Below are positions 1 to 64,000 of a stretch of 64,000 nt of DNA, one piece after another. The stretch is from Halorientalis persicus. Its GTDB lineage: Archaea > Halobacteriota > Halobacteria > Halobacteriales > Haloarculaceae. The stretch lies in NCBI RefSeq assembly GCF_900110215.1, contig NZ_FOCX01000012.1, positions 62,001 to 126,000 of the forward strand, given 5' to 3'. How positions within the stretch are numbered: the first letter of the stretch is position 1; every line of letters begins with the position of its first letter. A program made the translations under genes and the position numbers. The notes beneath the pieces were generated by a model. That model was not told where the DNA came from. It did no database searches and saw only the letters and a program-made list of their open reading frames with translations.

Positions 1-145
1 TATTCAGCATTGCACGGCAATATAGAACTGAAACCAATAGACCGTATCCTCTCGCGACGGCGGATTCGTGTCACTTCGCGTCGCGACGACGCGACGGTCC
101 CGCTATCGTCAGAAACAGAACTCCATTTCGGGAGAGAAGAATAAT

Positions 146-206
146 TCGAACCAAATACGAGTTTAGCGCTAAAAAGCGAACTGAATCCGAAAAATTATTG
201 GTTTGA
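146..206. promoter_or_regulatory. Upstream region of gcdH with inverted AACCAA/TTGGTT sites
   Basis: The 224 bases before the first gene are AT-rich compared with the coding DNA. Two imperfect inverted 10-mers at 146-155 and 197-206 share the AACCAA/TTGGTT core and flank a TAGCGCTA palindrome at 164-171. This is a plausible operator for the glutaryl-CoA dehydrogenase gene, which starts at 225. No regulator can be assigned from the sequence. Confidence 0.35.
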
Positions 207-224
207 GCGTGTGACGGTCGTCCT

Positions 225-1388
225 ATGCTCGATTACTACGGTGTGGAAGCGGACCTGTCGGAAGAAGAGCGGATGATCCAGGAGTCGGCGCGGGAGTTCG
301 TCGACGAGAAGGTGCGACCGGACATCGGCGAACACTGGATCGAGGGCACCTTCCCCAAAGACCTGATCCCGGAGATGGGCGAGATGGGCTTTTACGCGCC
401 CAATCTCGAAGGGTACGGCTCACCAAACGTCAGCGAGAAAGCCTACGGCATCCTGATGCAGGAACTGGAGGCGTGTGACTCGGGGCTGCGCTCGATGGCC
501 TCCGTGCAGGGCGCGCTGGTCATGTACCCGATCCACGCCTACGGCAGCGAGGAACAGAAGGAACACTGGCTGCCCAAACTCGGTTCGGGCGAAGCGGTCG
601 GCTGTTTCGGCCTCACGGAGCCGGAACACGGCTCGAACCCCACCGCGATGGAGACCCGCGCCGAGGAAGCCGACGAGGGCTACGTCCTGAACGGCTCGAA
701 GACCTGGATCACGAACTCCCCCATCGCGGACGTGGCCGTCGTCTGGGCGCGGGACCAGACCGACCCCGACACGCCCGTCCGCGGGTTCCTCGTCGAGACG
801 GATCGGGACGGCGTCAGTACGAACAAGATCGACGAGAAGCTCTCCCTGCGGGCGTCCATCACCGGCGAGATCGGCCTCAACGACGTGTACGTCCCCGAGG
901 AGAACATCCTGCCAGGCGTCGAGGGCATGGGCGGCCCGCTCGGTTGTCTCACGCAGGCGCGCTACGGCATCGCCTGGGGCGCCATCGGGGCGGCGCGTGA
1001 CGGCTTCGAGACGGCGCGGGACTACGCCACCGACCGCGAGCAGTTCGGCGGCCCGATCGCCCGGTTCCAGCTCCAGCAGGACAAACTCGCGGAGATGGCC
1101 ACCCAGATCACCCTCGCCCAACTGCTCGCCCACCGACTCGCCGACCTCAAGGAACGCGGCGACATGCGCCCCCAGCACGTCTCGATGGCCAAGCGCAACA
1201 ACGTCCGGATGGCCCGTGACCAGTCCCGCATCGCCCGCGAGATGCTCGGCGGCAACGGCATCACCGCCGACTACTCGCCGATGCGCCACATGGCCAACCT
1301 CGAAACCGTCTACACCTACGAGGGCACCCACGACATCCACACCCTGATCCTCGGGGAGGATCTGACCGGGTTCGCAGCCTACGAGTGA
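225..1388 (+). CDS. gcdH: Glutaryl-CoA dehydrogenase (acyl-CoA dehydrogenase family)
   Basis: This FAD enzyme of 387 residues would oxidise and decarboxylate glutaryl-CoA to crotonyl-CoA in the cytosol, passing electrons to electron-transfer flavoprotein. It has the full acyl-CoA dehydrogenase layout. The stretch ALVMYPIHAYGSEEQ and the FAD/substrate loop CFGLTEPEHGS closely follow glutaryl-CoA dehydrogenases, and the C-terminal YEGTHDIHTLILG carries the catalytic base Glu in the position typical of that subfamily. The stop lies 4 bases before the CoA transferase start, so the two are probably co-transcribed, which supports glutarate degradation. A generic acyl-CoA dehydrogenase is the alternative, but the C-terminal motif argues against it. 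Confidence 0.85.
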   Translation: MLDYYGVEADLSEEERMIQESAREFVDEKVRPDIGEHWIEGTFPKDLIPEMGEMGFYAPNLEGYGSPNVSEKAYGILMQELEACDSGLRSMASVQGALVMYPIHAYGSEEQKEHWLPKLGSGEAVGCFGLTEPEHGSNPTAMETRAEEADEGYVLNGSKTWITNSPIADVAVVWARDQTDPDTPVRGFLVETDRDGVSTNKIDEKLSLRASITGEIGLNDVYVPEENILPGVEGMGGPLGCLTQARYGIAWGAIGAARDGFETARDYATDREQFGGPIARFQLQQDKLAEMATQITLAQLLAHRLADLKERGDMRPQHVSMAKRNNVRMARDQSRIAREMLGGNGITADYSPMRHMANLETVYTYEGTHDIHTLILGEDLTGFAAYE

Positions 1389-1391
1389 GTC

Positions 1392-2612
1392 ATGACTGGC
1401 GAAGCACGCACTCCCGACGGTGACGACCAGCCCCTCGACGGACTGACCGTCCTCGACGCCTCGCGGGTCCTCGTGGGCCCGTTCTGCACGATGCAACTGG
1501 GTGACCTCGGCGCGGAGGTCATCAAAATCGAACGCCCGGACGGCGGCGACCAGACCCGCGGCTGGCACCCGCCGACCTACGGCGAGGAGAGCGCCTACTA
1601 CGTCAGCATCAACCGCAACAAGCGCTCGCTGACGCTGAACCTCGCCAGCGAGGAGGGGCGCGAGGTGTTCCGTGACCTGGCGACGGAGGCGGACGTCCTC
1701 GTCGAGAACTTCCGGGTCGGAAAGATGGAGGAGTGGGGGCTGGACTACGGGACGCTCAGCGAGGCCAATCCCGAACTCGTCTACTGTTCGCTCTCGGGCT
1801 ACGGCGAGTGGGGCCCACAGAAAGACCGGCCGGCCTACGACATCATGATGCAGGCCGAGGGCGGCCTGATGAGTATCACCGGCGAGGAGGACGGGCCGCC
1901 GGTACGCGTCGGCGTCGCCATCGCCGATATCGGGGCCGGGATGTACGCCACACAGGCGATCCTCGCGGCCTTGCTCTACCGTGAACTCGGCGACGGCACC
2001 GGGCAGAAAGTCGACGTGAGCCTCCTCGACGGCCAGGTCGCCTGGATGAGTTACATGGCGTCGTACTACTTCGCGACCGACGACCCGCCGGGTCGCATGG
2101 GGAGTAAACACCCGACGATCGCGCCCTACCAGGCGTTCGAGACCAGTGACGGCTACGTCGTCGTCGCGACCGCCTCGGAGAACCTCTGGCCGAAGTTCTG
2201 TCGGGCACTCGACCGCGAGGACCTGATCGACGACGAACGCTTCGCGGTCAACGCCGACCGCGTCGCGAACCGGTCGGAACTCGATCGAATTCTCGACGAA
2301 GAGTTCGAACAGTATTCGACCGCCGAGGCCGTCGCGCGGATGGAGGAGGCCGGGGTCCCGGCCAGTCGCGTCCGCGACATGGAAGACGTGTTCGAGAACC
2401 CGCAGGTCCAGGCCCGGAATATGCACCGGACCGTCGACCATCCCACGATCGGGTCCATGGAGATGGCCGGCAGTCCGATGCACTTCTCGCAGACGCCGAC
2501 CGAGATCGACCGACACCCGCCGCTTTTGGGGGAACACACCGAAGAAGTCCTCCGGGAGTTCGGGTACGACGACGAGACGATCGCTGACCTCGCCGATCGA
2601 GACATCGTCTGA
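1392..2612 (+). CDS. CaiB/BaiF family CoA transferase, probable succinyl-CoA:glutarate CoA-transferase
   Basis: A class III CoA transferase of 406 residues. The N-terminus has the family pattern LDGLTVLDASRVLVGPFC, then GDLGAEVIKIERPDGGD, RNKRSLTLNL and the VLVENFRVGKMEEWGL segment. The catalytic Asp is expected in QAEGGLMSITGEEDG or the preceding YDIMMQ. Because it directly follows glutaryl-CoA dehydrogenase with a 3-base gap, the likely role is activating glutarate to glutaryl-CoA, as SugCT (C7orf10) does in animals. Family membership is clear; substrate specificity is inferred from the neighbour only. Confidence 0.8.
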   Translation: MTGEARTPDGDDQPLDGLTVLDASRVLVGPFCTMQLGDLGAEVIKIERPDGGDQTRGWHPPTYGEESAYYVSINRNKRSLTLNLASEEGREVFRDLATEADVLVENFRVGKMEEWGLDYGTLSEANPELVYCSLSGYGEWGPQKDRPAYDIMMQAEGGLMSITGEEDGPPVRVGVAIADIGAGMYATQAILAALLYRELGDGTGQKVDVSLLDGQVAWMSYMASYYFATDDPPGRMGSKHPTIAPYQAFETSDGYVVVATASENLWPKFCRALDREDLIDDERFAVNADRVANRSELDRILDEEFEQYSTAEAVARMEEAGVPASRVRDMEDVFENPQVQARNMHRTVDHPTIGSMEMAGSPMHFSQTPTEIDRHPPLLGEHTEEVLREFGYDDETIADLADRDIV

Positions 2613-2647
2613 GCGGGGTCTCCGGCGTCGTTCGACCGGACGCGGCT

Positions 2648-3133
2648 CTAGTCGGCGAGGGCTTCGATCAGCGTCTCGATCTCGAAGTCGTTGAGTGGGT
2701 TCTGTTCGTCTTTGACCGTCGTGATGACGAACTTCGAGGAGGTTCGTTCGATCTCCTCGATCGCCTCGTAGTCCTCGACGAGCGATTCGACCATCTCGCG
2801 GTTGGCGACGTGCGCGATGGCGACGAAGTCGGTGTCGCCCATCGTGAAGTACACCTGATTGACACCCTCGACGGCGGCGAGTTTTTCGCCGACGCTCTCG
2901 TGGTAGCCCTCCTCGAACTCCGCCCAGATCTCCGAGATGAGCGTGATGGAGAGCCCGACCTTCTTCAGGTCGATGTTGTAGAGGTCGTTGGTGATGACGC
3001 CGGACTCGCGAAGCTGGTTCAGCCGGTAGTGGACCGTCGATTTCGGGATCCCGGTCGCGTCTTCGATCTCGTCCGGGCTCGCTGTTCCGTCTTTGGCGAT
3101 CGTCGTCAGAATCTGAATGTCCTTCTCATCCAT
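2648..3133 (-). CDS. Lrp/AsnC family transcriptional regulator
   Basis: A 161-residue regulator beginning MDEKDIQILTTIAKDG. It has an N-terminal winged HTH (recognition region TGIPKSTVHYRLNQLRESG) and a C-terminal RAM ligand-binding domain (about residues 65-150). An upstream in-frame ATG at 3172 sits inside a TATA-like stretch around 3168-3185, so the start at 3133 is preferred. It lies between the CoA transferase and the aminotransferase and shares an orientation with the latter, so it is the natural candidate sensor of an amino acid or keto acid for this catabolic region. The target sites are unknown. Confidence 0.85.
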   Translation of the reverse strand: MDEKDIQILTTIAKDGTASPDEIEDATGIPKSTVHYRLNQLRESGVITNDLYNIDLKKVGLSITLISEIWAEFEEGYHESVGEKLAAVEGVNQVYFTMGDTDFVAIAHVANREMVESLVEDYEAIEEIERTSSKFVITTVKDEQNPLNDFEIETLIEALAD

Positions 3134-3232
3134 GGGCGACTTCTGAATACCATCCAATGATTGGGCGAACATACAAATGTATACTGATTGGGCTGCTGTC
3201 CGAGGGGGTCGGGCCGGGGTCGTCGGCGGCGG

Positions 3233-4600
3233 TCAGGGCGCGCGTCGCTCGATGGACTCGCAGATGATGTCCATGCCCGCGGTGGCCTGTTCCTGTGTGA
3301 GTACGAGCGGCGGGATCAGCCGCAGGACGTTCCCGTGCCGGCCGGCCGACCACACCAGCACGCCGCGCTCGTAGCAGTCCTGTTGAATCGCCTTGACGAG
3401 CTCCTTGCCCGTCTGTTCGTCGGCGTCTGCGAACTCGGCACCGACGAACAGGCCGCGACCGCGCACGTCGACGAGTCGCTCGTTCTCGCCGGCGGACTCG
3501 CGCAGGCGGTCGCGGATGTAGCTCCCGACGTCGCGTGCGTGGGCGAGCAGGTCGTTGTCCCGGATGTACTCGATCGCGCGGACGCCACCGACCATCGCGG
3601 GCGCGTTGCCACGGTAGGTGCCGACGTGGCCGCCGGCCTCCCAGGTGTCCAGATCCTCGTGATACATCGTCCCCGATAGCGGCAGGCCGATTCCGCCGAT
3701 GGCCTTGGCCATGGGCATCGCGTCGGGCGTCACGTCGTAGTGATCGCTGGCGAACCACTCGCCGGTGCGGCCAAAGCCGGTCTGGATCTCGTCGACGATG
3801 AGCGGGATGTCGTTGTTCTCGGCGATCTCTTTGAGTCCCGGGAGGAATCCTTCCGGCGGGGTGACGATCCCGCCCTCGCCCTGGATCGGCTCGACCCAGA
3901 TCCCTGCCGGGTTCGCCAGCCCGCTGTATGGGTCTTCCAGCAGTTCGCGGACGTTCTCCAGTGCCCGAGCGCTGGCCTCCTGTGGGTCCAGTCCCTGCTG
4001 GTGTGCGTAGGGATAGGGCACGTGGTGGACGTTCGGCAGCATCGGCGCGTAGTCTTCCTTGTACTTCTTGCCGGCAGTCAGACTGAGTGCGCCGGCGCTC
4101 CCACCGTGATACGCGCCGCGGAACGCGATGAGGCCGTCGCCGCCCGTGTTGTACTTGGCGAGTTTGATCGTCGCCTCGATGGCGTCACTGCCCGTCGGCC
4201 CGCCGAAGACGACGCGGTTGTTGTCCGGCAGCGCGCCCGGCGCGATGTCGTTCAGCGCCTCGATCAGGTCCAGCCGAGCCTCCGTCGGGAAGTCGATGGT
4301 GTGGGCGACCTTCTCGGTCTGTTCCTGTACCGCTTCCAGCACATATGGGTTCGAGTGCCCGACGTTCAACACGCCGATGCCGGCGAAGAAGTCGAGGAAC
4401 GTGTTCCCGTCCGCGTCACGGATCGTCGCGCCTTTGGCCTCGTCGATGGCGATCGGAACGACCTTGGGATATGCGACCGCGCTGCTGTCGATCTCCCGCT
4501 GCCGTTCGATGAGCCGCTTCGACTTCGGCCCGGGAATTTCCGTCTCGACCGTCGGCTCCTGTGCGAAGTGAAGCTCGTCGAACGCCTGTTCTACAGCCAT
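3233..4600 (-). CDS. Class III PLP-dependent aminotransferase (GABA/5-aminovalerate/diaminobutyrate type)
   Basis: A 455-residue fold-type I aminotransferase. Visible hallmarks are the phosphate-binding [14 protein letters not shown] segment, the PLP-ring Asp in [12 protein letters not shown] and the Schiff-base Lys in [15 protein letters not shown]. It would move an omega-amino group to 2-oxoglutarate, giving glutamate and a semialdehyde. Given glutaryl-CoA dehydrogenase, CoA transferase, aldehyde dehydrogenase and glutamate dehydrogenase nearby, 5-aminovalerate or GABA are the best substrate guesses; diaminobutyrate or another omega-amino acid cannot be excluded. It is divergent from the aldehyde ferredoxin oxidoreductase gene across a 220-base promoter region containing a perfect inverted repeat. 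Confidence 0.8.
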
Positions 4601-4636
4601 AGTGGCACAACATCCTACTAGATACTAAAACTTTGT

Positions 4637-4673
4637 ATTCTGTCCAAGATAGCTCTATATTACTGGACAGAAT
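4637..4673. promoter_or_regulatory. Perfect 10-bp inverted repeat in a divergent promoter
   Basis: ATTCTGTCCA at 4637-4646 and its exact complement TGGACAGAAT at 4664-4673 are separated by 17 bases. The spacing puts the half-sites on about the same face of the helix. The repeat sits 36 bases upstream of the minus-strand aminotransferase start and about 150 bases before the plus-strand oxidoreductase start, so one dimeric regulator could control both. The nearby Lrp protein is the simplest candidate. Confidence 0.55.
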
Positions 4674-4820
4674 CTATTACAGGGTCGTGGTGACCGCTCC
4701 GGTGTGGGACCGTTCCACCGGCCCTATCTGATTGAACGAAGTTCTACTATCTATAGAAATATTGGATCGAATTCTACCAACCGCGTAGATTTAATATCGA
4801 GTATCCACATCGGACGAGTG

Positions 4821-6488
4821 ATGCTGCACACAGAGGGTGACCTCCTGTCGATCGACCTGACGGCCCAGCGCACGGAAACCGCGTCGATCGACGGTGTTCT
4901 CGAATCGTTCATCGGCGGGCGTGGCGTGGCGACGCGACTGGCACACGATCGGATTCCGTTCGACGCGGATCCGTTCGGCCCGGACAACCGCGTGTATTTC
5001 ACCACGGGACCGATGCAGGCCTCGAACATGAGCTTCACCGGCCGGACCAACTGTACCGCGGTCTCACCGTTGACCGATGGGCTGCTCTCCTCGAACGCCG
5101 GCGGGTTCCTCTCGCGCAATCTCGCGGCCACGGGCTACGGCGCGGTCGAGTTCCACGGCGCGAGCGACGAACTCGTGGCCGTCCACGTCTCGGACGACGG
5201 CGTCGAGTTCGAACCCGTGCCGGAACTGGCTGGTGCGGAAGTCCCCGAGACCGTCGCCGCGCTGACCCAGCGGCCGGATCTGGACGTCGACAACACGGCT
5301 GTCATCGGGCCGGCGGGCGAGAACGAGGTCCGCTTTGCCTCAATCATGACCTCCGAGACGCGTGCGTTCGGCCGGGGCGGCCTCGGGGCGGTACTCGGGG
5401 CCAAAAACGTCAAGGCGATCACCTTCAGCGGCGACGCCGCGCCCGACATCGAGGTGCCCGAGATGCAGATGGACGTCCACCGCGAGGCGGCGACGAGCGA
5501 CCACATCATGAAACGACAGGGGACCACGAGCGTCACCGAGTACGCCAACGAGGTCGAGGCGCTGCCGACCCGGTACTTCTCGGAGCTGTCCTTCGAGGGT
5601 GCGGGAGACATCGGCGGCGACGCCGTCGAGCGCAAGAAATTCGAGAAAGGGACCTGTTCGGCCTGTGCGTTCGCGTGCAAACTGCCCACGAAAGACGAGG
5701 AGTCGGGTATCGAGACGGAAGGCCCGGAGTACGAGACCGTGATGGCCTTCGGGTCGAACGCGGGTGTCGACGACGTGGTGGACGTGATGCGCTCGAACGA
5801 GCAGTGTGACCGCTACGGCCTCGACACGATCAGTACCGGCGACGTGGTGTCGGCCTATCTGGCGGCCGAAGACGAGTTCGGCAACGTCGATCTCATCGAG
5901 GAGCTGGTCGAGAAGATCGCCCACCGCGAGGGCGAGGGCGACCTGCTCGCGGAGGGGATCGACCGCATCCACGACGAACTGGGTGTCGAGAACTGGTCGG
6001 TCAAGGGCATGGAGTTCCCCGCCCACGACGGCCGCACGCTCAACGGGCAGGGCCTCGGCTACGCCACGGCCAATCGCGGGGCCGACCATATGTTCGCGGT
6101 GTTTTACTCCTACGAGTATCCGCTGGTCGACGAGGACGACGCCGTCGACCGCGAGGGACTCGACGGCAAACCCGAACTGCTCGTCCGTCAGGAGAACCAG
6201 CGCGCACTCGAAGACTGCGGGATCATCTGCCGATTCTCGCGTGACTTCCTGACCCACGACCGGCTCGAAGCGCTGTTCGGCCGGGACATCAACGCCCTGC
6301 TGGCAGTGGGTGCCGAGGTCATCGCGCTCGAACGCCACTTCAACAACCAGCGCGGCTTCGACCGCGCCGACGACCGCTTGCCCTACGACCTGCCCGGATT
6401 CGAGGACGCCCTCGACGAGTACTACGAGATCCGTGGCTGGCGTGCCGACGGCACGGTTCCCGACGAACCCATCGTCGCCGGTGAGTAG
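4821..6488 (+). CDS. Aldehyde:ferredoxin oxidoreductase family tungstopterin enzyme
   Basis: This 555-residue protein would oxidise aldehydes to carboxylates with ferredoxin as acceptor, using a tungsto- or molybdo-bispterin and one Fe-S cluster. The N-terminal domain has the family's IGGRGVATRLAHD, SPLTDGLLSSNAGG and FGRGGLGAVLGAKNVKAI motifs. The cluster ligands are CSACAFAC (C-x2-C-x3-C) and a later Cys in EDCGIICRF. The ATG at 4821 starts the family-like MLHTEGDLLSIDLT; the open frame extends upstream, but that stretch looks like promoter DNA. The substrate is unknown. Next to an omega-aminotransferase it could act on the semialdehyde produced there. Confidence 0.85.
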   Translation: MLHTEGDLLSIDLTAQRTETASIDGVLESFIGGRGVATRLAHDRIPFDADPFGPDNRVYFTTGPMQASNMSFTGRTNCTAVSPLTDGLLSSNAGGFLSRNLAATGYGAVEFHGASDELVAVHVSDDGVEFEPVPELAGAEVPETVAALTQRPDLDVDNTAVIGPAGENEVRFASIMTSETRAFGRGGLGAVLGAKNVKAITFSGDAAPDIEVPEMQMDVHREAATSDHIMKRQGTTSVTEYANEVEALPTRYFSELSFEGAGDIGGDAVERKKFEKGTCSACAFACKLPTKDEESGIETEGPEYETVMAFGSNAGVDDVVDVMRSNEQCDRYGLDTISTGDVVSAYLAAEDEFGNVDLIEELVEKIAHREGEGDLLAEGIDRIHDELGVENWSVKGMEFPAHDGRTLNGQGLGYATANRGADHMFAVFYSYEYPLVDEDDAVDREGLDGKPELLVRQENQRALEDCGIICRFSRDFLTHDRLEALFGRDINALLAVGAEVIALERHFNNQRGFDRADDRLPYDLPGFEDALDEYYEIRGWRADGTVPDEPIVAGE

Positions 6489-7461
6489 CGCCGTGTCTCA
6501 GGACTCCCCCGACGTGGTCGTGTTGCGGGAAGGCACCGAGGGGCTCTCGATGCGTGACTACGCCGCGGAACTCACCGACCGCCTCCCCGAGTACACCGTC
6601 GCACACGCCCGAACGCCCGACGCCGAGCGCGACCTGGTTCGGCACGCGCCGGTCGTCACCGGGAACGACATCGACCGGGACCTGCTGGACCGCGCCGAGG
6701 CGCTGGAACTGTTCGCCTGTACCTTCGCCGGGACGGACCACCTCCCCCTCGACGCGCTCGCGGACCACGGCGTCACGGTGACGAACGCGAGCGGCATCCA
6801 CGCCCCGGGCATCGCCGAGCAGGTGCTCGGCTCCCTGCTCACCTTCGCCCGGCGGCTCCACGTGAGCTGGGAGCGAAACCGGCGCAGTGTCTGGCGACAC
6901 GTCCAGTCGACGGAGCTGAAGGGGTCGACGGTGACGGTCGTCGGGCTCGGTGCCGTCGGGACGGCCGTCGTCGACCGACTCGCCGGCTTCGACGTCGACA
7001 CCATCGGCGTCCGTCACTCCCCGGAGAAAGGGGGACCCACGGACGAGGTGTTCGGGTACGACGCGGTCCACGAGGCGCTCGCACGAACGGACTATCTGGT
7101 GCTCGCCTGTCCGCTGACGGACTTGACGCGTCACCTGCTCGACGCCGAGGCCCTCGCCACGCTGGAGCCGTCGAGCGTCGTCGTCAACGTCGCCCGCGGT
7201 GCAGTCGTCGACACCGACGCGCTGGTCGCCGCCCTCCGGACCAGCGGTATCCGCGGCGCGGCACTCGACGTGACCGACCCCGAACCGCTCCCGGCCGAGC
7301 ATCCACTCTGGAGCCTGGACAACGCGCTCCTCACGCCACACACCGGCGGCCACACGCCGGAACACTGGCCCCGGCTGGCGGAGATTCTCGCCGGCAACGT
7401 CCAGGCCCTGTTCGACGACGGGGACGAGACGACCCTGGAAAACGTCGTGCACGGCGACTGA
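6481..7461 (+). CDS. D-2-hydroxyacid dehydrogenase (NAD-dependent)
   Basis: A 326-residue member of the D-isomer-specific 2-hydroxyacid dehydrogenase family. The NAD-binding Rossmann motif is VVGLGAVGTAVVDRL, followed by the signature VVNVARGAVVDTDALV and the catalytic His in LTPHTGGHTPEHW. It would reduce a 2-keto acid to the D-hydroxyacid or the reverse. The GTG start at 6481 overlaps the end of the oxidoreductase gene by 8 bases; GTG at 6493 is a slightly shorter alternative. The overlap implies translational coupling. The substrate cannot be told. Confidence 0.8.
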   Translation: MSSAVSQDSPDVVVLREGTEGLSMRDYAAELTDRLPEYTVAHARTPDAERDLVRHAPVVTGNDIDRDLLDRAEALELFACTFAGTDHLPLDALADHGVTVTNASGIHAPGIAEQVLGSLLTFARRLHVSWERNRRSVWRHVQSTELKGSTVTVVGLGAVGTAVVDRLAGFDVDTIGVRHSPEKGGPTDEVFGYDAVHEALARTDYLVLACPLTDLTRHLLDAEALATLEPSSVVVNVARGAVVDTDALVAALRTSGIRGAALDVTDPEPLPAEHPLWSLDNALLTPHTGGHTPEHWPRLAEILAGNVQALFDDGDETTLENVVHGD

Positions 7462-7594
7462 CCGCCGTCGGTCGTCACCGCGACCGCCGTCGGGACCATC
7501 CGCCCACTCGAACTGCCGTTCGATGCAACTCCTGGCCTGTGTGTGCCAAATGTGTTGGACGAAATCCGAAGTTTCGGCTAATACTCGAACTCAG

Positions 7595-7606
7595 TAAAAT
7601 ATATAT
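7595..7606 (+). promoter_or_regulatory. TATA element of the amino acid permease gene
   Basis: The run TAAAATATATAT lies 23-34 bases before the ATG at 7629, the expected distance for a leaderless haloarchaeal transcript. It decides the start: an in-frame ATG at 7605 would lie inside the TATA element. Confidence 0.6.
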
Positions 7607-7628
7607 GGGTGACTCCAAACAAGTGCGT

Positions 7629-9032
7629 ATGGATGACACACAAACGGATGGTGAGTTTTCACGCGTTCTCTCGAAGCGGGACGTGTTCGTACTGGCGTTC
7701 GGTGCGATGGTCGGCTGGGGGTGGATCATCCAGTCGGGCTACTGGATCGACGAGGGGGGCGTCATGGGATCGGTCGTGGCGTTCGTCCTCGGCGCGTTCA
7801 TGGTGGCCGTCGTGGGGCTGATCTACGGCGAACTCGCGTCGGCGATGCCGTTCGTCGGCGGTGAACACGTCTACAGTATGCGTGCGCTGGGACCGATCGG
7901 CTCGTTCGTCTGTACCTGGTCGTTGATCCTGGGGTACGTGGGTGTGGTCGTCTTCGAGGTGGTCGCCTTTCCCTCGGCGCTCGCGTACGTCGTGCCGGGG
8001 TTCAACGCCCTCCCGCTCTGGTCGATCGCGGGCCAGACCGTCTACGGCACGTGGGTCCTCGTCGGCAGCGTCGGTGCGGTCGTCATGACGTACCTGAACT
8101 ACCGGGGCGTCCAACCGGCGGCGCAGTTCCAGACCATCCTGACGCTGGTCATCGGGCTGGCGGGTATCACGCTGGCTATCGGCGCAGTGGCCAACGGTCA
8201 CACCACGTCGACGCCCCCCTTCGCCGACTCCGGGCTGGCCGGCGTCCTCACCGTCGCGATCATGACGCCGTTCATGTTCGTCGGGTTCGACGTGATCCCA
8301 CAGGCCGCCGGGGAGGCCGACGTGTCCGAGCGGGTTCTCGGTCTGCTCATCGTGGTCTCGGTCTCGGTCGCGGCGCTGTTTTACATCCTCGTCATCTGGG
8401 CTTCGGGTCGAGCGCTGCCGGGGGCCGTCCTCGTCGAGAGTTCGCTGCCCGCGGCCGCCGCCATGGAGGCGCTGTTCAGTAGCGCGCTGATCGGGAAGAT
8501 CATGGCACTGGCCGGTATCGCCGGCATCCTCACCAGCTGGAACTCCTTCCTGCTCGGCGGGAGCCGTGCGATCTACGCGCTGGCCGAGTCCGGGATGCTG
8601 CCCGAGACGCTGGCGACGGTCAACGAGACGACCGACACGCCCTCGCGAGCGCTCGCACTCATCGGCGGCCTGTCGGTGTTCGCACCGCTGTTCGGGGAAC
8701 AGATGCTCGTCTGGATCGTCAACGCCGGCGGCTTCGGCATCGTCGTCGCGTGGGTGATGGTCGTCGTCTCGTTCCTCGTCTTGCGCGTCCGCGAACCCGA
8801 GATGGATCGGCCGCTGAAGCTCCCGGCCGGAAAAGCCGTCGGCGTCCTCGGACTCGCACTCACGCTCGTGTTCACCGGCATGTACCTGCCGGGCGCGCCC
8901 TCCGCGCTCCAGTGGCCCTTCGAGTGGGGCATCGTCGTCCTGTGGGTCCTGCTGGGGGCCGGGCTGGCCGTTCTGTCGCGCCGCTCCGGCAACCAGACAC
9001 ACGTCGACGCGCACGGCTTCGACGGCGATTGA
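7629..9032 (+). CDS. APC-superfamily amino acid permease
   Basis: A 467-residue membrane transporter with about 12 hydrophobic segments. The first, VFVLAFGAMVGWGWIIQSGYW, has the unwound Gly-rich pattern of the APC substrate site. Segment 6 carries FMFVGFDVIPQAAGEA, another family signature. The start at 7629 is set by the TATA element just upstream. Neighbouring amino-acid-degrading enzymes suggest uptake of an amino acid such as glutamate, GABA, lysine or 5-aminovalerate, but specificity cannot be read from the sequence. Confidence 0.85.
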   Translation: MDDTQTDGEFSRVLSKRDVFVLAFGAMVGWGWIIQSGYWIDEGGVMGSVVAFVLGAFMVAVVGLIYGELASAMPFVGGEHVYSMRALGPIGSFVCTWSLILGYVGVVVFEVVAFPSALAYVVPGFNALPLWSIAGQTVYGTWVLVGSVGAVVMTYLNYRGVQPAAQFQTILTLVIGLAGITLAIGAVANGHTTSTPPFADSGLAGVLTVAIMTPFMFVGFDVIPQAAGEADVSERVLGLLIVVSVSVAALFYILVIWASGRALPGAVLVESSLPAAAAMEALFSSALIGKIMALAGIAGILTSWNSFLLGGSRAIYALAESGMLPETLATVNETTDTPSRALALIGGLSVFAPLFGEQMLVWIVNAGGFGIVVAWVMVVVSFLVLRVREPEMDRPLKLPAGKAVGVLGLALTLVFTGMYLPGAPSALQWPFEWGIVVLWVLLGAGLAVLSRRSGNQTHVDAHGFDGD

Positions 9033-9187
9033 ACGGCCGACCCGTTTCCGTTTCTCCGACGGCCGACCCTCTCGTTCAGTCGCGACGAGGAGTCACCGGA
9101 CCGGCCACAATCAAAAAGCGGTCTCGTGGCAGACTGCGTGGAACCGCGCGACGGATCGGTAGCGGGTGACTCGGTGACCGCGGCCCG

Positions 9188-10471
9188 TCAGGGCCAGAGA
9201 CCGCGCGTACTCTTCGCCTCGGCGACCCGTGAGAGGCCGACGATGTACGCGGCGTCACGCCAGGTCACGTCGCGGGCCTCGAACTCGCGACGAACGTCGT
9301 CCCACGCCGAGAGCATCTCCGATTCCAGTTCTTCGCGGACGCGCTCGACCGTCCACTGGCGACGGTTGATGTCCTGGAGCCACTCGAAGTAGCTCACCGT
9401 GACGCCACCGGCGTTCGCGATGATGTCCGGGATCACGGCGACCTCACGCTCGGCGAAGATACGGTCGGCTGCCGTCGTCGTCGGCCCGTTCGCACCTTCG
9501 ACGACGATGTCGGCCTGGACGGCGGCCGCGTTGTCTTCGGTGAGGACGTTCCCGACGGCCGCCGGAACGAGGATGTCCACGTCGAGTTCCAGCAACTCGG
9601 CGTTCGTGAGCGTCGACCCCGCGTCCGTGCCCATCACGGCTTCCGGTTGCTCGTCGTGGGCACTGATCTCCCGCGTGGCCAGCCCGTCGGGGTCGTAGAC
9701 GCCGCCGTTTATGTCGCTGACCGCGACGACGGTTGCGCCCCACTCGTCGAGCAGTCGCGCGGCGTTCGCGCCGACGCTGCCAAAGCCCTGGACGGCGACC
9801 GTCGCGTCGTCGAGGGACAGGTCGTAGTAGTTGGCCGCCTCGCGTGTCACGATCGCGACGCTGCGCCCCGGTGCCTCTTCGCGACCGTAGCTCCCGCCGA
9901 TCAGCGGCGGTTTGCCGGTGACGACGCCCGGGACCGTCTCTCCCTCCTGCATACTGTAGGCGTCCATGAACCAGGCCATCGTCTGGGCGTCCGTCCCCAT
10001 ATCCGGCGCTGGAATGTCCCGTGTCGGGCCGACGAAGTCGCGCATCTCCTCGGCGAACCGGCGGGTCAGCCGCTCGCGCTCGTCCTCGCTCAGTTCCTTG
10101 GGATCGGCGACGATACCGCCTTTCGCACCGCCGAAGGGGAGGTCCATCACCGCACACTTCCAGGTCATCCACATCGCCAGCCCCACGCACTCGTCTTCGG
10201 TCACGTCCGGGTGGTACCGGAGCCCACCCTTGTACGGTCCCCGAACGTCGTCGTGCTGTGCACGATAGCCGGTGAATACCTCGACGGTGCCGTCGTCGCG
10301 CTCCAGCGGGATCGACCCACTGAGTACCTTCGTGGGGTGTTTCAGTCGCTCGACGACTCCCTCGTCGACGTCGACGTGTGCCGCCGCCCGTTCGAGCTGG
10401 TGTCGAGCCGTCTCCAGCGCCGTTTCCGGATCTCTGTCCGTCGTCGTCTCCTCGTGTGCTGACTTCGCCAT
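9188..10471 (-). CDS. gdhB: Glutamate dehydrogenase (Glu/Leu/Phe/Val dehydrogenase family)
   Basis: A 427-residue hexameric-type glutamate dehydrogenase. The catalytic Lys region is [13 protein letters not shown], the substrate-binding region is [11 protein letters not shown], and the coenzyme fold begins [17 protein letters not shown]. It interconverts glutamate with 2-oxoglutarate and ammonia. In this cluster it could regenerate the 2-oxoglutarate used by the aminotransferase. The start at 10471 (MAKSAHEE) is preferred over the upstream start at 10513 because it matches the family N-terminus. An AT-rich promoter stretch lies around 10520-10545. Confidence 0.88.
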
Positions 10472-10700
10472 CGTATCACCTGTCCGGAGTGGTCGCCCAC
10501 TCCTCAGACACAACCTAGTTCAATAATATATCATTTAGTTCTTTTGTGTACGATAAAACCATTCAAAGTTGAATTGAATTCGAGAAGAAGCCGTATCGGG
10601 CGACTGTAACTAGTCCGGCGGTACGGCTATGGTGTGGCGGCTCTCACCTGGTTCGTCTCGACAGCGGGACGGACCCGACGTTCGGCGGCGACTCGGGCAG

Positions 10701-12068
10701 TTACGGGTCGGACACCCAGACGGACTTCCGGTTCACGAATTCGCGGATGCCTTCCCCGGCGAGTTCCCGCCCGTAGCCGGAGTTTTTGATCCCGCCGAAG
10801 GGAAGTTCGAGGTGTGAGGTGACGAACTCGTTGACGAAGACACAGCCGGCCTCGATCTCCCGTGCCACGGCCTCGCCGCGCCCCCGGTCGTTCGTCCAGA
10901 CTGTCGCTCCGAGCCCGTACTCCGTGTCGTTGGCGAGGGCGACCGCGGCCGCTTCGGACTCGACCTCGAAGACGGCCGCGACCGGGCCGAACAGTTCCTC
11001 CGTCGCCGCGGGCGCGTCGGTCGGAACGTCGGTCAGGATCGTCGGCTGGTAGAAGTATCCGTCCCTGTCGAGGGGCTCCCCGCCGAGTTCGACCGTTGCT
11101 CCGGCCGCGACGCTGCGCTCGACCTGGTCGTGGAGGTCGTCGCGGAGGTCCGCGCGAGCCATCGGTCCGACATCGGTCTCCTCGTCGGTGGGGTCGCCCA
11201 CGGTCAGGGCGGCCATCTCCGTCCGGAGTCGGTCGACGAACTCGTCGTACACGTCGGTGTGGACCACGAAGCGTTTCGCGGCGATGCAGGACTGGCCGGT
11301 GTTGTACGTACGGGACTGACACCCGACCGTCGCTGCGCGTTCGAGGTCGGCGTCGTCGAGGACGACGAACGGATCGGACCCGCCCAGTTCCAGCACGGTC
11401 TTTTTCAACTGTGCGCCGGCCTCACTCGCGACGGCGCGGCCGGCGGCCACGCTTCCCGTGAGTGTGACGGCGCGAACGCGGTCGTCGGCGATCACATCGG
11501 CGACGGTCTCGTCGGCCACACGGAGCGTCTGGAGCGCGTACTCCGGGAAGCCCGCGGCCTCGAACACGTCGGCGATGGCTTCGGCACAGCCCTGGACGTT
11601 CGGCGCGTGTTTGAGCAGGCAGACGTTTCCGGCGGCGAGTGCCGGCGCTGCGAACCGGAACACCTGCCAGAACGGGTAGTTCCATGGCATCACGGCCAGT
11701 ACTGGGCCGAGGGGTTCGTAGGCGACGAATGTCTTCGCGCCCGGTTCGACGGCCACCCGGTCGTCCTGCAGAAAGGTCCCGGCCTGCTCCGCGTAGTACT
11801 CACAGACCCGCGCACACTTCTGTACCTCGGCCCGTGCCTGCTCGATCGGTTTGCCCATCTCCGCGGTCATCGTCCGTGCGTACTCCGACTCGTTGGCTTC
11901 GAGTACGTCGCTCACACCCGCGAGCAACGCCTGTCGGTCCGTGATGGACCGTTCCCGCCAGGTCTCGAATCCGCGCTGGGCCCGGTCGAGTCGCTTTTCG
12001 ACCGCCGCCGCGTCGTGCCGGTCGAAACTGTCGATCCGTGTCTCGGTCGCTGGGTCGACGCTCTGCAT
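10701..12068 (-). CDS. gabD: NAD(P)-dependent aldehyde dehydrogenase, succinate/glutarate semialdehyde type
   Basis: A 455-residue aldehyde dehydrogenase close to the succinate-semialdehyde dehydrogenase group. Motifs are PWNYPFWQVFRFAAPAL, the cofactor motif TLTGSVAAGRAV, catalytic Glu in LELGGSDPF and the catalytic Cys in NTGQSCIAAKRF. It would oxidise succinic or glutaric semialdehyde to the diacid. A TATA-like run at about 12092-12103 lies some 25-35 bases before the ATG, which fits a leaderless message. With the aminotransferase, CoA transferase and glutaryl-CoA dehydrogenase it completes a possible route from 5-aminovalerate to crotonyl-CoA. Confidence 0.83.
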   Translation of the reverse strand: MQSVDPATETRIDSFDRHDAAAVEKRLDRAQRGFETWRERSITDRQALLAGVSDVLEANESEYARTMTAEMGKPIEQARAEVQKCARVCEYYAEQAGTFLQDDRVAVEPGAKTFVAYEPLGPVLAVMPWNYPFWQVFRFAAPALAAGNVCLLKHAPNVQGCAEAIADVFEAAGFPEYALQTLRVADETVADVIADDRVRAVTLTGSVAAGRAVASEAGAQLKKTVLELGGSDPFVVLDDADLERAATVGCQSRTYNTGQSCIAAKRFVVHTDVYDEFVDRLRTEMAALTVGDPTDEETDVGPMARADLRDDLHDQVERSVAAGATVELGGEPLDRDGYFYQPTILTDVPTDAPAATEELFGPVAAVFEVESEAAAVALANDTEYGLGATVWTNDRGRGEAVAREIEAGCVFVNEFVTSHLELPFGGIKNSGYGRELAGEGIREFVNRKSVWVSDP

Positions 12069-12240
12069 CGTGTCTACTAATGCGGTAGTTTATTGTATAA
12101 AATTTCGCTGGTTGGGATATATTTGAACTGAATCTAGTATCGGGTGGCGTCGGTGGTAGCTCTACCGTCGCTCACGCCGCCGGTCGTGATCGACCGGCAG
12201 GACGGTGGGCATTTACCCGTCGACCGGTTACTCGGCGGCA

Positions 12241-13317
12241 ATGAGCAAGCCGAGCCCCGAGGTCTACGAGCAGGGCAAGGGGATGGACGCCCACAACAAG
12301 GCGATGCGGGAGATTCGCTCCCGGAAGGACGAGACCTACGATCCCCGCGAGCCCACGCGGGTCTGGATCGACGAGGACAACACGCCCGACGGCGTCTACC
12401 AGTCGCTGACGATCATCCTCAACACCGGCGGCTGTCGGTGGGCCCGTGCCGGCGGCTGTACGATGTGTGGCTACGTCGCCGAATCCGTCGAAGGCGGCTC
12501 GGTCGCTCACGAGGACCTGATGGCCCAGATCGACGTGTGTCTGGAACACGAGGCCGAGAACGCCGAGGACGAATCCGGCCTCATCAAGATTTACACCTCC
12601 GGCTCGTTCCTCGACGAGCGTGAGGTCCCCGCCGAGACCCGCCAGGCCATCGCCGAGACCTTCGCCGACCGCGACCGCATCGTCGTCGAGTCCTTGCCCG
12701 ATTTCGTCGACCGGGGGAAGATCGAGGATTTCACCGCCCACGACTTGGAGACCGACATCGCCGTCGGCCTCGAAACGGCGACCGACCGCGTCCGTCGGGA
12801 CTGTGTGAACAAGTACTTCGAGTTCTCGGAGTTCGAGCGGGCCGCGGCCGACGCTCGCGAGGCCGGCGCGGGCGTCAAGGCGTACCTCCTGATGAAGCCG
12901 CCCTTCCTCTCGGAACCGGATGCCCTCGAAGACATGAAGCGGTCCGTCCGGAAGTGCGCCGCCGTCGAGGGCTGTCACACTGTCTCGATGAACCCAACGA
13001 ACGTCCAGCGCCACACGATGGTCGAGGACCTCTATCACGACGGGGGCTATCGGCCGCCGTGGCTCTGGTCGGTCGCCGAGGTGCTGGAATCGACGGCCGA
13101 GGAAGACGTGATCGTCGTCTCCGATCCGGTCGGCCACGGCAGCGACCGCGGTGCCCACAACTGCGGGGAGTGTGACGACCGTGTCCAGAAAGCGATCAAG
13201 GACTTCGACCTCCGGCAGGACCCGTCGGTGTTCGAACAGGTCTCCTGTACGTGCGAGCGAACCTGGGAACTCGTGCTGGAACGGGAGGCGGGCTACAACC
13301 AGCCACTCGTTCGGTGA
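12241..13317 (+). CDS. Archaeosine synthase radical SAM subunit RaSEA
   Basis: A 358-residue radical SAM protein that works with ArcS to turn the lysine adduct of preQ0 into archaeosine at position 15 of archaeal tRNA. The Fe-S cysteines are in GGCRWARAGGCTMCGY, with spacing C-x7-C-x2-C instead of the usual C-x3-C-x2-C, as in this family. Further motifs are IKIYTSGSFLD, VESLPDF and the late cysteine-rich stretch HNCGECDDR with CTCERTWE. The ATG at 12241 gives the normal family start; an in-frame start at 12205 is upstream of it. Convergent neighbours give no operon clue. Confidence 0.85.
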   Translation: MSKPSPEVYEQGKGMDAHNKAMREIRSRKDETYDPREPTRVWIDEDNTPDGVYQSLTIILNTGGCRWARAGGCTMCGYVAESVEGGSVAHEDLMAQIDVCLEHEAENAEDESGLIKIYTSGSFLDEREVPAETRQAIAETFADRDRIVVESLPDFVDRGKIEDFTAHDLETDIAVGLETATDRVRRDCVNKYFEFSEFERAAADAREAGAGVKAYLLMKPPFLSEPDALEDMKRSVRKCAAVEGCHTVSMNPTNVQRHTMVEDLYHDGGYRPPWLWSVAEVLESTAEEDVIVVSDPVGHGSDRGAHNCGECDDRVQKAIKDFDLRQDPSVFEQVSCTCERTWELVLEREAGYNQPLVR

Positions 13318-13357
13318 GTGACACAAGACATTTGCCACGACCGTCGGGACGGTCGAT

Positions 13358-13942
13358 ATGCGCCGCCCCGCACTCGTCCTCGCTGCTCTCCTGCTGCTGA
13401 GTGGGTGTTCCGGAATCGGTCCTTCGGAGTCGTCGCCCACGGATTCGGTTTCACCGGCACCGACACAGTCTGATACGTCGACCGCCCACCGGTCGCCGCC
13501 CGACGTGACTGGCTCGAATGGAACTGTCCTGCCGCGCGTGCCGTTCCCGTCCCGTGCACCTGACGGAACACACGATGTGTTCCGCTCGCTGACAGTCGGT
13601 GATCCACCGATCAGGCGGTTCGATGGGGTGACTGGTGTGTTCGTCCTGAACGCCGGCCCGAACCGGACGCTGAACGTCACGATGGCCTACGGCCGGGACA
13701 ACACCACGATCTACGAGCGCCGACTCGAGTTCCCGGCCGACGGGGTGCTCGCGTTCGAGATGTCCCAGTCGGGCCAGTACGCGGTTACCATCGAACGCGC
13801 GAACGACTCGGGAACGATGGTGTTGACCGGCGACGATTTCGACTGCAACGATCGGGCCTACGCGATCTGGATCGACGAAACGGGTGGTGTTCGGGACAGT
13901 TATACCTCGACCCTGCTGGGGTGTGGGACATCGACCGGGTAG
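13358..13942 (+). CDS. Predicted haloarchaeal lipoprotein
   Basis: A 194-residue protein of unknown function. The N-terminus MRRPALVLAALLLLSGCSG is a signal peptide ending in a lipobox (LSGC), so the mature protein is probably lipid-anchored on the outer face. A low-complexity Ser/Thr/Pro linker follows (about residues 27-55), as in many haloarchaeal surface proteins. The rest is a beta-rich domain with NRTLNVTMAYG and FPADGVLAFEM, and two late cysteines (in DFDCNDRAY and LLGCGTS) that could form a disulphide. It begins 40 bases after the RaSEA stop. Confidence 0.65.
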   Translation: MRRPALVLAALLLLSGCSGIGPSESSPTDSVSPAPTQSDTSTAHRSPPDVTGSNGTVLPRVPFPSRAPDGTHDVFRSLTVGDPPIRRFDGVTGVFVLNAGPNRTLNVTMAYGRDNTTIYERRLEFPADGVLAFEMSQSGQYAVTIERANDSGTMVLTGDDFDCNDRAYAIWIDETGGVRDSYTSTLLGCGTSTG

Positions 13943-13966
13943 CAGTACTCCAGTCGACCCTCGCAG

Positions 13967-14737
13967 TTACGATTCTGGCGGCACCACCACGCCGGGCTGG
14001 TCGACGATCTCGGTGCCGTTCTCGGCGTAGGTGACCATGGCGTTGAAACTGGAGTTCGCGCGCACGTCGCTGAAGTTCAGCGTCCCGCCGAAGGTCCCCT
14101 CCGCGTCGACGGTCGCCTCGAAGTCTTTCAGGAACGGGCTGGACCCGGTCGAACGGAGGTCGACTTCCAGCACCGTGCCCGGCGGCAGGTCGGTCTTGCC
14201 GAGTATCGTCCGATTCGGGGCCGCGTCGACGCGCATGACGCTCCCGCTCGACCGCCAGAGGGCGACGGCCGGATTCTTCGACGCGTACTCGTTCGCGACG
14301 GCGACGCCGGTCGCGTTCGCCAGTCGCGTCCCGTTCTCGGCGTCGACCACCGCGACCTGGAACGTCTCGGTCGCCGCCGCTGGCGACAGGTTCAGACGTG
14401 CACCGAACGTACCGCTCCCGTTCACTTCGACCGTCTCGGTGCGGGCCCAGGGCTCGGATCCAGTCGACGTGACGCGGACCTCGACTTCGGTCCCTGGCGG
14501 GAGGTCGCTCTCGCCCCGGATCCACTGCTTCGTGGTCCCGACGACCTGGAGCCGGTCGTCGTTGCCGGTGACGAACGAGACCGTCGGGTCGTCGCTGGCC
14601 GTCGATCCGTTCGGTCCGGGTCCGTCTGTAGCGTCGTCCGACGGGCCGCCGTCGAACACGCCGAGGACCAGGCCAGTGGCGACGGCCGCGACGGCGACGA
14701 TCACGACGGCGGCGGCGACGAGACGGCGGTCCGTCAC
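13967..14737 (-). CDS. Secreted/membrane-anchored protein with two BGTF-like repeats
   Basis: A 256-residue protein with an N-terminal hydrophobic segment (about residues 7-27), a Gly/Asp/Ser linker, then two copies of a beta-sandwich repeat. Each copy begins at LPPGT, continues through a STGS segment and ends GTFG followed by LNLS or LNFS. This pattern matches the BGTF-type surface domain seen in halophile extracellular proteins. It probably faces the medium; its role is unknown. Confidence 0.65.
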   Translation of the reverse strand: MTDRRLVAAAVVIVAVAAVATGLVLGVFDGGPSDDATDGPGPNGSTASDDPTVSFVTGNDDRLQVVGTTKQWIRGESDLPPGTEVEVRVTSTGSEPWARTETVEVNGSGTFGARLNLSPAAATETFQVAVVDAENGTRLANATGVAVANEYASKNPAVALWRSSGSVMRVDAAPNRTILGKTDLPPGTVLEVDLRSTGSSPFLKDFEATVDAEGTFGGTLNFSDVRANSSFNAMVTYAENGTEIVDQPGVVVPPES

Positions 14738-14897
14738 CGTTGCCCCTCTGGGATCGCGGTGGTCGACTGTCGGTACTCGATGCGGGCGCGGGCCCGCCGA
14801 ACGCGTCGTTCAGGGCGACGAGTCATCCCGACGGACGTTCTCCGAGAGTGATAAAAGCCCTTCCGTAAGCTTCGAAACGGATTGAACCGTCCCGCAG

Positions 14898-15539
14898 TCA
14901 GATGCCGCCGTCGGGCTGGCTGTTGCCGCCGGAACCACGGCCGAGCAAGCCCTTGATCTTCGCTTTGAGTTCGTCGTCGTCGTAGTGCCGGAGCAGTGCC
15001 CAGGTGGCGATCTGGACGACGACGCCGACGGCGATCAGCGCGGCGGTCCAGGTCGGTGGCGTCGGCACCGAGAGGTTCGCCAGCGGATCGACGATCGCAC
15101 TGGCGTCGAGGCCGGCCCAGATCAGCACCGCGCCCCAGGCCGCGCTCACGAACACGACGACGACCTTCTGGAGGATCACTGCGAGGACCGCGCCGATGAC
15201 CGGCCCGGCGAGGATCACGGGGTCCAGCAGGTTCGTCAGCGGGTTCATCGAGGTGCCCGTCAACGCGAGCGCCGCGCCGAACCCCGTCACTGCGCCGGGG
15301 ACGACGAGCATCACGAGGTACACCTTGTTGGCGATGGCCAGGCCGACGAAGCCCAACAGGAGGATCACGGCGATGGTTGGGATCGGTCCCAGGCTGGCGG
15401 TACTGGCCGCGAAAAAGCCCCCGCCGCCACCGACCAGGAATCCGAACAGTTTCAACCCTGTTCGGTAGAAGAAGACGCCGCCGACGGTCAGGGCGATGCC
15501 GACGAGCAACAGGACGGCCGTGAGTACGATGTTCGACAC
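14898..15539 (-). CDS. Multi-pass membrane protein, function unknown
   Basis: A 213-residue protein with about six transmembrane helices between residues 5 and 180 and a charged, Gly-rich cytoplasmic tail (DDDELKAKIKGLLGRGSGG). A Gly run in the second helix (GFLVGGGGGFF) suggests tight helix packing. The overall layout resembles TMEM198/DUF4203-like proteins, but I do not assign it firmly. It stands alone, 160 bases from the preceding gene. Confidence 0.6.
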   Translation of the reverse strand: MSNIVLTAVLLLVGIALTVGGVFFYRTGLKLFGFLVGGGGGFFAASTASLGPIPTIAVILLLGFVGLAIANKVYLVMLVVPGAVTGFGAALALTGTSMNPLTNLLDPVILAGPVIGAVLAVILQKVVVVFVSAAWGAVLIWAGLDASAIVDPLANLSVPTPPTWTAALIAVGVVVQIATWALLRHYDDDELKAKIKGLLGRGSGGNSQPDGGI

Positions 15540-15654
15540 GAGTGGTCACCTACCGGCGTGTCGGCTAGCCGACGGATAAGTGTGCTGGGCGGAGGGTGAG
15601 CGGGGAGGGACGATCCGCGAGGCGGAGGCAGAACGAGTGAACCGCGAGGCGACC

Positions 15655-15948
15655 CTACAGCGTGTCGTCCGGGTCGTGGCGCTCGCGCATCCGCTCGACC
15701 TCGCCGGCGTAGCGCTCCCGGGTGTCGGGGTCGCCGACGGTCCCGAGGTTACCCGGCTCGACCTCGAGCGACACCTGCGTCGACCGTCCGGGGCCGGTGA
15801 AACTGGGGAGCGCCCGCTCTTTCCGGTAGTCCCGCCGGCCGTCCGGCGTGGCGTAGGTCAGGATGATCATGTTCTGCTCGTCGTCCCCGTAGGTACGTTC
15901 GACCAGCCAGACGCGCTCGGTCTCGACAGCCTCGTCTGTCGTCGCCAT
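15655..15948 (-). CDS. Small conserved acidic protein, function unknown
   Basis: A 97-residue soluble protein starting MATTDEAVETERVW. It looks like a single compact alpha/beta domain (VWLVERTYGDDEQNMIILTYATPDG) with a basic and acidic C-terminal helix. The frame stays open up to 16242, but the added part runs antisense through the TnpB relic and is not credible. No function is recognised. Confidence 0.5.
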   Translation of the reverse strand: MATTDEAVETERVWLVERTYGDDEQNMIILTYATPDGRRDYRKERALPSFTGPGRSTQVSLEVEPGNLGTVGDPDTRERYAGEVERMRERHDPDDTL

Positions 15949-16077
15949 ACTCGAACTAGGGGCCGACGAAATTTCAGTCCTCCGCGGATTCCCGGGAAAA
16001 GAAAACGAACGACGGACTCTCGGACGCCGGGAGCACCTATCTTGATACAGCGAGAGAATCCCGCCCTTCCCGTGAGT

Positions 16078-16266
16078 GACGAGTGTGGACTGGTCGCCAA
16101 TGCCGACGTAAACGGGGCCGAAAACATTCGACAGAAGGTACTCCCGACTCTCGCCTGTGATGGGGGAGATAGGGATAACGGCTGGATGGCACAGCCAGCG
16201 GTGCGCCTGTTCGACAAATCCACGGGGCGAGTTGCCCCACAAGAACAGGTGCGCCGCAAATCATAA
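16078..16266 (+). pseudogene. Relic of a TnpB (IS1341/IS605-type) C-terminus
   Basis: Only the end of the protein remains. DECGLVANADVNGAENIRQK is the zinc-ribbon and last RuvC segment of haloarchaeal TnpB, and the tail through NGWMAQPAVRLFDKSTG is the usual family C-terminus. The RuvC catalytic Asp and Glu regions and the first half of the zinc ribbon are gone. The frame enters from unrelated DNA upstream. It belongs to a different TnpB subgroup from the intact gene at 58964. The right-end hairpins downstream are preserved. Confidence 0.8.
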
Positions 16267-16269
16267 TAT

Positions 16270-16361
16270 CCCAACGCTTGGGAAACCGCGCCGTCGTCGG
16301 GCGTAGCCCGACTGCCTGAGGGAGCTTCGCTCCCTCTCCGTTTACGGCGCGGAGGATGTCA
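16270..16361 (+). mobile_element. Right end of the TnpB element with omega-RNA-like hairpins
   Basis: After the TnpB stop comes a 5-bp hairpin (CCCAA/TTGGG, 16270-16282). Then a long stem, CCGCGCCGT at 16287-16295 pairing with ACGGCGCGG at 16344-16352, encloses two perfect hairpins (GTCGGGC/GCCCGAC and GAGGGAGC/GCTCCCTC). The end GGAGGATGTCA is, from memory, typical of haloarchaeal IS1341-type right ends. In active elements this region forms the 3' part of the guide (omega) RNA. The last bases TCA are also the reverse complement of the purQ stop codon. Confidence 0.6.
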
Positions 16362-17036
16362 TTCGGCAAATCCCTCCAGCACGCCCTGGCCGTCGGTCGG
16401 GCCGATGTCGGGCAGTGCGGCCCGTTCGGGGTGGGGCATCAGCACGGCGACGGAATCGCGGTCGCCCAGCACGCCCGCGACGTTGTGTTTCGACCCGTTG
16501 GGGTTGGCGTCCTCGGTGACTTCGCCGTCCGCGTCGCAGTACCGGAAGAGGATTCGATCCTCGCGTTCGAGTTCCTCGAGGCGGTCGTCCGCGATCTCGA
16601 AGCGACCCTCGCCGTGGGCGATGGGCAGTTCGATGACCTCGCCCTCGTCGTAGGCAGCGGTCCAGGGCGTGTCGGCGTTCTCGACGCGGAGGTGGACGTG
16701 TTCACACTGGAAGCGGGCGCTCCGGTTGGTGGTGAACGCGCCTGGTGTGAGTCCGGACTCCGAGCCGATCTGTGCGCCGTTACAGACGCCCAGCACCGGC
16801 GTTCCGTCCGCGGCGGCGTCCCGGACTTCCTCGACGATGGGCGAGCGGGCGGCCATCGCGCCGGCCCGGAGGTAGTCGCCGTAGGAGAAACCGCCGGGGA
16901 AGACGACGCCGCTGGTGGCCGCCGGGAGACCGTCCTCGTGCCAGACGAGCTCGGCGTCGACGCCGATTTCATCGAGCGCGCGGACGGCGTCCCGGTCGCA
17001 GTTCGATCCGCCGAACTGGATCACCGAGACCGTCAC
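16359..17036 (-). CDS. purQ: Phosphoribosylformylglycinamidine synthase subunit PurQ
   Basis: The glutaminase subunit (225 residues) of FGAM synthase, feeding ammonia to PurL in purine synthesis. It is a class I amidotransferase: the nucleophile Cys is in LGVCNGAQIGSESGL and the His and Glu of the triad are in PHPERA. The GTG start at 17036 is chosen because GGAGGTG lies about 9 bases upstream on the coding strand and the protein then begins VTVSVIQFGGSNCD, as in the family. It follows purS by 79 bases. Its TGA stop coincides with the end of the TnpB element. Confidence 0.92.
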   Translation of the reverse strand: MTVSVIQFGGSNCDRDAVRALDEIGVDAELVWHEDGLPAATSGVVFPGGFSYGDYLRAGAMAARSPIVEEVRDAAADGTPVLGVCNGAQIGSESGLTPGAFTTNRSARFQCEHVHLRVENADTPWTAAYDEGEVIELPIAHGEGRFEIADDRLEELEREDRILFRYCDADGEVTEDANPNGSKHNVAGVLGDRDSVAVLMPHPERAALPDIGPTDGQGVLEGFAE

Positions 17037-17115
17037 GCGAGCCACCTCCTGGTGGCGAGTGTGACCAGGGAACGGGAGACGAGCGTCCACCGGACGCGAG
17101 TGGGAGTGAGTGAGG

Positions 17116-17373
17116 TCATGCGTCCCGTTCGGCGACCTCCACGGTGTAATCGTGGATGGTCGGGTTGGCCAGCAGGCGCTCGGCCATCTCGTCGGCGCGC
17201 TCGGCGGCCGCGTCGGCGTCGGTCGCGTCCACGTCGATCTCGAACTGGTCGGCCGACCGGAGATCCGCCAGATCGAACCCGAGCCGTTCGAGCTGGCGCT
17301 GTGTCGTCTCGGCCTCCGGATCGAGCACCCCGCGTTTCAGCCGGACCGTCACGGTCGCGGTGTACGCAGTCAT
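17116..17373 (-). CDS. purS: Phosphoribosylformylglycinamidine synthase subunit PurS
   Basis: The small (85-residue) structural subunit bridging PurL and PurQ. The family pattern is clear: TVTVRLKRGVLDPEAETTQR, LGFDLADLRSADQFEID and the C-terminal AERLLANPTIHDYTVEV. The start at 17373 (MTAYTATV) is the usual one; an ATG seven codons upstream is ignored. It is the first gene of a purS-purQ unit read leftwards. Confidence 0.92.
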   Translation of the reverse strand: MTAYTATVTVRLKRGVLDPEAETTQRQLERLGFDLADLRSADQFEIDVDATDADAAAERADEMAERLLANPTIHDYTVEVAERDA

Positions 17374-17547
17374 TGTCTGCAGTGCCGTGACCACCGACGT
17401 TAACGCTTGTTATCTCTGGCCGCCGACGCCGTTCGTTTCTCCGCACGAACGTCTATAAAAACTCTCCGAGCGTCGGTCTGTTTAAAACATCCTCGCCATT
17501 GGGGCACCAGGGTTAACCCCGAGTGTCGTGTGGGCAAGTACCATCCC

Positions 17548-18504
17548 ATGACACAGATCAGGGACACCAGTCGCGATATGCGCATCGATCCGGAGTCGTT
17601 CGCTGGGGGGTACTTCCGCAACGCCGTCTACCGACACTGGGACCCCCACGAGGACATCCCGCAGGAACTGCTCGAACAGGACCGCGAGCGACTGCTCGCG
17701 TTCGACGGCGACGAGGAGGGCTTCGAGGCACTGCGGACGACGCTGGCACTGTTCGGCGCAGGCGAGGAAGCAGTCACGGAGGACCTGATGCCGCTGGGGA
17801 TGGTGCTCGAAGATATCGACGACCAGATGTTTCTCTCCACGCAGATCTACGAGGAGGCCAAACACACGCAGTTTTTCGATCGGTACTGGCGCGAGGTGAT
17901 CAATCCCGTCGCCGAGCAGGAAGACGACGCCGAGGTCACCCAGCCGACCGACCAGCGGTACTTCCCCGAGGGCTACGTCGAACTGTTCGACCGGACCGAA
18001 GAAGCGATGGAGCGGCTCCTGACCGACGACACGCCCGAGAACCGGGCGAAAGCGTACTGTCACTACCACCTCACCGTCGAGAGCGTGCTGGCCCAGACCG
18101 GCTACTACGGGATCTCGGCGCGGTTCAGCCAGGACGGCCCGGACGTGTACGACGACGGCGTCGACACGCCGGAACTGGAGGGGCTGGTCGAGGGGATCAA
18201 CTACATCCGCAGTGACGAGGGCCGCCACGTCGGCTTCGGGATGCACAAGGTCCGGAACCTCATCCACGAGGAGGGCGTCGACGAGGCCGTCGTCCAGGAC
18301 ACGCTGATGGACCTCTTGCCGTTCGTCTCCGAAGCCGTCGAGGCGACCCGCACCGAGGAGGTGGACCCGACGCCGCTGGTCGAGTACGCGACCGACAAGG
18401 TGCGCCGGCGCATCGACGTGCTGACCGAGGAGGACGCCGAACTCCCGCCGGTCGAACAGCTGGTGACGCTCGAAGAGGACCGCGACGGGACGAGCGCCGA
18501 CTAG
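17548..18504 (+). CDS. R2lox-like (ribonucleotide reductase R2-like) di-metal oxidase
   Basis: A 318-residue ferritin-like four-helix protein. Metal ligands can be read as Glu73 (GEEAV), Glu103/His106 (EEAKH), Glu178 (TVESVL) and Glu224/His227 (DEGRH). Val76, three residues after Glu73, and Tyr173, five before Glu178, are where R2lox proteins form their Val-Tyr ether cross-link beside a Mn/Fe centre. Such genes are often annotated as the beta subunit of ribonucleotide reductase, but no alpha subunit is near. The ATG at 17548 is chosen; the open frame upstream lacks family resemblance. The substrate of R2lox enzymes is not known. Confidence 0.75.
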   Translation: MTQIRDTSRDMRIDPESFAGGYFRNAVYRHWDPHEDIPQELLEQDRERLLAFDGDEEGFEALRTTLALFGAGEEAVTEDLMPLGMVLEDIDDQMFLSTQIYEEAKHTQFFDRYWREVINPVAEQEDDAEVTQPTDQRYFPEGYVELFDRTEEAMERLLTDDTPENRAKAYCHYHLTVESVLAQTGYYGISARFSQDGPDVYDDGVDTPELEGLVEGINYIRSDEGRHVGFGMHKVRNLIHEEGVDEAVVQDTLMDLLPFVSEAVEATRTEEVDPTPLVEYATDKVRRRIDVLTEEDAELPPVEQLVTLEEDRDGTSAD

Positions 18505-19160
18505 AACGGCTGCCAGCCGTCGGGCTGGTCGGGGAGGCCCCGGACGCGAAGCTGGTCGCCGCCGTCGTCGGTCTGGCGAACGTCGACGCGACCGTCGAAC
18601 GTCTGCTCGACCGAACTGATCGTCTGCTCGTCCTGTGCGGTCGGGTCGATCACGCAGGTCGAGAGCCCCTCGGCCGACCGAACGCGGCCGGTGATCGTGT
18701 GGAGAAAGCGATAGACGGGCTGGAGTTCCTCGGCGTACATCAAGAGCGTCGAGATCGAGAACAGCCCGATCCGCACCCGCTCGACGCCCTCCGTGTACAG
18801 CCCCTCGTACAGCGAGGAGAACTCGATACCGATGCCGGTCAGATCGCTGGGCGACCGTACGGTCCGGACGTTCTCGTCGTCGTTGTTGGCGCTCGGCGCG
18901 GCGCACTCGATGACGGCCATCCGCCCCCGGTTGAACGTACCGCCGACGCCGGTGTAGTCTTCCAGAATCGCCTCGGCCGTGTCGTCGGCGGCGACCAGAA
19001 CGAGTCCCTCGTCGGCCAGCTCACCGGCCGCCAGCATCCGCAACGCGACCGCTTTCGTCCCGGCGAACGGCGGGCCCGCAACCAGCAGGTTCGTCCCCGG
19101 CTGGACCGGCTCGATCGGCACCCCCTCGAACTGATAGCGTCGTTGTGCGTCCTGGCTCAT
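18501..19160 (-). CDS. RecA/RadA-like ATPase-fold protein (RAD55-type)
   Basis: A 219-residue protein with a RecA-like core. NLLVAGPPFAGTKAVALRML is a Walker A-like loop with the usual GKT altered to GTK. A strand ending VIDPTAQDEQ occupies a Walker B-like place. Haloarchaea have many such single-domain RAD55/KaiC relatives, often beside signalling proteins. Its start overlaps the stop of the upstream receiver/GAF gene by 4 bases (ATGA), so the two are translationally coupled. The altered P-loop makes ATP hydrolysis doubtful. Confidence 0.65.
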   Translation of the reverse strand: MSQDAQRRYQFEGVPIEPVQPGTNLLVAGPPFAGTKAVALRMLAAGELADEGLVLVAADDTAEAILEDYTGVGGTFNRGRMAVIECAAPSANNDDENVRTVRSPSDLTGIGIEFSSLYEGLYTEGVERVRIGLFSISTLLMYAEELQPVYRFLHTITGRVRSAEGLSTCVIDPTAQDEQTISSVEQTFDGRVDVRQTDDGGDQLRVRGLPDQPDGWQPF

Positions 19161-20050
19161 CCGTCCTCGCCCTCCGTCTGGGCCGCTCGAAGCTGTCGTC
19201 TGAGATCGAGCTGTTCGGCCGCCTCGTCGGCCAGCAGTCGCAGGTACGCGATCTCCGCCTCGGAGAACGAACGCGGTTCGTCGTCGGTGAGACAGAAACT
19301 GCCGATGGCCGCCCCGTCGGACCCGCGAAGCGGCGCACCCGCGTAGGCCCGGATGTCCAGCCGCTCCAGCGCGTCGTTGTGCTCGAACCGGGCGTCCTGG
19401 CGGGTATCCTCGACCACCAGCACGTCGGGTTCGAGGATGGCGTGTGTACACATCGTCTTCTCCCGCGCCAGCGGGTCGAGATCCGGTCCCTGGCAGGAGA
19501 GGAACCGCTCTTCGTGTACCCCGACGACACCGACGAAGGCCCGGTGGACATCGAAGTGCCGGGACGCCAACTCGGTCAGCCGGTCGAGGGTGTCCTGTGC
19601 AGACTGGCCCGCGACCTCGTACTGTTCGAGCGCAGCCAGTCGGGCGTCCTCGTCGTCTGGGAGCGGGTAGCCGACCTGACTCCGCCGCGTGACGAGTTCG
19701 TCGATCAACTCCTGCAACCGTTCGTCCGCGTTCGCGGTCCCACTGGGCAGGTACTCCGCGACCAGTCCCTCGAAGGCCGTCGTGTCGATCTCGCTCGCGG
19801 CCACGTCGGTAAAGAGGATACAGGGCGTGTCGGGCGTCGTCTCCCGGAGCGTCGAACACAGCTCCAGCCCGTTCCCGTCGGGGAGGTCGTACGCCGTGGC
19901 GACGCAGTCGACCGGGGTCGCCGCGAGCGTCTCGACCGCCTCGTCGAGGGTCACGGCTTCACGAACGTCGAGCCCGGCATCGGACAGCGCCTTCGCTGTG
20001 GCCGTCCGGCCCGGGTCGTCGCCGTGGGCGTACAACACTGTGACCGGCAT
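19157..20050 (-). CDS. Receiver-like plus GAF domain signalling protein
   Basis: A 297-residue soluble protein. Residues 1 to about 120 form a CheY-like fold (VLYAHGDDPGRTATAKAL, AYDLPDGNGLEL, PCILFT). A GAF domain follows (about 135-280) with FVGVVGVHEERFLSCQG, VEDTRQDARFEHN and YAGAPLRGSDGAAIGSFC. There is no output domain, so it probably acts through the coupled RecA-like protein downstream. GAF domains of this type bind small molecules or sense redox or light; the ligand is unknown. Confidence 0.7.
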   Translation of the reverse strand: MPVTVLYAHGDDPGRTATAKALSDAGLDVREAVTLDEAVETLAATPVDCVATAYDLPDGNGLELCSTLRETTPDTPCILFTDVAASEIDTTAFEGLVAEYLPSGTANADERLQELIDELVTRRSQVGYPLPDDEDARLAALEQYEVAGQSAQDTLDRLTELASRHFDVHRAFVGVVGVHEERFLSCQGPDLDPLAREKTMCTHAILEPDVLVVEDTRQDARFEHNDALERLDIRAYAGAPLRGSDGAAIGSFCLTDDEPRSFSEAEIAYLRLLADEAAEQLDLRRQLRAAQTEGEDG

Positions 20051-20187
20051 ACCCTACTGCGCACAAGTAACCACCCCACGTACAAATTTCTATGGCAGTG
20101 CTTACGCTCGCGAGACGAGAGTTCTGTTCCCGCGACGACAGTACCGCGAAAAACAACTTTTTTCGCCGGCCGTTGCCGAGAGAGACC

Positions 20188-20226
20188 ATGACTGTAGTCG
20201 CCAGCGCCAGCAGGTGGTCACCGTGA
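20188..20226 (+). other. 12-codon upstream ORF overlapping the purU start
   Basis: An ATG at 20188 opens a frame reading MTVVASASRWSP and ends with TGA at 20224-20226, overlapping the purU GTG at 20223-20225. The arrangement would allow termination-reinitiation coupling. It is short enough to be chance, and no homologue is known to me. Confidence 0.3.
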
Positions 20227-21206
20227 AGAAACACAAACTCACCGAGATTACCGTCGTCGGCGACGACGACACCGGCCTCATCGCGAACGTCACCTCGCTC
20301 CTGTTCGAGCGGGGCATCAACATCGAGGATCTCGACCAGGCCGTCCGGGAGGGGGTCTTCCGGATGACCATGCACGTCGACACCTCCGAGATGGTCTGCA
20401 CCGAGGAGAAACTCCGAGAGGACGTCGACGAACTGAGCGACGACCTCGGTGTCGACATCCAGGTCCGGTTCCCCGCCGAGCGCGAGACCCAGACCATGGC
20501 CGTCCTCGTGACCAAGGAGTCTCACTGTCTGGAAGCCATCTTCGAGTCCTGGGCCAACGGTGATCTGGGCGCTGACGTGAGCGTCGTCATCGGCAACCAC
20601 CCCGACCTGCGGCCGCTGGCCGAGAAGTACGACGTGCCCTTCCACGACATCGGCGACGAGAAGGGCACGCCGGACGAGGATCATATGCTGGACCTCCTTC
20701 AGGAGTACGAGGTCGACCTCGTCGTGTTGGCCCGCTATATGCGCATCCTCAGCCCGGACGTGGTCTTTCGCTACGAGAACAGGATCATCAACGTCCACCC
20801 CTCCCTGCTGCCGGCCTTCCCCGGCGCGTCGGCGTATATGCAGGCCATCGAGGAGGGCGTTCGCATCGCGGGTGTCACCGCGCACTACGTCACGACCGAT
20901 CTCGATCAGGGGCCGATCATCACCCAGCGGGCGTTCAACGTACCCGACGACGCCAGCGAGGAGGAACTCCAGCGCATCGGCCAGCCGCTGGAAGCCGAGG
21001 CGCTGATCGAGGCGATCAAGCTCCACCTCAACGACGCCGTCTCTGTCCACCGCGGTCGGACGAAACTCCGGGACGATCTGGATACCGGGGACGTGCAACT
21101 GGGGTCGCCGGAGGTACTCGACGACGCCAATCCCGACCGACCCATCGACGGGCTCGGCGAGATCGTGGCGAACCAGGGTGGAGAGGAAAGCGAGGCCGAC
21201 GACTGA
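20223..21206 (+). CDS. purU: Formyltetrahydrofolate deformylase PurU
   Basis: This 327-residue enzyme hydrolyses 10-formyl-tetrahydrofolate to tetrahydrofolate and formate, which feeds formate-dependent purine steps. The N-terminal ACT domain is clear (TEITVVGDDDTGLIANVTSL, about residues 5-80). The formyltransferase domain carries the catalytic Asn-His in VIGNHPDL and Asp in HYVTTDLDQGPII. The GTG start at 20223 gives the standard N-terminus. Compared with the bacterial family the C-terminus is extended by about 45 acidic residues. Purine genes purSQ and purC lie nearby. Confidence 0.88.
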   Translation: MKKHKLTEITVVGDDDTGLIANVTSLLFERGINIEDLDQAVREGVFRMTMHVDTSEMVCTEEKLREDVDELSDDLGVDIQVRFPAERETQTMAVLVTKESHCLEAIFESWANGDLGADVSVVIGNHPDLRPLAEKYDVPFHDIGDEKGTPDEDHMLDLLQEYEVDLVVLARYMRILSPDVVFRYENRIINVHPSLLPAFPGASAYMQAIEEGVRIAGVTAHYVTTDLDQGPIITQRAFNVPDDASEEELQRIGQPLEAEALIEAIKLHLNDAVSVHRGRTKLRDDLDTGDVQLGSPEVLDDANPDRPIDGLGEIVANQGGEESEADD

Positions 21207-21321
21207 CGGTCGGCCGACCGCAGGGAGGCCGACGAATGTGTGAGCGGGGAACGGAGTGACTCGCGAGCAAGCGTAGCGCGGGAGTCGGCGTCGAAATACC
21301 GAACGGAGAGGCACGACCCGC

Positions 21322-21345
21322 GAGGAAAGCGAGGCCGACGATTGA
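21322..21345 (+). repeat. Copy of the purU 3' end
   Basis: Twenty-four bases coding EESEADD and a TGA stop repeat the last 24 bases of purU (21183-21206) with one difference, GAC to GAT, which is synonymous. A shorter match (GAGGCCGACGA) sits between them near 21226-21236. The rest of 21207-21475 contains no credible gene; it has GAGCG/CGCTC-rich hairpin DNA and then an AT-rich promoter for the next gene. Confidence 0.65.
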
Positions 21346-21475
21346 GCGGTAGCGAAAGCGGAGGCCTCGGAATTGCGAACGGGGAGTGCGGGACTCGACT
21401 GAAAGGAGCCTCGTAATTAAATACCGTAGTTCTTCGGGTGCATTTATTATGTGTGGTGCGTAAAGTACACCAACG

Positions 21476-21823
21476 ATGGTGTCGAACAAACTGACCGAAC
21501 TGGGGGGAGTCGTCCTCATCGTCGCCGGGATGGTGACCGTGGGCTATCTCACACAGGACGACAGGTTCGGGTTCATCGTTCCGCTCCTGCTGGTGATGAA
21601 CATCGCGGTCGGCATTTCCGGGATGGGACTGCTCGCGCTCTCGAAGCCGAAACTCGCGCCGATCGGGGGCGTCGTCGCCATGGCGCTGTCGGTCACGACG
21701 TTCTACGTGATCTGGGACGCACCGCTGTGGATCCTCCCGACGGTGATCGGTGGGATCCTCTGTATCGTCGGACCGCTCTCCGCGCGATTCTTCCGGCCCC
21801 GGCCATCGGGTTCGGGCTCCTAG
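21476..21823 (+). CDS. Small membrane protein with about four TM helices
   Basis: A 115-residue protein with hydrophobic segments at about residues 8-26, 32-53, 62-80 and 84-104, and a short basic tail (ARFFRPRP). I do not recognise the family. It ends 4 bases into the convergent purC gene. An AT-rich stretch at 21415-21455 (including CATTTATTATG) probably holds its promoter. Confidence 0.55.
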
Positions 21824-22839
21824 AGGTTCTGGACGGTCTCGACCGCCTCGGACAGCGGCGGTGCGTCGAACAGTTCTCGCCCGATGTAGGCGTTGGTCCC
21901 GGCCGTGTAGAGGTCTCTGGCGGCGTCGACGACGTGGTCCGGGAGCGGCTCGGGGTCGCGCTCACAGAGTGCCTTCCAGTCGGCCACGCCCTCGGCTTTG
22001 GCCTGGTCTTTGGCTTCGGCGACGGCCTCGACCCACTCGGGCTGGGTCCGCTTGTGGTACTGCCGGATGACCTCCTTTGAGACTTCCTGGCCGTCGAACG
22101 AGAAGCGGTTCTCGTCGAAGGTGCCGACTACGTCGGCGACCCGGATCTCGCCGTCGTAGTGGAAACACTCGATCTTGCCGTCCTCGTGGACCAGGCCCAC
22201 CTCGTCGGCACGCTCGGTGACGACGTCGTTGACCGAGCGCGCGAGCGCCTCCAGCTCGTCGATGTCGACGGGGCCGGCGATCCGGTCGGCCTCGCTCCGG
22301 TCGAGGTAGCGGTCCGACTCTTCGAGTTTCGTCGAGAACTCCACGACCGGTTCGGGGAGGTCGACGAGTTCGTCGGGCCACTCGTCGTGGTCGAGGCCGA
22401 AGTCGCCGGGGTCGGCGCGGGACCGCAGGCTCGACCCGACGGGGACGGTGTTGCGGAAGACGATCTCTAAGGGGATCAGGTGGTTCTCCCCCGCCTCGGC
22501 GTAGTAGGCGTCGTAATCGTACTCGCGGCCGTCGTGGGGCAGGGCCGGGACCTGCGTGAGTTCGATGGCCATCTCGCGGGGCGGCTCGGCGACCTCGGCG
22601 AGCCCGACTGCCTCGCCGCCGCTGACGACGCCCTCGTAGTGGGTCGGAATGCCCGTGTCTTCGAGCAACTCGAAGTTGTACGCGCCCATCGCACAGAGGC
22701 TGGCTCCCTTGTTCGGGATGGCGTCGGGCATCTTCCCCCAGTCGAACACCGAGTAGTCGTCGGTGAACACGAACGCGCCCCGGCCCAGGTCGGTGGCCGT
22801 GGCCGCCCGGTCGACGCGAAAGTCCTTGACGCTCGTCAT
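21820..22839 (-). CDS. purC: SAICAR synthetase PurC
   Basis: Phosphoribosylaminoimidazole-succinocarboxamide synthase (339 residues), which joins aspartate to CAIR in purine synthesis using ATP. Motifs are [40 protein letters not shown], the EIVFRN strand and [13 protein letters not shown] with [10 protein letters not shown]. It is longer than bacterial PurC (about 240), as in the archaeal/haloarchaeal form. The ATG at 22839 is chosen as the family start; the open frame continues upstream through non-coding sequence. Confidence 0.88.
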
Positions 22840-23070
22840 CGGTCCCACCCCGTCGGTCCGCGGCCGACCGCGGGCGTAGCTGGTACAGCAGTCATTGTCC
22901 GATGGTCCCGGCGGCGTCACTAAGGGATTACTATCGTCCGCGTCGGGGTTCCCGCCGACGGCGTCCCACCCGGTGGCCGACGTGTTTGCACGCGGATCGC
23001 GAGTGGAATCAAATCTGAAAATGTGGGGCGAACCTACAAGGTGGTTTGTGGCCGATGGTCGATAGCACGG

Positions 23071-24870
23071 ATGCTGGCGAACGCGCTGTGGGCGGGTTGG
23101 TACCTGTTCAGTACGGTGGTGATGGCGGCTTTCGCGTACGTCTACTGGACGAACCGGAACGTCAGGGGGCTGGAGTACCTGCTCGCCGCCGCGGTGCTTG
23201 GGAGTCTGCAGTCGCTTTTGTACCTGCTCTCTTTGGTCGCGCCGACCGTGACGACGAAGGTGATCTTCTGGAAGCTGTTCGGCGTCCTCGCGGCGGTGGT
23301 CGTCTTCCTCTGGTACCTGTTCGTGGTCGCCTGGACCGAGCGGGCCGTGCTGGCCCGTCGCTCGACGCTCGCGCTGGCCGGTGGTCCGCTTGCGGTCTGC
23401 GTCGCCCTGCTCGTGACCAACACCGCGCCGGCGGTCCCGGGACTGCACTCGCTGTACTGGTCGTCGGCGTCGGTCACGGCCCCGGACGCGTTCGTCTCGC
23501 CTATCGCCTTTAGTATAGGGCCGGCCGCACTCGCCCAGCAGCTCTACTCGCTGGGCCTGCTGATCGCAAGCGTCGGCCTGCTCGTCGCCTTCACACTCCG
23601 GTCGGACCAGCGACTCTACCGCTGGCGCAACACGATGCTGGTACTGGGCGGCGCGGCCGGTCTCTGCTTCGCCGTCGGCTTCGCCTTCCTCGGGTTACCA
23701 TACGAGCCACATCCCCTGGTGTACGTCCTGGCCAACAGTTTCGTCGTCCTCGGCGTCGTCCGCTTCGGGGATTACGATGTGGTGTCCCTGCCCGAGAACA
23801 GTCTCATCGAGGCCATCGACGGGGCGATACTCGTCTACAGCGTCGACGGCACCGTCATCGAGTTGAACGAGGCGGCGAAACTCGTCCTCGGCCTGACCGA
23901 CGAGGCTGTGGGCCGCGGTATCGTCGGCGTGGTCGAACTCGCAGAGTCGCTGCCCGCCGTCCGTGGTGGGAGCGCCGGCACCGCCGCGTCCCCCGCTGGG
24001 GTCGCCGACCTGCTCGACGGCCACGAGTTCACGACCGCCATCAACGGCGTCTCCCGCACCTTCGTGGTCCGGGTGTCCCGCCTCGACGACGACGGCGAGC
24101 ACCTGGGCTGGACGGTGCTGTGTTACGACGTGACCGACCTCCGGCAGAAACAGCAGGAACTCGACCTGCTCAAGCAGGTCCTCTCCCGCGTCCTCCGGCA
24201 CAACGTCCGCAACGACCTCTCGGTGGTCAAGGCCAACGCCCAGATGCTCGCCGAGGAGACCTCGGGCCTGCAGGCCGAACGGCTCCAGACCATCATGGAC
24301 AAGAGCGACAACCTGCTCGACGCCAGCGAGAAGGCCCGTACCGTCGAGAAACTCCTCTCGGGCGAGCGCACCCGGAGCGAGTTCGACGTGGCCGAGCTAG
24401 CCACCGAGGCCATCGAGACCACCCGCCGGGAGTTCCCCGGTGTCTTCTTCGAGACCGACCTCCCCGACACCTGCCCGGTCCACGCCCACTGGGCAGTCTC
24501 CCACGCCGTTGAGAACGTGATCGAGAACGCCGCGATGCACAACGATTCCGACGACCCGCAGGTCGTCGTCACCGCCGACTGCGGCGACGACCACGCGACC
24601 CTCCGGGTGGCCGACAACGGCCCTGGTATCCCCTACAAGGAGATCGAAGTCCTCGAACGGCGCGAGGAGACCGCCCTCGAACACGGGTCGAGTGTGGGCC
24701 TCTGGCTGATCGACTGGATCGTCGACCTCTCGCAGGGCGACATCGAGTTCGAGAACACCGACCGGGGCTGTACCGTCACGATCGAACTGGAGGCTGCGAT
24801 CCCCGACGCCGACGTGGAAGACGAGGAGGCGACCGACCTGAACCTGGGGATCGGGGCCGATGACGACTAA
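23071..24870 (+). CDS. Membrane histidine kinase with 7TM and PAS sensor domains
   Basis: A 599-residue sensor kinase. Residues 1 to about 225 hold seven hydrophobic helices of the histidine-kinase N-terminal 7TM type. A PAS domain follows (about 235-360: [31 protein letters not shown]). The H-box is [18 protein letters not shown], and the ATPase domain has N-box [12 protein letters not shown] and G-box DNGPGIP. No response regulator is adjacent, as is common in haloarchaea. The ATG at 23071 starts directly at the first helix. Confidence 0.85.
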
Positions 24871-24875
24871 CGGCA

Positions 24876-25058
24876 CCCACTTTTTACTGCGGGGGGTTCG
24901 CGTCGCGAACCCCCCGTTGCAAAAACTTGGGGAAAAACTACGGAACTCGCGCCGCTGGCGCGAGTTCCGGGATTCCCGCGAGTGACCGCAGGGAACGAGT
25001 GGGGGCTCGTCAGAGCGTAGCTCTGACGGTGATCGCCGCGCCTCCGGCGCGGCGGATG
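24876..25058 (+). repeat. Intergenic structured repeat, copy A; rest of a 557-base gap
   Basis: It begins with CCCACTTTTT, followed by a hairpin with 12-bp perfect arms (GGGGGGTTCGCG and its complement), a GCAAAAACTTGGGGAAAAAC block, three further GC-rich hairpins and an end GGCGGATGC. The copy follows the kinase stop by 6 bases, so it could act as a terminator. The rest of the gap (25059-25365) is mixed-composition DNA with no recognisable gene. Confidence 0.65.
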
Positions 25059-25365
25059 CTAGTTCCGGGTAAATTCGAGTGAAATAGCCGATACAGTGAG
25101 CGTGCGAATGCAGCAGCGAGTCTGCTCGTGCGATCACGACTGAACCAGCGCGATACAGGACACCAGTTTGCGGGCTCACTGCAGGCTACCCGTGGTCCGC
25201 GTTTCGACGCCATATTTCCAGCAAGCAGACACTTCGGACAAGAAGCTTTGAGATGCTTATGCCGAACTGAACTGCCACTCTGGATCGATTTTGTCACACA
25301 AAAACTAATCACAATCATCGGTAGCTGTTCCCGTCGAGATGGTCTCACATACCAGTGCTGGCAAA

Positions 25366-25394
25366 CTTATAAATGGGTTTACTGATAAACAAAA
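25366..25394 (+). promoter_or_regulatory. Island promoter element 1
   Basis: A 29-base stretch with the core TTATAAATGGGTTTA matches the one at 27552-27580 at 24 positions. The core starts exactly 61 bases before the start codon in both cases. It probably combines a TATA box with a regulator site just downstream, and drives the ABM protein and the following SDR gene. Confidence 0.6.
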
Positions 25395-25427
25395 ACCGTT
25401 CATGCACGTTCATCGTACGAAGTAGTG

Positions 25428-25745
25428 ATGTCACAGGAAGCATCGACTGAGTCGGAATATGCACTTCAAGCTCGTATTGAGGCGAAACCAGACAAGGTTC
25501 CTGAACTCCGTGAGTTTCTGGAGGCTGCACTCTCGATGGCCGAAGAAGAAGAAGGCACCACGACGTGGTTTTCCTACCAGATAGACGAGACAACTTTCGG
25601 CATTTTCGACACGTTCCCAGATGAAGACAGCCGCCAAGCTCATTTGGAGGGAGAGATCGCAGCTGAGTTGATGACAAACGCAGACGAACTGCTCGCAGCA
25701 GAGCCAGAAATCGAGGAAATCGACGTTATCGCGGCAAAACACTAG
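25428..25745 (+). CDS. Antibiotic biosynthesis monooxygenase (ABM) domain protein
   Basis: A 105-residue dimeric alpha/beta-barrel protein. LQARIEAKPDKVPELREFLEAA, EEGTTTWFSYQIDETTFGIFDTFPDEDSR and AHLEGEIAAEL are the conserved elements of quinol-monooxygenase-like ABM proteins. Such small proteins oxidise quinols or reactive aromatics without a cofactor, or detoxify them. ATG at 25428 is preferred to the GTG one codon upstream. The SDR gene starts 5 bases after the stop, indicating an operon. Codon use is more A/T-rich than in the neighbouring core genes. Confidence 0.7.
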   Translation: MSQEASTESEYALQARIEAKPDKVPELREFLEAALSMAEEEEGTTTWFSYQIDETTFGIFDTFPDEDSRQAHLEGEIAAELMTNADELLAAEPEIEEIDVIAAKH

Positions 25746-25749
25746 AGCA

Positions 25750-26721
25750 ATGGCAAACGCTTGGACGACTGAGGATCTGCCAGACCGCTCCGAACAGGTA
25801 GTGCTCGTAACAGGAGCGAACAGCGGTCTTGGGTACGAGGCAACGGAGGTATTTGCCCGCAGAGGTGCGACGGTCGTGATGGCTTGCCGAAGTATTGACA
25901 GGGGTGAGCAGGCAGCACAGGAGATACGCGAGACCATCGATTCGACGGGGGCGACACTCGACGTCCGTCATTGTGATCTTGCCTCCCTCTCGTCAGTTGC
26001 CGAGTTCGCCGCAGGGGTTCGTGAAGACTACCACGAACTTCATCTCCTGTGTAACAACGCTGGTGTGATGGCCATTCCACGAGCCGAAACCGAGGACGGC
26101 TTCGAGATGCAACTCGGCGTGAATCATCTTGGTCATTTCGCGCTGACCGGGCATCTGCTGGATCTGCTCGTGGAGACGCCGGGAGAAACACGGATTGTTA
26201 CCCATTCCAGTACCGCCCACACATCTGGTTCAGTCGACTTTGAGGACCTGCACAGAGAAGACTCGTACAGCAAGTGGGAAGCCTACGGCCAGAGCAAACT
26301 GGCGAACCTGCTGTTTGCCTACGAACTCCAGCGTCGTCTTGAGGAGGCCGGACACACGGACACGCTGAGTGTCGCCTGTCATCCAGGCTACGCCAATACC
26401 AACCTGCAGTTCCGTGGCCCCGAGGAAATGGGCTTGACACTCCGCTATGGATTGGCGCGAGTCGCAAACGCTGTCATCGCACAGTCCGCTGAGCAGGGAG
26501 CGCTCCCCCTGTTGTACGCCGCGACAGCCACCGACGTCGAAGGTGGCGCGTACTACGGCCCCAGTGGCTTCATGAACATACGAGGGTCGCCCGAACGACA
26601 GGAATCGAACGAGGCGTCCCACGACGAAGCCGACGCAGCGCGACTCTGGGAAGTGAGCGAGCAGCTAACTGCTGTCGAGTACGACTTCGAAACAACTCAG
26701 ACGGTGAAAGCACCACAGTGA
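25750..26721 (+). CDS. Short-chain dehydrogenase/reductase, retinol-dehydrogenase-like
   Basis: A 323-residue Rossmann-fold NAD(P) oxidoreductase. Motifs are VVLVTGANSGLGYEA (cofactor), LLCNNAGVM, a catalytic Ser in THSSTAHTSG and YGQSKLANLL (Tyr/Lys). The extended length and NHLGHFALTGHLLDLL resemble the retinol dehydrogenase/WW-oxidoreductase branch, which acts on hydrophobic alcohols or ketones. It is co-transcribed with the ABM gene. The substrate is unknown. Confidence 0.82.
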   Translation: MANAWTTEDLPDRSEQVVLVTGANSGLGYEATEVFARRGATVVMACRSIDRGEQAAQEIRETIDSTGATLDVRHCDLASLSSVAEFAAGVREDYHELHLLCNNAGVMAIPRAETEDGFEMQLGVNHLGHFALTGHLLDLLVETPGETRIVTHSSTAHTSGSVDFEDLHREDSYSKWEAYGQSKLANLLFAYELQRRLEEAGHTDTLSVACHPGYANTNLQFRGPEEMGLTLRYGLARVANAVIAQSAEQGALPLLYAATATDVEGGAYYGPSGFMNIRGSPERQESNEASHDEADAARLWEVSEQLTAVEYDFETTQTVKAPQ

Positions 26722-26775
26722 GTCTCCCCCAGCGTGGAAACTCGAAATTAAATACACCCAGACCAACGATACAGC

Positions 26776-27453
26776 ATGGTACTCGTCGCAGAGATTCTTC
26801 TGGCTGACCGCACGCTCCCGCTCGTTGGACTTGCAGAAGCGGTACCAAGTGGTGAGCTGTCAATCTCGAACCCGTTTATTCTCAACGATAATAAAATAAT
26901 GATGACGGTAACTGTCGATACCGATTCACGCGACGTGTTCGATCAAGAGCTGGATTCGGCCACGGAAATTATCGATGCAATGAAAATTGGACAGACTGCA
27001 GACGGCTGGTTCTATCAACTCATCGTGAAAGACGACTCGAATCTCGCCCGGTCTCACGACCCAGAAGAGATTGAGGGAGTTGTCATGGATGCAACGGTGA
27101 CCAGCGAAGGGATTCGCGAGCAGAAGGTATTCTCGGATTACGAGTCGTTGGTCACACTCCGAGATCGGTGCAAAGTCCACGACATTCCATTCGAGTTGTT
27201 GCGCATTGCGTCAGACCCCGAAAACGACGGCGAACGCGACCAGTTTGGGTTGACCGACAAGCAGTACCGGGCCATCTCGATTGCCTTCGCCGAGGGGTAC
27301 TACGACTCGCCACGCAAATTCTCGACGGACGATCTTGCGGCCGAACTTGACACCTCGGCCGCCGCAGCGTCTGATCTTCTCCGCAGAGCTGAAAAGCAAC
27401 TGATAAGCGAAACCGTTGGCACACAGCAATTGATGAGTGTCTTGCCAGAGTAG
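26776..27453 (+). CDS. HTH-10 (bacterio-opsin activator type) transcriptional regulator
   Basis: A 225-residue regulator. The C-terminal HTH-10 domain is typical: LTDKQYRAISIAFAEGYYDSPRK, STDDLAAELDTSAAAASDLLRRAEKQL. The N-terminal ~150 residues form the family's sensory module. It lies between the two operons that share the promoter element, so it is the obvious candidate to bind it. The message probably starts at an AT-rich run (26748-26756). Confidence 0.78.
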   Translation: MVLVAEILLADRTLPLVGLAEAVPSGELSISNPFILNDNKIMMTVTVDTDSRDVFDQELDSATEIIDAMKIGQTADGWFYQLIVKDDSNLARSHDPEEIEGVVMDATVTSEGIREQKVFSDYESLVTLRDRCKVHDIPFELLRIASDPENDGERDQFGLTDKQYRAISIAFAEGYYDSPRKFSTDDLAAELDTSAAAASDLLRRAEKQLISETVGTQQLMSVLPE

Positions 27454-27551
27454 CTACGGACTCTTTCGGGATTGCATCAACTGTCTCAGCCTGATATCGT
27501 CTGTGAAACAGACACCTGTACGGTTACGTCGCCGGATATCTCTCTGATATG

Positions 27552-27580
27552 TTTATAAATGGGTTTATTGGTAAGCACAA
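27552..27580 (+). promoter_or_regulatory. Island promoter element 2
   Basis: The second copy of the element at 25366-25394, with 24 of 29 bases shared. The TTATAAATGGGTTTA core begins 61 bases before the ATG at 27614. The leader sequences beyond the element are unrelated, so the element itself looks selected. Confidence 0.6.
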
Positions 27581-27613
27581 CACGCTCCTTCTGGTATCAC
27601 ATACAGTCTGTTG

Positions 27614-28381
27614 ATGTCTGATAACCCATCGACCGACAGCGAGTTTCTGTCTGACAGTGTTGCGATTGTAACCGGCGCATCGTCAGGAATCGGCGAGGCG
27701 ACTGCCGAAGCACTAGCCAAAGAAGGCGCAAGCGTCGTGCTCGCAGCACGGCGTGTCGAGGAACTCAAGACGCTCGCGGACCGAATCACCACGGAAGGTG
27801 GAGACGCATTCGTCGTCGAGACTGATGTCACAGAGGAAGATGATATCGACAATCTGGTCGAGACGACGATGGACGAGTACGGCAGAATCGATGTCCTCGT
27901 GAACAACGCCGGCGTGATGCTTCTCGAGCCACTGGAACGAGCAGACCGATCGAATCTCCGGCAGATGGTCGAAGTGAATCTGATGGGACTGATGAATCTC
28001 ACGCACGCTGTCCTCCCAATCATGCAACAGCAAGACAGTGGCCACGTCGTCAACGTCTCGTCAGTCGCAGGACGTGAAACGATGGCCAACGGAAGTGGCT
28101 ACAACGCCACGAAGTTCGGTGTCACTGCCTTCACTGATGCTATTCGACAGGAACTCTCACCACAGGACATCCGAACCACGGTCATCGAACCGGGTGCAGT
28201 CGATACTGAACTCCCGACTCACATCCCTGACGAGCAACTCCTCGAACAACTCGCCGATATGGATGTCCCAACGCTGGCCCCCGAAGACATCGCCCGAGGA
28301 ATCGTGTACGCAACGAACCAACCCAAACACGTCGACGTCAACGAACTCATGATTCGACCAACTGGACAGACGATGAACTAG
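27614..28381 (+). CDS. Short-chain dehydrogenase/reductase, classical type
   Basis: A 255-residue classical SDR. The cofactor motif is VAIVTGASSGIGEATAEAL, then DVLVNNAGVMLLEPL, active-site Ser in VNVSSVAGRE and YNATKFGVTAF. The C-terminus with EPGAVDTELPTHI and IAYATNQP-like IVYATNQPKHVDVNE is common to NADP-dependent serine/3-hydroxyacid-type SDRs. It shares its promoter element with the ABM-SDR operon. The ATG at 27614 is preferred to TTG just before it. Confidence 0.82.
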   Translation: MSDNPSTDSEFLSDSVAIVTGASSGIGEATAEALAKEGASVVLAARRVEELKTLADRITTEGGDAFVVETDVTEEDDIDNLVETTMDEYGRIDVLVNNAGVMLLEPLERADRSNLRQMVEVNLMGLMNLTHAVLPIMQQQDSGHVVNVSSVAGRETMANGSGYNATKFGVTAFTDAIRQELSPQDIRTTVIEPGAVDTELPTHIPDEQLLEQLADMDVPTLAPEDIARGIVYATNQPKHVDVNELMIRPTGQTMN

Positions 28382-28595
28382 AAACAGGGAAAAACGTGTT
28401 GCAGGTAGTTATACAACCTACTAGGTAGAAAGCGGATGGCACGAGTGTATGTAACAGAAGCAAAACCGGCGGATACGTCCCACTGCACTTGGTTCAACGT
28501 CTCCGACAAGAAAGAAAAGAAGCCGCCGTGCTGCATGGATCCTCTATATCTATCGTGCCCGACTGATCAGTACACCTATCTGTACCGAACACTAA

Positions 28596-28720
28596 CATCC
28601 GCGCGACCGAAGGGAGCGCGGTTCACCGAACCCGAGCGAAGCGAGGGTTCGGCCTTTTTCGCCCACGTTTTTGCCGCGAGTGGTTCGCGCGAAGCGCGAA
28701 CCCGAGCGGGAAAAAGGTGG
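28596..28720 (-). repeat. Intergenic structured repeat, copy D; rest of a 385-base gap
   Basis: Read on the minus strand it starts CCACCTTTTT, continues with a hairpin (GGTTCGCGC paired with GCGCGAACC), a GCAAAAACGTGGGCGAAAAA block and another hairpin (CGAACCCTCGC/GCGAGGGTTCG), and ends GCGGATG. The rest of 28382-28766 shows no convincing gene: an open frame from 28436 has no family resemblance and runs through the repeat. Confidence 0.6.
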
Positions 28721-28766
28721 AAGGATGGCGCCACGTATATGGCAGTCCCGCCCATGCCATGTAGCA

Positions 28767-30122
28767 ATGTCTGATGCGGTCACGCCGTCGGTTCCGCGGG
28801 GCGAGTTCGACTTCCGGCACCGCCCCGAGACCGACCAGTCCTTCGAGAACGCGCTCGAAAAGGCCCGGGCCGGGGACCGACTCACCGTCGCGGACGGGAT
28901 CGAACTCCTCACCACCGGCACCGACCGGCCGGGCATCGACCGGGCACGCAAAGAGCGCGTCCTCGAAGCCGCCGACCGCCGCCGAGCCGAGGTCGTCGGC
29001 GAGGAAGTCACCTTCGTCGCCAACCTGAACAACAACGTCACTACCGCCTGCAACACCGGCTGTCTGTTCTGTAACTTCAAGGACCGCTCCGAGCAGTTCC
29101 GGACGGATTACGAGGAGGATCACGGCGGGTTCACCAAGACGCCCACCGAATCCCGCGAGATCGTCGCCGACGCCGTCGAACGGGGCATCTACGAGGTGAC
29201 CTCTGTCTCCGGACTCCACCCTGCCTTCGCGCTGGACGAGGAACACCGCGAGATTCTCGAATCCAGCGACCGGGGCGACCTGAACTACCGCCCGCCCGCC
29301 GAGTACGAGACAGACCCCGGGAACTACGTCGACCAGATCGAGGCGATGAACGTGGGCGGCGTCCACGTCCACTCGATGACGCCCGAAGAGGCCTACCACG
29401 CCCGGCGGGGGACCGACTGGTCCTACGAGGAGGTGTTCCGCCGGCTGAAAGCGGCCGGACTGGACTCGGTCCCGGGGACCGCCGCGGAGATCCTCGTCGA
29501 CGAGGTGCGGGAGGTCATCTGTCCGGGCAAGATCGGCACCGACGAGTGGCTCGAAGCGATGGAGGCGGCCGCCACGGTCGGCCTCGACACGACGGCGACC
29601 ATCATGTACGGCCACGTCGAGAACGAGGCCCACCGCGCCCTGCATCTGGACCGCATCCGGGATCTGCAGGATCGAACCGGGGCGATCACGGAGTTCGTCC
29701 CCCTATCCTTCGTCCACGAGGAGACGCCGCTGGCCGAGCGTGGAATGGTGTCCGGCGGCGCGACCAGACACGAGGACGAGCTGATGATCGCCGTCTCGCG
29801 GCTCTACCTGGACAATATCGAGCACGTCCAGTCCTCGTGGGTGAAGTACGGCGACGCTCAGGGACTGAAGATGCTCACCTGCGGGGCCGACGACTTCATG
29901 GGGACGATCCTCTCCGAGGAGATCACCAAACGCGCCGGCGGCGGCTTCGGCGAGTGTCGCTCGGTCCGGGAGTACGCCGACATGATCGCGGCCATCGGCC
30001 GCATCCCGGTCGAACGCTCGACGGACTACGAACACCGCCGCCGCGTCGATCCCGGTGCCGACACCCTCGGCCCCGAACTCGGCCCGCAGGCCGACGGCAC
30101 GCCACTCATATCGGAAAAATGA
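28767..30122 (+). CDS. cofH: FO synthase subunit CofH
   Basis: A 451-residue radical SAM enzyme that condenses tyrosine with the flavin precursor 5-amino-6-ribitylamino-uracil on the way to FO, the chromophore of coenzyme F420. The SAM cluster motif is CNTGCLFCNF (C-x3-C-x2-C). Other family segments are TSVSGLHPAF, VGGVHVHSMTPEEA, GLDSVPGTAAEIL and FVPLSFVHEETPL. The ATG at 28767 is preferred to upstream in-frame starts inside the repeat. The partner gene cofG is 3.4 kb away beside cofC. Confidence 0.9.
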   Translation: MSDAVTPSVPRGEFDFRHRPETDQSFENALEKARAGDRLTVADGIELLTTGTDRPGIDRARKERVLEAADRRRAEVVGEEVTFVANLNNNVTTACNTGCLFCNFKDRSEQFRTDYEEDHGGFTKTPTESREIVADAVERGIYEVTSVSGLHPAFALDEEHREILESSDRGDLNYRPPAEYETDPGNYVDQIEAMNVGGVHVHSMTPEEAYHARRGTDWSYEEVFRRLKAAGLDSVPGTAAEILVDEVREVICPGKIGTDEWLEAMEAAATVGLDTTATIMYGHVENEAHRALHLDRIRDLQDRTGAITEFVPLSFVHEETPLAERGMVSGGATRHEDELMIAVSRLYLDNIEHVQSSWVKYGDAQGLKMLTCGADDFMGTILSEEITKRAGGGFGECRSVREYADMIAAIGRIPVERSTDYEHRRRVDPGADTLGPELGPQADGTPLISEK

Positions 30123-30176
30123 CTGGTTATCACGTTCCGGTCGCGAATCGGGGGTCGCTCGGTCACTCGGGCTCCA

Positions 30177-30216
30177 TTTATAAATACATTCCTTCAGGAA
30201 CGAATGCATATAAATC
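30177..30216 (+). promoter_or_regulatory. AT-rich control region before the second HTH-10 gene
   Basis: Within the 285-base gap after cofH, two TATA-like runs (TTTATAAATA near 30177 and GCATATAAAT near 30206) flank CATTC at 30187-30191 and its complement GAATG at 30202-30206. This resembles an operator overlapping a promoter. The distance of about 200 bases to the HTH-10 start is long, so a missed small transcript is possible. Confidence 0.3.
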
Positions 30217-30407
30217 CACTTTGAATAGGCGGGTCAAAATCCAATACCGGCCCCTGTCTAGCGGGCAGGTGCGGACGGGCCAATTGGAGTGAACGGCCCA
30301 GGAATCCCTGATTCGGTGGTCTGTCGCCGCCGATCGATTCCCCATCCCCCCTTCTCCACTTCGCACCGGCAAAAGACATATCTCACAGTTGGTATAACGA
30401 TCCGATC

Positions 30408-31106
30408 ATGCGACACGTGACGGTTCGGCTCTCGCTGGACGCGCCGCAGTTCCATCCGTTCGTGGGTGACCTGCTCGCCGACCCTGAGGTGTCCGTCCAG
30501 CGGATCCATCGGGCCGACCTCCTCGACGACGGGACTCTCGTCGTCCTCGCGGAGGGGCGCGGTGATCGGGACCGGTTCGAGTCCATCGTCGAGGCTGCGG
30601 ATCCGGTTCGGGAGTGCAGTCTCTCGGGGGAGCGCACGTGGTACGCATATCTCTCCATCGAGCCGACGGAGTTCGCGCGGACGCTGTTACAGACTCGCCG
30701 CTCCTCCGACGTGTTCGTCAAGTGGCCGATCAGCGTCGTCGATCAAAAGACCGTGGAGGTGACCTACGTCGGACACGACAGCGGTTTCCGCGAGAAACTC
30801 GCCGAACTTCCCGAGGCCATCGACGTGGAGATCGTCCGGACCGGGACCTCCTATCCCGACGCCGCGCAACTGCTGGAGAAGTTGACCGAGCGGCAACGGG
30901 AGATCTTCACCGTCGCCGTCGAACAGGGCTACTACGCGGATCCGCGCCGGGTAACGCACCAGGAACTGGCCGACGAACTGGGCTGTTCGGCCGCCAACGT
31001 CGGCGAACACCTCCGGAAGATCGAGGCGACGGTGTTCCGCGAACTCCGCGCGCTGGACGGGGCCGCGGACCCAGACGAGGACGGTGCGACGAACGCTGTG
31101 GAGTGA
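30408..31106 (+). CDS. HTH-10 family transcriptional regulator
   Basis: A 232-residue bacterio-opsin-activator-type regulator. The N-terminal half is the sensory part (MRHVTVRLSLDAPQFHPFVGDLL). The C-terminal HTH-10 reads LTERQREIFTVAVEQGYYADPRR, then TQHELADELG-like VTHQELADELGCSAANVGEHLRKIE. It ends 17 bases from the convergent kinase gene. The signal and targets are unknown. Confidence 0.8.
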   Translation: MRHVTVRLSLDAPQFHPFVGDLLADPEVSVQRIHRADLLDDGTLVVLAEGRGDRDRFESIVEAADPVRECSLSGERTWYAYLSIEPTEFARTLLQTRRSSDVFVKWPISVVDQKTVEVTYVGHDSGFREKLAELPEAIDVEIVRTGTSYPDAAQLLEKLTERQREIFTVAVEQGYYADPRRVTHQELADELGCSAANVGEHLRKIEATVFRELRALDGAADPDEDGATNAVE

Positions 31107-31123
31107 CTTCTGGACGAGCCGAA

Positions 31124-33382
31124 CTACGACACGTCGGTCGTCGTTTCCGCCTGTGGACGGAACTCGAACCGCGTGCCCGCGCTGGCACCGTGTCTCTCGG
31201 TGCCCCCGGTCGACGTGGCTGTGCCGTCGGTTACCGCGGTCGTGCTCCCGACCTCGCTGTCGACCAGTGACACCGCCCAGCCGTGGGCCTCGGCGATCTC
31301 TCTGACGATGGTGAGACCGAACCCCGTTCCGTCCGTCTCCGTCGTGAACCCGGACTCGAACACGGCCTCGCGATCGGACTCGGGGATGCCCGGCCCGTCG
31401 TCTTCGACGTAGAAGCCGGTACCGCCGTCCGCTCGCTGGGTCCCGCCCGCGTCGCTCCCGGAGCTTCCCGCCGAGAGCGGGCCGACGGTGACGGACACGT
31501 CTGGGCCGCCGTGCTCGACGGCGTCCTCCTGAGCCTGTGAAGGAGGGCTCGTAGAGCCATGCTCTACGGCGTCACCAGAACGCTCCGAGTTCTGGTTGCC
31601 TGTCGAGCCGTGCTCGACAGCGTTGCGAAAGAGGTTCTCCAACAGTCGGCGCAGGCGGTCGGGGTCGGCCTCGACGGCGGCGTCGTCGGCGACCGTGAGC
31701 GTCGCCGGGCCGGTCCGGACCGTCGCCCAGGCCTCGTCGGCGACGGTCGCCAGCGAGACGGGTTCGGTCTCCCCGACGGTCCGACCCTGTCGGGCGAGCT
31801 CCAGCACGTCGTCGATGATCGTTTCCATGCGATCGTGGGCGGTCTCGACCCGGTCGAAGGCGTCCTCGTCGCCGGTCCGGCGGGCCTCGTCCAGGTAGCC
31901 CTCGGCGATCTGGAGGGGGTTCCGGAGGTCGTGGGAGACGACGTTCGCGAAGTCGTCGAGTCGCTCGTTCTGCCGTTCGAGCTCCCGTTCGCGGCGCTTC
32001 CGGTCCGTGATGTCCCGGGAGTTGATGACGACGCCCCTGACGACGGCGTTCTCGAGCAGATTCCGCGCGATCCCCTCGAGGACGCGCCACTCGCCGTCGG
32101 CGTCGGCGATCCGGAACTCGAAGCGGACGGTCGCCCCGGGCTCGTCGACCAGCGACGAGAACCGCTCGCGAATCTGTTGTCGGTCGTCGGGGTGGATGTA
32201 CTCGGCGACACGACGGCCGGCGATGGCATCCGGGTCGATCCCCAGTACCGTCTCGTGGGACGGGCTGGCGTAGGTGACCGTCCAGTCCTCGTCGAGGACG
32301 GCGATCACGTCCGTCGAGTGCTCGATGAGTTCCTGATAGCGTTTCTCGACCTGCCGGCGCTCGGTCACGTCCCGCAGGAGGACCAGACTGCCCAGTCCCT
32401 CGCCGGTCTTCGACAGCGCCGAGCGGTTGGCCGCCAGGTAGCGGCGCTCGCCGGCCACCTCGACCGACAGTTCCAGCCCGGTCGGGTCGTCGCCGTCGAG
32501 TAACGGTTCGATCTCGGGGAGGACGGTCCGCACGTCGGCCCCGATCACGGTCTCGTCGGCTTCCAGCAGCCACTGGGCAGATGGGTTCAGGTCCACGATC
32601 CGCTCGTCGTCGCCGAGGACGACGTACCCCTCGCGCATACTCTCGACGACGCGCGTCCGGGCGATGGGCTCCAGGTCGAGCAACTGGTAGCGTTTGATCG
32701 CGTAGATGAACGCGGCGACGGAGAACGTAAAGCCGATGGGCGAGAGCTCGACCGAGGCGTGGGGCCCCAGCCCGAGGACGACCCACAGGCTCACGACGAT
32801 GGGTGCGGCGGCCGCGACGATCAACGCCGCCATCTGGCTCCGGTAGAGCGTCGGCGACGTGCGCATAAAACGGCCGAGCAAGGCGACGCCGAGCAGTGCG
32901 ACGCCGAACGCGACGCTCACGAACAGGTAGTACGCGACCGTCTTCTCGTAGGTCAGCGAACTGAACGAGCCGTGATCGACGACGGTCGGTGTCGCCCACA
33001 TGAGTTGGTGGATGTCGTTGGTGAGCGCGAGGATCGTCCCGACGCCGAGGACGAGGGTGATGGACCCGACCACGGGCACCGACAGCAGGTCGTCGTGGTC
33101 GGTGTAACTGGCGGTGAACACGAACCAGCCGATCACGACGATGGGGGTCCCGACGTAGGTCCACTGCTCGGCGACGACCATCACCGAAAACGAGGTGGCC
33201 GACACCTGCACCAGGGCGGCACCCGCCCACACGAGCGTCCCGAGACTGACGACGGCGAGCGAGCCCACGCCCGTGTCCCAGCCCCGGCGGCGCGCGTCGA
33301 ACAGCAGGTACCCGCCGAACACGAGACTGCACAGTACCGTCACTGCGAACGGGATCGTGTACGGCGTGAATTCCCAGACCAT
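31124..33382 (-). CDS. Histidine kinase with 7TM and two PAS domains
   Basis: A 752-residue sensor kinase with a seven-helix N-terminal membrane domain (about 1-225), two PAS domains (LEPIARTRVVESMREGYVVL and RYQELIEHSTDVIAVLDEDW), H-box FANVVSHDLRNPLQIAEGYL and an ATPase domain with G-box DDGPGIPESDREAVFESG. The N-box is unusual: LFRNAVEHGST is followed by two inserts, each ending in another AVEHG copy. The C-terminus lies about 15 bases from the convergent HTH-10 gene. No partner regulator is adjacent. Confidence 0.85.
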   Translation of the reverse strand: MVWEFTPYTIPFAVTVLCSLVFGGYLLFDARRRGWDTGVGSLAVVSLGTLVWAGAALVQVSATSFSVMVVAEQWTYVGTPIVVIGWFVFTASYTDHDDLLSVPVVGSITLVLGVGTILALTNDIHQLMWATPTVVDHGSFSSLTYEKTVAYYLFVSVAFGVALLGVALLGRFMRTSPTLYRSQMAALIVAAAAPIVVSLWVVLGLGPHASVELSPIGFTFSVAAFIYAIKRYQLLDLEPIARTRVVESMREGYVVLGDDERIVDLNPSAQWLLEADETVIGADVRTVLPEIEPLLDGDDPTGLELSVEVAGERRYLAANRSALSKTGEGLGSLVLLRDVTERRQVEKRYQELIEHSTDVIAVLDEDWTVTYASPSHETVLGIDPDAIAGRRVAEYIHPDDRQQIRERFSSLVDEPGATVRFEFRIADADGEWRVLEGIARNLLENAVVRGVVINSRDITDRKRRERELERQNERLDDFANVVSHDLRNPLQIAEGYLDEARRTGDEDAFDRVETAHDRMETIIDDVLELARQGRTVGETEPVSLATVADEAWATVRTGPATLTVADDAAVEADPDRLRRLLENLFRNAVEHGSTGNQNSERSGDAVEHGSTSPPSQAQEDAVEHGGPDVSVTVGPLSAGSSGSDAGGTQRADGGTGFYVEDDGPGIPESDREAVFESGFTTETDGTGFGLTIVREIAEAHGWAVSLVDSEVGSTTAVTDGTATSTGGTERHGASAGTRFEFRPQAETTTDVS
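31508..31624 (-). repeat. In-frame palindromic inserts in the kinase N-box
   Basis: Three near-identical units coding (N/D)AVEHG(ST) are separated by inserts of 27 and 24 bases. Each insert contains a palindrome: ACCAGAAC/GTTCTGGT at 31574-31596 and CCTCCT/AGGAGG at 31525-31546. Units 1 and 2 are full 24-base copies (31601-31624 and 31550-31573). The reading frame is kept throughout. Confidence 0.7.
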
Positions 33383-33508
33383 CTTCGGTGCCAGCGACCG
33401 CCGCTGAATACCCTCACTTTCGCCTGCGCAAGCATCAACTTCGTGTTCCGTTTCCGAACCTGATAATCAGGGATGTCGGTGACGGGGGCCGGAAAACTCG
33501 AACCAGTA

Positions 33509-34654
33509 TCAATCGGACGAGACACTCGTCGGGTTCGTGCCGTGGTCGCGGACGGCCCGGAACCGGTCGCCGGCCGCGTCGGCGGCGTCGATGGCGTCGG
33601 CGATCCGATCCGAGAGCCACTCGTCGGTCGCGTAGCGGTCGTACACGGGTAGGCGCTCCCGCAGGGGGACGCCTGCGTGGTCGGCGACCGCTTCGAGTTC
33701 GTCCAGCCCGGGCCACTCGTAGTCGGGGTTGACGTGATCGACCGTGACCGGTGACACCCCGCCGAGGTCGTCGATCCCGCAGTCGACCACCTCGCGGGCG
33801 GGCGCGAGGTTCGGCGGCACCTGGACGCTCACGGACTCGGGCAGGCAGTGCCGGGCCATGGCGACCGCACGGCGGAGCGTGTCGACGGTCGGTGAGCCGC
33901 CGCGCCACCGCTCGTTGTCGACGACTGGCTGGACGATCACCTCCTGAATATGGCCGTGGCGCTCGTCGAGTTCGCGGATCGCCAGCAGTGACTCGGCCCG
34001 GTCCGCCCAGTCCTCGCCGATCCCGACGAGGATGCCCGTCGTGAAGGGCACGTCGAGTTCGCCCGCCGTCTCGATGGTGTGGAGCCGCTGGCCCGGGTTC
34101 TTCGCGCGCGGTCCGCCGTGGGCCTGTACCTCCGCGGTGGTCTCCAGCATGACTCCCATCGAGGCGTTCAGGTCTGCGACCTCGGCCATCTGCTCGCGGG
34201 TCTGGTCGCCGGGATTGGCGTGGGGGAGCAAGCCTTCCTCGAGGGCGATCTCGCAGGCCTCCCGCAGGTACGTGTGGATCGAGTCGTGGCCCCACTCCGC
34301 CAGCTGGTCGTGAATCTCGTCGTACCGGTCGTCGGGGTCGTCACCGAAGGTAAAGAGCGCCTCCGTACAGCCGGCGTCGGCCCCGCGCCGGACCGTCTCC
34401 CGGATCTCGCTGGGGCTCATGAGAGTGGCCTGCCCCGGCGGATCGTAGTAGGTGCAGTACGTGCAGGTGTACCGGCAGGCCGTCGTCAGCGGGACGAACA
34501 CGTTCCGACAGAAGGAGAGTTCCGCGGCCGGGTTCACGTCTGCGGGCCTCACGTCGAGCAGTCGCTCGATGTCCTCGTCGGCGACGGTCATGTCGATGCC
34601 GTACTCGTCGGTCCCCGGAATCACAGGCTTCGGTCCGAGCGCGCCGCCCTTCAC
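33509..34654 (-). CDS. cofG: FO synthase subunit CofG
   Basis: A 381-residue radical SAM enzyme that completes the deazaflavin ring of FO with CofH. The cluster motif CRYTCTYCTYY (C-x3-C-x2-C) is near residue 55; other segments are ALFTFGDDPDDRY, ANPGDQTREQM, GVMLETTAEV and PFTTGILVGIGE. The GTG start at 34654 overlaps the cofC stop by 4 bases (GTGA), so translation is coupled. Confidence 0.9.
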   Translation of the reverse strand: MKGGALGPKPVIPGTDEYGIDMTVADEDIERLLDVRPADVNPAAELSFCRNVFVPLTTACRYTCTYCTYYDPPGQATLMSPSEIRETVRRGADAGCTEALFTFGDDPDDRYDEIHDQLAEWGHDSIHTYLREACEIALEEGLLPHANPGDQTREQMAEVADLNASMGVMLETTAEVQAHGGPRAKNPGQRLHTIETAGELDVPFTTGILVGIGEDWADRAESLLAIRELDERHGHIQEVIVQPVVDNERWRGGSPTVDTLRRAVAMARHCLPESVSVQVPPNLAPAREVVDCGIDDLGGVSPVTVDHVNPDYEWPGLDELEAVADHAGVPLRERLPVYDRYATDEWLSDRIADAIDAADAAGDRFRAVRDHGTNPTSVSSD

Positions 34655-35280
34655 TCTTGTGCGCGCGTCACGGTCGCGCGCCCGTCCGCGGTCGTGACCT
34701 CGAAGCCGGCCTCGACCAGCCACTCGCGGGCCCGTCCCTCGCCGTGGAGCAGTACCTCCACCAGATCGGCCGGTTCGTCCACGTCGGTCGCGAGACGGAA
34801 GCTGTCGATTTCGGTCACGTCCGCGCCGACGGCGCGGGCCGCCTCGCGGTGGTCGCGGATCGACGCGCCGTGGTAGTCCGTCCGGAACTGCGGGTGGCCG
34901 GCCACGACGGCGTTGGTCCCGCCGCCACGGCCGGGGGCCAGCACCACGTCGCCGTCGGCGTCGAACAGTCGCCCGAGCGCGGCCGGCGTCGCCAGCGCGA
35001 GATCGGCCATGACGATCCCCACGCGCTCGGCGTCGCTGTCGAACGCCGCTTCCAGCGCGGCGTTCACGGCCTCGGTCAGCGGTCGGTCGTCGACCCGGAC
35101 GGGCGCGTCCACCTCGACGGCGCCCGTCGCGAGGACCGTGGGATCGTGGCCACTCTCGCGAATCGAGTCGAGTACGTCCGCACACGCCGTGCGAGCAAAC
35201 GCCGCCCGTTCGGCAGAAGTGAGTGTCCCCGCGAGCCGGGTTTTCGGCTCGTCGATAGCCAGGGGGACGAGAACGTCCAT
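34651..35280 (-). CDS. cofC: 2-phospho-L-lactate guanylyltransferase CofC
   Basis: A 209-residue nucleotidyltransferase that activates 2-phospholactate (or a related acid) with GTP for the F420 side chain. The nucleotide-binding N-terminus MDVLVPLAIDEPKTRLAGTL, the metal Asp in VGIVMADLALATP and VVLAPGRGGGTNAVV are typical. It lies between cofG and the membrane protein gene, with start and stop codons overlapping on both sides. The three appear to be one operon with cetZ. Confidence 0.88.
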   Translation of the reverse strand: MDVLVPLAIDEPKTRLAGTLTSAERAAFARTACADVLDSIRESGHDPTVLATGAVEVDAPVRVDDRPLTEAVNAALEAAFDSDAERVGIVMADLALATPAALGRLFDADGDVVLAPGRGGGTNAVVAGHPQFRTDYHGASIRDHREAARAVGADVTEIDSFRLATDVDEPADLVEVLLHGEGRAREWLVEAGFEVTTADGRATVTRAQE

Positions 35281-36059
35281 CAGCGCAGCTTGTCGTAGTC
35301 GTCCTGCTGGTTACGCCAGTACCAGACGCCGCCGCCGATCAGCGCGATGGCGACGATGGCGACCGCACCGAAGAGCATGAGCTGACTCGTCTGCTGGGAC
35401 GAGGTGGCTTTCTGTTCGGCCTCGTTGGCCAGATCGATCGCGTTCTCGAAGTTCCCGCTGTTGTACGAGGAGATCGCGTTGTCGATGGTGCTCTCCACGC
35501 CGTCCGGGTTGCCGGCGGAGTCACTGGCCGCGACGGCGGCGTCGATGGCCTCCCGGGCGCTCTTGCTCTGGTTGGTGTAGACGTGGACGGAGTAGGTCTC
35601 CAGGGTCTGGGTGTTGTCGCCGGACGTGCTCGTGACCTCGACGAAGGTCACGTTCTCGGCCGACGGGTTGCTGTAGTTGTACTCGGGGACCGCGGGAACT
35701 TCACCGCGGATCTGAATCCGAAGTTCGTCGCCCGAGGGGTCGCTGGAGACGTCCTGACTGATCGACTGGCCGCCGAGGTCGCTCCACTGCTCGACGCGCG
35801 AGCCCTGATCGTACTCCTCGAGCTGCCAGCTGACGTTTCGCAACTCAGTCTCCGCACCGACGGTCCACTGGCTGTTCTCCGTAAACGCATCGTCAACCGT
35901 GATCGTGGTGTTGATCTCGGTCCCTGCCTGTGCCTCACGGGCCGGGTCGTCGGCGGTCACGGTCAGCGCTGTGGCTGTCCCGATGGCCCCGAGGAGGACC
36001 ACGAACAGTGCGACTGCGATCGTACCCCTAGAAGAGCGGATCCAGTTCATCATCGTCAT
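35280..36059 (-). CDS. Exported membrane-anchored protein between cetZ and cofC
   Basis: A 259-residue protein with an N-terminal signal/anchor helix (about residues 12-32), an extracellular beta-rich region with several N-x-S/T sites (INTTIT, RNVSWQ, YNYSNPS, ENVTFVE), a helical segment near 180-215 and a C-terminal helix (LMLFGAVAIVAIALIGGGVWYW) followed by a basic tail. Its first codons overlap the end of cetZ by 32 bases, and it overlaps cofC by one base. A start three codons later (36050) is possible. The function is unknown; position suggests a link to CetZ or the envelope. Confidence 0.65.
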   Translation of the reverse strand: MTMMNWIRSSRGTIAVALFVVLLGAIGTATALTVTADDPAREAQAGTEINTTITVDDAFTENSQWTVGAETELRNVSWQLEEYDQGSRVEQWSDLGGQSISQDVSSDPSGDELRIQIRGEVPAVPEYNYSNPSAENVTFVEVTSTSGDNTQTLETYSVHVYTNQSKSAREAIDAAVAASDSAGNPDGVESTIDNAISSYNSGNFENAIDLANEAEQKATSSQQTSQLMLFGAVAIVAIALIGGGVWYWRNQQDDYDKLR

Positions 36060-37209
36060 CCTCGACCAACTCGTCTAAATTCGCTTTGCTTTCCTGCCGG
36101 ATCTCGTCGATGTTGTCCTGTGCTTCGATGGCCACCTGCTGGAGCTCCTTGATCCGGGGCACGTTGTGGACGCCCGACAGCAGGATGACGCTCGCGACGT
36201 AGCCCGAGTCGGGGACCGGGTAGTCGCCACCGCGGACCTCCATGCTCCCGGTCTGCTCTTCGAGCCACTTCCGGCCGCGCTCGATGCCTTTCCGGTTGAG
36301 GTGTTTCGGCGGGCCGCTCAACACGAGCAGTGCCCGCTCGGCCCCGTCGATCTCACAGGGGAGGGTCAACCGTCCCAGCGCCGCCTTGCGGACGAGGCTG
36401 GTGATGCGGTTGGTGGTGTTTGCGGTGTCCATGCCGTCGTCGGAGTCGTCGCCCTTGAACCGCGAGAGCAACCCGCCGCCGCCCTTCTCGGGTTCGACTT
36501 CCTCGGCGGCGTAGCCGACCGTCGAGACACCACCGCCCGCGAGTGTGTTGATGATCTCGCTGGAGTCGACGACGCTCTCTGCGACCGCACCGCCCTGTTC
36601 GACCTCGCCGGCACCGAAGAGGATGCCGAAGCGCTTGACGATCTCGTCGTTGATCTCGTCGTAGCCACCCTGGACGGACTCCCCGGATTTCCGCCAGGCG
36701 TCGTTGTCGAACACCAGCAGGTTGTCGACCTCCCGGACGAACGTCTGGAAGGATCGGGCGGCGTTGAGCGTGTAGATCCCACCCTCGTCGCCGCCGGGCA
36801 GGACGCCCATGCCGTACACCGGCTCGGTGTAGATGCGTTTGAGATGTTTCGCCAGGACGGGGGAGCCCCCCGACCCGGTCCCGCCGCCGAGCCCGGCGAC
36901 GATGAGGAAGGCGTCGACTTCGTGAACCGGGATGTTGTCGATGGCACCCTGGACCTCGTCGATGTCTTCCTCCGCGATCTCGGCGCCGAGTTCGTTGTCG
37001 GCGCCGACACCGTGTCCTTTCACCCGGGCCTGCCCGATCAACACCCGGTTGTCTTCCGGTACGCGCTCCAGTCCAAGTAGGTCGGCTTTAGCGGTATTGA
37101 CGGCGACCGCGGAGCGGACGATCCCGCTCCCGGTTCGCTCGTCGTACTCCAGGAACTTGTCGACGATTTTCCCGCCCGCCTGGCCGAAACCGATCATCGC
37201 GAGTTTCAT
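36028..37209 (-). CDS. cetZ1: Tubulin/FtsZ-superfamily cell-shape protein CetZ
   Basis: A 393-residue GTPase of the archaeal CetZ family, which controls cell shape and motility rather than division. The N-terminus MKLAMIGFGQAGGKIVDKFLEYD and tubulin signature GLGGGTGSGGSP (residues 107-117) are characteristic, and the tail is acidic (VEDDDDELDPLF). From memory the same neighbourhood (cetZ1, a small membrane protein, cofC, cofG) occurs in Haloferax, which supports the CetZ1 orthology. It is the first gene of the set, behind a 145-base gap containing an AT-rich promoter. Confidence 0.88.
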   Translation of the reverse strand: MKLAMIGFGQAGGKIVDKFLEYDERTGSGIVRSAVAVNTAKADLLGLERVPEDNRVLIGQARVKGHGVGADNELGAEIAEEDIDEVQGAIDNIPVHEVDAFLIVAGLGGGTGSGGSPVLAKHLKRIYTEPVYGMGVLPGGDEGGIYTLNAARSFQTFVREVDNLLVFDNDAWRKSGESVQGGYDEINDEIVKRFGILFGAGEVEQGGAVAESVVDSSEIINTLAGGGVSTVGYAAEEVEPEKGGGGLLSRFKGDDSDDGMDTANTTNRITSLVRKAALGRLTLPCEIDGAERALLVLSGPPKHLNRKGIERGRKWLEEQTGSMEVRGGDYPVPDSGYVASVILLSGVHNVPRIKELQQVAIEAQDNIDEIRQESKANLDELVEDDDDELDPLF

Positions 37210-37354
37210 GACTCGTCTCCGTGTGGAAGGAAACAGTCACATTATGGCTATAAGTTTTACCCCCAAATATCAGCAAATAGAATGCCGAGTTCAACAGACA
37301 ACCGCCTGAAAGCAGTCCGGTTAATCGGGGCTTAGCGCCCCGAAAAATGGGTGC

Positions 37355-38233
37355 TTACGCCCTCGTGCCGAGGTATTCCGAGAGGGTCGTCATCTCTGCG
37401 GGGTCGACACCGAAGGCCCCGACGTCGTTGTCGCTGGTCGTGTTGTCGAACTTCAGCGACCGGTACTGATCGCCCCCCATCGGGAACCCGGGGATCGACC
37501 CCGCGACCTTGAGGCCGACGCCGGCCAGCCCCATCGGGACAGGGAGGATCACGCTGCCCCGGACCATCTTCGCGATCTCCCGGAGCGAGAGAACTTCGGG
37601 GCCGCCGACCTCGTAGGTCTCGCCCACGTGATCGTCCGCTTCGACCGCATCGGCGAGCATCGGCACGAGATCTCCAACCCAGATCGGCTGGAAGTTGGTC
37701 TTCTTGCCGCCCCCGGGGAGCGGCGCGAGGCCGGGCGGCGTGAGCTTCTTGGTGAACGAGACGAACTCCCCGCCCTCGCCGAACACCACGGAGGGACGGA
37801 AGATCACCCAGTCGAGTGCCGAGGCGGTGACGATATCCTCGGCCTGTCCTTTCGCCTGGATATAGGCCGTCGGCCCGTCCGGATCGGCACCCAGCGCGCT
37901 CATGTGAACGAGCCGGTCCACGCCGTGTTCCTCGGCCGCCTGGACGACGTGGCGTGTGCCCTCCGTGTGAATCTCGAAGTGTTTCTCGTTGCCACCCTTG
38001 GGCTTGAACAGCGGGGAGAGCGCGACCAGGTACACCACCGCGTCCATGCCCTCGAAAGCCCCTTCGATGGAGTCGTAGGCCGTCACGTCGCCCGAGACCG
38101 TATCGACGCCGGCCGGGAGCGGTTCACTCTCCGGGGCGCGCGACAGGACCGTCACGTCGTGGCCGCGGTCGTTTAACTCCCCGCTCAGGTTCGTCCCGAT
38201 GAAACCACTGCCGCCGACGACGAGAACGTTCAT
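37355..38233 (-). CDS. NAD-dependent epimerase/NDUFA9-like atypical SDR
   Basis: A 292-residue Rossmann protein. MNVLVVGGSGFIGTNLSGEL is the nucleotide-binding start; HMSALGADPDGPTAYIQAKGQAED contains the altered active site seen in NDUFA9-like (complex I subunit) SDRs. The C-terminal half has FQPIWVGDLVPMLADAV. Such proteins in haloarchaea are of uncertain role, sometimes quinone- or sugar-related. A TATA-like run lies near 38248-38262 on the minus strand. Confidence 0.75.
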   Translation of the reverse strand: MNVLVVGGSGFIGTNLSGELNDRGHDVTVLSRAPESEPLPAGVDTVSGDVTAYDSIEGAFEGMDAVVYLVALSPLFKPKGGNEKHFEIHTEGTRHVVQAAEEHGVDRLVHMSALGADPDGPTAYIQAKGQAEDIVTASALDWVIFRPSVVFGEGGEFVSFTKKLTPPGLAPLPGGGKKTNFQPIWVGDLVPMLADAVEADDHVGETYEVGGPEVLSLREIAKMVRGSVILPVPMGLAGVGLKVAGSIPGFPMGGDQYRSLKFDNTTSDNDVGAFGVDPAEMTTLSEYLGTRA

Positions 38234-38371
38234 ACGAGTTACTCTTCGTTTTATAAATGGTTAAAACTACCGTGCGACTAGTCAGGTATCGGCCGTCGGT
38301 CGGTCGCCTCGGCGTTTTCAGGGGACGAGAACCGTCCGCAGGTATATGCGGTTTGCCGACAGATTTCGGGT

Positions 38372-38881
38372 ATGACACTGGTCGTTCCGTTCGACGGGTC
38401 GCCGCTGGCCGAGGCCGCGCTGGTCCGGGCGACGGAGTTCGGAATCGTCTTCGAGGAGGACGTGCTGGCGGTCAGCGTAATCCCGAAGGGGAACGCCGAG
38501 TACGCGCGCGAACACGACTGGATCGAGGCCAACGAGGATCCGGAGCTAAAGGCCATCGTCTCGCGACTCCATCGACAGGTGACCGACCTGTGCCCGACGG
38601 CCAACTTCCGCCACCGCGTCGTCGACAAACGCGCCCCGTCGGGCGAGATCGCCAAACGTCTTCGAAAGGTGGCCGAACACGAGGACGCCTCGATGGTGTT
38701 CATCGGCAGCGAGAACGCGGGCCATCTGGTCACCTCGCTCTCCAGCGTCGGCAGTAGCGTCGCCGCCGAGGAGTCCTACGACGTGGTGATCGTCAGGGAT
38801 CGCAGTCCCGCCAAGATCGCGAAGCTGAAAGACGCCTCTCCACACCGCAAGGGCAAGTCCGATTTCTATCTGCCCGATTGA
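38372..38881 (+). CDS. Universal stress protein UspA family
   Basis: A 169-residue alpha/beta protein with the Usp start [24 protein letters not shown] and a middle helix ([24 protein letters not shown]). The ATP-binding Gly-rich loop G-2x-G-9x-G(S/T) is replaced by [18 protein letters not shown], a weaker match, so ATP binding is uncertain. It stands upstream of tmk with a 43-base gap. Confidence 0.75.
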
Positions 38882-38924
38882 CCGGGAACGGCCGATTTAC
38901 AAGGCCCGCCCGTCCAGGGCTGGT

Positions 38925-39506
38925 ATGCTCGTCACGCTGGAGGGGATCGACGGCAGCGGCAAGACCACCGTCTGGGAAGGCCTGCACGAGGAACTCGACG
39001 GGCCGGTCACCTTCACGCGCGAGCCGACCGATTCCTGGTACGGCGAGGCCGTCGCCCGATCCATCGGGGACGACGATGCCGACCCGCTCGCGGAACTGTT
39101 CCTCTACACCGCCGACCACGCCGACCACCTCTCGCGGGTCGTCCGGCCCGCGCTGGCGGGCGGCGATCTGGTAATCTCCGACCGCTACTCGGATTCGCGG
39201 TACGCCTATCAGGGTGCGACCCTCGACGGGACCATCGACGACCCGATGGCCTACGTCCAGCGCGTTCACGACCCCTTCACGCGCGCGCCCGATCTGACGC
39301 TCTACTTCAACGTGGACCCCGAGACGGGTGCCGAGCGCAGCGGCGCGACCAACAAGTTCGAGGCCGCCGACTATCTGGCCCGCGTGCAGGACAACTACGA
39401 ACGGTTGATCGAGGCCGACCCCGACCGGTTCGTCCGGATCGATGCCACCCGGGCACCCGAGGCCGTCCTCGCGACCGCCGTCGAGGAGATCGAGCGCCGG
39501 CGCTAG
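38925..39506 (+). CDS. tmk: Thymidylate kinase
   Basis: A 193-residue dTMP kinase making dTDP with ATP. The P-loop is [16 protein letters not shown], the DR(Y/H) motif is [17 protein letters not shown], and the lid region is [12 protein letters not shown]. The length is normal for the family. The start at 38925 places the P-loop near residue 10, as expected. Confidence 0.9.
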
Positions 39507-39826
39507 GTCCGCTGGCGGCGGTTGTCCGGGACGGTCACGTCGTCGGGGGCCGGCATCCAGAAGAAGTCGAAGGCGATGCCGACGGCGAGGGGGACCAACA
39601 CCGTGAGCGCCAGCACGGTGGTCGCGCTCCCGAGGTTCGGCCCCAGCACCGTCCCGAGCAGGATCGTCGTCCCCACCAGCGGGACCGGCGTGAGGACGAC
39701 AGCGTAGAGGGCACTCCCCCATTGCGTGTTCAGCCGGACGCGGAAAAAGCGGGTCGCCAGCGCCGCGATGGCGGTGTTGAGTCCCACGATGACCAGCAAC
39801 CCGGCGATGTCGACGGCCGAGACCAT
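39503..39826 (-). CDS. Small membrane protein, function unknown
   Basis: A 107-residue protein with three or four hydrophobic helices ([61 protein letters not shown]) and a basic tail. It overlaps the tmk stop by 4 bases in convergent orientation. The in-frame stretch upstream to 39973 is not credible. I do not recognise the family beyond its haloarchaeal look. Confidence 0.55.
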
Positions 39827-39983
39827 ACCCCACGTACGGACCGGGACGCCTTGGGGGTGTCGGAACCGACGTGTTCGATTCCGCCTAGGGGGCGCTCCCG
39901 CCGTGGCTGGCGACCCAGCGCGAGGCAGTCCGCGGCCGACACGGCGGCGCATGACGGGCCGCCCGGCGTTCACTGCAGGCCGA

Positions 39984-40214
39984 CTACTCCAGGCAAATAT
40001 AGGTTCGCGTGTCCGCGACCCCGTCGAGGTCGCGTACGTCCGTCGCGACCGAGTGCATCACGTCGTAGACCTCCTCGCCCTGGGCCTCGATGATGATGTC
40101 GTACTTTCCGGCGACGATGTGTGCCTCGGTGACTCCCGAGAGCGACCGCGCCGCGTCCAGGAGTGCCTCCGATTTGCCCGCCGCCGTCTTCACCATGATG
40201 TAGGCCCGGACCAT
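39984..40214 (-). CDS. Stand-alone RAM (Lrp/AsnC ligand-binding) domain protein
   Basis: A 76-residue protein consisting only of the RAM effector domain (VRAYIMVKTAAGKSEALLDA, VTEAHIVAGKYDIIIEAQG, DLDGVADTRTYICLE), with no HTH. Such domains bind small ligands and oligomerise. It is divergent from trkA and is a paralogue of the RAM-only protein just after trkA. The start at 40214 is preferred to 40238. Confidence 0.75.
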   Translation of the reverse strand: MVRAYIMVKTAAGKSEALLDAARSLSGVTEAHIVAGKYDIIIEAQGEEVYDVMHSVATDVRDLDGVADTRTYICLE

Positions 40215-40330
40215 GGTCCTTGCTACTTTACCACACATGAAAAGTGTTTATCCGGACGCGTCGCCGCCCCGTCCTCGGATCGACGGGTCGCCGGGATAGC
40301 TTTAAGCCGTCCCGTGGCAGAATGTAGCAC

Positions 40331-41020
40331 ATGAGATTCGTTATCGTGGGTGCCGGTCGCGTCGGGCTCCGGACCGCTCGCGTCTTGCAGGAGAGCGGCC
40401 ACGAGGTCGTCGTCGTCGAGCGCGACCCGGCCTCGGTCGACCGCGCCCGCAAGGAAGGGTTCGACGTGATCGAGGGGGACGGTTCGACCGAGGAAGTCCT
40501 CGCGAAGGCCGACCTCGCGACTGCGGACGCGCTGGGTGCGCTCTCGGGCGATCTGAACGACAACTTCATCGCCTGCATGATCGCCAAACACCACGGCTGT
40601 CGCACCGTCTTGCGCATCGACGAGGACTACCGCGAGGATATCTACCGGAAGTACGCCTCCGAGGTCGACGAAGTGATCTACCCCGAACGGCTGGGTGCCA
40701 TCGCCGCCAAGAACGCCCTGCTGGGTGGATCGATCCGGGCCGTCGCCGACATCGCCCGCAACCTCCAGATGGTGGAGTTGACCGTCACCGCCGACTCGCC
40801 GATGCACGGCTACACCCTCAGCGAACTCGAACTGCCCGCCAAATCCCGCCTCCTGGCCTTCGGCAAGCAGGACGAAGTCTACGGCCTCCCCGACGCCGAC
40901 GCCTCGCTGGAGGCCGGTGACCACCTGGTCGTCCTCGCCGACTTTGGCGTCCTCGACGACGTGCGTCGCATCGTCGTCGGCGACAACCAGGGCCGCGCCG
41001 CGGCCGCCGGAGGTGTCTGA
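40331..41020 (+). CDS. trkA: TrkA-type potassium channel/transport regulator (RCK domains)
   Basis: A 229-residue protein with an RCK-N NAD-binding domain (MRFVIVGAGRVGLRTARVLQ, ending with IDEDYREDIYRKY) and an RCK-C domain (TVTADSPMHGYTLSELELP, LLAFGKQDEVYGLPDAD). It would gate a Trk-type K+ transporter in response to nucleotides, a key task in salt-in halophiles. No TrkH/channel gene is adjacent. A RAM-only gene starts 3 bases after its stop and is surely co-transcribed. Confidence 0.85.
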   Translation: MRFVIVGAGRVGLRTARVLQESGHEVVVVERDPASVDRARKEGFDVIEGDGSTEEVLAKADLATADALGALSGDLNDNFIACMIAKHHGCRTVLRIDEDYREDIYRKYASEVDEVIYPERLGAIAAKNALLGGSIRAVADIARNLQMVELTVTADSPMHGYTLSELELPAKSRLLAFGKQDEVYGLPDADASLEAGDHLVVLADFGVLDDVRRIVVGDNQGRAAAAGGV

Positions 41021-41022
41021 CC

Positions 41023-41253
41023 ATGGTGGTCGCCTACGTCATGGCCAAGGCCCACACAGGTGACGCCGACCGCATCAAAAGCGACATCGACGCCGTCGAC
41101 GGCGTCGTCGAGTCCTCCATCGTCGCCGGCGACGTAGACTTCATCGCCAAAGTCGAGGTCGATTCCCCTGCCGCCGTCAAGGACGTGGCCGCCTCCGGCA
41201 TCCAGGAGATCGACGGCGTCGAGTCCACGCAGACCTATATCGCGATGGACTAA
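41023..41253 (+). CDS. Stand-alone RAM domain protein co-transcribed with trkA
   Basis: A 76-residue RAM domain (VVAYVMAKAHTGDADRIKSD, ESSIVAGDVDFIAKVEV, IDGVESTQTYIAMD) without an HTH, paralogous to the gene on the other side of trkA. Its 2-base spacing from trkA suggests it modulates or senses for the transporter regulator. The ligand is unknown. Confidence 0.75.
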   Translation: MVVAYVMAKAHTGDADRIKSDIDAVDGVVESSIVAGDVDFIAKVEVDSPAAVKDVAASGIQEIDGVESTQTYIAMD

Positions 41254-41255
41254 CT

Positions 41256-41430
41256 CCCACTTTTTACGTCGGGGGGTTCGCCAGCGGCGAACCCCCCATC
41301 GCAAAAACGTGGGGAAAAACTGCCGCGAGTCGCGCCTCCGAGAGACCGTCGGTCTCTCGTGCTCCCACTCGCTACGCTCGTGGGAACTGCGGCCCGCTCG
41401 CGGTTGCCATGCTTGTGCAACCGCGGCCGC
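41256..41430 (+). repeat. Intergenic structured repeat, copy B
   Basis: CCCACTTTTT starts 3 bases after the RAM gene stop; then comes a hairpin with perfect arms (GGGGGGTTCGCC paired with GGCGAACCCCCC), GCAAAAACGTGGGGAAAAAC, and further hairpins (GAGAGACC/GGTCTCTC and CCCAC/GTGGG around GCTACGC). The end is less clear than in the other copies and runs into a GCCACCGC-rich stretch. Confidence 0.6.
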
Positions 41431-41509
41431 ACAGCCACCGCCACCGCTACCGCGACCGCACCGCAACCGCTCCGGTACGCACTTGTTCCTCCCAGCCGAC
41501 ACCTCTCCC

Positions 41510-41929
41510 ATGGCCCGGTCCCTGACCCGTCTCGATTCGATCAGCGGTGGACTGGCCCTGCTCACTGCGCTGGTCGGTCTCGCCGTCTACCCCCACCTCC
41601 CCGCCGAGATGGCGATCCACTTCTCGGCGTCGGGACAGCCCGACAACTTCGCCCCGAAACCCGTCGCGGTGGCGGCCGTGCCGGTCGTGATGGTCCTCAC
41701 CCACTTCGTGATAAGAGGGGCAGCCCGGATCGATCCGCCGGAGGACCCCCGAACGATGACGGGAATCACGGTCGCGACGATGCTCCTGCTTGCCGCGGTT
41801 CAGGGACTCGTCCTCGCGTGGAATCTCGGCCACGCTGTCCCGTTCGACCTCGTGCTGGTCGGTATCCTGGTGTGGAGTGTGCTGGTGGTCGGTTACGCCA
41901 TCGTCCGCGAATACGGACGCGGCGTCTGA
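41510..41929 (+). CDS. DUF1648-like membrane protein
   Basis: A 139-residue protein with about four helices. The short motif LPAEMAIHFSASGQPDNFAPKPVA matches the DUF1648 pattern (IP-x-HxxxxGxPD). It was first described around the bacterial SdpI immunity/signalling proteins, so a similar membrane role is possible. The start at 41510 (MARSLTRLD) is chosen because the upstream open frame runs through repeat DNA. Confidence 0.65.
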   Translation: MARSLTRLDSISGGLALLTALVGLAVYPHLPAEMAIHFSASGQPDNFAPKPVAVAAVPVVMVLTHFVIRGAARIDPPEDPRTMTGITVATMLLLAAVQGLVLAWNLGHAVPFDLVLVGILVWSVLVVGYAIVREYGRGV

Positions 41930-41936
41930 CTCCCGC

Positions 41937-42452
41937 TCACAGTGGTGTGCCGCCGCGGGTCCCGTCACCGCCCTGACTCGCCGCCTTGCCCAGCAGGTCC
42001 GCGACGACACCCTCGTACTCGTAGCCCGGGACGACGCCCTCGACGTAGGTCCCTTCGACGTATTCGGCGAAGGCCTTCGCCACGTCCGGCGCGCGGTCGG
42101 CGTTCCCGAACTCGAACGCGAACGTCGCGACCGCCTCGTCGCCGTCTTCGGCGAGCGTTACATCGTCGAGAGCCACGTCAGCCCGCGTCACCGATGGCGC
42201 GTCTTCCAGCCGACGCTCGAAGGTGTCGAACCAGCCGTCCTCCACGGCCTCGCCCACGTCGCCGTCGACGGCCGAAGACAGCATCGGCGTCCGGACCACG
42301 AGCCAGTAGGACAGCGCCCAGCCGTCGGTCTCCTCGGCCGTTACGTGCCCATCGAACCGCGTCGTCGTCACGCGGAAGCCGTCGCCGTCACGCTCGAAAG
42401 CGTCGTGCCCCTCGAACGCCCGCTCGGCCCGCTCCGGAATCGCGTCGGTCAT
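41937..42452 (-). CDS. DUF5813-type haloarchaeal protein
   Basis: A 171-residue soluble acidic protein (ERAFEGHDAFERDGDGFRVTTTRFDGHVTA, VVRTPMLSSAVDGDVGEAVEDGWFDTFERRL, EYVEGTYVEGVVPGYEYEGVVADLL). It matches my memory of the DUF5813 family, which is restricted to halophiles. No function is known. It is convergent with the preceding gene, with a 7-base gap. Confidence 0.55.
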   Translation of the reverse strand: MTDAIPERAERAFEGHDAFERDGDGFRVTTTRFDGHVTAEETDGWALSYWLVVRTPMLSSAVDGDVGEAVEDGWFDTFERRLEDAPSVTRADVALDDVTLAEDGDEAVATFAFEFGNADRAPDVAKAFAEYVEGTYVEGVVPGYEYEGVVADLLGKAASQGGDGTRGGTPL

Positions 42453-42522
42453 TGCAGGCTCGTAGGTGAGCGGACGGGAAAAGTTCGGTGTGTCCGCCGC
42501 GCCACACCCCGTGGCGCGGCCT

Positions 42523-42545
42523 CATGCGAGGGAGGGGACTTGAAC
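42523..42545 (-). repeat. Duplicate of the tRNA-Leu 3' end (att-like)
   Basis: These 23 bases match 42642-42664, the last part of tRNA-Leu plus two flanking bases, at 22 of 23 positions. The copy covers the T-loop, the 3' T-stem and the acceptor strand only; its 5' side does not pair, so it is not a functional tRNA. The copies are 119 bases apart in the same orientation, and both follow GC-rich CGCGGC DNA. Confidence 0.6.
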
Positions 42546-42643
42546 AACGTCCAGACGGTCGCTCCCCTCGGTCGAGAGTGCGACTGGCCTCGTTCAAATC
42601 CACTCGACGATTCCGTCGCGGCGCGAATTGCGCCGCGGCTCCA

Positions 42644-42727
42644 TGCGAGGGAGGGGATTTGAACCCCTGGACCCCTACGGGAGCGGATCTTAAGTCCGCC
42701 GCCGTTTCCAGGCTTGGCTACCCTCGC
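42644..42727 (-). tRNA. tRNA-Leu (UAA)
   Basis: An 84-base class II tRNA. The acceptor strands GCGAGGG and CCCTCGC pair perfectly with discriminator A. The anticodon loop is CTTAAGA with anticodon TAA (42692-42690), followed by a long variable arm (CCCGTAGGGG) and the T-loop TTCAAAT. The CCA end is not encoded. Confidence 0.93.
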
Positions 42728-42855
42728 ACACTCGCCCCTCCATCCGTGAGGGGTTTGTCGGTTTCGGTCCGTGACAGCCCTGCTCGCACGCAGCGGGACG
42801 CCGGGACACGACCGACTTCTCGGAACCGCTCGGGGGCGAAAACCCAGACCGCTGA

Positions 42856-43197
42856 CTACCAGTCGACGCTGAGCGTCCCGTCGCCCTCGGGATCGGGCGC
42901 GATCTCCTCGTTCGTCCGGCGGTCGACGACGTGGATGATTCCCTCGTCCTTTTTCGCCGGACAGGCCTCCGCGGCCGCGATGTTGTGCTCGAGATCCGCC
43001 TCGCCGAAGAAGTAGGTCTCGGGGTTCGCGATGCCCGTCGAGATGTCCAGATTCCAGTTGTCCGAGTACTCGGCGCACTTGCCCGCGCCGAAGCACTTGT
43101 TCGCCTCGAAGATGATCTTGTACGGCTTTTCCTCGACCGGCGGCGCGTCCTGCTCGCCGATCTCGCTGGGGTCCACCGGTCCGTCCGCGTCGCTCAT
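42856..43197 (-). CDS. Single-cluster ferredoxin, likely [3Fe-4S]
   Basis: A 113-residue protein with only three conserved cysteines, Cys35 and Cys41 (CFGAGKC) and Cys79 (EACPAKK), which fits a [3Fe-4S] ferredoxin of the kind that serves P450s and some dehydrogenases. An N-terminal acidic extension (about 25 residues) and an insertion between the cysteines are halophilic features. It would pass one electron in the cytosol. The partner enzyme is not evident. Confidence 0.75.
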   Translation of the reverse strand: MSDADGPVDPSEIGEQDAPPVEEKPYKIIFEANKCFGAGKCAEYSDNWNLDISTGIANPETYFFGEADLEHNIAAAEACPAKKDEGIIHVVDRRTNEEIAPDPEGDGTLSVDW

Positions 43198-43281
43198 ATC
43201 ACCGGCTTGGTCCCGGCCGGTCTTTCCGTTGTCGCTTTCGGTCCGGCAGAAACACTCGGCAGACGTGAACGGACGGCGGGG

Positions 43282-43827
43282 TTACCGGTGGATCGTGACG
43301 TCCTCGATCTCGACGGGGTCGTGGGGCTTGTCCTGGCCGTCGGTCGGCACGTTGCCGATCTCCTCGACCACGTCCATCCCGTCGGTGACCTCGCCGAAGA
43401 CGGCGTGTTTGCCGTCCAGGTGGGGCTGGGCGTCCAGTGTGATGAAGAACTGCGAGCCGTTCGTGTCGGGGCCGCTGTTGGCCATCGAGAGCTTACCGGG
43501 GCCGTCGTGTGTCAGTTCGTCGTGGAACTCGTCGTCGAACTGGTAGCCGGGACCGCCGCGGCCGGTCCCCGTCGGGTCCCCGCCCTGGATCATGAAGTCC
43601 TCGATGATCCGGTGGAAGGTGACGCCCTCGTACAGCGAGTCGCCGCGGATCTCGCCGGTCTCGGGGTCCTCCCACGTCGTCGTCTCGACGGCGGGCTCGT
43701 CGTCGGCCGCTGGGTCGTGTTCCGCGAGGGTGACGAAGTTCTCGACGGTCTTGGGCGCGCGCTCGTCGAACAGATCGATCTCGATGTCGCCGTGGTTCGT
43801 GGACAGCGTCACTGCAAGGTCACTCAT
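43282..43827 (-). CDS. Cyclophilin-type peptidyl-prolyl isomerase
   Basis: A 181-residue cyclophilin. The fold markers are [11 protein letters not shown], the active-site Arg in [39 protein letters not shown] and [14 protein letters not shown]. It has an acidic insertion after the first helix ([21 protein letters not shown]). The start at 43827 (MSDLAV) is preferred to 43836. It catalyses proline isomerisation in the cytosol, as no signal peptide is present. Confidence 0.9.
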
Positions 43828-43864
43828 GACTCTCACTCCGCGCGGTCGGGAGAAAAGTCTGGTG

Positions 43865-44512
43865 TTAGTCCCGACCGACGGTCGCGGTCACGCCCGCCTC
43901 GTCGAAGGTGAGTTCGACCAGCCCGAACGGCGTCCCACCTCGGACCTTCGTGACCGCCAGACAGGTCTTGACCGACCGGTCGACCACGTCCATCCGCACG
44001 TCCCACACCTGATCGGCCCGCGCGAGCGTCATGTCCCGCCGCAGGACCGAGGGCGTGTTCTCGTGGCAGTGAAAGAGGCCGACGCTGTCGGTCATCCGCA
44101 GCGCCCGCTTTGCGGTGTCCAGAAACTCCCGATACCGGGTCCGGTCGCCCTGTTCGAGTTCCGTCGTCGGATCGAGGACGACCAGCGACCCCGCGTCCAG
44201 CCCACCGAGAAACTCCTCGGGCGCGCCCAGCACGTCGTCGCCGTCGACACTGCGAACGTCCACGTCCAGCGCGGCCTTCCCGACGGGGGCCGCCGTCGTC
44301 AGCGCGTCGGCGACCTCCTCGGCCGGCCGGAGCGTCGAGAGATAGCGCGTCGCGTTCGCGGCCGCCATCGCGTACAGGAGCGGCTCGCTCTGTGCCCGCG
44401 GCAGCGCCGATACCGCGACGAGACTTCCCGCCGGCACGCCCCCGCCGAGCCCGCTGTCGAGCAGATCCACGCCCGTCGAGAGCCGCCCGCTCGGCGTCCT
44501 ATCGTCACTCAT
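43865..44512 (-). CDS. RecA-like RAD55-type domain protein
   Basis: A 215-residue RecA-fold protein: [27 protein letters not shown] resembles the start of RadA/KaiC domains, but the P-loop Lys is missing. The core strand is [13 protein letters not shown], then VGLFHCHEN and [13 protein letters not shown]. It is probably a regulator or partner rather than a recombinase. It is a relative of the gene at 18501-19160. The start at 44512 is chosen; the in-frame upstream part is repeat DNA. Confidence 0.6.
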
Positions 44513-44550
44513 GGCCCGACCCATGCGATTGGGACCGATAAGCCTGCCGC

Positions 44551-44735
44551 CCCACCTTTTTTCTGCGTCGGGTTGCGCGCCGACGGCGCGCAACCACTCC
44601 TTGAAAAACGTGGTCTCCGTGAGCCGAATGCGAACGGAGGCTCGAAAGACGCTCCGCGTCTTTCGGTGGCGAAAAAGGCGCGAGCGCGACGATGCCGCGC
44701 TCGCGAAGAACCGCGGCGCAACGCGCCGCGGATGC
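44551..44735 (+). repeat. Intergenic structured repeat, copy C, filling a 344-base gap
   Basis: CCCACCTTTTTT is followed by a hairpin with 11-bp perfect arms (GGTTGCGCGCC/GGCGCGCAACC) and a TTGAAAAACGTGG block. Then come hairpins (GAAAGACGC/GCGTCTTTC; GAGCGCG/CGCGCTC; CGCGGCGC/GCGCCGCG), and the copy ends CGCGGATGC. Unlike copies A and B it lies between two divergent gene starts, so it is not simply a terminator. The last 120 bases before the next start are a CCGCCACC-rich low-complexity stretch. Confidence 0.62.
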
Positions 44736-44856
44736 TCGTCGGACCGCCGCCACCGCCACCGCACCCGCACCGCTACCGCACCCGCACTGCATTCCCTCCG
44801 AACCCGTTCGACTCAGACAGTGCCTGTTTTACGTGCCTGCCCGCAACGCTCCCGAT

Positions 44857-45243
44857 ATGAGCAACCGAGAGGCCGACGCGTCCGGACCGACGGGCTGGCT
44901 GACGCCGGAGAAGGCCATCATCACCGTCTGTGCCGCCATCGCACTCCCAGTCGTCTATTTCCTGACCGAGCGACTGGGAACGGTGACCTATCCCGCGATC
45001 TTCCCGACGCTGGCCATCGTCTTCATGCCCCCCTTCGTCTACCGGGCCTACTGGCCGAGAACCTACGACCTCGCTCGCGCCGCCGGCTGGGGCCTCGCCG
45101 CCGGCATCGCCGTCGCCGCACAGTTTCTCGCCATCATCCTCCTCGCCGCACCGTCTCTGGGCGGCGACGGTGCCGTCCTGCTGGCCTTCGGGGTCGTCGT
45201 CCCCATCGACTACGCCGTCGCCCGGTTCGTGATCGGGGGCTGA
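44857..45243 (+). CDS. Membrane protein with about four helices, function unknown
   Basis: A 128-residue protein with hydrophobic segments at about residues 20-40, 45-63, 73-97 and 103-125. After the start come MSNREADASGPTGWLTPEKA and then the first helix. No known family is recognised. It ends 9 bases before the convergent transferase gene. The upstream open frame is low-complexity and not included. Confidence 0.55.
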   Translation: MSNREADASGPTGWLTPEKAIITVCAAIALPVVYFLTERLGTVTYPAIFPTLAIVFMPPFVYRAYWPRTYDLARAAGWGLAAGIAVAAQFLAIILLAAPSLGGDGAVLLAFGVVVPIDYAVARFVIGG

Positions 45244-45252
45244 CGACGCGGG

Positions 45253-46320
45253 TCAGAACGCCCGGAGGTCGTCCAGTACGTCGGCGGCGTCGCCGCTCTC
45301 GATGGTCTCACGGGCGATTTCGAGTCCCTCTTCGAGGTCGTCCACGTCCTCGCGGGCGTACATCCGCAGGGCGGCGTTGACCGCCACCGCGTCGGCGAAC
45401 TGGTCGTCGCGGTCGCCCGCGAGCACCGCCTCGGTGATCGCGGCCGACTCGCTCGCGATGTCATCGACCTCCAGATCCTCGCCGCTGAAGTCCATGCCGT
45501 AGTTCGCGGTCTCGATCTCGAAGTCCTCGAGTTCCTCCCCATCGGACCATTCGGCGACGACGGTCGAGCCGGGTCGGATGTCGTCGTACCCCTCCTGGCC
45601 CTGGAACATGAGCACGCGGGACACGTCCTGGGCCTGGACTTCCTGGAACGTGCCGACGATCTTCTCGGCGAAGGCGAGGTGGTAGAAACTGCCAAGATGC
45701 ACGTCGGCGTCGGCGGGGTTGGCCAGCGTCTCGATGGTGTTGACGAAGCTCCGCACGCCCATCATGTCCCGACGTTCCCAGAGGTCGTCGACCCCCGGAT
45801 TGAACGCGGGCTGGTAGTAGTAGCCGAAGCCGACCTCGTCGACCATCTCGGCGCTCTCCTCGGGATCGAGTTCGGTGCGGACGCCCAGTTCGTCGAGGAC
45901 GTGCTTGTACGCGTCGAGTTTCTGGGTCGGCACCCGGTCGCCGGAGTGGACGACGACGGGGGTCCCGGCCGCGGCGGCGACGGCACCCGCGGCGACGCCG
46001 AGGATGGCCGTGGAGTGTTTGCCGTCGTAGTTGGCCCCGCAGTCGACGGGGTCGGCGTCGGGGGCGGCCACTTCGACGGACTCCTCGCGCATCACGTCGG
46101 TGTAGGCGGCCAGTTCCTCGGGGCTGTTGCGCTTCCAGCGGTTGGCCAGCCAGAACGCACCCAGCGTCGTGGGGTCGGGCTCGCCGGCGAGGATCCGCTG
46201 GAACGCCTCCCGGGCCTGGTCGCGGTCCATGTCCTCGGCGGACTTGTGGCCGGACCCGACGACCTCGGTCATCAACCGTTTGAGCGGCCATTCGCCGAAC
46301 TGCTGGCTCGCTTGTGCCAT
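45253..46320 (-). CDS. Anthranilate phosphoribosyltransferase-like protein (TrpD2 type)
   Basis: A 355-residue protein with the class III (TrpD/thymidine phosphorylase) fold: an N-terminal helical domain (QREAFQRILAGE-like QAREAFQRILAGEPDPTTLGAFWLANRWK) and the phosphoribosyl region GANYDGKHSTAILGVAAGAVAAAAGTPVVVHSGD. The GTGxD/GG motif of true TrpD is not seen, so the substrate may differ and it is likely a TrpD2 (YbiB) homologue, some of which bind nucleic acid. The start at 46320 is preferred to 46356. Confidence 0.68.
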   Translation of the reverse strand: MAQASQQFGEWPLKRLMTEVVGSGHKSAEDMDRDQAREAFQRILAGEPDPTTLGAFWLANRWKRNSPEELAAYTDVMREESVEVAAPDADPVDCGANYDGKHSTAILGVAAGAVAAAAGTPVVVHSGDRVPTQKLDAYKHVLDELGVRTELDPEESAEMVDEVGFGYYYQPAFNPGVDDLWERRDMMGVRSFVNTIETLANPADADVHLGSFYHLAFAEKIVGTFQEVQAQDVSRVLMFQGQEGYDDIRPGSTVVAEWSDGEELEDFEIETANYGMDFSGEDLEVDDIASESAAITEAVLAGDRDDQFADAVAVNAALRMYAREDVDDLEEGLEIARETIESGDAADVLDDLRAF

Positions 46321-46423
46321 AGCCGACACTCGGCACGCCAGGGCGAAATAGTTCACGAAGCCGTCGCTGCCGATCCGTTCGAGAATCCCGTCCCGAACTG
46401 TGCGATCAGGGTGCCGATCCCGC

Positions 46424-46876
46424 TTACTCGCCGGCCGCGCGCTTCTCGATCATCCCGAGGCCGATCCACGTGATGACGGGCTCGTCGTCCTGATTGTAGC
46501 CGGTCAGGCGGCTGTCGACCTCGCCGACGCCAGGCCGGTCGCCCTCGCGTTTCTCGACGACCTCGTACTCGATGGAGAGTTCGTCGCCTGGCCGGACCGG
46601 CTTGATCCAGCGGAGTTCGTCCACGCCGCGGGCCCCCTGTGAGGCCCAACCGGCCTGCTCCATGGTCTCGACCAGCAGGCGCATACAGATGGCGGCGGTG
46701 TGCCAGCCGCTGGCCGCGAGACCGCCGAACATCGTGTCTTCGGCGGCCTCGGGATCGGTGTGGAACTCCTGGGGGTCGTACTGCTCGGCGAATTCGAGGA
46801 TCTCGTCCTCGGTGACCTCGTAGCTGCCGTGTGCCTCCGTGTCGCCGACGTCGATATCCTCGTAGTATGTGGGCAT
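46424..46876 (-). CDS. MaoC-like hot-dog dehydratase
   Basis: A 150-residue hot-dog domain protein. The (R)-hydratase features are FAEQYDPQEFHTDPEAAEDTMFGGLAASGWHTAAI, where the D-x4-H pair is catalytic, and WIKPVRPGDELSIEYEV. It would hydrate enoyl-CoA to (R)-3-hydroxyacyl-CoA, for example towards polyhydroxyalkanoate. It stands alone; its partners are not nearby. Confidence 0.8.
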   Translation of the reverse strand: MPTYYEDIDVGDTEAHGSYEVTEDEILEFAEQYDPQEFHTDPEAAEDTMFGGLAASGWHTAAICMRLLVETMEQAGWASQGARGVDELRWIKPVRPGDELSIEYEVVEKREGDRPGVGEVDSRLTGYNQDDEPVITWIGLGMIEKRAAGE

Positions 46877-46960
46877 TGTCGAGGCCAGTAGTGCCGGTGA
46901 CTTAGCGGTTTCGCGCCGGGAAGCGACACCGTTACACCGTACAGGTCCTAACACGAGCCA

Positions 46961-47998
46961 ATGAGTCTCCAGTCGAGTGACTGGCGGACGGAACTGGACG
47001 ACGTGGACGCGGCCCTCGTCGACGGATACCAGAGCGGCTTTCCGGTGGCGGAACGCCCCTTCGAGATCGTCGGCGACGACCTCGGTGTCGATGCCGCCGA
47101 CGCGCTGGCCCGCGTCCGGGACCTCCGCGAGGCCGGCGTCTTCCGCCGGTTCGGGGCCGTCCTCAACCCGCCGGTGATCGGCTCGTCGACGCTGGCGGCC
47201 GTCTCGGCCCCCGCCGACCGCTTCGACGAGGTGGCCGAGGTGATCAACGACCATCGGCAGGTCAACCACAACTACCGCCGGGAACACGAGTGGAATATGT
47301 GGTTCGTGGTCACCGCCGGGTCCCGGGACAAACGCGACGCCATCATCGACGACATCGAGGCCCGGACCGGGCTGGAGGTCCTCGTCCTCCCGATGCTGAC
47401 CGACTACTACATCGATCTGGAGTTTCCCGTGGTGAACGGCGATCGGTTCGCTCGTGAGTCGATCAGCGAGACCGACGCCTCGGCGACCCGGATCAGTGAG
47501 GACGCCGCGGCGAACCTCTCGGCGCTGGACCGGCGACTCCTGCTGGAAATTCAGGACGGGTTCCCGCTCTCGGAGACGCCCTACCGGGACGTGGCGGCGG
47601 CCGTCGACGCGGACGTCGCCGACGTGACGGCCAGCATCGAGGGACTGCGCGAGGACGGCTGTATCAAACGCATCGGCTGTGTCGTCAACCACGTCACGAC
47701 GGGGTTCGACAACAACTGCATGGTCGTCTGGGACGTACCGGACGAGAACCTCGATTCCTGGGGGGAGACCGTCGGCGCGCTCCCGTACGTCACGCTCTGT
47801 TATCACCGCCCGCGCCGGCCGGAGCAGGACTGGCCCTACAACCTCTTCACGATGATCCACGGCCGCGAGGCCGAGGCCGTCGACGCCAAGATCGACGAAC
47901 TCGCCGACGAGTACCTCCCCGTCGAGCACGAACGGCTCTACTCCACCGAGACCCTGAAACAGACGGGCGCGCGGTACGACGACATCGTCGGGGAGTAG
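46961..47998 (+). CDS. Siroheme decarboxylase, fused AhbA/AhbB (NirDL-like)
   Basis: A 345-residue protein made of two Lrp-like halves in tandem. Each has an HTH-like part (DVDAALVDGYQSGFPVAERPFE and LSALDRRLLLEIQDGFPLSETPY) and a RAM-like part. The active-site regions are HNYRREHEWNMWFVV in the first half and CYHRPRRPEQDWPYNLFTMIHGR in the second. Such proteins decarboxylate siroheme to didecarboxysiroheme in the alternative heme or d1 heme pathways; in most organisms the halves are separate subunits. Here they are one chain. Confidence 0.8.
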   Translation: MSLQSSDWRTELDDVDAALVDGYQSGFPVAERPFEIVGDDLGVDAADALARVRDLREAGVFRRFGAVLNPPVIGSSTLAAVSAPADRFDEVAEVINDHRQVNHNYRREHEWNMWFVVTAGSRDKRDAIIDDIEARTGLEVLVLPMLTDYYIDLEFPVVNGDRFARESISETDASATRISEDAAANLSALDRRLLLEIQDGFPLSETPYRDVAAAVDADVADVTASIEGLREDGCIKRIGCVVNHVTTGFDNNCMVVWDVPDENLDSWGETVGALPYVTLCYHRPRRPEQDWPYNLFTMIHGREAEAVDAKIDELADEYLPVEHERLYSTETLKQTGARYDDIVGE

Positions 47999-48116
47999 GA
48001 AACTGGGGAGTCAGCGATGGGTACGCCACGATAAGTGACAACCTAGTGAACTATCCTCCGGGCCGAAACGCCCGGAAGTCTTATCCTTCTGTTAGCGTGT
48101 ATTGGCTAGCGATTGG

Positions 48117-48710
48117 ATGAGTTCAGGTGACCTCCCCACCGTGCTGGTGGTGGACGACGAGCCGGACGTGGCCGATGCCTACGCCGCCCAGCTGAAACAG
48201 GAGTACCACGTCAGGACGGCCTACAGCGGTGAGGAGGCACTGTCAGCGCTCGGCCCGGACGTCGACATCGTTCTGCTCGATCGGCGGATGCCGGACGTGT
48301 CGGGCGACGACGTCCTCGAAGAGATCCGTGACCGCGGGCTCGACTGCCGCGTCGCGATGGTGACGGCGGTCGACCCGGACTTCGATATCATCGAGATGCC
48401 GTTCGACGACTACGTGATCAAACCGGTCTCCCGGGAGGACCTGTTCGACACCATCGAGCGCCTGCTGGTCTGTGCCGAGTACGAGGAGAAACTCCAGCGG
48501 TACTACTCGCTGACCTCGAAGTACGCGACGTTGCTGGCCAACAAGAGCAACACGGAACTGGAAAACAGCGACGAGTTCCACGATCTCCGTGACGAGCGCG
48601 ATCGTGTCCGGGACGAGCTCGAAGACACCGTCGCCCGCTTCGACGACGAGGCCTTCGCCGCCGTGTTCCGCGAGCTCCACGACGGATCGCGACCCGTCAC
48701 CGAAGAGTAA
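48117..48710 (+). CDS. Response regulator with HalX domain
   Basis: A 197-residue regulator: receiver domain (TVLVVDDEPDVADAYAAQL, phospho-acceptor Asp in IVLLDRRMPDVSG, Lys in YVIKPVSREDLF), then a C-terminal coiled-coil HalX domain (about 120-190). There is no DNA-binding domain. The ATG at 48117 follows a TTG five codons earlier and gives the expected start. It is a close paralogue of the next gene. Confidence 0.87.
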   Translation: MSSGDLPTVLVVDDEPDVADAYAAQLKQEYHVRTAYSGEEALSALGPDVDIVLLDRRMPDVSGDDVLEEIRDRGLDCRVAMVTAVDPDFDIIEMPFDDYVIKPVSREDLFDTIERLLVCAEYEEKLQRYYSLTSKYATLLANKSNTELENSDEFHDLRDERDRVRDELEDTVARFDDEAFAAVFRELHDGSRPVTEE

Positions 48711-48892
48711 CACGGTCGAATCAGCCGTTTTCGGCTATCTTGTCCGTTACTGCACTCGATAATCGGCTGTGGCGCAGTGCTTCCCTTTCGTTTGCGGGTT
48801 GGTTTCCAGGTTCGGGTCTGGTTTTCACTTCTGAACACCGGGCGGAAACTTTTTTGCTACCGTTCACCACTTCCTACAGTGAGTGGATAGGT

Positions 48893-49486
48893 TTGGGCGA
48901 AACAACAGTCCTCATCGTCGACGACGAGTCCGCCGTTACGGACGTGTACGCGGCTCACCTACAGGATGAGTACGACGTCCGGACGGCGTACAGTGGATCG
49001 GAGGCGCTCGAGGAACTCGACGACGATGTCGACGCCGTGTTGCTCGACCGCAGAATGCCGGGGATGTCGGGGGACGAAGTCCTCGAACACATCCGCGAGG
49101 AGGGGTACGACTGCCGTGTCGCGATGGTGACGGCGGTCGACCCGGACTTCGATATCCTCGATATGGGCTTCGACGAGTACGTCGTCAAACCCGTCTCGCG
49201 GGACGACCTCTACGACACGGTCGAACAGCTCCTGACGTACTCGACGTACGACGACACGTTCCAGGAGTACTTCTCGCTGGTCTCGAAGCGGGCGGCGCTG
49301 GAAACCTCGAAGAGCCGATCCGCACTCGAAACCAACGAGGAGTATCAGGAGTTGACCGACGAGATCGAAGAACTCGAAGCCAACCTCGACGACGCAGTCG
49401 GTGATCTCGAAGAAGACGAGTTCGGCGCGCTGTTCCGGATGCCGGAACCCGATCTCGACTCGATGGATTCGCCGTCACAGCCGTAG
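48893..49486 (+). CDS. Second HalX response regulator (paralogue)
   Basis: A 197-residue receiver/HalX protein (TVLIVDDESAVTDVYAAHL, AVLLDRRMPGMSG, YVVKPVSRDDLY, then a coiled coil). No in-frame ATG precedes the receiver domain; TTG at 48893 (read as Met, then GETTVLIVDD) is the likely start, with the TTG at 48740 giving an unlikely leader through promoter-like AT DNA. The kinase gene follows 12 bases later. Confidence 0.82.
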   Translation: MGETTVLIVDDESAVTDVYAAHLQDEYDVRTAYSGSEALEELDDDVDAVLLDRRMPGMSGDEVLEHIREEGYDCRVAMVTAVDPDFDILDMGFDEYVVKPVSRDDLYDTVEQLLTYSTYDDTFQEYFSLVSKRAALETSKSRSALETNEEYQELTDEIEELEANLDDAVGDLEEDEFGALFRMPEPDLDSMDSPSQP

Positions 49487-49498
49487 CGTGGCCCACAC

Positions 49499-51322
49499 AT
49501 GGCCTGGCAATACACACCCTTCGCACTCCTCTATACAGGTGTCGCCGTAGTCGTTGCCGGGCTGGGCGCGTGGGTGTACCACAACCGGATGTCGGCCGGG
49601 TCGGGACCGCTGACCGGTCTGCTCGCCGCGACCTCGTTCTGGACGCTCTGTGCGGGACTGGAACTGGCTCGGACCGACGCCTTCGGTCAGCGACTGTTCG
49701 GGAACGCGACGTATCTCGCCATCGCGACGCTTCCGGTCGTCTTTCTGTACTTCGCGGAGTCGTACTCGGGTCACGAGACGCCACTGACCCGGTACGGGCT
49801 GGGGCCGCTGTTTATCGTCCCTGCCATCACGCAACTGTTCATCTGGACCAACCCGCTCCACCACCTCATGTGGCAGCGGTCACAGCTGTTTCAGGCCGGT
49901 GCCGTCCCGACGCCGTCGATGCTGACCGGCGGGTGGTTCGTCGTCCACACGCTCTACTCCTACGCCCTGCTGGTGGTCGGATCGTATCTCCTCGTGCGGA
50001 TGCTCGTCGTCTCGGAGAACGTCTACCGGGGCCAGGCCGTGGCCATCCTCGTCGGGACGTTCACCCCATGGGTCGCCAACGCGCTCTATCTCGGGAACGT
50101 CGTCTCGTTTCCTTTCGATCCGACGCCGGCCGCTTTCTCGGTCACTGCGGCGGCGTTCGTGCTCGCCATCTACCGGCATCGGCTGCTGGAGATGGTGCCG
50201 GTCGCCCGCGAGGTCGCCCGGGACGAACTGATGGATAATCTCGTCGAGGCTGTGTTCGTCCTCGACGACGACCGACGGATCATCGACTACAACCAGCGTG
50301 CGGCCCGCATCGTCGACGACGGCGACGCGTCGCTGGTCGGTCGGCCGGTCGCGGAGGCGTGTCCGGAGCTAGAGGCGGTGATCGCGGAGGCCGCCGACGC
50401 AGATTCGGGGACCCAGGCCGTCAGCACGGAACTGGCGCTCCGACGCGACGGGAAGCTCCGGTACTACGACGTGCAGGTGACGGCACTGCGACGGGCCGGC
50501 GGGCTGCTGACGGGCCACCTCGTTTCCCTCCGGGACGTGACCGACCAGCGCCAGCGCGAACAGCGGCTGAACGTCCTCAACCGCGCGCTCCGGCACGACC
50601 TGCGTAACGAGGCCAACGTCGTGCTGGGCTACGCGGAACTGGGCAAACAGAACAACCCCGAGGCAGAGTGGGTCGATGCCATCGAGAGCCACATCTCGGG
50701 GCTGATCGACCTGAGTGAGAAGGCCCGCCAGCTCGAACAGGCGCTGGACAGCGACCACGTCGACACGCACCGACTCGACGCCGTCGACGTGATCGAGACC
50801 GTCGTCGCCGAGTACGAGGCCGATCGGCCGGACGTGAGTATCGAGACCGACCTGCCCGAGACCGCCCACGTCTCGGCCATCGAGTTCTTCGCCGACGCCG
50901 TTGGCAACGCGGTCGAGAACGCCATCGAGCACAACGACAACCCGGAGCCGCTCATCGAGGTCGCCGTCTCCGCCTGGGTCGAAGACGACGAAGTGGCCAT
51001 CGAGATCCTCGACAACGGACCGGGCATCCACGAAGAAGAACGCGCCGTCCTGTTGCGCGGCCGGGAGACCCAGCTCCAGCACATTAGCGGCCTCGGGCTG
51101 TGGATTATCAACTGGATCGTCACCGAGTCCGGCGGCACCGTCCAGTTCCAGGAGAACGACCCGCGGGGTTCTATCGTGACGATCCGGTTGCCGATGGCCG
51201 AGGGCGAACCGGACGAACAGGAAGCCGGCGAGGCCGTTTCCAACGAGGTAGCGGAGAGTGACGTCGACGCCGAGGATGCCGAGCCCGCAGTCGAGTCGCG
51301 GGCCCAGGATGCACACAGCTGA
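49499..51322 (+). CDS. 7TM-PAS histidine kinase next to the HalX regulators
   Basis: A 607-residue kinase: seven membrane helices (about 1-225), a PAS domain (LVEAVFVLDDDRRIIDYNQRAARIV), H-box ALRHDLRNEANVVLGYAEL, N-box GNAVENAIEHNDN, G-box DNGPGIHEEERAVLLRG and an acidic tail (about 35 residues). The short distance to the HalX regulator upstream makes a phosphorelay between them likely. Confidence 0.87.
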   Translation: MAWQYTPFALLYTGVAVVVAGLGAWVYHNRMSAGSGPLTGLLAATSFWTLCAGLELARTDAFGQRLFGNATYLAIATLPVVFLYFAESYSGHETPLTRYGLGPLFIVPAITQLFIWTNPLHHLMWQRSQLFQAGAVPTPSMLTGGWFVVHTLYSYALLVVGSYLLVRMLVVSENVYRGQAVAILVGTFTPWVANALYLGNVVSFPFDPTPAAFSVTAAAFVLAIYRHRLLEMVPVAREVARDELMDNLVEAVFVLDDDRRIIDYNQRAARIVDDGDASLVGRPVAEACPELEAVIAEAADADSGTQAVSTELALRRDGKLRYYDVQVTALRRAGGLLTGHLVSLRDVTDQRQREQRLNVLNRALRHDLRNEANVVLGYAELGKQNNPEAEWVDAIESHISGLIDLSEKARQLEQALDSDHVDTHRLDAVDVIETVVAEYEADRPDVSIETDLPETAHVSAIEFFADAVGNAVENAIEHNDNPEPLIEVAVSAWVEDDEVAIEILDNGPGIHEEERAVLLRGRETQLQHISGLGLWIINWIVTESGGTVQFQENDPRGSIVTIRLPMAEGEPDEQEAGEAVSNEVAESDVDAEDAEPAVESRAQDAHS

Positions 51323-51336
51323 CGGCGTGGGAGCCG

Positions 51337-53622
51337 TCAGTCGTCGCCCAGCACGCGGTCGGCGATGGGCTGGCTCCCTTCAGTGGGCGTCTCGGCGGCC
51401 GACTGGTTGCGGAGTTTCGCCACCACGTCGTAGCCGAAGATGGCGGTGCCGAGGATGATCAGCGTGTCACCCGGCATCCGCGCCCAGAACAGCGCCTGGA
51501 CGATGGGTTGCTCGTAGAAGGCCAGACTCCGGCCGGCGTCGTACCCCGCGGTGAAGACCGTCTCCAGCTGAAGGAAGCCGACGGGGAGAACGGAGACGAA
51601 CACCATCAGCGCCAGCCCGACGTTCCACAGCCAGAACGACCAGCGGAGGCGGCGTTCGGACCACGCGCCGGACCGGGTGGTGATCCGGAGCATATAGACG
51701 GCCATGCCGATGGCGAGAAAGCCGAACGCGCCGAACATCGCGGCGTGGGCGTGGCCGACGGTGAGGTAGGTCCCGTGCTCGTAGTAGTTGATCAGCGGGA
51801 GGTTGATGAAGAATCCGAGGACGCCGGCCCCGACGAAGTTCCACACGCCGCTGGCGATGATGAACATGAACGGCAGCGTGTAGGGGAAGCCCTCGCCGGA
51901 CTGGACCATCACCCGGTACTGGCCCAGGGCCTCGTAGAGGATGAGCACGAGCGGGATGAGCTCCAGCGTCGAGAAGGCACTCCCGATGGGCACCCAGATG
52001 TCGGGCTGCCCGACCCACCAGTAGTGGTGGGAGACGCCGATGACACCCGTTCCCATCACGAACAGCGCCTGGAGCATGACCGCCTTCTCGGCGCTTTTCT
52101 TCTGCAACAGGTTCATGCTCACCAGGACGAGGCCGACGATGGCGACGATGAAGAACTCGAAGGCCCCTTCGACCCACATATGGACGACCCACCAGCGCCA
52201 GAACTCCGTGACGACGATGTTGGTCTGGGGGGTGTACAGGAACCCTGCACAGAACAGCAGGGCGATGGAGCCGCCGGCGTAGAGGATCATGTGCGCCAGC
52301 CCGAACCGCTGTTCGCGCTGCAACAGTGGGCGGAAGCCACGCCAGACCAGCACGGCCCAGATCAGGAAGCCGGCCAGCAGACCGACCTGCCAGAGCCGCC
52401 CGACTTCGAGGTATTCGAGCCCCTCGTTGCCGAGGATCCACCAGAGTGCGCCGTCGATGTACCCCTGTGCGCCGAGCCAGATGCCCACGAGGCCGCCGAC
52501 GACGACCACGACGAGCGCGACCAGCAGGCCGTTGACGTACCGGGCCTGGTTCGTCGGTTCGTAGCCGGTCAGCAGGGCCGGCAGGAAGACGCCGGCACCG
52601 AGCCACAGCGTCGCGATCCAGAGGATCCCCAGGTCGATGTGCCAGGTCTTGGCCAGGGCGAAGGGGAGCCACTGGAGGATCTCGAAGCCGAAGCGCTCAC
52701 CCAGCCCGAAGAAGGCGTCGCGCTCGATGTAGAAGTGGGCCAGTAACCCGCCAAGCAACACCTGTGCCAGGAACAGCAGGGCACCGATGGCGACGAAGCG
52801 GGTCGCGGCGATCTGGCTGGGGAGGATCGTCACGTCGTCGGGGTCGGGGATCGAGACGCCCGCCGAGTCGGGTTCGTCGAGTTCGATAGCCCGGTAGAGC
52901 CAGATGCCCGCGCCGGCACCGGCGACGAGCAACACCATGGCGACGACGCTCCAGGTCATCGCGCTGGCGGGTGGCTGGTTGCCCGCACCAGGGGCGAACG
53001 GCCACTCGTTGGTGAAGGAGTTCTCACCGCCCGGGCGGTCGGTGTGTGAGACCCAGGCGGTCCACATGGCGAAGTCGGCGAACTGTCTGGCGCGTTCTTC
53101 GGAGTCGATCATGTCCGCGGGGACACCGCGGTGGCTCTCACCCTCGTGGTACCGCCGGACGTACTCCTCGCGGACCTGCTGGTGGGCGTACAGTTCGGCC
53201 GCGGAGTACTGGACCACGTCGCCGGCCTCGCTCCCGCCGAGTTCCGACTGCACCGTGGCGTTGACGGCTGCCCGGTCGCCAGCCGAGAGGTTCGTGTAGG
53301 ACGCGTTGTGTTCCGCCCGGGCGTAGTACTCGCGCATATGCCGGACCTTTAGATCGAGCGCGTCGGCGGTGTAGTCGGGGCCGTAGTACGCGCCGTTGCC
53401 CAGTATCGACCCGTGGTTCATCAGCCCGTCCGACTGGAAGACGGTCTTGCCCGCCTGGACCTGGTCTTTCGTCGTGATCTCCTCGCCGTCGGGACCGACG
53501 ACTTCCTGCGGGATGGGCGGCGCGTTGGTGGTGGAGTACCACGCGCCCGCGCCCATGACGACGAGGTTGAACACGAAGGCGGCGACCAGTGCCATCGCGA
53601 GATGCTTTCGCGTCACTTGCAT
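51337..53622 (-). CDS. norZ: Quinol-dependent nitric oxide reductase (qNOR)
   Basis: A 761-residue membrane enzyme that reduces NO to N2O with quinol electrons. An N-terminal periplasmic-facing domain (about 35-215) is fused to the heme-copper-oxidase-like core of about 12 helices. Heme and FeB ligands can be read as His in TWHIDLGILW, VVHMWVEGAFEFF (with the conserved Glu), the pair in SHHYWW, and the two in LTVGHAHAAMFG. It starts at ATG 53622, preceded by a 200-base promoter region shared divergently with mptA. It serves denitrification or NO defence. Confidence 0.9.
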   Translation of the reverse strand: MQVTRKHLAMALVAAFVFNLVVMGAGAWYSTTNAPPIPQEVVGPDGEEITTKDQVQAGKTVFQSDGLMNHGSILGNGAYYGPDYTADALDLKVRHMREYYARAEHNASYTNLSAGDRAAVNATVQSELGGSEAGDVVQYSAAELYAHQQVREEYVRRYHEGESHRGVPADMIDSEERARQFADFAMWTAWVSHTDRPGGENSFTNEWPFAPGAGNQPPASAMTWSVVAMVLLVAGAGAGIWLYRAIELDEPDSAGVSIPDPDDVTILPSQIAATRFVAIGALLFLAQVLLGGLLAHFYIERDAFFGLGERFGFEILQWLPFALAKTWHIDLGILWIATLWLGAGVFLPALLTGYEPTNQARYVNGLLVALVVVVVGGLVGIWLGAQGYIDGALWWILGNEGLEYLEVGRLWQVGLLAGFLIWAVLVWRGFRPLLQREQRFGLAHMILYAGGSIALLFCAGFLYTPQTNIVVTEFWRWWVVHMWVEGAFEFFIVAIVGLVLVSMNLLQKKSAEKAVMLQALFVMGTGVIGVSHHYWWVGQPDIWVPIGSAFSTLELIPLVLILYEALGQYRVMVQSGEGFPYTLPFMFIIASGVWNFVGAGVLGFFINLPLINYYEHGTYLTVGHAHAAMFGAFGFLAIGMAVYMLRITTRSGAWSERRLRWSFWLWNVGLALMVFVSVLPVGFLQLETVFTAGYDAGRSLAFYEQPIVQALFWARMPGDTLIILGTAIFGYDVVAKLRNQSAAETPTEGSQPIADRVLGDD

Positions 53623-53827
53623 ACAGACGGTGGTCTCCCCCGCGGAGGGATGAAGGGTCAATGGCACTCCAAGAAACTGCGAACCCGACCGAACCCGTTC
53701 GGGACAAACGGGACGAGGTCGGTCCCACTCACCGCTCGTCGGCACCGCTGGCCGGGTTCGGGGTTTGCCTCGCACCAATGGTCGTTTTCGAAAGCCCTAA
53801 CGAAGGTTCGGTCCTAAGGAAGTCCTA

Positions 53828-54760
53828 ATGAGTCAGCAACTGCCGGACGTTCAGGCGACCAGTCCCGACGTGTCCGTCGGACTGAACCGCGTTGGAGTCA
53901 CCGGCGTCGAGAAACTCGTGAAGCTCGGCCGGACCGACGACCGACCCATCGTCCTCATGGCCGAATTCGACGTGTTCGTCGACCTGCCGTCCTGGCGGAA
54001 GGGTGCTGACATGTCCCGGAACATGGAGGTCGTCGACGAGACCCTCGAAGCGGCCGTCGCCCAGGAGGTCCACCGCGTCGAGGACGTGTGTGGCGACGCC
54101 GCCGAGCGGCTGATCGACAAACACGACTACACCACCAAGGCCGAGGTCCAGATGGAGGCGGAGTACGTCACCCGCGAGCGGACGCCCGAGTCCGACCGGC
54201 CCACCCAGTCGACGGCTGACATCATCGCCTCCGCCACGGCCACCGAGGACGGCACCCACGAGGAGATCGGTGCCCGCGTCACCGGCATGACCGTCTGTCC
54301 CTGCTCACAGGGGATGAGTACCTCTCGTGCTCGCGAGACCCTTCGCGGACTGGACGTGGAAGACGAGGTCATCGACGAGTTCCTCGAAGAGGTGCCCCAG
54401 CCGGGCCACTCACAGCGCGGCCACGCGACGCTGACCGTCGAGAGCGAGGGCGCGCCCGAGGCCGACCTCAACGACATCATCCGCGTCGCGCGCGACTCGA
54501 TGAGCGCTCGCATCTACAACCTGGCCAAGCGGCCCGACGAGGATCACATGACCTACGAGTCCCACAAGGACGCCAAGTTCGTCGAGGACTGCGTGCGCGC
54601 GATGGCCGAAGGGGTCGTCGAGGAGTTCCCCGACCTACCCGACGACGCCATCGTGACGATGAAACAGTCCAACGACGAGTCCATCCACCAGCACAACGCC
54701 CACGCCGAACGAGTGGCCGAGTACGGGACGCTGAAAGGGGAAGTCAACGGCGAGGACTAG
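53828..54760 (+). CDS. mptA: GTP cyclohydrolase MptA (type IV/FolE2-like)
   Basis: A 310-residue enzyme that opens GTP to 7,8-dihydroneopterin 2',3'-cyclic phosphate, first step of archaeal pterin synthesis. The signature [13 protein letters not shown] with metal-binding Cys, [12 protein letters not shown] and [18 protein letters not shown] fit the FolE2/MptA family. It is the first gene in its direction. A diverged copy of its last 20 codons lies 60 bases downstream. Confidence 0.9.
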
Positions 54761-55020
54761 CATCCGGCGCGCTCTGCGCGCCGGTTCACGGGACCGAGCG
54801 AAGCGAGGTCCCGTTTTTCGCCCACGCCGAGCGGGTGGCCGAGTATGGGGACCTGAAGGCGGAAGTGAACGGGGAGGACTGAGGCAAGCGTCCGCGCGAG
54901 CGGAGCGAGCGCGGTTCTTCGCGAGCGCCGCGAGGCGCTCGCGCCCGTTTTTGGTCCAGCTTTTTGCGAGGAGCGGTGCCGCGCTCTGCGCGGCACCCGA
55001 CGAAGTAAAAAGGTGGGGGG
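54761..55020 (-). repeat. Intergenic structured repeat, copy E (double), containing an mptA tail
   Basis: On the minus strand it starts CCCCCCACCTTTTTACTTCG, then a hairpin (GTGCCGCGC/GCGCGGCAC), CGCAAAAAGCTGG with CAAAAACG, a second hairpin (GCGAGCGCC/GGCGCTCGC) and GCGCGGACGC. A second, partial unit follows and ends in GGATG, immediately after the mptA stop. The two units are separated by the mptA tail copy. Confidence 0.62.
54820..54882 (+). repeat. Diverged copy of the mptA 3' end
   Basis: Sixty-three bases that read [20 protein letters not shown] and stop. Compared with mptA 54698-54760 ([20 protein letters not shown], stop), only two codons change the residue (T to D, G to A); six others differ synonymously and the stop changes from TAG to TGA. 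This is the pattern expected between two functioning mptA alleles, not between a gene and a decaying duplicate. Confidence 0.75.
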
Positions 55021-55056
55021 CAAATTACTTGTCCGTCCTTTTGAATTGGCTGACGT

Positions 55057-55570
55057 ATGGGGGTTGTCTGTCCGTCGTGTGAGACTGCCGTGTCGAACAC
55101 CTACGACTGTCGGGACTGTGGGGGGTCGTTCTGCGTCGACTGTCGACTGCCCGACGACCACGAGTGTGACGCCGCGATCGAGGCCGAAGCCGACGGCGGG
55201 ACGCGAGCGGTCGGTGACGTATCGGCCCTCTCGCTGTCGATTCCGTCGGGACCGGCGATCACGGCGCTGGTGCCGGTCTGGCGACTGCTGCCCTGGTGGG
55301 CGTACGCCCTGCTCGCGGTGGTGGTGGTCCCGCTCAGTACCGTGATCCTGGCGGTGCAGGTGTACCACGAGCGGGTGACCGCGGGCGAACACGCGTGGCG
55401 ACCGAGCCGTGCGTACTACGTGCCACTGATCGTCTTCCTGACCATGCTGTTGATGTCGCGCCCGTCGCTCCCGGGGGTCGAAACGCACTGGGTCGTCGTG
55501 GCGGGGACTCGGTTACTTCTGGGGGTTTCCGGCGACGGTGATCTACGCCGTCCAGCGGCGGGGGCGCTGA
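55057..55570 (+). pseudogene. AN1-type zinc-finger membrane protein, apparently frameshifted
   Basis: The N-terminal 40 residues carry an AN1-like finger (CPSC, CRDCGGSFCVDCRLPDDHEC), then two hydrophobic helices (LPWWAYALLAVVVVPLSTVIL and YYVPLIVFLTMLLM). In the first frame the sequence then runs on into the antisense of the TrmB gene. The next frame instead gives GLGYFWGFPATVIYAVQRRGR and stops at 55568-55570, just before the TrmB stop, which looks like the natural third helix. A one-base change between about 55454 and 55505 (perhaps in the GGGGG run at 55473-55477) explains this. It may be a sequencing error. Confidence 0.6.
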
Positions 55571-55571
55571 G

Positions 55572-56375
55572 TCACAGGGAGAGCGGGGTGGCGTCCTCCC
55601 ACCGTGGGTCGAACTCCGAGCGGACGTTGGCGGCGAACTCTCGGTCTTTCAGGTCGATCACGGCGAAGGTCTCGTCGGCGTTGAGCGGGTGTGGCACCTC
55701 GATACAGACCTCCGCGTTGTCGATGAGCTCGAAGGTGCCCGAGACGTTCGACGAGGTACGGACCGAGAACTGTTCGTGGCGGGCAAGGTGAGATTGGTAG
55801 CGTTCGCCGACGCTCTCGGGGAGCTCGTCGACCAGTTCCGGGCGCATCAACAGCGACACGTCGACGCCCCGATCCAGCGCGTTCCCGAGTTCCTCGACGA
55901 TCAGATCGCCCACGGTGTCCATGTCGAACTGCTGGGACGAGGAGGAGGCGACCATGATGATGCGCTCGTCGGCGGCCGCGAGTCGCTCTACGAGGAGGTC
56001 GACGGTCTCGTCGGGGCCGACGGCGGCGGTCCAGAACGTCTCCTCGACGGGTTCGGCGCTCTCGAGTTCGCCGACGAGTTCGTCGACGATCCCCTCGTAC
56101 TGCTGGGCCTTCTCCTCGAGTTCGCGTTTCTTGTCCTCGAGCAGTCGGTCCAGCGCGGTCTGGGGCTCGACGGCGACGTACTTTTTCGGCCGACTCGCAC
56201 TCTGACTCCGGACGAGGTTGTAGGTCTCGATGCTGTTGAGAACGTCGTAGATGCGGCCCATCGGCACGTCGCTGACACGGGACAACTCCTTGGCCGTTGT
56301 GGGCCCCGTTTTCAGCAACGCACGGTAGGCTCGGGCCTCGTACTCCGACAACCCGAGGTCTCTCAGACTTGCCAT
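55572..56375 (-). CDS. TrmB family transcriptional regulator
   Basis: A 267-residue regulator. The N-terminal winged helix is the TrmB type (LSEYEARAYRALLKTGPTTAKELSR, MGRIYDVLNSIETYNLVRSQ), followed by a coiled coil (LLEDKKRELEEKAQQYEGIV) and an effector domain (ETVDLLVERLAAADERIIMVASSSS to VDVSLLMRPEL). TrmB proteins sense sugars or related metabolites; the ligand here is unknown. Convergent with the AN1 gene and 57 bases from the DUF255 gene upstream. Confidence 0.85.
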   Translation of the reverse strand: MASLRDLGLSEYEARAYRALLKTGPTTAKELSRVSDVPMGRIYDVLNSIETYNLVRSQSASRPKKYVAVEPQTALDRLLEDKKRELEEKAQQYEGIVDELVGELESAEPVEETFWTAAVGPDETVDLLVERLAAADERIIMVASSSSQQFDMDTVGDLIVEELGNALDRGVDVSLLMRPELVDELPESVGERYQSHLARHEQFSVRTSSNVSGTFELIDNAEVCIEVPHPLNADETFAVIDLKDREFAANVRSEFDPRWEDATPLSL

Positions 56376-56432
56376 TGTGGTGCGGTCGGCTGCCGGGGAT
56401 ATAAACGCATCGCAGGTTTACCGCAGTGGTTT

Positions 56433-58058
56433 TTATGAACCCGTCGCGAGTTCGGCGAGGCCGTCCGGCGTTTCCGCGGTGCCAGTAACCTCGCCGTCGT
56501 CGACGACTTCCGCCTCGCCGTCGAGGCCCTCGGCGGCCGGGACGACGACGGCTTCGTGGTCCGCGACCCGGAGCGCGGCCCGGTGGAGGTCGCTCCCGGC
56601 GGGCGCGCCGATCCGGAAGACCCGGAGCGACTGGAGCCGGGAGGCGACCGTGGCGTAACTGGCCACTTCGACGCCCATGCGCTCGGCCGCGCCGGCGAAG
56701 GCCGCGATGGCTTCGCGGGCCCGCTCGCGGTAGCGATCCTCCCCCGTGAGCGCGGCCAGATCGACCAGCGCGTCGGCGAGTTCGACGTTAGTGTCCAGCG
56801 GATACAGCGGTTCGTCCAGCAGTCCCGGGCCCTCGGGAGTACCGTCCCGGAACGCGCCACCGTCCTCGTCCTGGAGTTCCGCGAGCGCGTAGTCGGCGAC
56901 CGCCGTCGCCGCGTCGCCGTACGCGCCGGTGACCTGCCAGGCCGTGGTCAGCCCCTGCAGGAGTCCGGTCTGGTCGGCGAGCAGGCCCGACTCGCCGACT
57001 TCCTCGTCGGTGCGGTAGTGGGTCACTTCGCCGTCGTCGACCAGTTCGTCGAGGACGTGATCGAGCGCCCGCTCGGCGTACCGGCGGGCCGACTCGTCGT
57101 CCGTGTACGCGTGGAGCGCGAGCAACGCGCCCGCGGCCATCCCGTTGCGGTCGGCCAGCACCGTCTCGTCGATACTCGGTGGGTCGGCGTCCTCACGGTC
57201 GGTCGGACTCATCCGGTAGTACTCGTCGTCGCTGGCCTGACTCGCGGCGAAGGCCTCGCCCGTCCACAGGTCCGTGGTGAGGTACTCCACGGTCGTCTCG
57301 GCGGTCTCCCGATAGGACGCCTCGCCGGTGTAGCGGTACGCGCGGGCGAACGCCCGGACCAGCGCGGCGTTCTCGTCGAGCAGTTTCTCTCGATGGGGGT
57401 CGCTCCAGTCCCGGCCCGTCGCGAACCGATAGAACCCGCCGTCGTAGGTGTCCAGCAGGTGGGTCTGGATCGCTTCGAGGGTGCGGGTCGCCTGATCGCG
57501 GTCCCGGACCAGCGCGAACTCCACAGTACGAGGAAGGGGGAACTTCGTGTCCGATCCCCACCCGCCGAACTCGTCGTCGAAGGCTCCGAGCAGTTGCTCG
57601 ACCATGTGTTCCTCGATGCGGGCGCGGACCTCGCCGCTCGGGGGCGTGCCGTCCCGGAGCGCGCGGGGCACACGGCCGGCTTCTTCGCCCTTGCCGTCCC
57701 AGGTGCGTCGCACCGAGTCCAGAATCTCGCGGAAGCCGTCGACGCCGAGGTAGCCCGCCCCGGTCAGGATGTCCCCCGACGGGGTACAGAAGACCGTCGA
57801 GGGGAACCCGCCCATGTTGTAGCGTTCCCGGACCCGCGGGTATCGGTCCACGTCGACCCGAACCGGCACGAAGCCGTCGTTGATGTTGGCCGCGATGCGT
57901 GGCTCGGTGTAGGTGGTCGCGTCCATCTGGTGACAGTGGGCACACCAGGGGGCCGACAGCGAGAGCAAGACGGGCTTTTTGGCCCGCGCGGCCTCGTCGA
58001 AGGCGTCCTGGCCCCACTCGCGCCACTCGACGTTGGTGCGCGCCGCGGAGTCGTCCAT
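56433..58058 (-). CDS. DUF255/YyaL thioredoxin-like domain protein
   Basis: A 541-residue protein with an N-terminal thioredoxin-like domain (about 1-140: PVLLSLSAPWCAHCHQMDATTY, Cys-x2-Cys; GGFPSTVFCTPSG) and a long alpha/alpha-barrel region similar to glycosidase folds (FPLPRTVEF, LDENAALVRAFARAYRYTGE, DQTGLLQGL). It is shorter than many homologues, which reach 650-700 residues. A redox or glycan role is assumed for the family, but none is proven. Confidence 0.8.
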   Translation of the reverse strand: MDDSAARTNVEWREWGQDAFDEAARAKKPVLLSLSAPWCAHCHQMDATTYTEPRIAANINDGFVPVRVDVDRYPRVRERYNMGGFPSTVFCTPSGDILTGAGYLGVDGFREILDSVRRTWDGKGEEAGRVPRALRDGTPPSGEVRARIEEHMVEQLLGAFDDEFGGWGSDTKFPLPRTVEFALVRDRDQATRTLEAIQTHLLDTYDGGFYRFATGRDWSDPHREKLLDENAALVRAFARAYRYTGEASYRETAETTVEYLTTDLWTGEAFAASQASDDEYYRMSPTDREDADPPSIDETVLADRNGMAAGALLALHAYTDDESARRYAERALDHVLDELVDDGEVTHYRTDEEVGESGLLADQTGLLQGLTTAWQVTGAYGDAATAVADYALAELQDEDGGAFRDGTPEGPGLLDEPLYPLDTNVELADALVDLAALTGEDRYRERAREAIAAFAGAAERMGVEVASYATVASRLQSLRVFRIGAPAGSDLHRAALRVADHEAVVVPAAEGLDGEAEVVDDGEVTGTAETPDGLAELATGS

Positions 58059-58169
58059 ACCGAGCGGTAGCCGTCGCCGAACAAGTATCCTGCGTCCCGC
58101 GCTCGGTGCACGACCCGAAATCCGGCCGGAAGCGGTTCTATTTTGAGTGCTGGTCCGCTACTGCCCCTC

Positions 58170-58715
58170 ATGCTCCGTATTATCGGGCTCCTCCTGCTCA
58201 TCCCGCTTCTGGACATCGTCTTGCTGGTGACCATCGCGGGCTGGATCGGGTTCGTCCCCACCGTGGCGCTGGTCGTCCTCACCGCGCTGATCGGGATGCT
58301 CCTGGTCCGGGCAGAGGGTCGACACACCCTTCGGAAGATCCAGGGCAAACTCGCCCAGGGCGAGCCCCCGACCGACGAACTCATCGACGGCGGCCTGCTG
58401 TTGATCTCCGGTGCGATGCTGTTGACACCCGGCCTCGTCACCGACCTCGTCGGCCTGGTGCTGGTGATCCCCTTCACCCGCTATCCCGTGCGGCTGGCGG
58501 CCAAGAAGTGGGTCGTCACGCCCTACGTCGATGCCAAGACCAGCGGCTTCGCCAGCGGCAACGTCTACGTCGGCGGCTTCCCCGGCGGCGAGGGCCAGGG
58601 CCAGCCCGGCCCGGAACAACCGGGACAGGGCGGGCCCGGCCCGGACTCACAGGACACCTACGACGTGGACCGCGAGTCCTACGACGCGGACGACGACTCG
58701 AACGAGCGGGTGTGA
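58170..58715 (+). CDS. FxsA-like membrane protein
   Basis: A 181-residue protein with three or four helices in the first 110 residues (IIGLLLLIPLLDIVLLVTIAGWIGF; TVALVVLTALIGMLLVRAEG; LISGAMLLTPGLVTDLVGLVLVIPF), the FxsA core. In bacteria FxsA suppresses phage F exclusion. The C-terminal part (about 130-181) is a hydrophilic Gly/Pro/acidic tail with repeated GGEGQGQPGPEQPGQGGPGP-type segments. The start at 58170 is the likely one. Confidence 0.78.
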   Translation: MLRIIGLLLLIPLLDIVLLVTIAGWIGFVPTVALVVLTALIGMLLVRAEGRHTLRKIQGKLAQGEPPTDELIDGGLLLISGAMLLTPGLVTDLVGLVLVIPFTRYPVRLAAKKWVVTPYVDAKTSGFASGNVYVGGFPGGEGQGQPGPEQPGQGGPGPDSQDTYDVDRESYDADDDSNERV

Positions 58716-58786
58716 ACGCTCGTCACCCTCTCGATGAAAAGAAACGCTTAACATAGGCAGGGCGGAACACTCTGATGCGCTCACCT

Positions 58787-58860
58787 GGGCCAATAGCTCA
58801 GTCAGGTTGAGCGCTCGGCTGATAACCGGGAGGTCCACGGTTCAAATCCGTGTTGGCCCA
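58787..58860 (+). tRNA. tRNA-Ile (GAU)
   Basis: A 74-base cloverleaf: acceptor strands GGGCCAA and TTGGCCC, D-loop AGCTCAGTCAGGTTGAGC, anticodon loop CTGATAA with anticodon GAT (58821-58823), T-loop TTCAAAT, discriminator A. The CCA end is not encoded. A tnpB gene lies 103 bases downstream. Confidence 0.93.
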
Positions 58861-58963
58861 CTTTTCGATCGAACCAAGGCTTCTGTAGTCGAATCTACGT
58901 CCGCGTGGGACGAAATCGAGAGCGGTCGCTGGTCTTATATTCACGACACTCGAACTGAAATTC

Positions 58964-60214
58964 GTGTCGTCGGACGAGTACCTCCGTCGGACAGCGATCA
59001 CCCGACTCTCGGTGACCACCGAGGACGAGCGCTTGCTCCGCGATACTGTGGACGCGTGGCGGCGTGGCTGCCAGATCGCTGTCGAAAAGGCCTGGAATCG
59101 GTGCCACGACAAATCCGCTGTCCAATCGCTGGCCTACGACGAGATTCGCGACCGGACCACCCTCGGAAGTCAGCACACGATTCTCGCCACGCATCAGGCT
59201 GCGGAAAACATCCGATCCTGTCGGTCACGTCGCGAGAACGGCCGGAAGGCGTCCAAACCCACCTACACGAGTCCGACGGTCAGGTACGACTCGCGGACGA
59301 TGACGGTCTTCGAGGAAGACGAACAGGTGTCGCTCACGGTGGCCGGCGACCACTCTCGCGTGCGGTGTGACCTCGTGCTGCCCGAAGACGAAGACGGCTA
59401 CCAGCGACAGTATCTCGACGGCGAGTGGGAACCGACCGAGAGTACACTCCACTACCGAAACGGCGACTGGTTCCTCCACCTCGGATTTCGCAAACGCCGA
59501 CCCGAGACCGAAGGCGAGACGACCGAGAACGGAACGGTTCTCGGCGTCGACCTCGGTGTCGAACAGATCGCCGTCACCAGCACTGCCCGGTTCTTTTCGG
59601 CCGGTGAATTGAACCACCGACGGCGCGAGTTCGAGCGCGTCCGTGGCGGTCTCCAGAAGTGTGGCTCCCGGAGCGCGCATCGAACTCTGGAAACCGTCGG
59701 TGGCCGCGAAGACGAGTTCGTGAAACACGTCCTCCACAGCGTGGCGAACGGAATCGTTGCAGAGGCTCGTCGCTTCGGCTGTGACGGAATCGTTTTCGAG
59801 GAGCTGTCCGGTATTCGCACTCGACTCCCGAATGCGGCCTGGCACGCCGAGTGGGCCTTCGAACGGCTCTACGAGTACGTCGAGTACAAGGCAGAAGCGG
59901 TAGGGCTGTTCGTCGATACGGTTGACCCCCGGAACACCTCGCGGCGGTGTGCCGAGTGTGGCCACGTCGCCGAGACGAACCGTCCCAGCAGGGAGACGTT
60001 CGAGTGCGAGGCGTGTGGAAACCGGAATCACGCCGACTACAACGCAGCCAAGAACGTGGCTGCGGCGTATCTCCGTCGGGAGCAACAGTCTTCCCGGCGG
60101 AGGGGTGTCAGTCGATACGCCCTGAAGTCCGGGGCCGTCAGCGAACGCAGCGGGTTCGCTCCGTACGAGTCCACGGACGAGTCGCCCAATCCTGCAGCAA
60201 CCTCGTCAGGGTGA
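58964..60214 (+). CDS. tnpB: TnpB RNA-guided nuclease of an IS200/IS605-type element (no TnpA)
   Basis: A 416-residue TnpB with all catalytic parts: RuvC Asp196 (LGVDLG), Glu279 (VFEEL), Asp358 (HADYNAAKN), and a zinc ribbon Cys329/332/348/351 (CAEC, CEAC). TnpB is a guide-RNA-directed DNA endonuclease, ancestral to Cas12, that retains the element in the chromosome. The GTG start at 58964 matches family N-termini (EYLRRTAITRLSV). No transposase TnpA is near, so the element depends on a TnpA elsewhere or is stranded. The tail ends LKSGAVSERSGFAPYE, as in haloarchaeal relatives. Confidence 0.88.
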   Translation: MSSDEYLRRTAITRLSVTTEDERLLRDTVDAWRRGCQIAVEKAWNRCHDKSAVQSLAYDEIRDRTTLGSQHTILATHQAAENIRSCRSRRENGRKASKPTYTSPTVRYDSRTMTVFEEDEQVSLTVAGDHSRVRCDLVLPEDEDGYQRQYLDGEWEPTESTLHYRNGDWFLHLGFRKRRPETEGETTENGTVLGVDLGVEQIAVTSTARFFSAGELNHRRREFERVRGGLQKCGSRSAHRTLETVGGREDEFVKHVLHSVANGIVAEARRFGCDGIVFEELSGIRTRLPNAAWHAEWAFERLYEYVEYKAEAVGLFVDTVDPRNTSRRCAECGHVAETNRPSRETFECEACGNRNHADYNAAKNVAAAYLRREQQSSRRRGVSRYALKSGAVSERSGFAPYESTDESPNPAATSSG

Positions 60215-60300
60215 GCCAGTGGCGCGACAGTCGACATCCGGTTTGGCCCTTCGTAACCGACGGATAGCTTTTCCTGCCTGCCACCCGTCCACCGAGTGCG

Positions 60301-60606
60301 ATGATCGTCGTACACGCGAGTTTCCCCATCGACCCCGACAAGCGCGAGGAAGCACTGACACACATCGAGGACCTGGCCGAGCAGTCCCGCGCCGAGGACG
60401 GGCTGCTCGACTACCGGGCGACCACCGACGTGGAAAACGAGAACGTCGTCCGCTTCGTCGAACGGTACGAGGACGAAGAGGCCTTCGCGGCCCACTCCCA
60501 GACCGACCACTTCACCGAGTTCCTCACGGCGCTGAGCGACTGGCTCGCCGGGGATCCCGAGATCCTCCGGTTCGAGGTCGACTCGATGAGCGAAGTGGAA
60601 CTCTGA
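60301..60606 (+). CDS. ABM-domain (quinol monooxygenase-like) protein
   Basis: A 101-residue ABM protein (IVVHASFPIDPDKREEALTHIEDLAEQSRAEDGLLDYRATTDVEN, VVRFVERYEDEEAFAAH, HFTEFLTALSDWL). It belongs to the YgiN/antibiotic-biosynthesis monooxygenase fold and dimerises. It stands alone, and codon use is typical of the genome, unlike the ABM gene at 25428. It may oxidise a reactive quinol; its substrate is unknown. Confidence 0.75.
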   Translation: MIVVHASFPIDPDKREEALTHIEDLAEQSRAEDGLLDYRATTDVENENVVRFVERYEDEEAFAAHSQTDHFTEFLTALSDWLAGDPEILRFEVDSMSEVEL

Positions 60607-60689
60607 ACGGCGGATCCGCTCTCTCTTATAAATAGACCTTCATATCCGTCCGAATCTACTTGCTGTAGAGTTCGGTATACGGTGACACG

Positions 60690-62981
60690 ATGCGTGATTC
60701 GGGTGGTTCGGGGTCGGGGGCCCCGGACCGACGGGGAGCGGAGCGTACAGGGGTGTTGAACCGCCGGCGATTCGTCCAGGCGGCGGCGCTGTCCGGGCTC
60801 ACGGCCGGGTTGGCCAGCGGAACGGCCGCCGGCGAGACCACAGCGGACGCGGGCGGACCGCTGACTGCGGGGGTCGCGAAACGGGACATCACGCCGGAGA
60901 ACGGGGGGTCGTTCTTCGGGTACGTGCGGCCGGACATCCGCGCGGAGGGCGTGGCGATCCGGCTGTTCGCACACGCGCTGGTACTCGGCGACGGCGAGCG
61001 AAAGGTCGCGCTGGTGTCGGCGGACCTCGGGAAGCCGGCGGTCCGGGACGCGGTGATCGACCACGTCCGGCCGCTGGGGTTCGACCGCGGGTCGGTGCTG
61101 TTCGCGGCGACACACACCCACGCCGGCCCGAACTCGCCCGGTGCGTGGATCGCCGGGCAGATCGGCGACGCCATCGCCGCGGCCGACGCGAACCGCCGGC
61201 CGGCGCGGGCGGGTTGGGCCACTGGGACGGTCGAGGAAGGCAACTGGAACCGCTCCATCGAGGCCCACCTCGCGAACTTCGGGCTCGATATTCCCATCGG
61301 GGAGGGGTCACCCGAGGACCACCCGGTCGATCCGGATCGGGCGCGGGACACCACGGTTCGGATGCTCCGCGTCGAGGGGACCGACGGGACGCCGATCTGC
61401 GCGTGGACGCTGTTCGGCAATCATCCGACTGCGTTCACGCCGGCCAACACGACCTTCTCGGCGGACTTCCCAGGCGTGGCGACGCGGTGGTTCGACCGGC
61501 GGTTCGACGGCGACGCGCCGATGGCCATCTACACCACGGGACGCGTCGGCGACCAGATCCCGCGCTACGACGACTACGCGCAGTACGCCGTGGCCGAGCG
61601 GACGGCCATCCGCGTCGAGCGGGCGATGTGGGACGCCTGGCAGTCGGCGGGCGACACCCTCGTTCGTGACCTGCCGGTCGGCGGTCGCGCGACCCACGAC
61701 GAGTACCGGGGGCAGGACGTCGAATCCGGCAAGCCGGTAGACGACGACGCCATCGTCGGCGTCCCGACGCTGGACGGTGGGGAGAACGGGCCGACACCGT
61801 TCTCGGGGCTGGAACTGGAGGGCAAGCGTCGACCGGAGTGGCTGGCCGACGACGTGCTGGGCCGGAAGATACCGCTCGCGCCGGCCCCCTACTCGACGGA
61901 CGTGGAAGTGCAGGCGATGCGTGTGGGCGACCAGTTGCTCGTGACGGTCCCCGGCGAGCCGACCGTCGAGATGGGGCGGCGGATGCGAGCGGCCGCCAGC
62001 GACGCCGCGCCCGACGCCGTCGCGGACGTGGCCGTCGTCGGCATCGCGAACGGCTACAACGGCTACTTCACCACGCCCGAGGAGTACAACAAACAGGACT
62101 ACGAGGGCGGTAACACCGCCTTCGGCCAGTACTCCTCGCTGTTGATCCGGAACCGCCAGCGCGACCTCGCCGCCGCGTTCGGCGACGGGCTGGGCGAGCC
62201 CGTCGACCCATCGGGATCGCGACCGTCGATCCCTGATGCACCGGCCGACGGCGGCGACGACGATGGCGAGATCACCGACCAGCCCGCCCGCACCGTCGAG
62301 CGAATGGACGTGGTCACGCTGGACTGGGACGGTGGCTGGGCCGGGAAAGACCGGCCGGTCGACGAACCGTTCGTCCTGCTGGAGCGCCAGTCCAGGGGCG
62401 GGTGGGAGACGGTCACGACCGACCTCGGCCTCGGCTTCGTCTGGACCGAGTGGTTCGGCGACTACACCGTCCGCTACGACGTGCCACCGGACCTGCCCAC
62501 CGGCACCTACCGGCTCCGGGTGAACGCCGCGAAGTACGACCTCACGAGCCAGACGTTCGAGGTCGTCCCCTCGACCGACCTGCGCCTCCGGGGCGTCCGC
62601 GCCGAGAACGCTGGCCCCGGCGACCAGCCGACGCGACTCATCTTCGTCGCACAGAACCCGCCGCCGGATCCCGAGGAAAATCTCCGCGTGCGCCCGATCC
62701 AGCCCGAGGGCGGATCGCTGACCGTCGAGGTCGGCGGCTCGGAGCACGACGCCCAGTGGGACCCCGACACCGAGGGCTGGGTCACCACCGTCGAGGGCGT
62801 GAGCGCGGGCGACACCGTGACCGTCCCCGAGAACGGGCTGGTCGACGGCCTCGGGAATCGGAGCGGTGCGGCGACCGATCTGGCGGTGGGGTCGGTCGCG
62901 GACCTGGACTGGCCGGACACGATGGGGACCGGCGGCGGCGATCCGCCCGGACTGTTCGGGATCGGAACCTTCCCGACCTGA
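60690..62981 (+). CDS. Tat-exported neutral-ceramidase-like protein lacking the nucleophilic Ser
   Basis: A 763-residue extracellular protein. The Tat signal RRRFVQAAALSGL (residues 25-37) precedes a linker. The ceramidase fold is evident: KRDITPENG, ATHTHAGPNSPG (His142, His144), NRSIEAHLAN, FGNHPTAFTP (His245), PGEPTVEMG (Glu423) and GYNGYFTTPEEY (Tyr459). But the nucleophile motif, GD-x-SP in ceramidases, is GDQIP here, with Ile290 in the Ser place. Residues about 540-763 are C-terminal beta domains. It may hydrolyse another amide or act as a binding protein. Confidence 0.78.
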   Translation: MRDSGGSGSGAPDRRGAERTGVLNRRRFVQAAALSGLTAGLASGTAAGETTADAGGPLTAGVAKRDITPENGGSFFGYVRPDIRAEGVAIRLFAHALVLGDGERKVALVSADLGKPAVRDAVIDHVRPLGFDRGSVLFAATHTHAGPNSPGAWIAGQIGDAIAAADANRRPARAGWATGTVEEGNWNRSIEAHLANFGLDIPIGEGSPEDHPVDPDRARDTTVRMLRVEGTDGTPICAWTLFGNHPTAFTPANTTFSADFPGVATRWFDRRFDGDAPMAIYTTGRVGDQIPRYDDYAQYAVAERTAIRVERAMWDAWQSAGDTLVRDLPVGGRATHDEYRGQDVESGKPVDDDAIVGVPTLDGGENGPTPFSGLELEGKRRPEWLADDVLGRKIPLAPAPYSTDVEVQAMRVGDQLLVTVPGEPTVEMGRRMRAAASDAAPDAVADVAVVGIANGYNGYFTTPEEYNKQDYEGGNTAFGQYSSLLIRNRQRDLAAAFGDGLGEPVDPSGSRPSIPDAPADGGDDDGEITDQPARTVERMDVVTLDWDGGWAGKDRPVDEPFVLLERQSRGGWETVTTDLGLGFVWTEWFGDYTVRYDVPPDLPTGTYRLRVNAAKYDLTSQTFEVVPSTDLRLRGVRAENAGPGDQPTRLIFVAQNPPPDPEENLRVRPIQPEGGSLTVEVGGSEHDAQWDPDTEGWVTTVEGVSAGDTVTVPENGLVDGLGNRSGAATDLAVGSVADLDWPDTMGTGGGDPPGLFGIGTFPT

Positions 62982-63033
62982 CCCTCACAACCGACCCACA
63001 ACCATTCTAACCCCGGGCCTCCTCACACAGGCC

Positions 63034-63804
63034 ATGACCGATATCGAGGTCACGCGCGACGACGACTACGCGACGGTGACGATCAGCAACCCCGACCGGA
63101 AAAACGCCATCAGCGCCGAGGCCAGCGAGGAGATGGCCGAGGAACTCCGCGCACTCGAACACGACGCGGGCGTCCGCGCGGTCGTCGTGCAGGGCGACGG
63201 CGACGCCTTCTGTTCCGGGATCGATCTCTCGGGCGGCATGGACGGGAAGAGCGTGATCGAGGAACTCGAGACTGGGCTGAACGCCATCGCGGTCGCGCTC
63301 CTGCGGATGGAGAAACCCACCATCGCGGTCGTCCGCGGCGTCGCCGTGGGCGCAGGGGCGTCCCTGGCGACGGCCTGTGATTTCGTCTACGCCCGCGACG
63401 ACGCCGTCTTTGGCTGGGGCTTTACCGACATCGGCCTCGCGCCCGACACCGGCGCGACCTACGTCCTGCCGCGACTGGTCGGCGTCCGCCGCGCGCTCGA
63501 CCTGCTCGTCACCGCGCGCCGCGTCGACGCCGAGGAGGCCGTCGACATGGGCATCGCCACGGAGACCTTCGACACAGAGGAGTTCGAGGACATGGTGGCC
63601 GAACGCATCGCCACGCTGGCCTCGCGCCCGACGCTGGCGGTCGGCGAGACCAAGCGCCTGGTCCAGCGCGCCACCCACCGCTCGATGGAGGAGGCGCTCC
63701 GCGCGGAGGCCCGCGCGCAGGACCGGATCTTCGAGACCGAGGACTTCGCCGAGGGCGTCGGCGCGTTCTTCGAGGGCCGCGAACCCGAGTTCGAGGGGCG
63801 CTGA
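63034..63804 (+). CDS. Enoyl-CoA hydratase/isomerase (crotonase) family protein
   Basis: A 256-residue crotonase. The oxyanion-hole regions are DAFCSGIDLSGGMDG and VRGVAVGAGASLATACDFVYA. The first catalytic Glu position reads GWGFTDIGLAPDTGATY, where Asp or Asn replaces Glu in the hydratase motif, so it may be an isomerase rather than a hydratase. The C-terminus TLAVGETKRLVQRATHRSMEEAL is usual. The start at 63034 (MTDIEVTRDDD) is preferred to upstream frames. Confidence 0.82.
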   Translation: MTDIEVTRDDDYATVTISNPDRKNAISAEASEEMAEELRALEHDAGVRAVVVQGDGDAFCSGIDLSGGMDGKSVIEELETGLNAIAVALLRMEKPTIAVVRGVAVGAGASLATACDFVYARDDAVFGWGFTDIGLAPDTGATYVLPRLVGVRRALDLLVTARRVDAEEAVDMGIATETFDTEEFEDMVAERIATLASRPTLAVGETKRLVQRATHRSMEEALRAEARAQDRIFETEDFAEGVGAFFEGREPEFEGR

Positions 63805-63826
63805 GGGATTCGCCCGCAACCCCGAC

Positions 63827-64000
63827 TCACCCGTGTCGGTCGTGCGCACCGCGGACGGCCGCGACGAGTGCGTCCCGAGCCGCGTGGTGATGCAGATGCG
63901 CGGGGCAGTCACAGTCCGACGCGCCGAAGCCGTCGATTACGACCGAGGCCGTCTCGGCGACCTCGCGGGCGACGGCACACTCGATTTCGGCCTCGGGCGA
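63827..64000 (-). CDS. C-terminal part of a minus-strand gene with a Cys/His-rich end
   Basis: The last 57 codons of a gene that starts beyond the window. They read EIECAVAREVAETASVVIDG and on through GASDCDCPAHLHHHAARDAL, then a helical end HDRHG and a TGA at 63827. The Cys-x-Cys-x5-His-His-His cluster could bind metal. No family is recognised from this fragment. Codon use and convergence with the hydratase support a real gene. Confidence 0.5.
   Translation of the reverse strand, partial: SPEAEIECAVAREVAETASVVIDGFGASDCDCPAHLHHHAARDALVAAVRGAHDRHG

Follow-up and report, generated by a model that had tools for sequence, protein, structure and literature searches.

We conclude that the insert at the N-box of a histidine kinase encoded in a 64,000-nucleotide stretch of the Halorientalis persicus genome (the window) is likely to be a tandem pair of short, non-autonomous mobile DNA elements of haloarchaea, which insert immediately 3' of a GAC or AAC triplet. 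The element is about 45-55 nt long and has the architecture hairpin 1, (G)AGC or GGCA linker, hairpin 2, GAC. We draw this from the anatomy of the units, the covariation within their stems, a GAC boundary, presence and absence at orthologous sites, and occurrence in unrelated genes.

The kinase gene (31124..33382, minus strand; ORF and domain assignment) encodes a protein of 752 amino acids with a 7TM-PAS-PAS-HisKA-HATPase_c organization, and the units lie within it in frame. On the minus strand between 31508 and 31624 the N-box protein reads FRN-AVEHGST-GNQNSERSGD-AVEHGST-SPPSQAQED-AVEHGGPDV. The corresponding DNA is laid out as AAC^GCTGTCGAGCACGGCTCGACAGGCAACCAGAACTCGGAGCGTTCTGGTGAC^GCCGTAGAGCATGGCTCTACGAGCCCTCCTTCACAGGCTCAGGAGGAC^GCCGTCGAGCACGGC, with the units head to tail between (A/G)AC triplets and natural boundaries at AAC^GCT...GAC^GCC...GAC^GCC. 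Unit 1 (31571..31621, minus strand; 51 nt, N type; model R2, 54.2 bits, E 6.7e-14) is GCTGTCGAGCACGGCTCGACAGGCAACCAGAACTCGGAGCGTTCTGGTGAC, encoding AVEHGSTGNQNSERSGD, and follows the AAC that forms the N-box Asn codon (31622-31624). Its hairpin 1 (31600..31620, minus strand) has 9-bp arms and a 3-nt loop and is made by the A-VEHGST codons; its hairpin 2 (31574..31596, minus strand) has the arms ACCAGAAC/GTTCTGGT. Unit 2 (31523..31570, minus strand; 48 nt, P type; model R1, 71.2 bits, E 8.7e-18) is GCCGTAGAGCATGGCTCTACGAGCCCTCCTTCACAGGCTCAGGAGGAC, encoding AVEHGSTSPPSQAQED, with CGTAGAGC/GCTCTACG as hairpin 1 (31550..31568, minus strand) and CCTCCT...AGGAGG as hairpin 2 (31525..31546, minus strand). 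Each unit is thus made of two perfect hairpins, the first formed by VEHGST codons and the second lying within the variable stretch. After unit 2 the end of the N-box appears a third time, with one arm only (31508..31522, minus strand); it reads GCC GTC GAG CAC GGC, then GGC CCA GAC, and matches the AVEHGGPD of insert-free kinases.

The initial annotation of this DNA had described inserts of 27 and 24 nt, each with a palindrome, and both palindromes are present (ACCAGAAC/GTTCTGGT and CCTCC/GGAGG). Its threefold NAVEHGST needs correction: copies 1 and 2 are AVEHGST, but the third is DAVEHGGP, in which about 15 of the 24 bases are repeated. The first two of its 24-base flanking repeats are themselves perfect palindromes, which had been overlooked (CTGTCGAGC-acg-GCTCGACAG with 9-bp arms and CGTAGAGC-atg-GCTCTACG with 8-bp arms). 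The repeat is real and is part of something larger.

We collected 110 kinase arrays with about 200 units and used 166 distinct units to examine pairing in hairpin 1. V3/S3 is paired in 153 of these (shuffled mean 75, maximum 93), E3/G3 in 154 (shuffled mean 82, maximum 102) and A3/T3 in 143 (shuffled mean 114). Among 229 VEHGST hexapeptides, V3/S3 is C-G in 98, G-C in 95 and A-T in 6, and E3/G3 is A-T in 110 and G-C in 96; the E3/G3 match is weaker in VEHG copies that lack the following ST. Hairpin 2 co-varies through amino-acid changes, as in SPDSQARQD, SPPSQAQED, SPRSQAPED and SPASQAQQD (D..RQ, P..QE, R..PE, A..QQ) and, in the N type, NRT-SDD/NRT-SGD. Since its pairs are kept by means of amino-acid replacement, the peptide follows the palindrome. 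The base-pair covariation score is 0.398 for P units (0.134 shuffled) and 0.436 for N units (0.173 shuffled), and none of 500 shuffles scored as high. The stems change freely yet stay palindromic; therefore, it is the symmetry of the DNA that is conserved and not the peptide.

Strong stem covariation would also be expected if the hairpins acted as RNA in the kinase mRNA, in regulation or stability, and were conserved for that. We regard this as very unlikely. Among the non-Watson-Crick cells of the stems A.C occurs 56 times and G.T 28 times, and because G.T, the wobble pair of sense RNA, is the rarer of the two, selection on sense RNA is not suggested, with the reservation that codon bias may contribute to the difference. 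The family also occurs between genes, in a tRNA-like gene and in reverse orientation in a kinase C-terminus, and in Rfam 15 no family covered the units above the gathering score; the only matches were tRNAs at the locus L195, none of them over the units.

Units at the N-box recur well beyond the window. Other kinases of the same 4.87-Mb genome carry 1 to 3 of them at this position, and most kinases there have plain NAVEHGG; the initial annotation had proposed a search for the palindromes elsewhere in the genome. A 43-nt exact stretch across the unit is common to the window kinase and a second kinase of this genome (L002). In the order as a whole, a two-unit query matched 162 of 293 genomes and 48 of 87 genera, with at most 15 matches per genome. 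The exact 24-mer VEHGST-P, searched against 84,980 species genomes, was found in 83 stretches, all titled Halobacteria except one from a Salinivenus sp. MAG (L354). That record, the sole bacterium-titled one with a match, could reflect transfer or a mis-binned contig. In haloarchaeal plasmids we found only ordinary kinase copies of units. The same exact 24-mer was absent from 2.9 million viral contigs, and a viral vector was rejected on this ground.

Several kinase arrays hold further inserts. Two kinases, L009 (contig C25 of the same genome) and L085 (G004), have a second variable insert near the C-terminus, before GARFEF. The reverse complement of this insert reads as the same two-hairpin unit (in L009, CGGAAGACG...CGTCTTCCG-AGC-CCCCGC...GCGGGG-ACGCC), and insertion of units therefore occurs in either orientation; a long insert is found at the equivalent place in the window kinase. 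An additional palindromic segment is nested in the arrays L030, L053, L069, L070 and L102 (genomes G134, G195 and G152); it encodes VHQTESDAAHQNAQRSED, or a peptide close to it, and seems to be an element of a different family that has entered the unit. Interspersed in the arrays L057, L204 (G288) and L353 (Haloterrigena salina) are inserts of yet another type, ADGAS.VEPS..D..DD (SSEPSVADAPED), which resemble the unit SSDEPPVADAPGD of ArgH.

Of 111 exact 24-mer matches, 109 lie in kinase N-boxes (95 assigned by a strict automatic test and the remaining 14 by eye) and 2 in non-kinase genes. Additionally, pairs of units that differ at no more than two bases make up 14 of 185 comparisons between kinases of one genome and 41 of 8709 between genomes. 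This enrichment within genomes points to intragenomic copying by transposition, by short-tract gene conversion or by both, and given the 109 kinase matches, conversion between paralogous genes may account for a large part of the spread. It could be argued from the same two observations that gene conversion among paralogous kinases is the only route of spread, the unit being a kinase-specific hitchhiking repeat with an incidental likeness to other elements. We consider this improbable: two non-kinase genes contain the identical VEHGST unit, and one of these genes has orthologues with 1 and 0 units; members of the wider family that share its linkers are present in ArgH, ValS, LeuS, HisC and intergenic arrays; and gene conversion requires flanking homology, which is missing at the non-kinase sites.

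The non-kinase members of the wider family were obtained with covariance models, which were built from the P and N kinase units and searched against the genomes carrying units. These models recovered the two-hairpin architecture between genes, in the intergenic arrays L192 and L199, and in frame within ArgH (same genome as the window), ValS and HisC (G091), LeuS (G288), and a thioredoxin reductase-like and an AI-2E transporter-like protein (G275). Units were also found in GltX-like, Kae1-like and MBL-fold proteins; the identity of these hosts, and the classification of some weak non-kinase matches, rest on sequence alone. One further unit (L195:701-756, minus strand; contig C22 of the same genome) separates the D arm from the anticodon arm of a tRNA-Thr(TGT)-like gene. 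This gene is part of a dense tRNA gene cluster on the 37-kb contig.

Comparison of orthologues provides filled and empty sites. The closest orthologue of the window kinase (G005, 74% identical) has no unit and reads FRNSIEHAGPAV. For a kinase compared within one genus, most orthologues have no unit, three have one and two have two. In ArgH the unit is present in four congeners and absent in four, with a second tandem unit in one congener; the site is ...GGCGAC^GTGGTC... when empty and GGCGAC[ACCGTCGG...GGGGAC]GTGGTC when filled (51 nt). ValS contains two 45-nt units in one species and none in 12 congeners, and a Natrinema non-kinase protein has orthologues with 2, 1 and 0 VEHGST units. Insert-free relatives of the kinase had been named in the initial annotation as something to look for, and its proposal of a small, mobile-looking, frame-keeping palindromic element is borne out by them, by the units in other kinases and by unrelated genes with empty orthologues; the opposite outcome that it had envisaged, inserts common to all orthologues and no palindromes, was not observed.

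Comparison with the empty orthologues shows units of 45, 48 or 51 nt that are placed 3' of a GAC, or of an AAC in the N-box, have GAC as their last triplet and leave no separate duplication. GAC also stands immediately upstream of 15 of 32 non-kinase matches, at a position that the model does not include; because Asp codons are frequent in haloarchaea and part of the matches are tandem, we take this enrichment as supportive only. Intergenic units measure 50, 51, 53 and 55 nt. A multiple of three is therefore not intrinsic to the element, and the lengths of 45, 48 and 51 nt within genes reflect selection for frame. Target-site duplication, which the initial annotation had proposed, is rejected: the AVEHG(ST) repeat belongs to the element as its hairpin 1 and travels with the unit, which is found whole in non-kinase genes too. 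The GAC that closes the kinase unit differs from the AAC upstream of it and is therefore no copy of a target triplet.

These sites also bear on the idea that the insert arose within the gene, through tandem expansion of N-box codons by replication slippage with the palindromes as a by-product. Kinase L037 contains seven near-identical tandem units and kinase L045 five, and units lie head to tail; slippage clearly alters copy number in these two arrays. As an account of the units themselves we find it scarcely credible. The repeated block is not the N-box plus flank and adds a second hairpin that is missing from insert-free kinases, covarying stems and units in unrelated genes and between genes are left unexplained, and the filled and empty sites in ArgH, ValS and the Natrinema protein already contradict it.

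Within the window, a descriptor for two hairpins ending in (G/A)AC matched six places, of which two are the kinase units, and matched none in three second-order Markov shuffles; since, in addition, covariation exceeded that of all 500 shuffles, two-hairpin units are not a product of chance. One of the other matches is an intergenic two-hairpin unit of the kinase-unit family (16291..16335, minus strand; N type, GAC end; model R2, 31.6 bits, E 2.4e-7, as well as the descriptor). Two more come from the descriptor only: a unit with the linker of the kinase units, CGAAAGACGCGGAGCGTCTTTCG-AGC-CTCCGTTCGCATTCGGCTCACGGAG-AC (44615..44667, minus strand), and a related unit, CGAGAGACCGTCGGTCTCTCG-TGC-TCCCACTCGCTACGCTCGTGGGA-AC (41339..41387, plus strand). 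Copy number was sampled only, with 4 descriptor matches in 180 kb of the same genome and 6 in 220 kb of another, and some of these matches are unrelated hairpin pairs. Further double-hairpin sequences with other linkers (e.g. GAA between the hairpins, ATGCT after them) lie at 25008-25054, 28599-28652, 44679-44731, 54764-54814 and 54892-54943, and are possibly a second class of palindromic element.

If the units are mobile elements as we propose, they may move non-autonomously by way of folded single-stranded DNA. Recognition or propagation would act on DNA, through the two palindromes and the conserved linkers, and leave the sequence of the stems almost free. Each unit ends in GAC and would thereby offer a site for the next insertion, producing head-to-tail arrays. 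Within genes only frame-keeping copies of 45, 48 or 51 nt, with GAC read as an Asp codon, would survive and yield a hydrophilic, disordered peptide. The N-box could be a hot spot because its DNA, AAC GCC GTC GAG CA(C) (AACGCCGTCGAGCA), resembles the unit boundary GAC GCC GTC GAG CA (GACGCCGTCGAGCA) and because the same site recurs in dozens of paralogous kinases. Between kinases, units might pass by repeated insertion or short-tract conversion, with slippage changing their number. The unit is apparently selfish rather than useful to the kinase. We tentatively suggest, as a less probable generalization, a class of mobile DNA whose machinery reads hairpin architecture and short linkers instead of stem sequence: stems would drift by compensatory change or template-switch correction during movement between GAC sites, and core proteins throughout the haloarchaea, kinases and aminoacyl-tRNA synthetases among them, would thereby acquire covarying peptides.

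IS200/IS605-type proteins are a plausible, unproven candidate for the mobilizing enzyme. The genome has two Y1 and 32 TnpB loci, and a TnpB/Cas12f-like zinc ribbon gene (PF07282) is located in the window itself, at about 59858-60058 on the plus strand. One possibility, which we hold to be doubtful, is that the units are terminal-only PATEs, that is, IS200/IS605-type elements of which just the two near-terminal palindromes are left and for which a Y1 transposase acts in trans. In the part of the Haloquadratum account considered here (PMC3119063), terminal-only copies are 52 bp long, contain two palindromes, lack a target duplication and have a conserved terminal oligonucleotide that acts as target; the two Y1 and 32 TnpB loci are a further point in favour. 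However, the ends of the two Y1 loci and of part of the TnpB loci gave no clear match to the unit, the inspected right ends having one hairpin and other terminal bases; reading the hairpin feet, we found no guide-like bases complementary to GGAC, and the stems of the units vary freely within one genome.

The effect on the kinase was examined in an AlphaFold2 model of a fragment, based on a 27-sequence alignment. In the model residue 128 of the fragment is the last of the N-box helix and the next strand starts at 168, and the insert between them has no secondary structure and mostly a pLDDT below 60. The inserts thus apparently lengthen a disordered loop after the N-box helix, and the initial annotation, which had placed them in a catalytic loop, was imprecise on this point.

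If our interpretation is right, the range of protein-coding selfish palindromes would grow by a large archaeal order, in which over half of the genomes searched carry them. The frequent presence or absence of units between close relatives makes in-frame insertion directly testable, and the compensatory amino-acid changes would be a rare case of protein variation dictated by DNA symmetry. A cause is also offered for the odd tandem VEHGST repeats of haloarchaeal kinases, together with a caution against reading them as functional motifs.

Among known systems, the initial annotation had named Rickettsia palindromic elements (RPEs) as similar in idea, and the parallel is sound: there is in-frame palindromic insertion in several unrelated genes, and there are empty orthologous sites. 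RPEs are short palindromic elements found in frame in unrelated genes, including housekeeping genes, where the peptide is tolerated (PMC10969869; PMC2996958), and the haloarchaeal units are in frame in ArgH, ValS, LeuS, HisC, the thioredoxin reductase-like protein and kinases. RPEs are about 150 bp in size and their encoded peptide is conserved (PMC10969869), whereas the units are 45-55 nt long, have two separate hairpins and encode a peptide that varies with freely co-varying stems. Head-to-tail arrays, the GAC boundary, a hot spot at one protein motif and a different domain of life are additional differences. By length and peptide conservation, as described for RPEs, the units are set apart from them.

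Repetitive extragenic palindromes (REPs) are likewise short and non-autonomous, form tandem or mosaic arrays and are associated with RAYT transposases; they are extragenic, high-copy and near-identical and have a GT(A/G)G head (PMC2817692). The units share with REPs and BIMEs the short palindromes, the tandem arrays and the lack of autonomy, but their stems vary and copies lie inside genes. We rejected a REP/RAYT assignment, as the units have RCC and AGC at the hairpin feet and no GT(A/G)G head. A MITE assignment was also rejected, because there are no terminal inverted repeats (the two hairpins are internal and have different stems) and no target duplication (AAC upstream and a GAC end in kinases).

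With the PATEs, as described in part in PMC3119063, the units have in common a scale of about 52 bp, two palindromes, haloarchaeal hosts, the lack of target-site duplication and a target (here GAC/AAC) 5' of the element. The palindromes of Haloquadratum PATEs match IS605 ends of the same genome (PMC3119063), but the inspected Y1/TnpB ends here are unlike the units, a comparison made with PATEs by description; in-frame placement in kinases is a feature of the units that goes unmentioned for PATEs in the part of that source considered. Palindromic DNA with coding potential is also represented, according to the portion of PMC2996958 used here, by the coding palindromes of Methanocaldococcus jannaschii and Wolbachia and by PARCELs. 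The PARCEL paper, as far as it is drawn on here, reports none in archaea, and the likeness of the units to them is by description. A search for literature on VEHGST repeats, haloarchaeal coding palindromes and kinase inserts found none, which is weak evidence as it covered open-access texts. On the best reading of these comparisons, the units are an apparently undescribed form of palindromic selfish DNA that encodes protein, and the kinase N-box is a hot spot for them.
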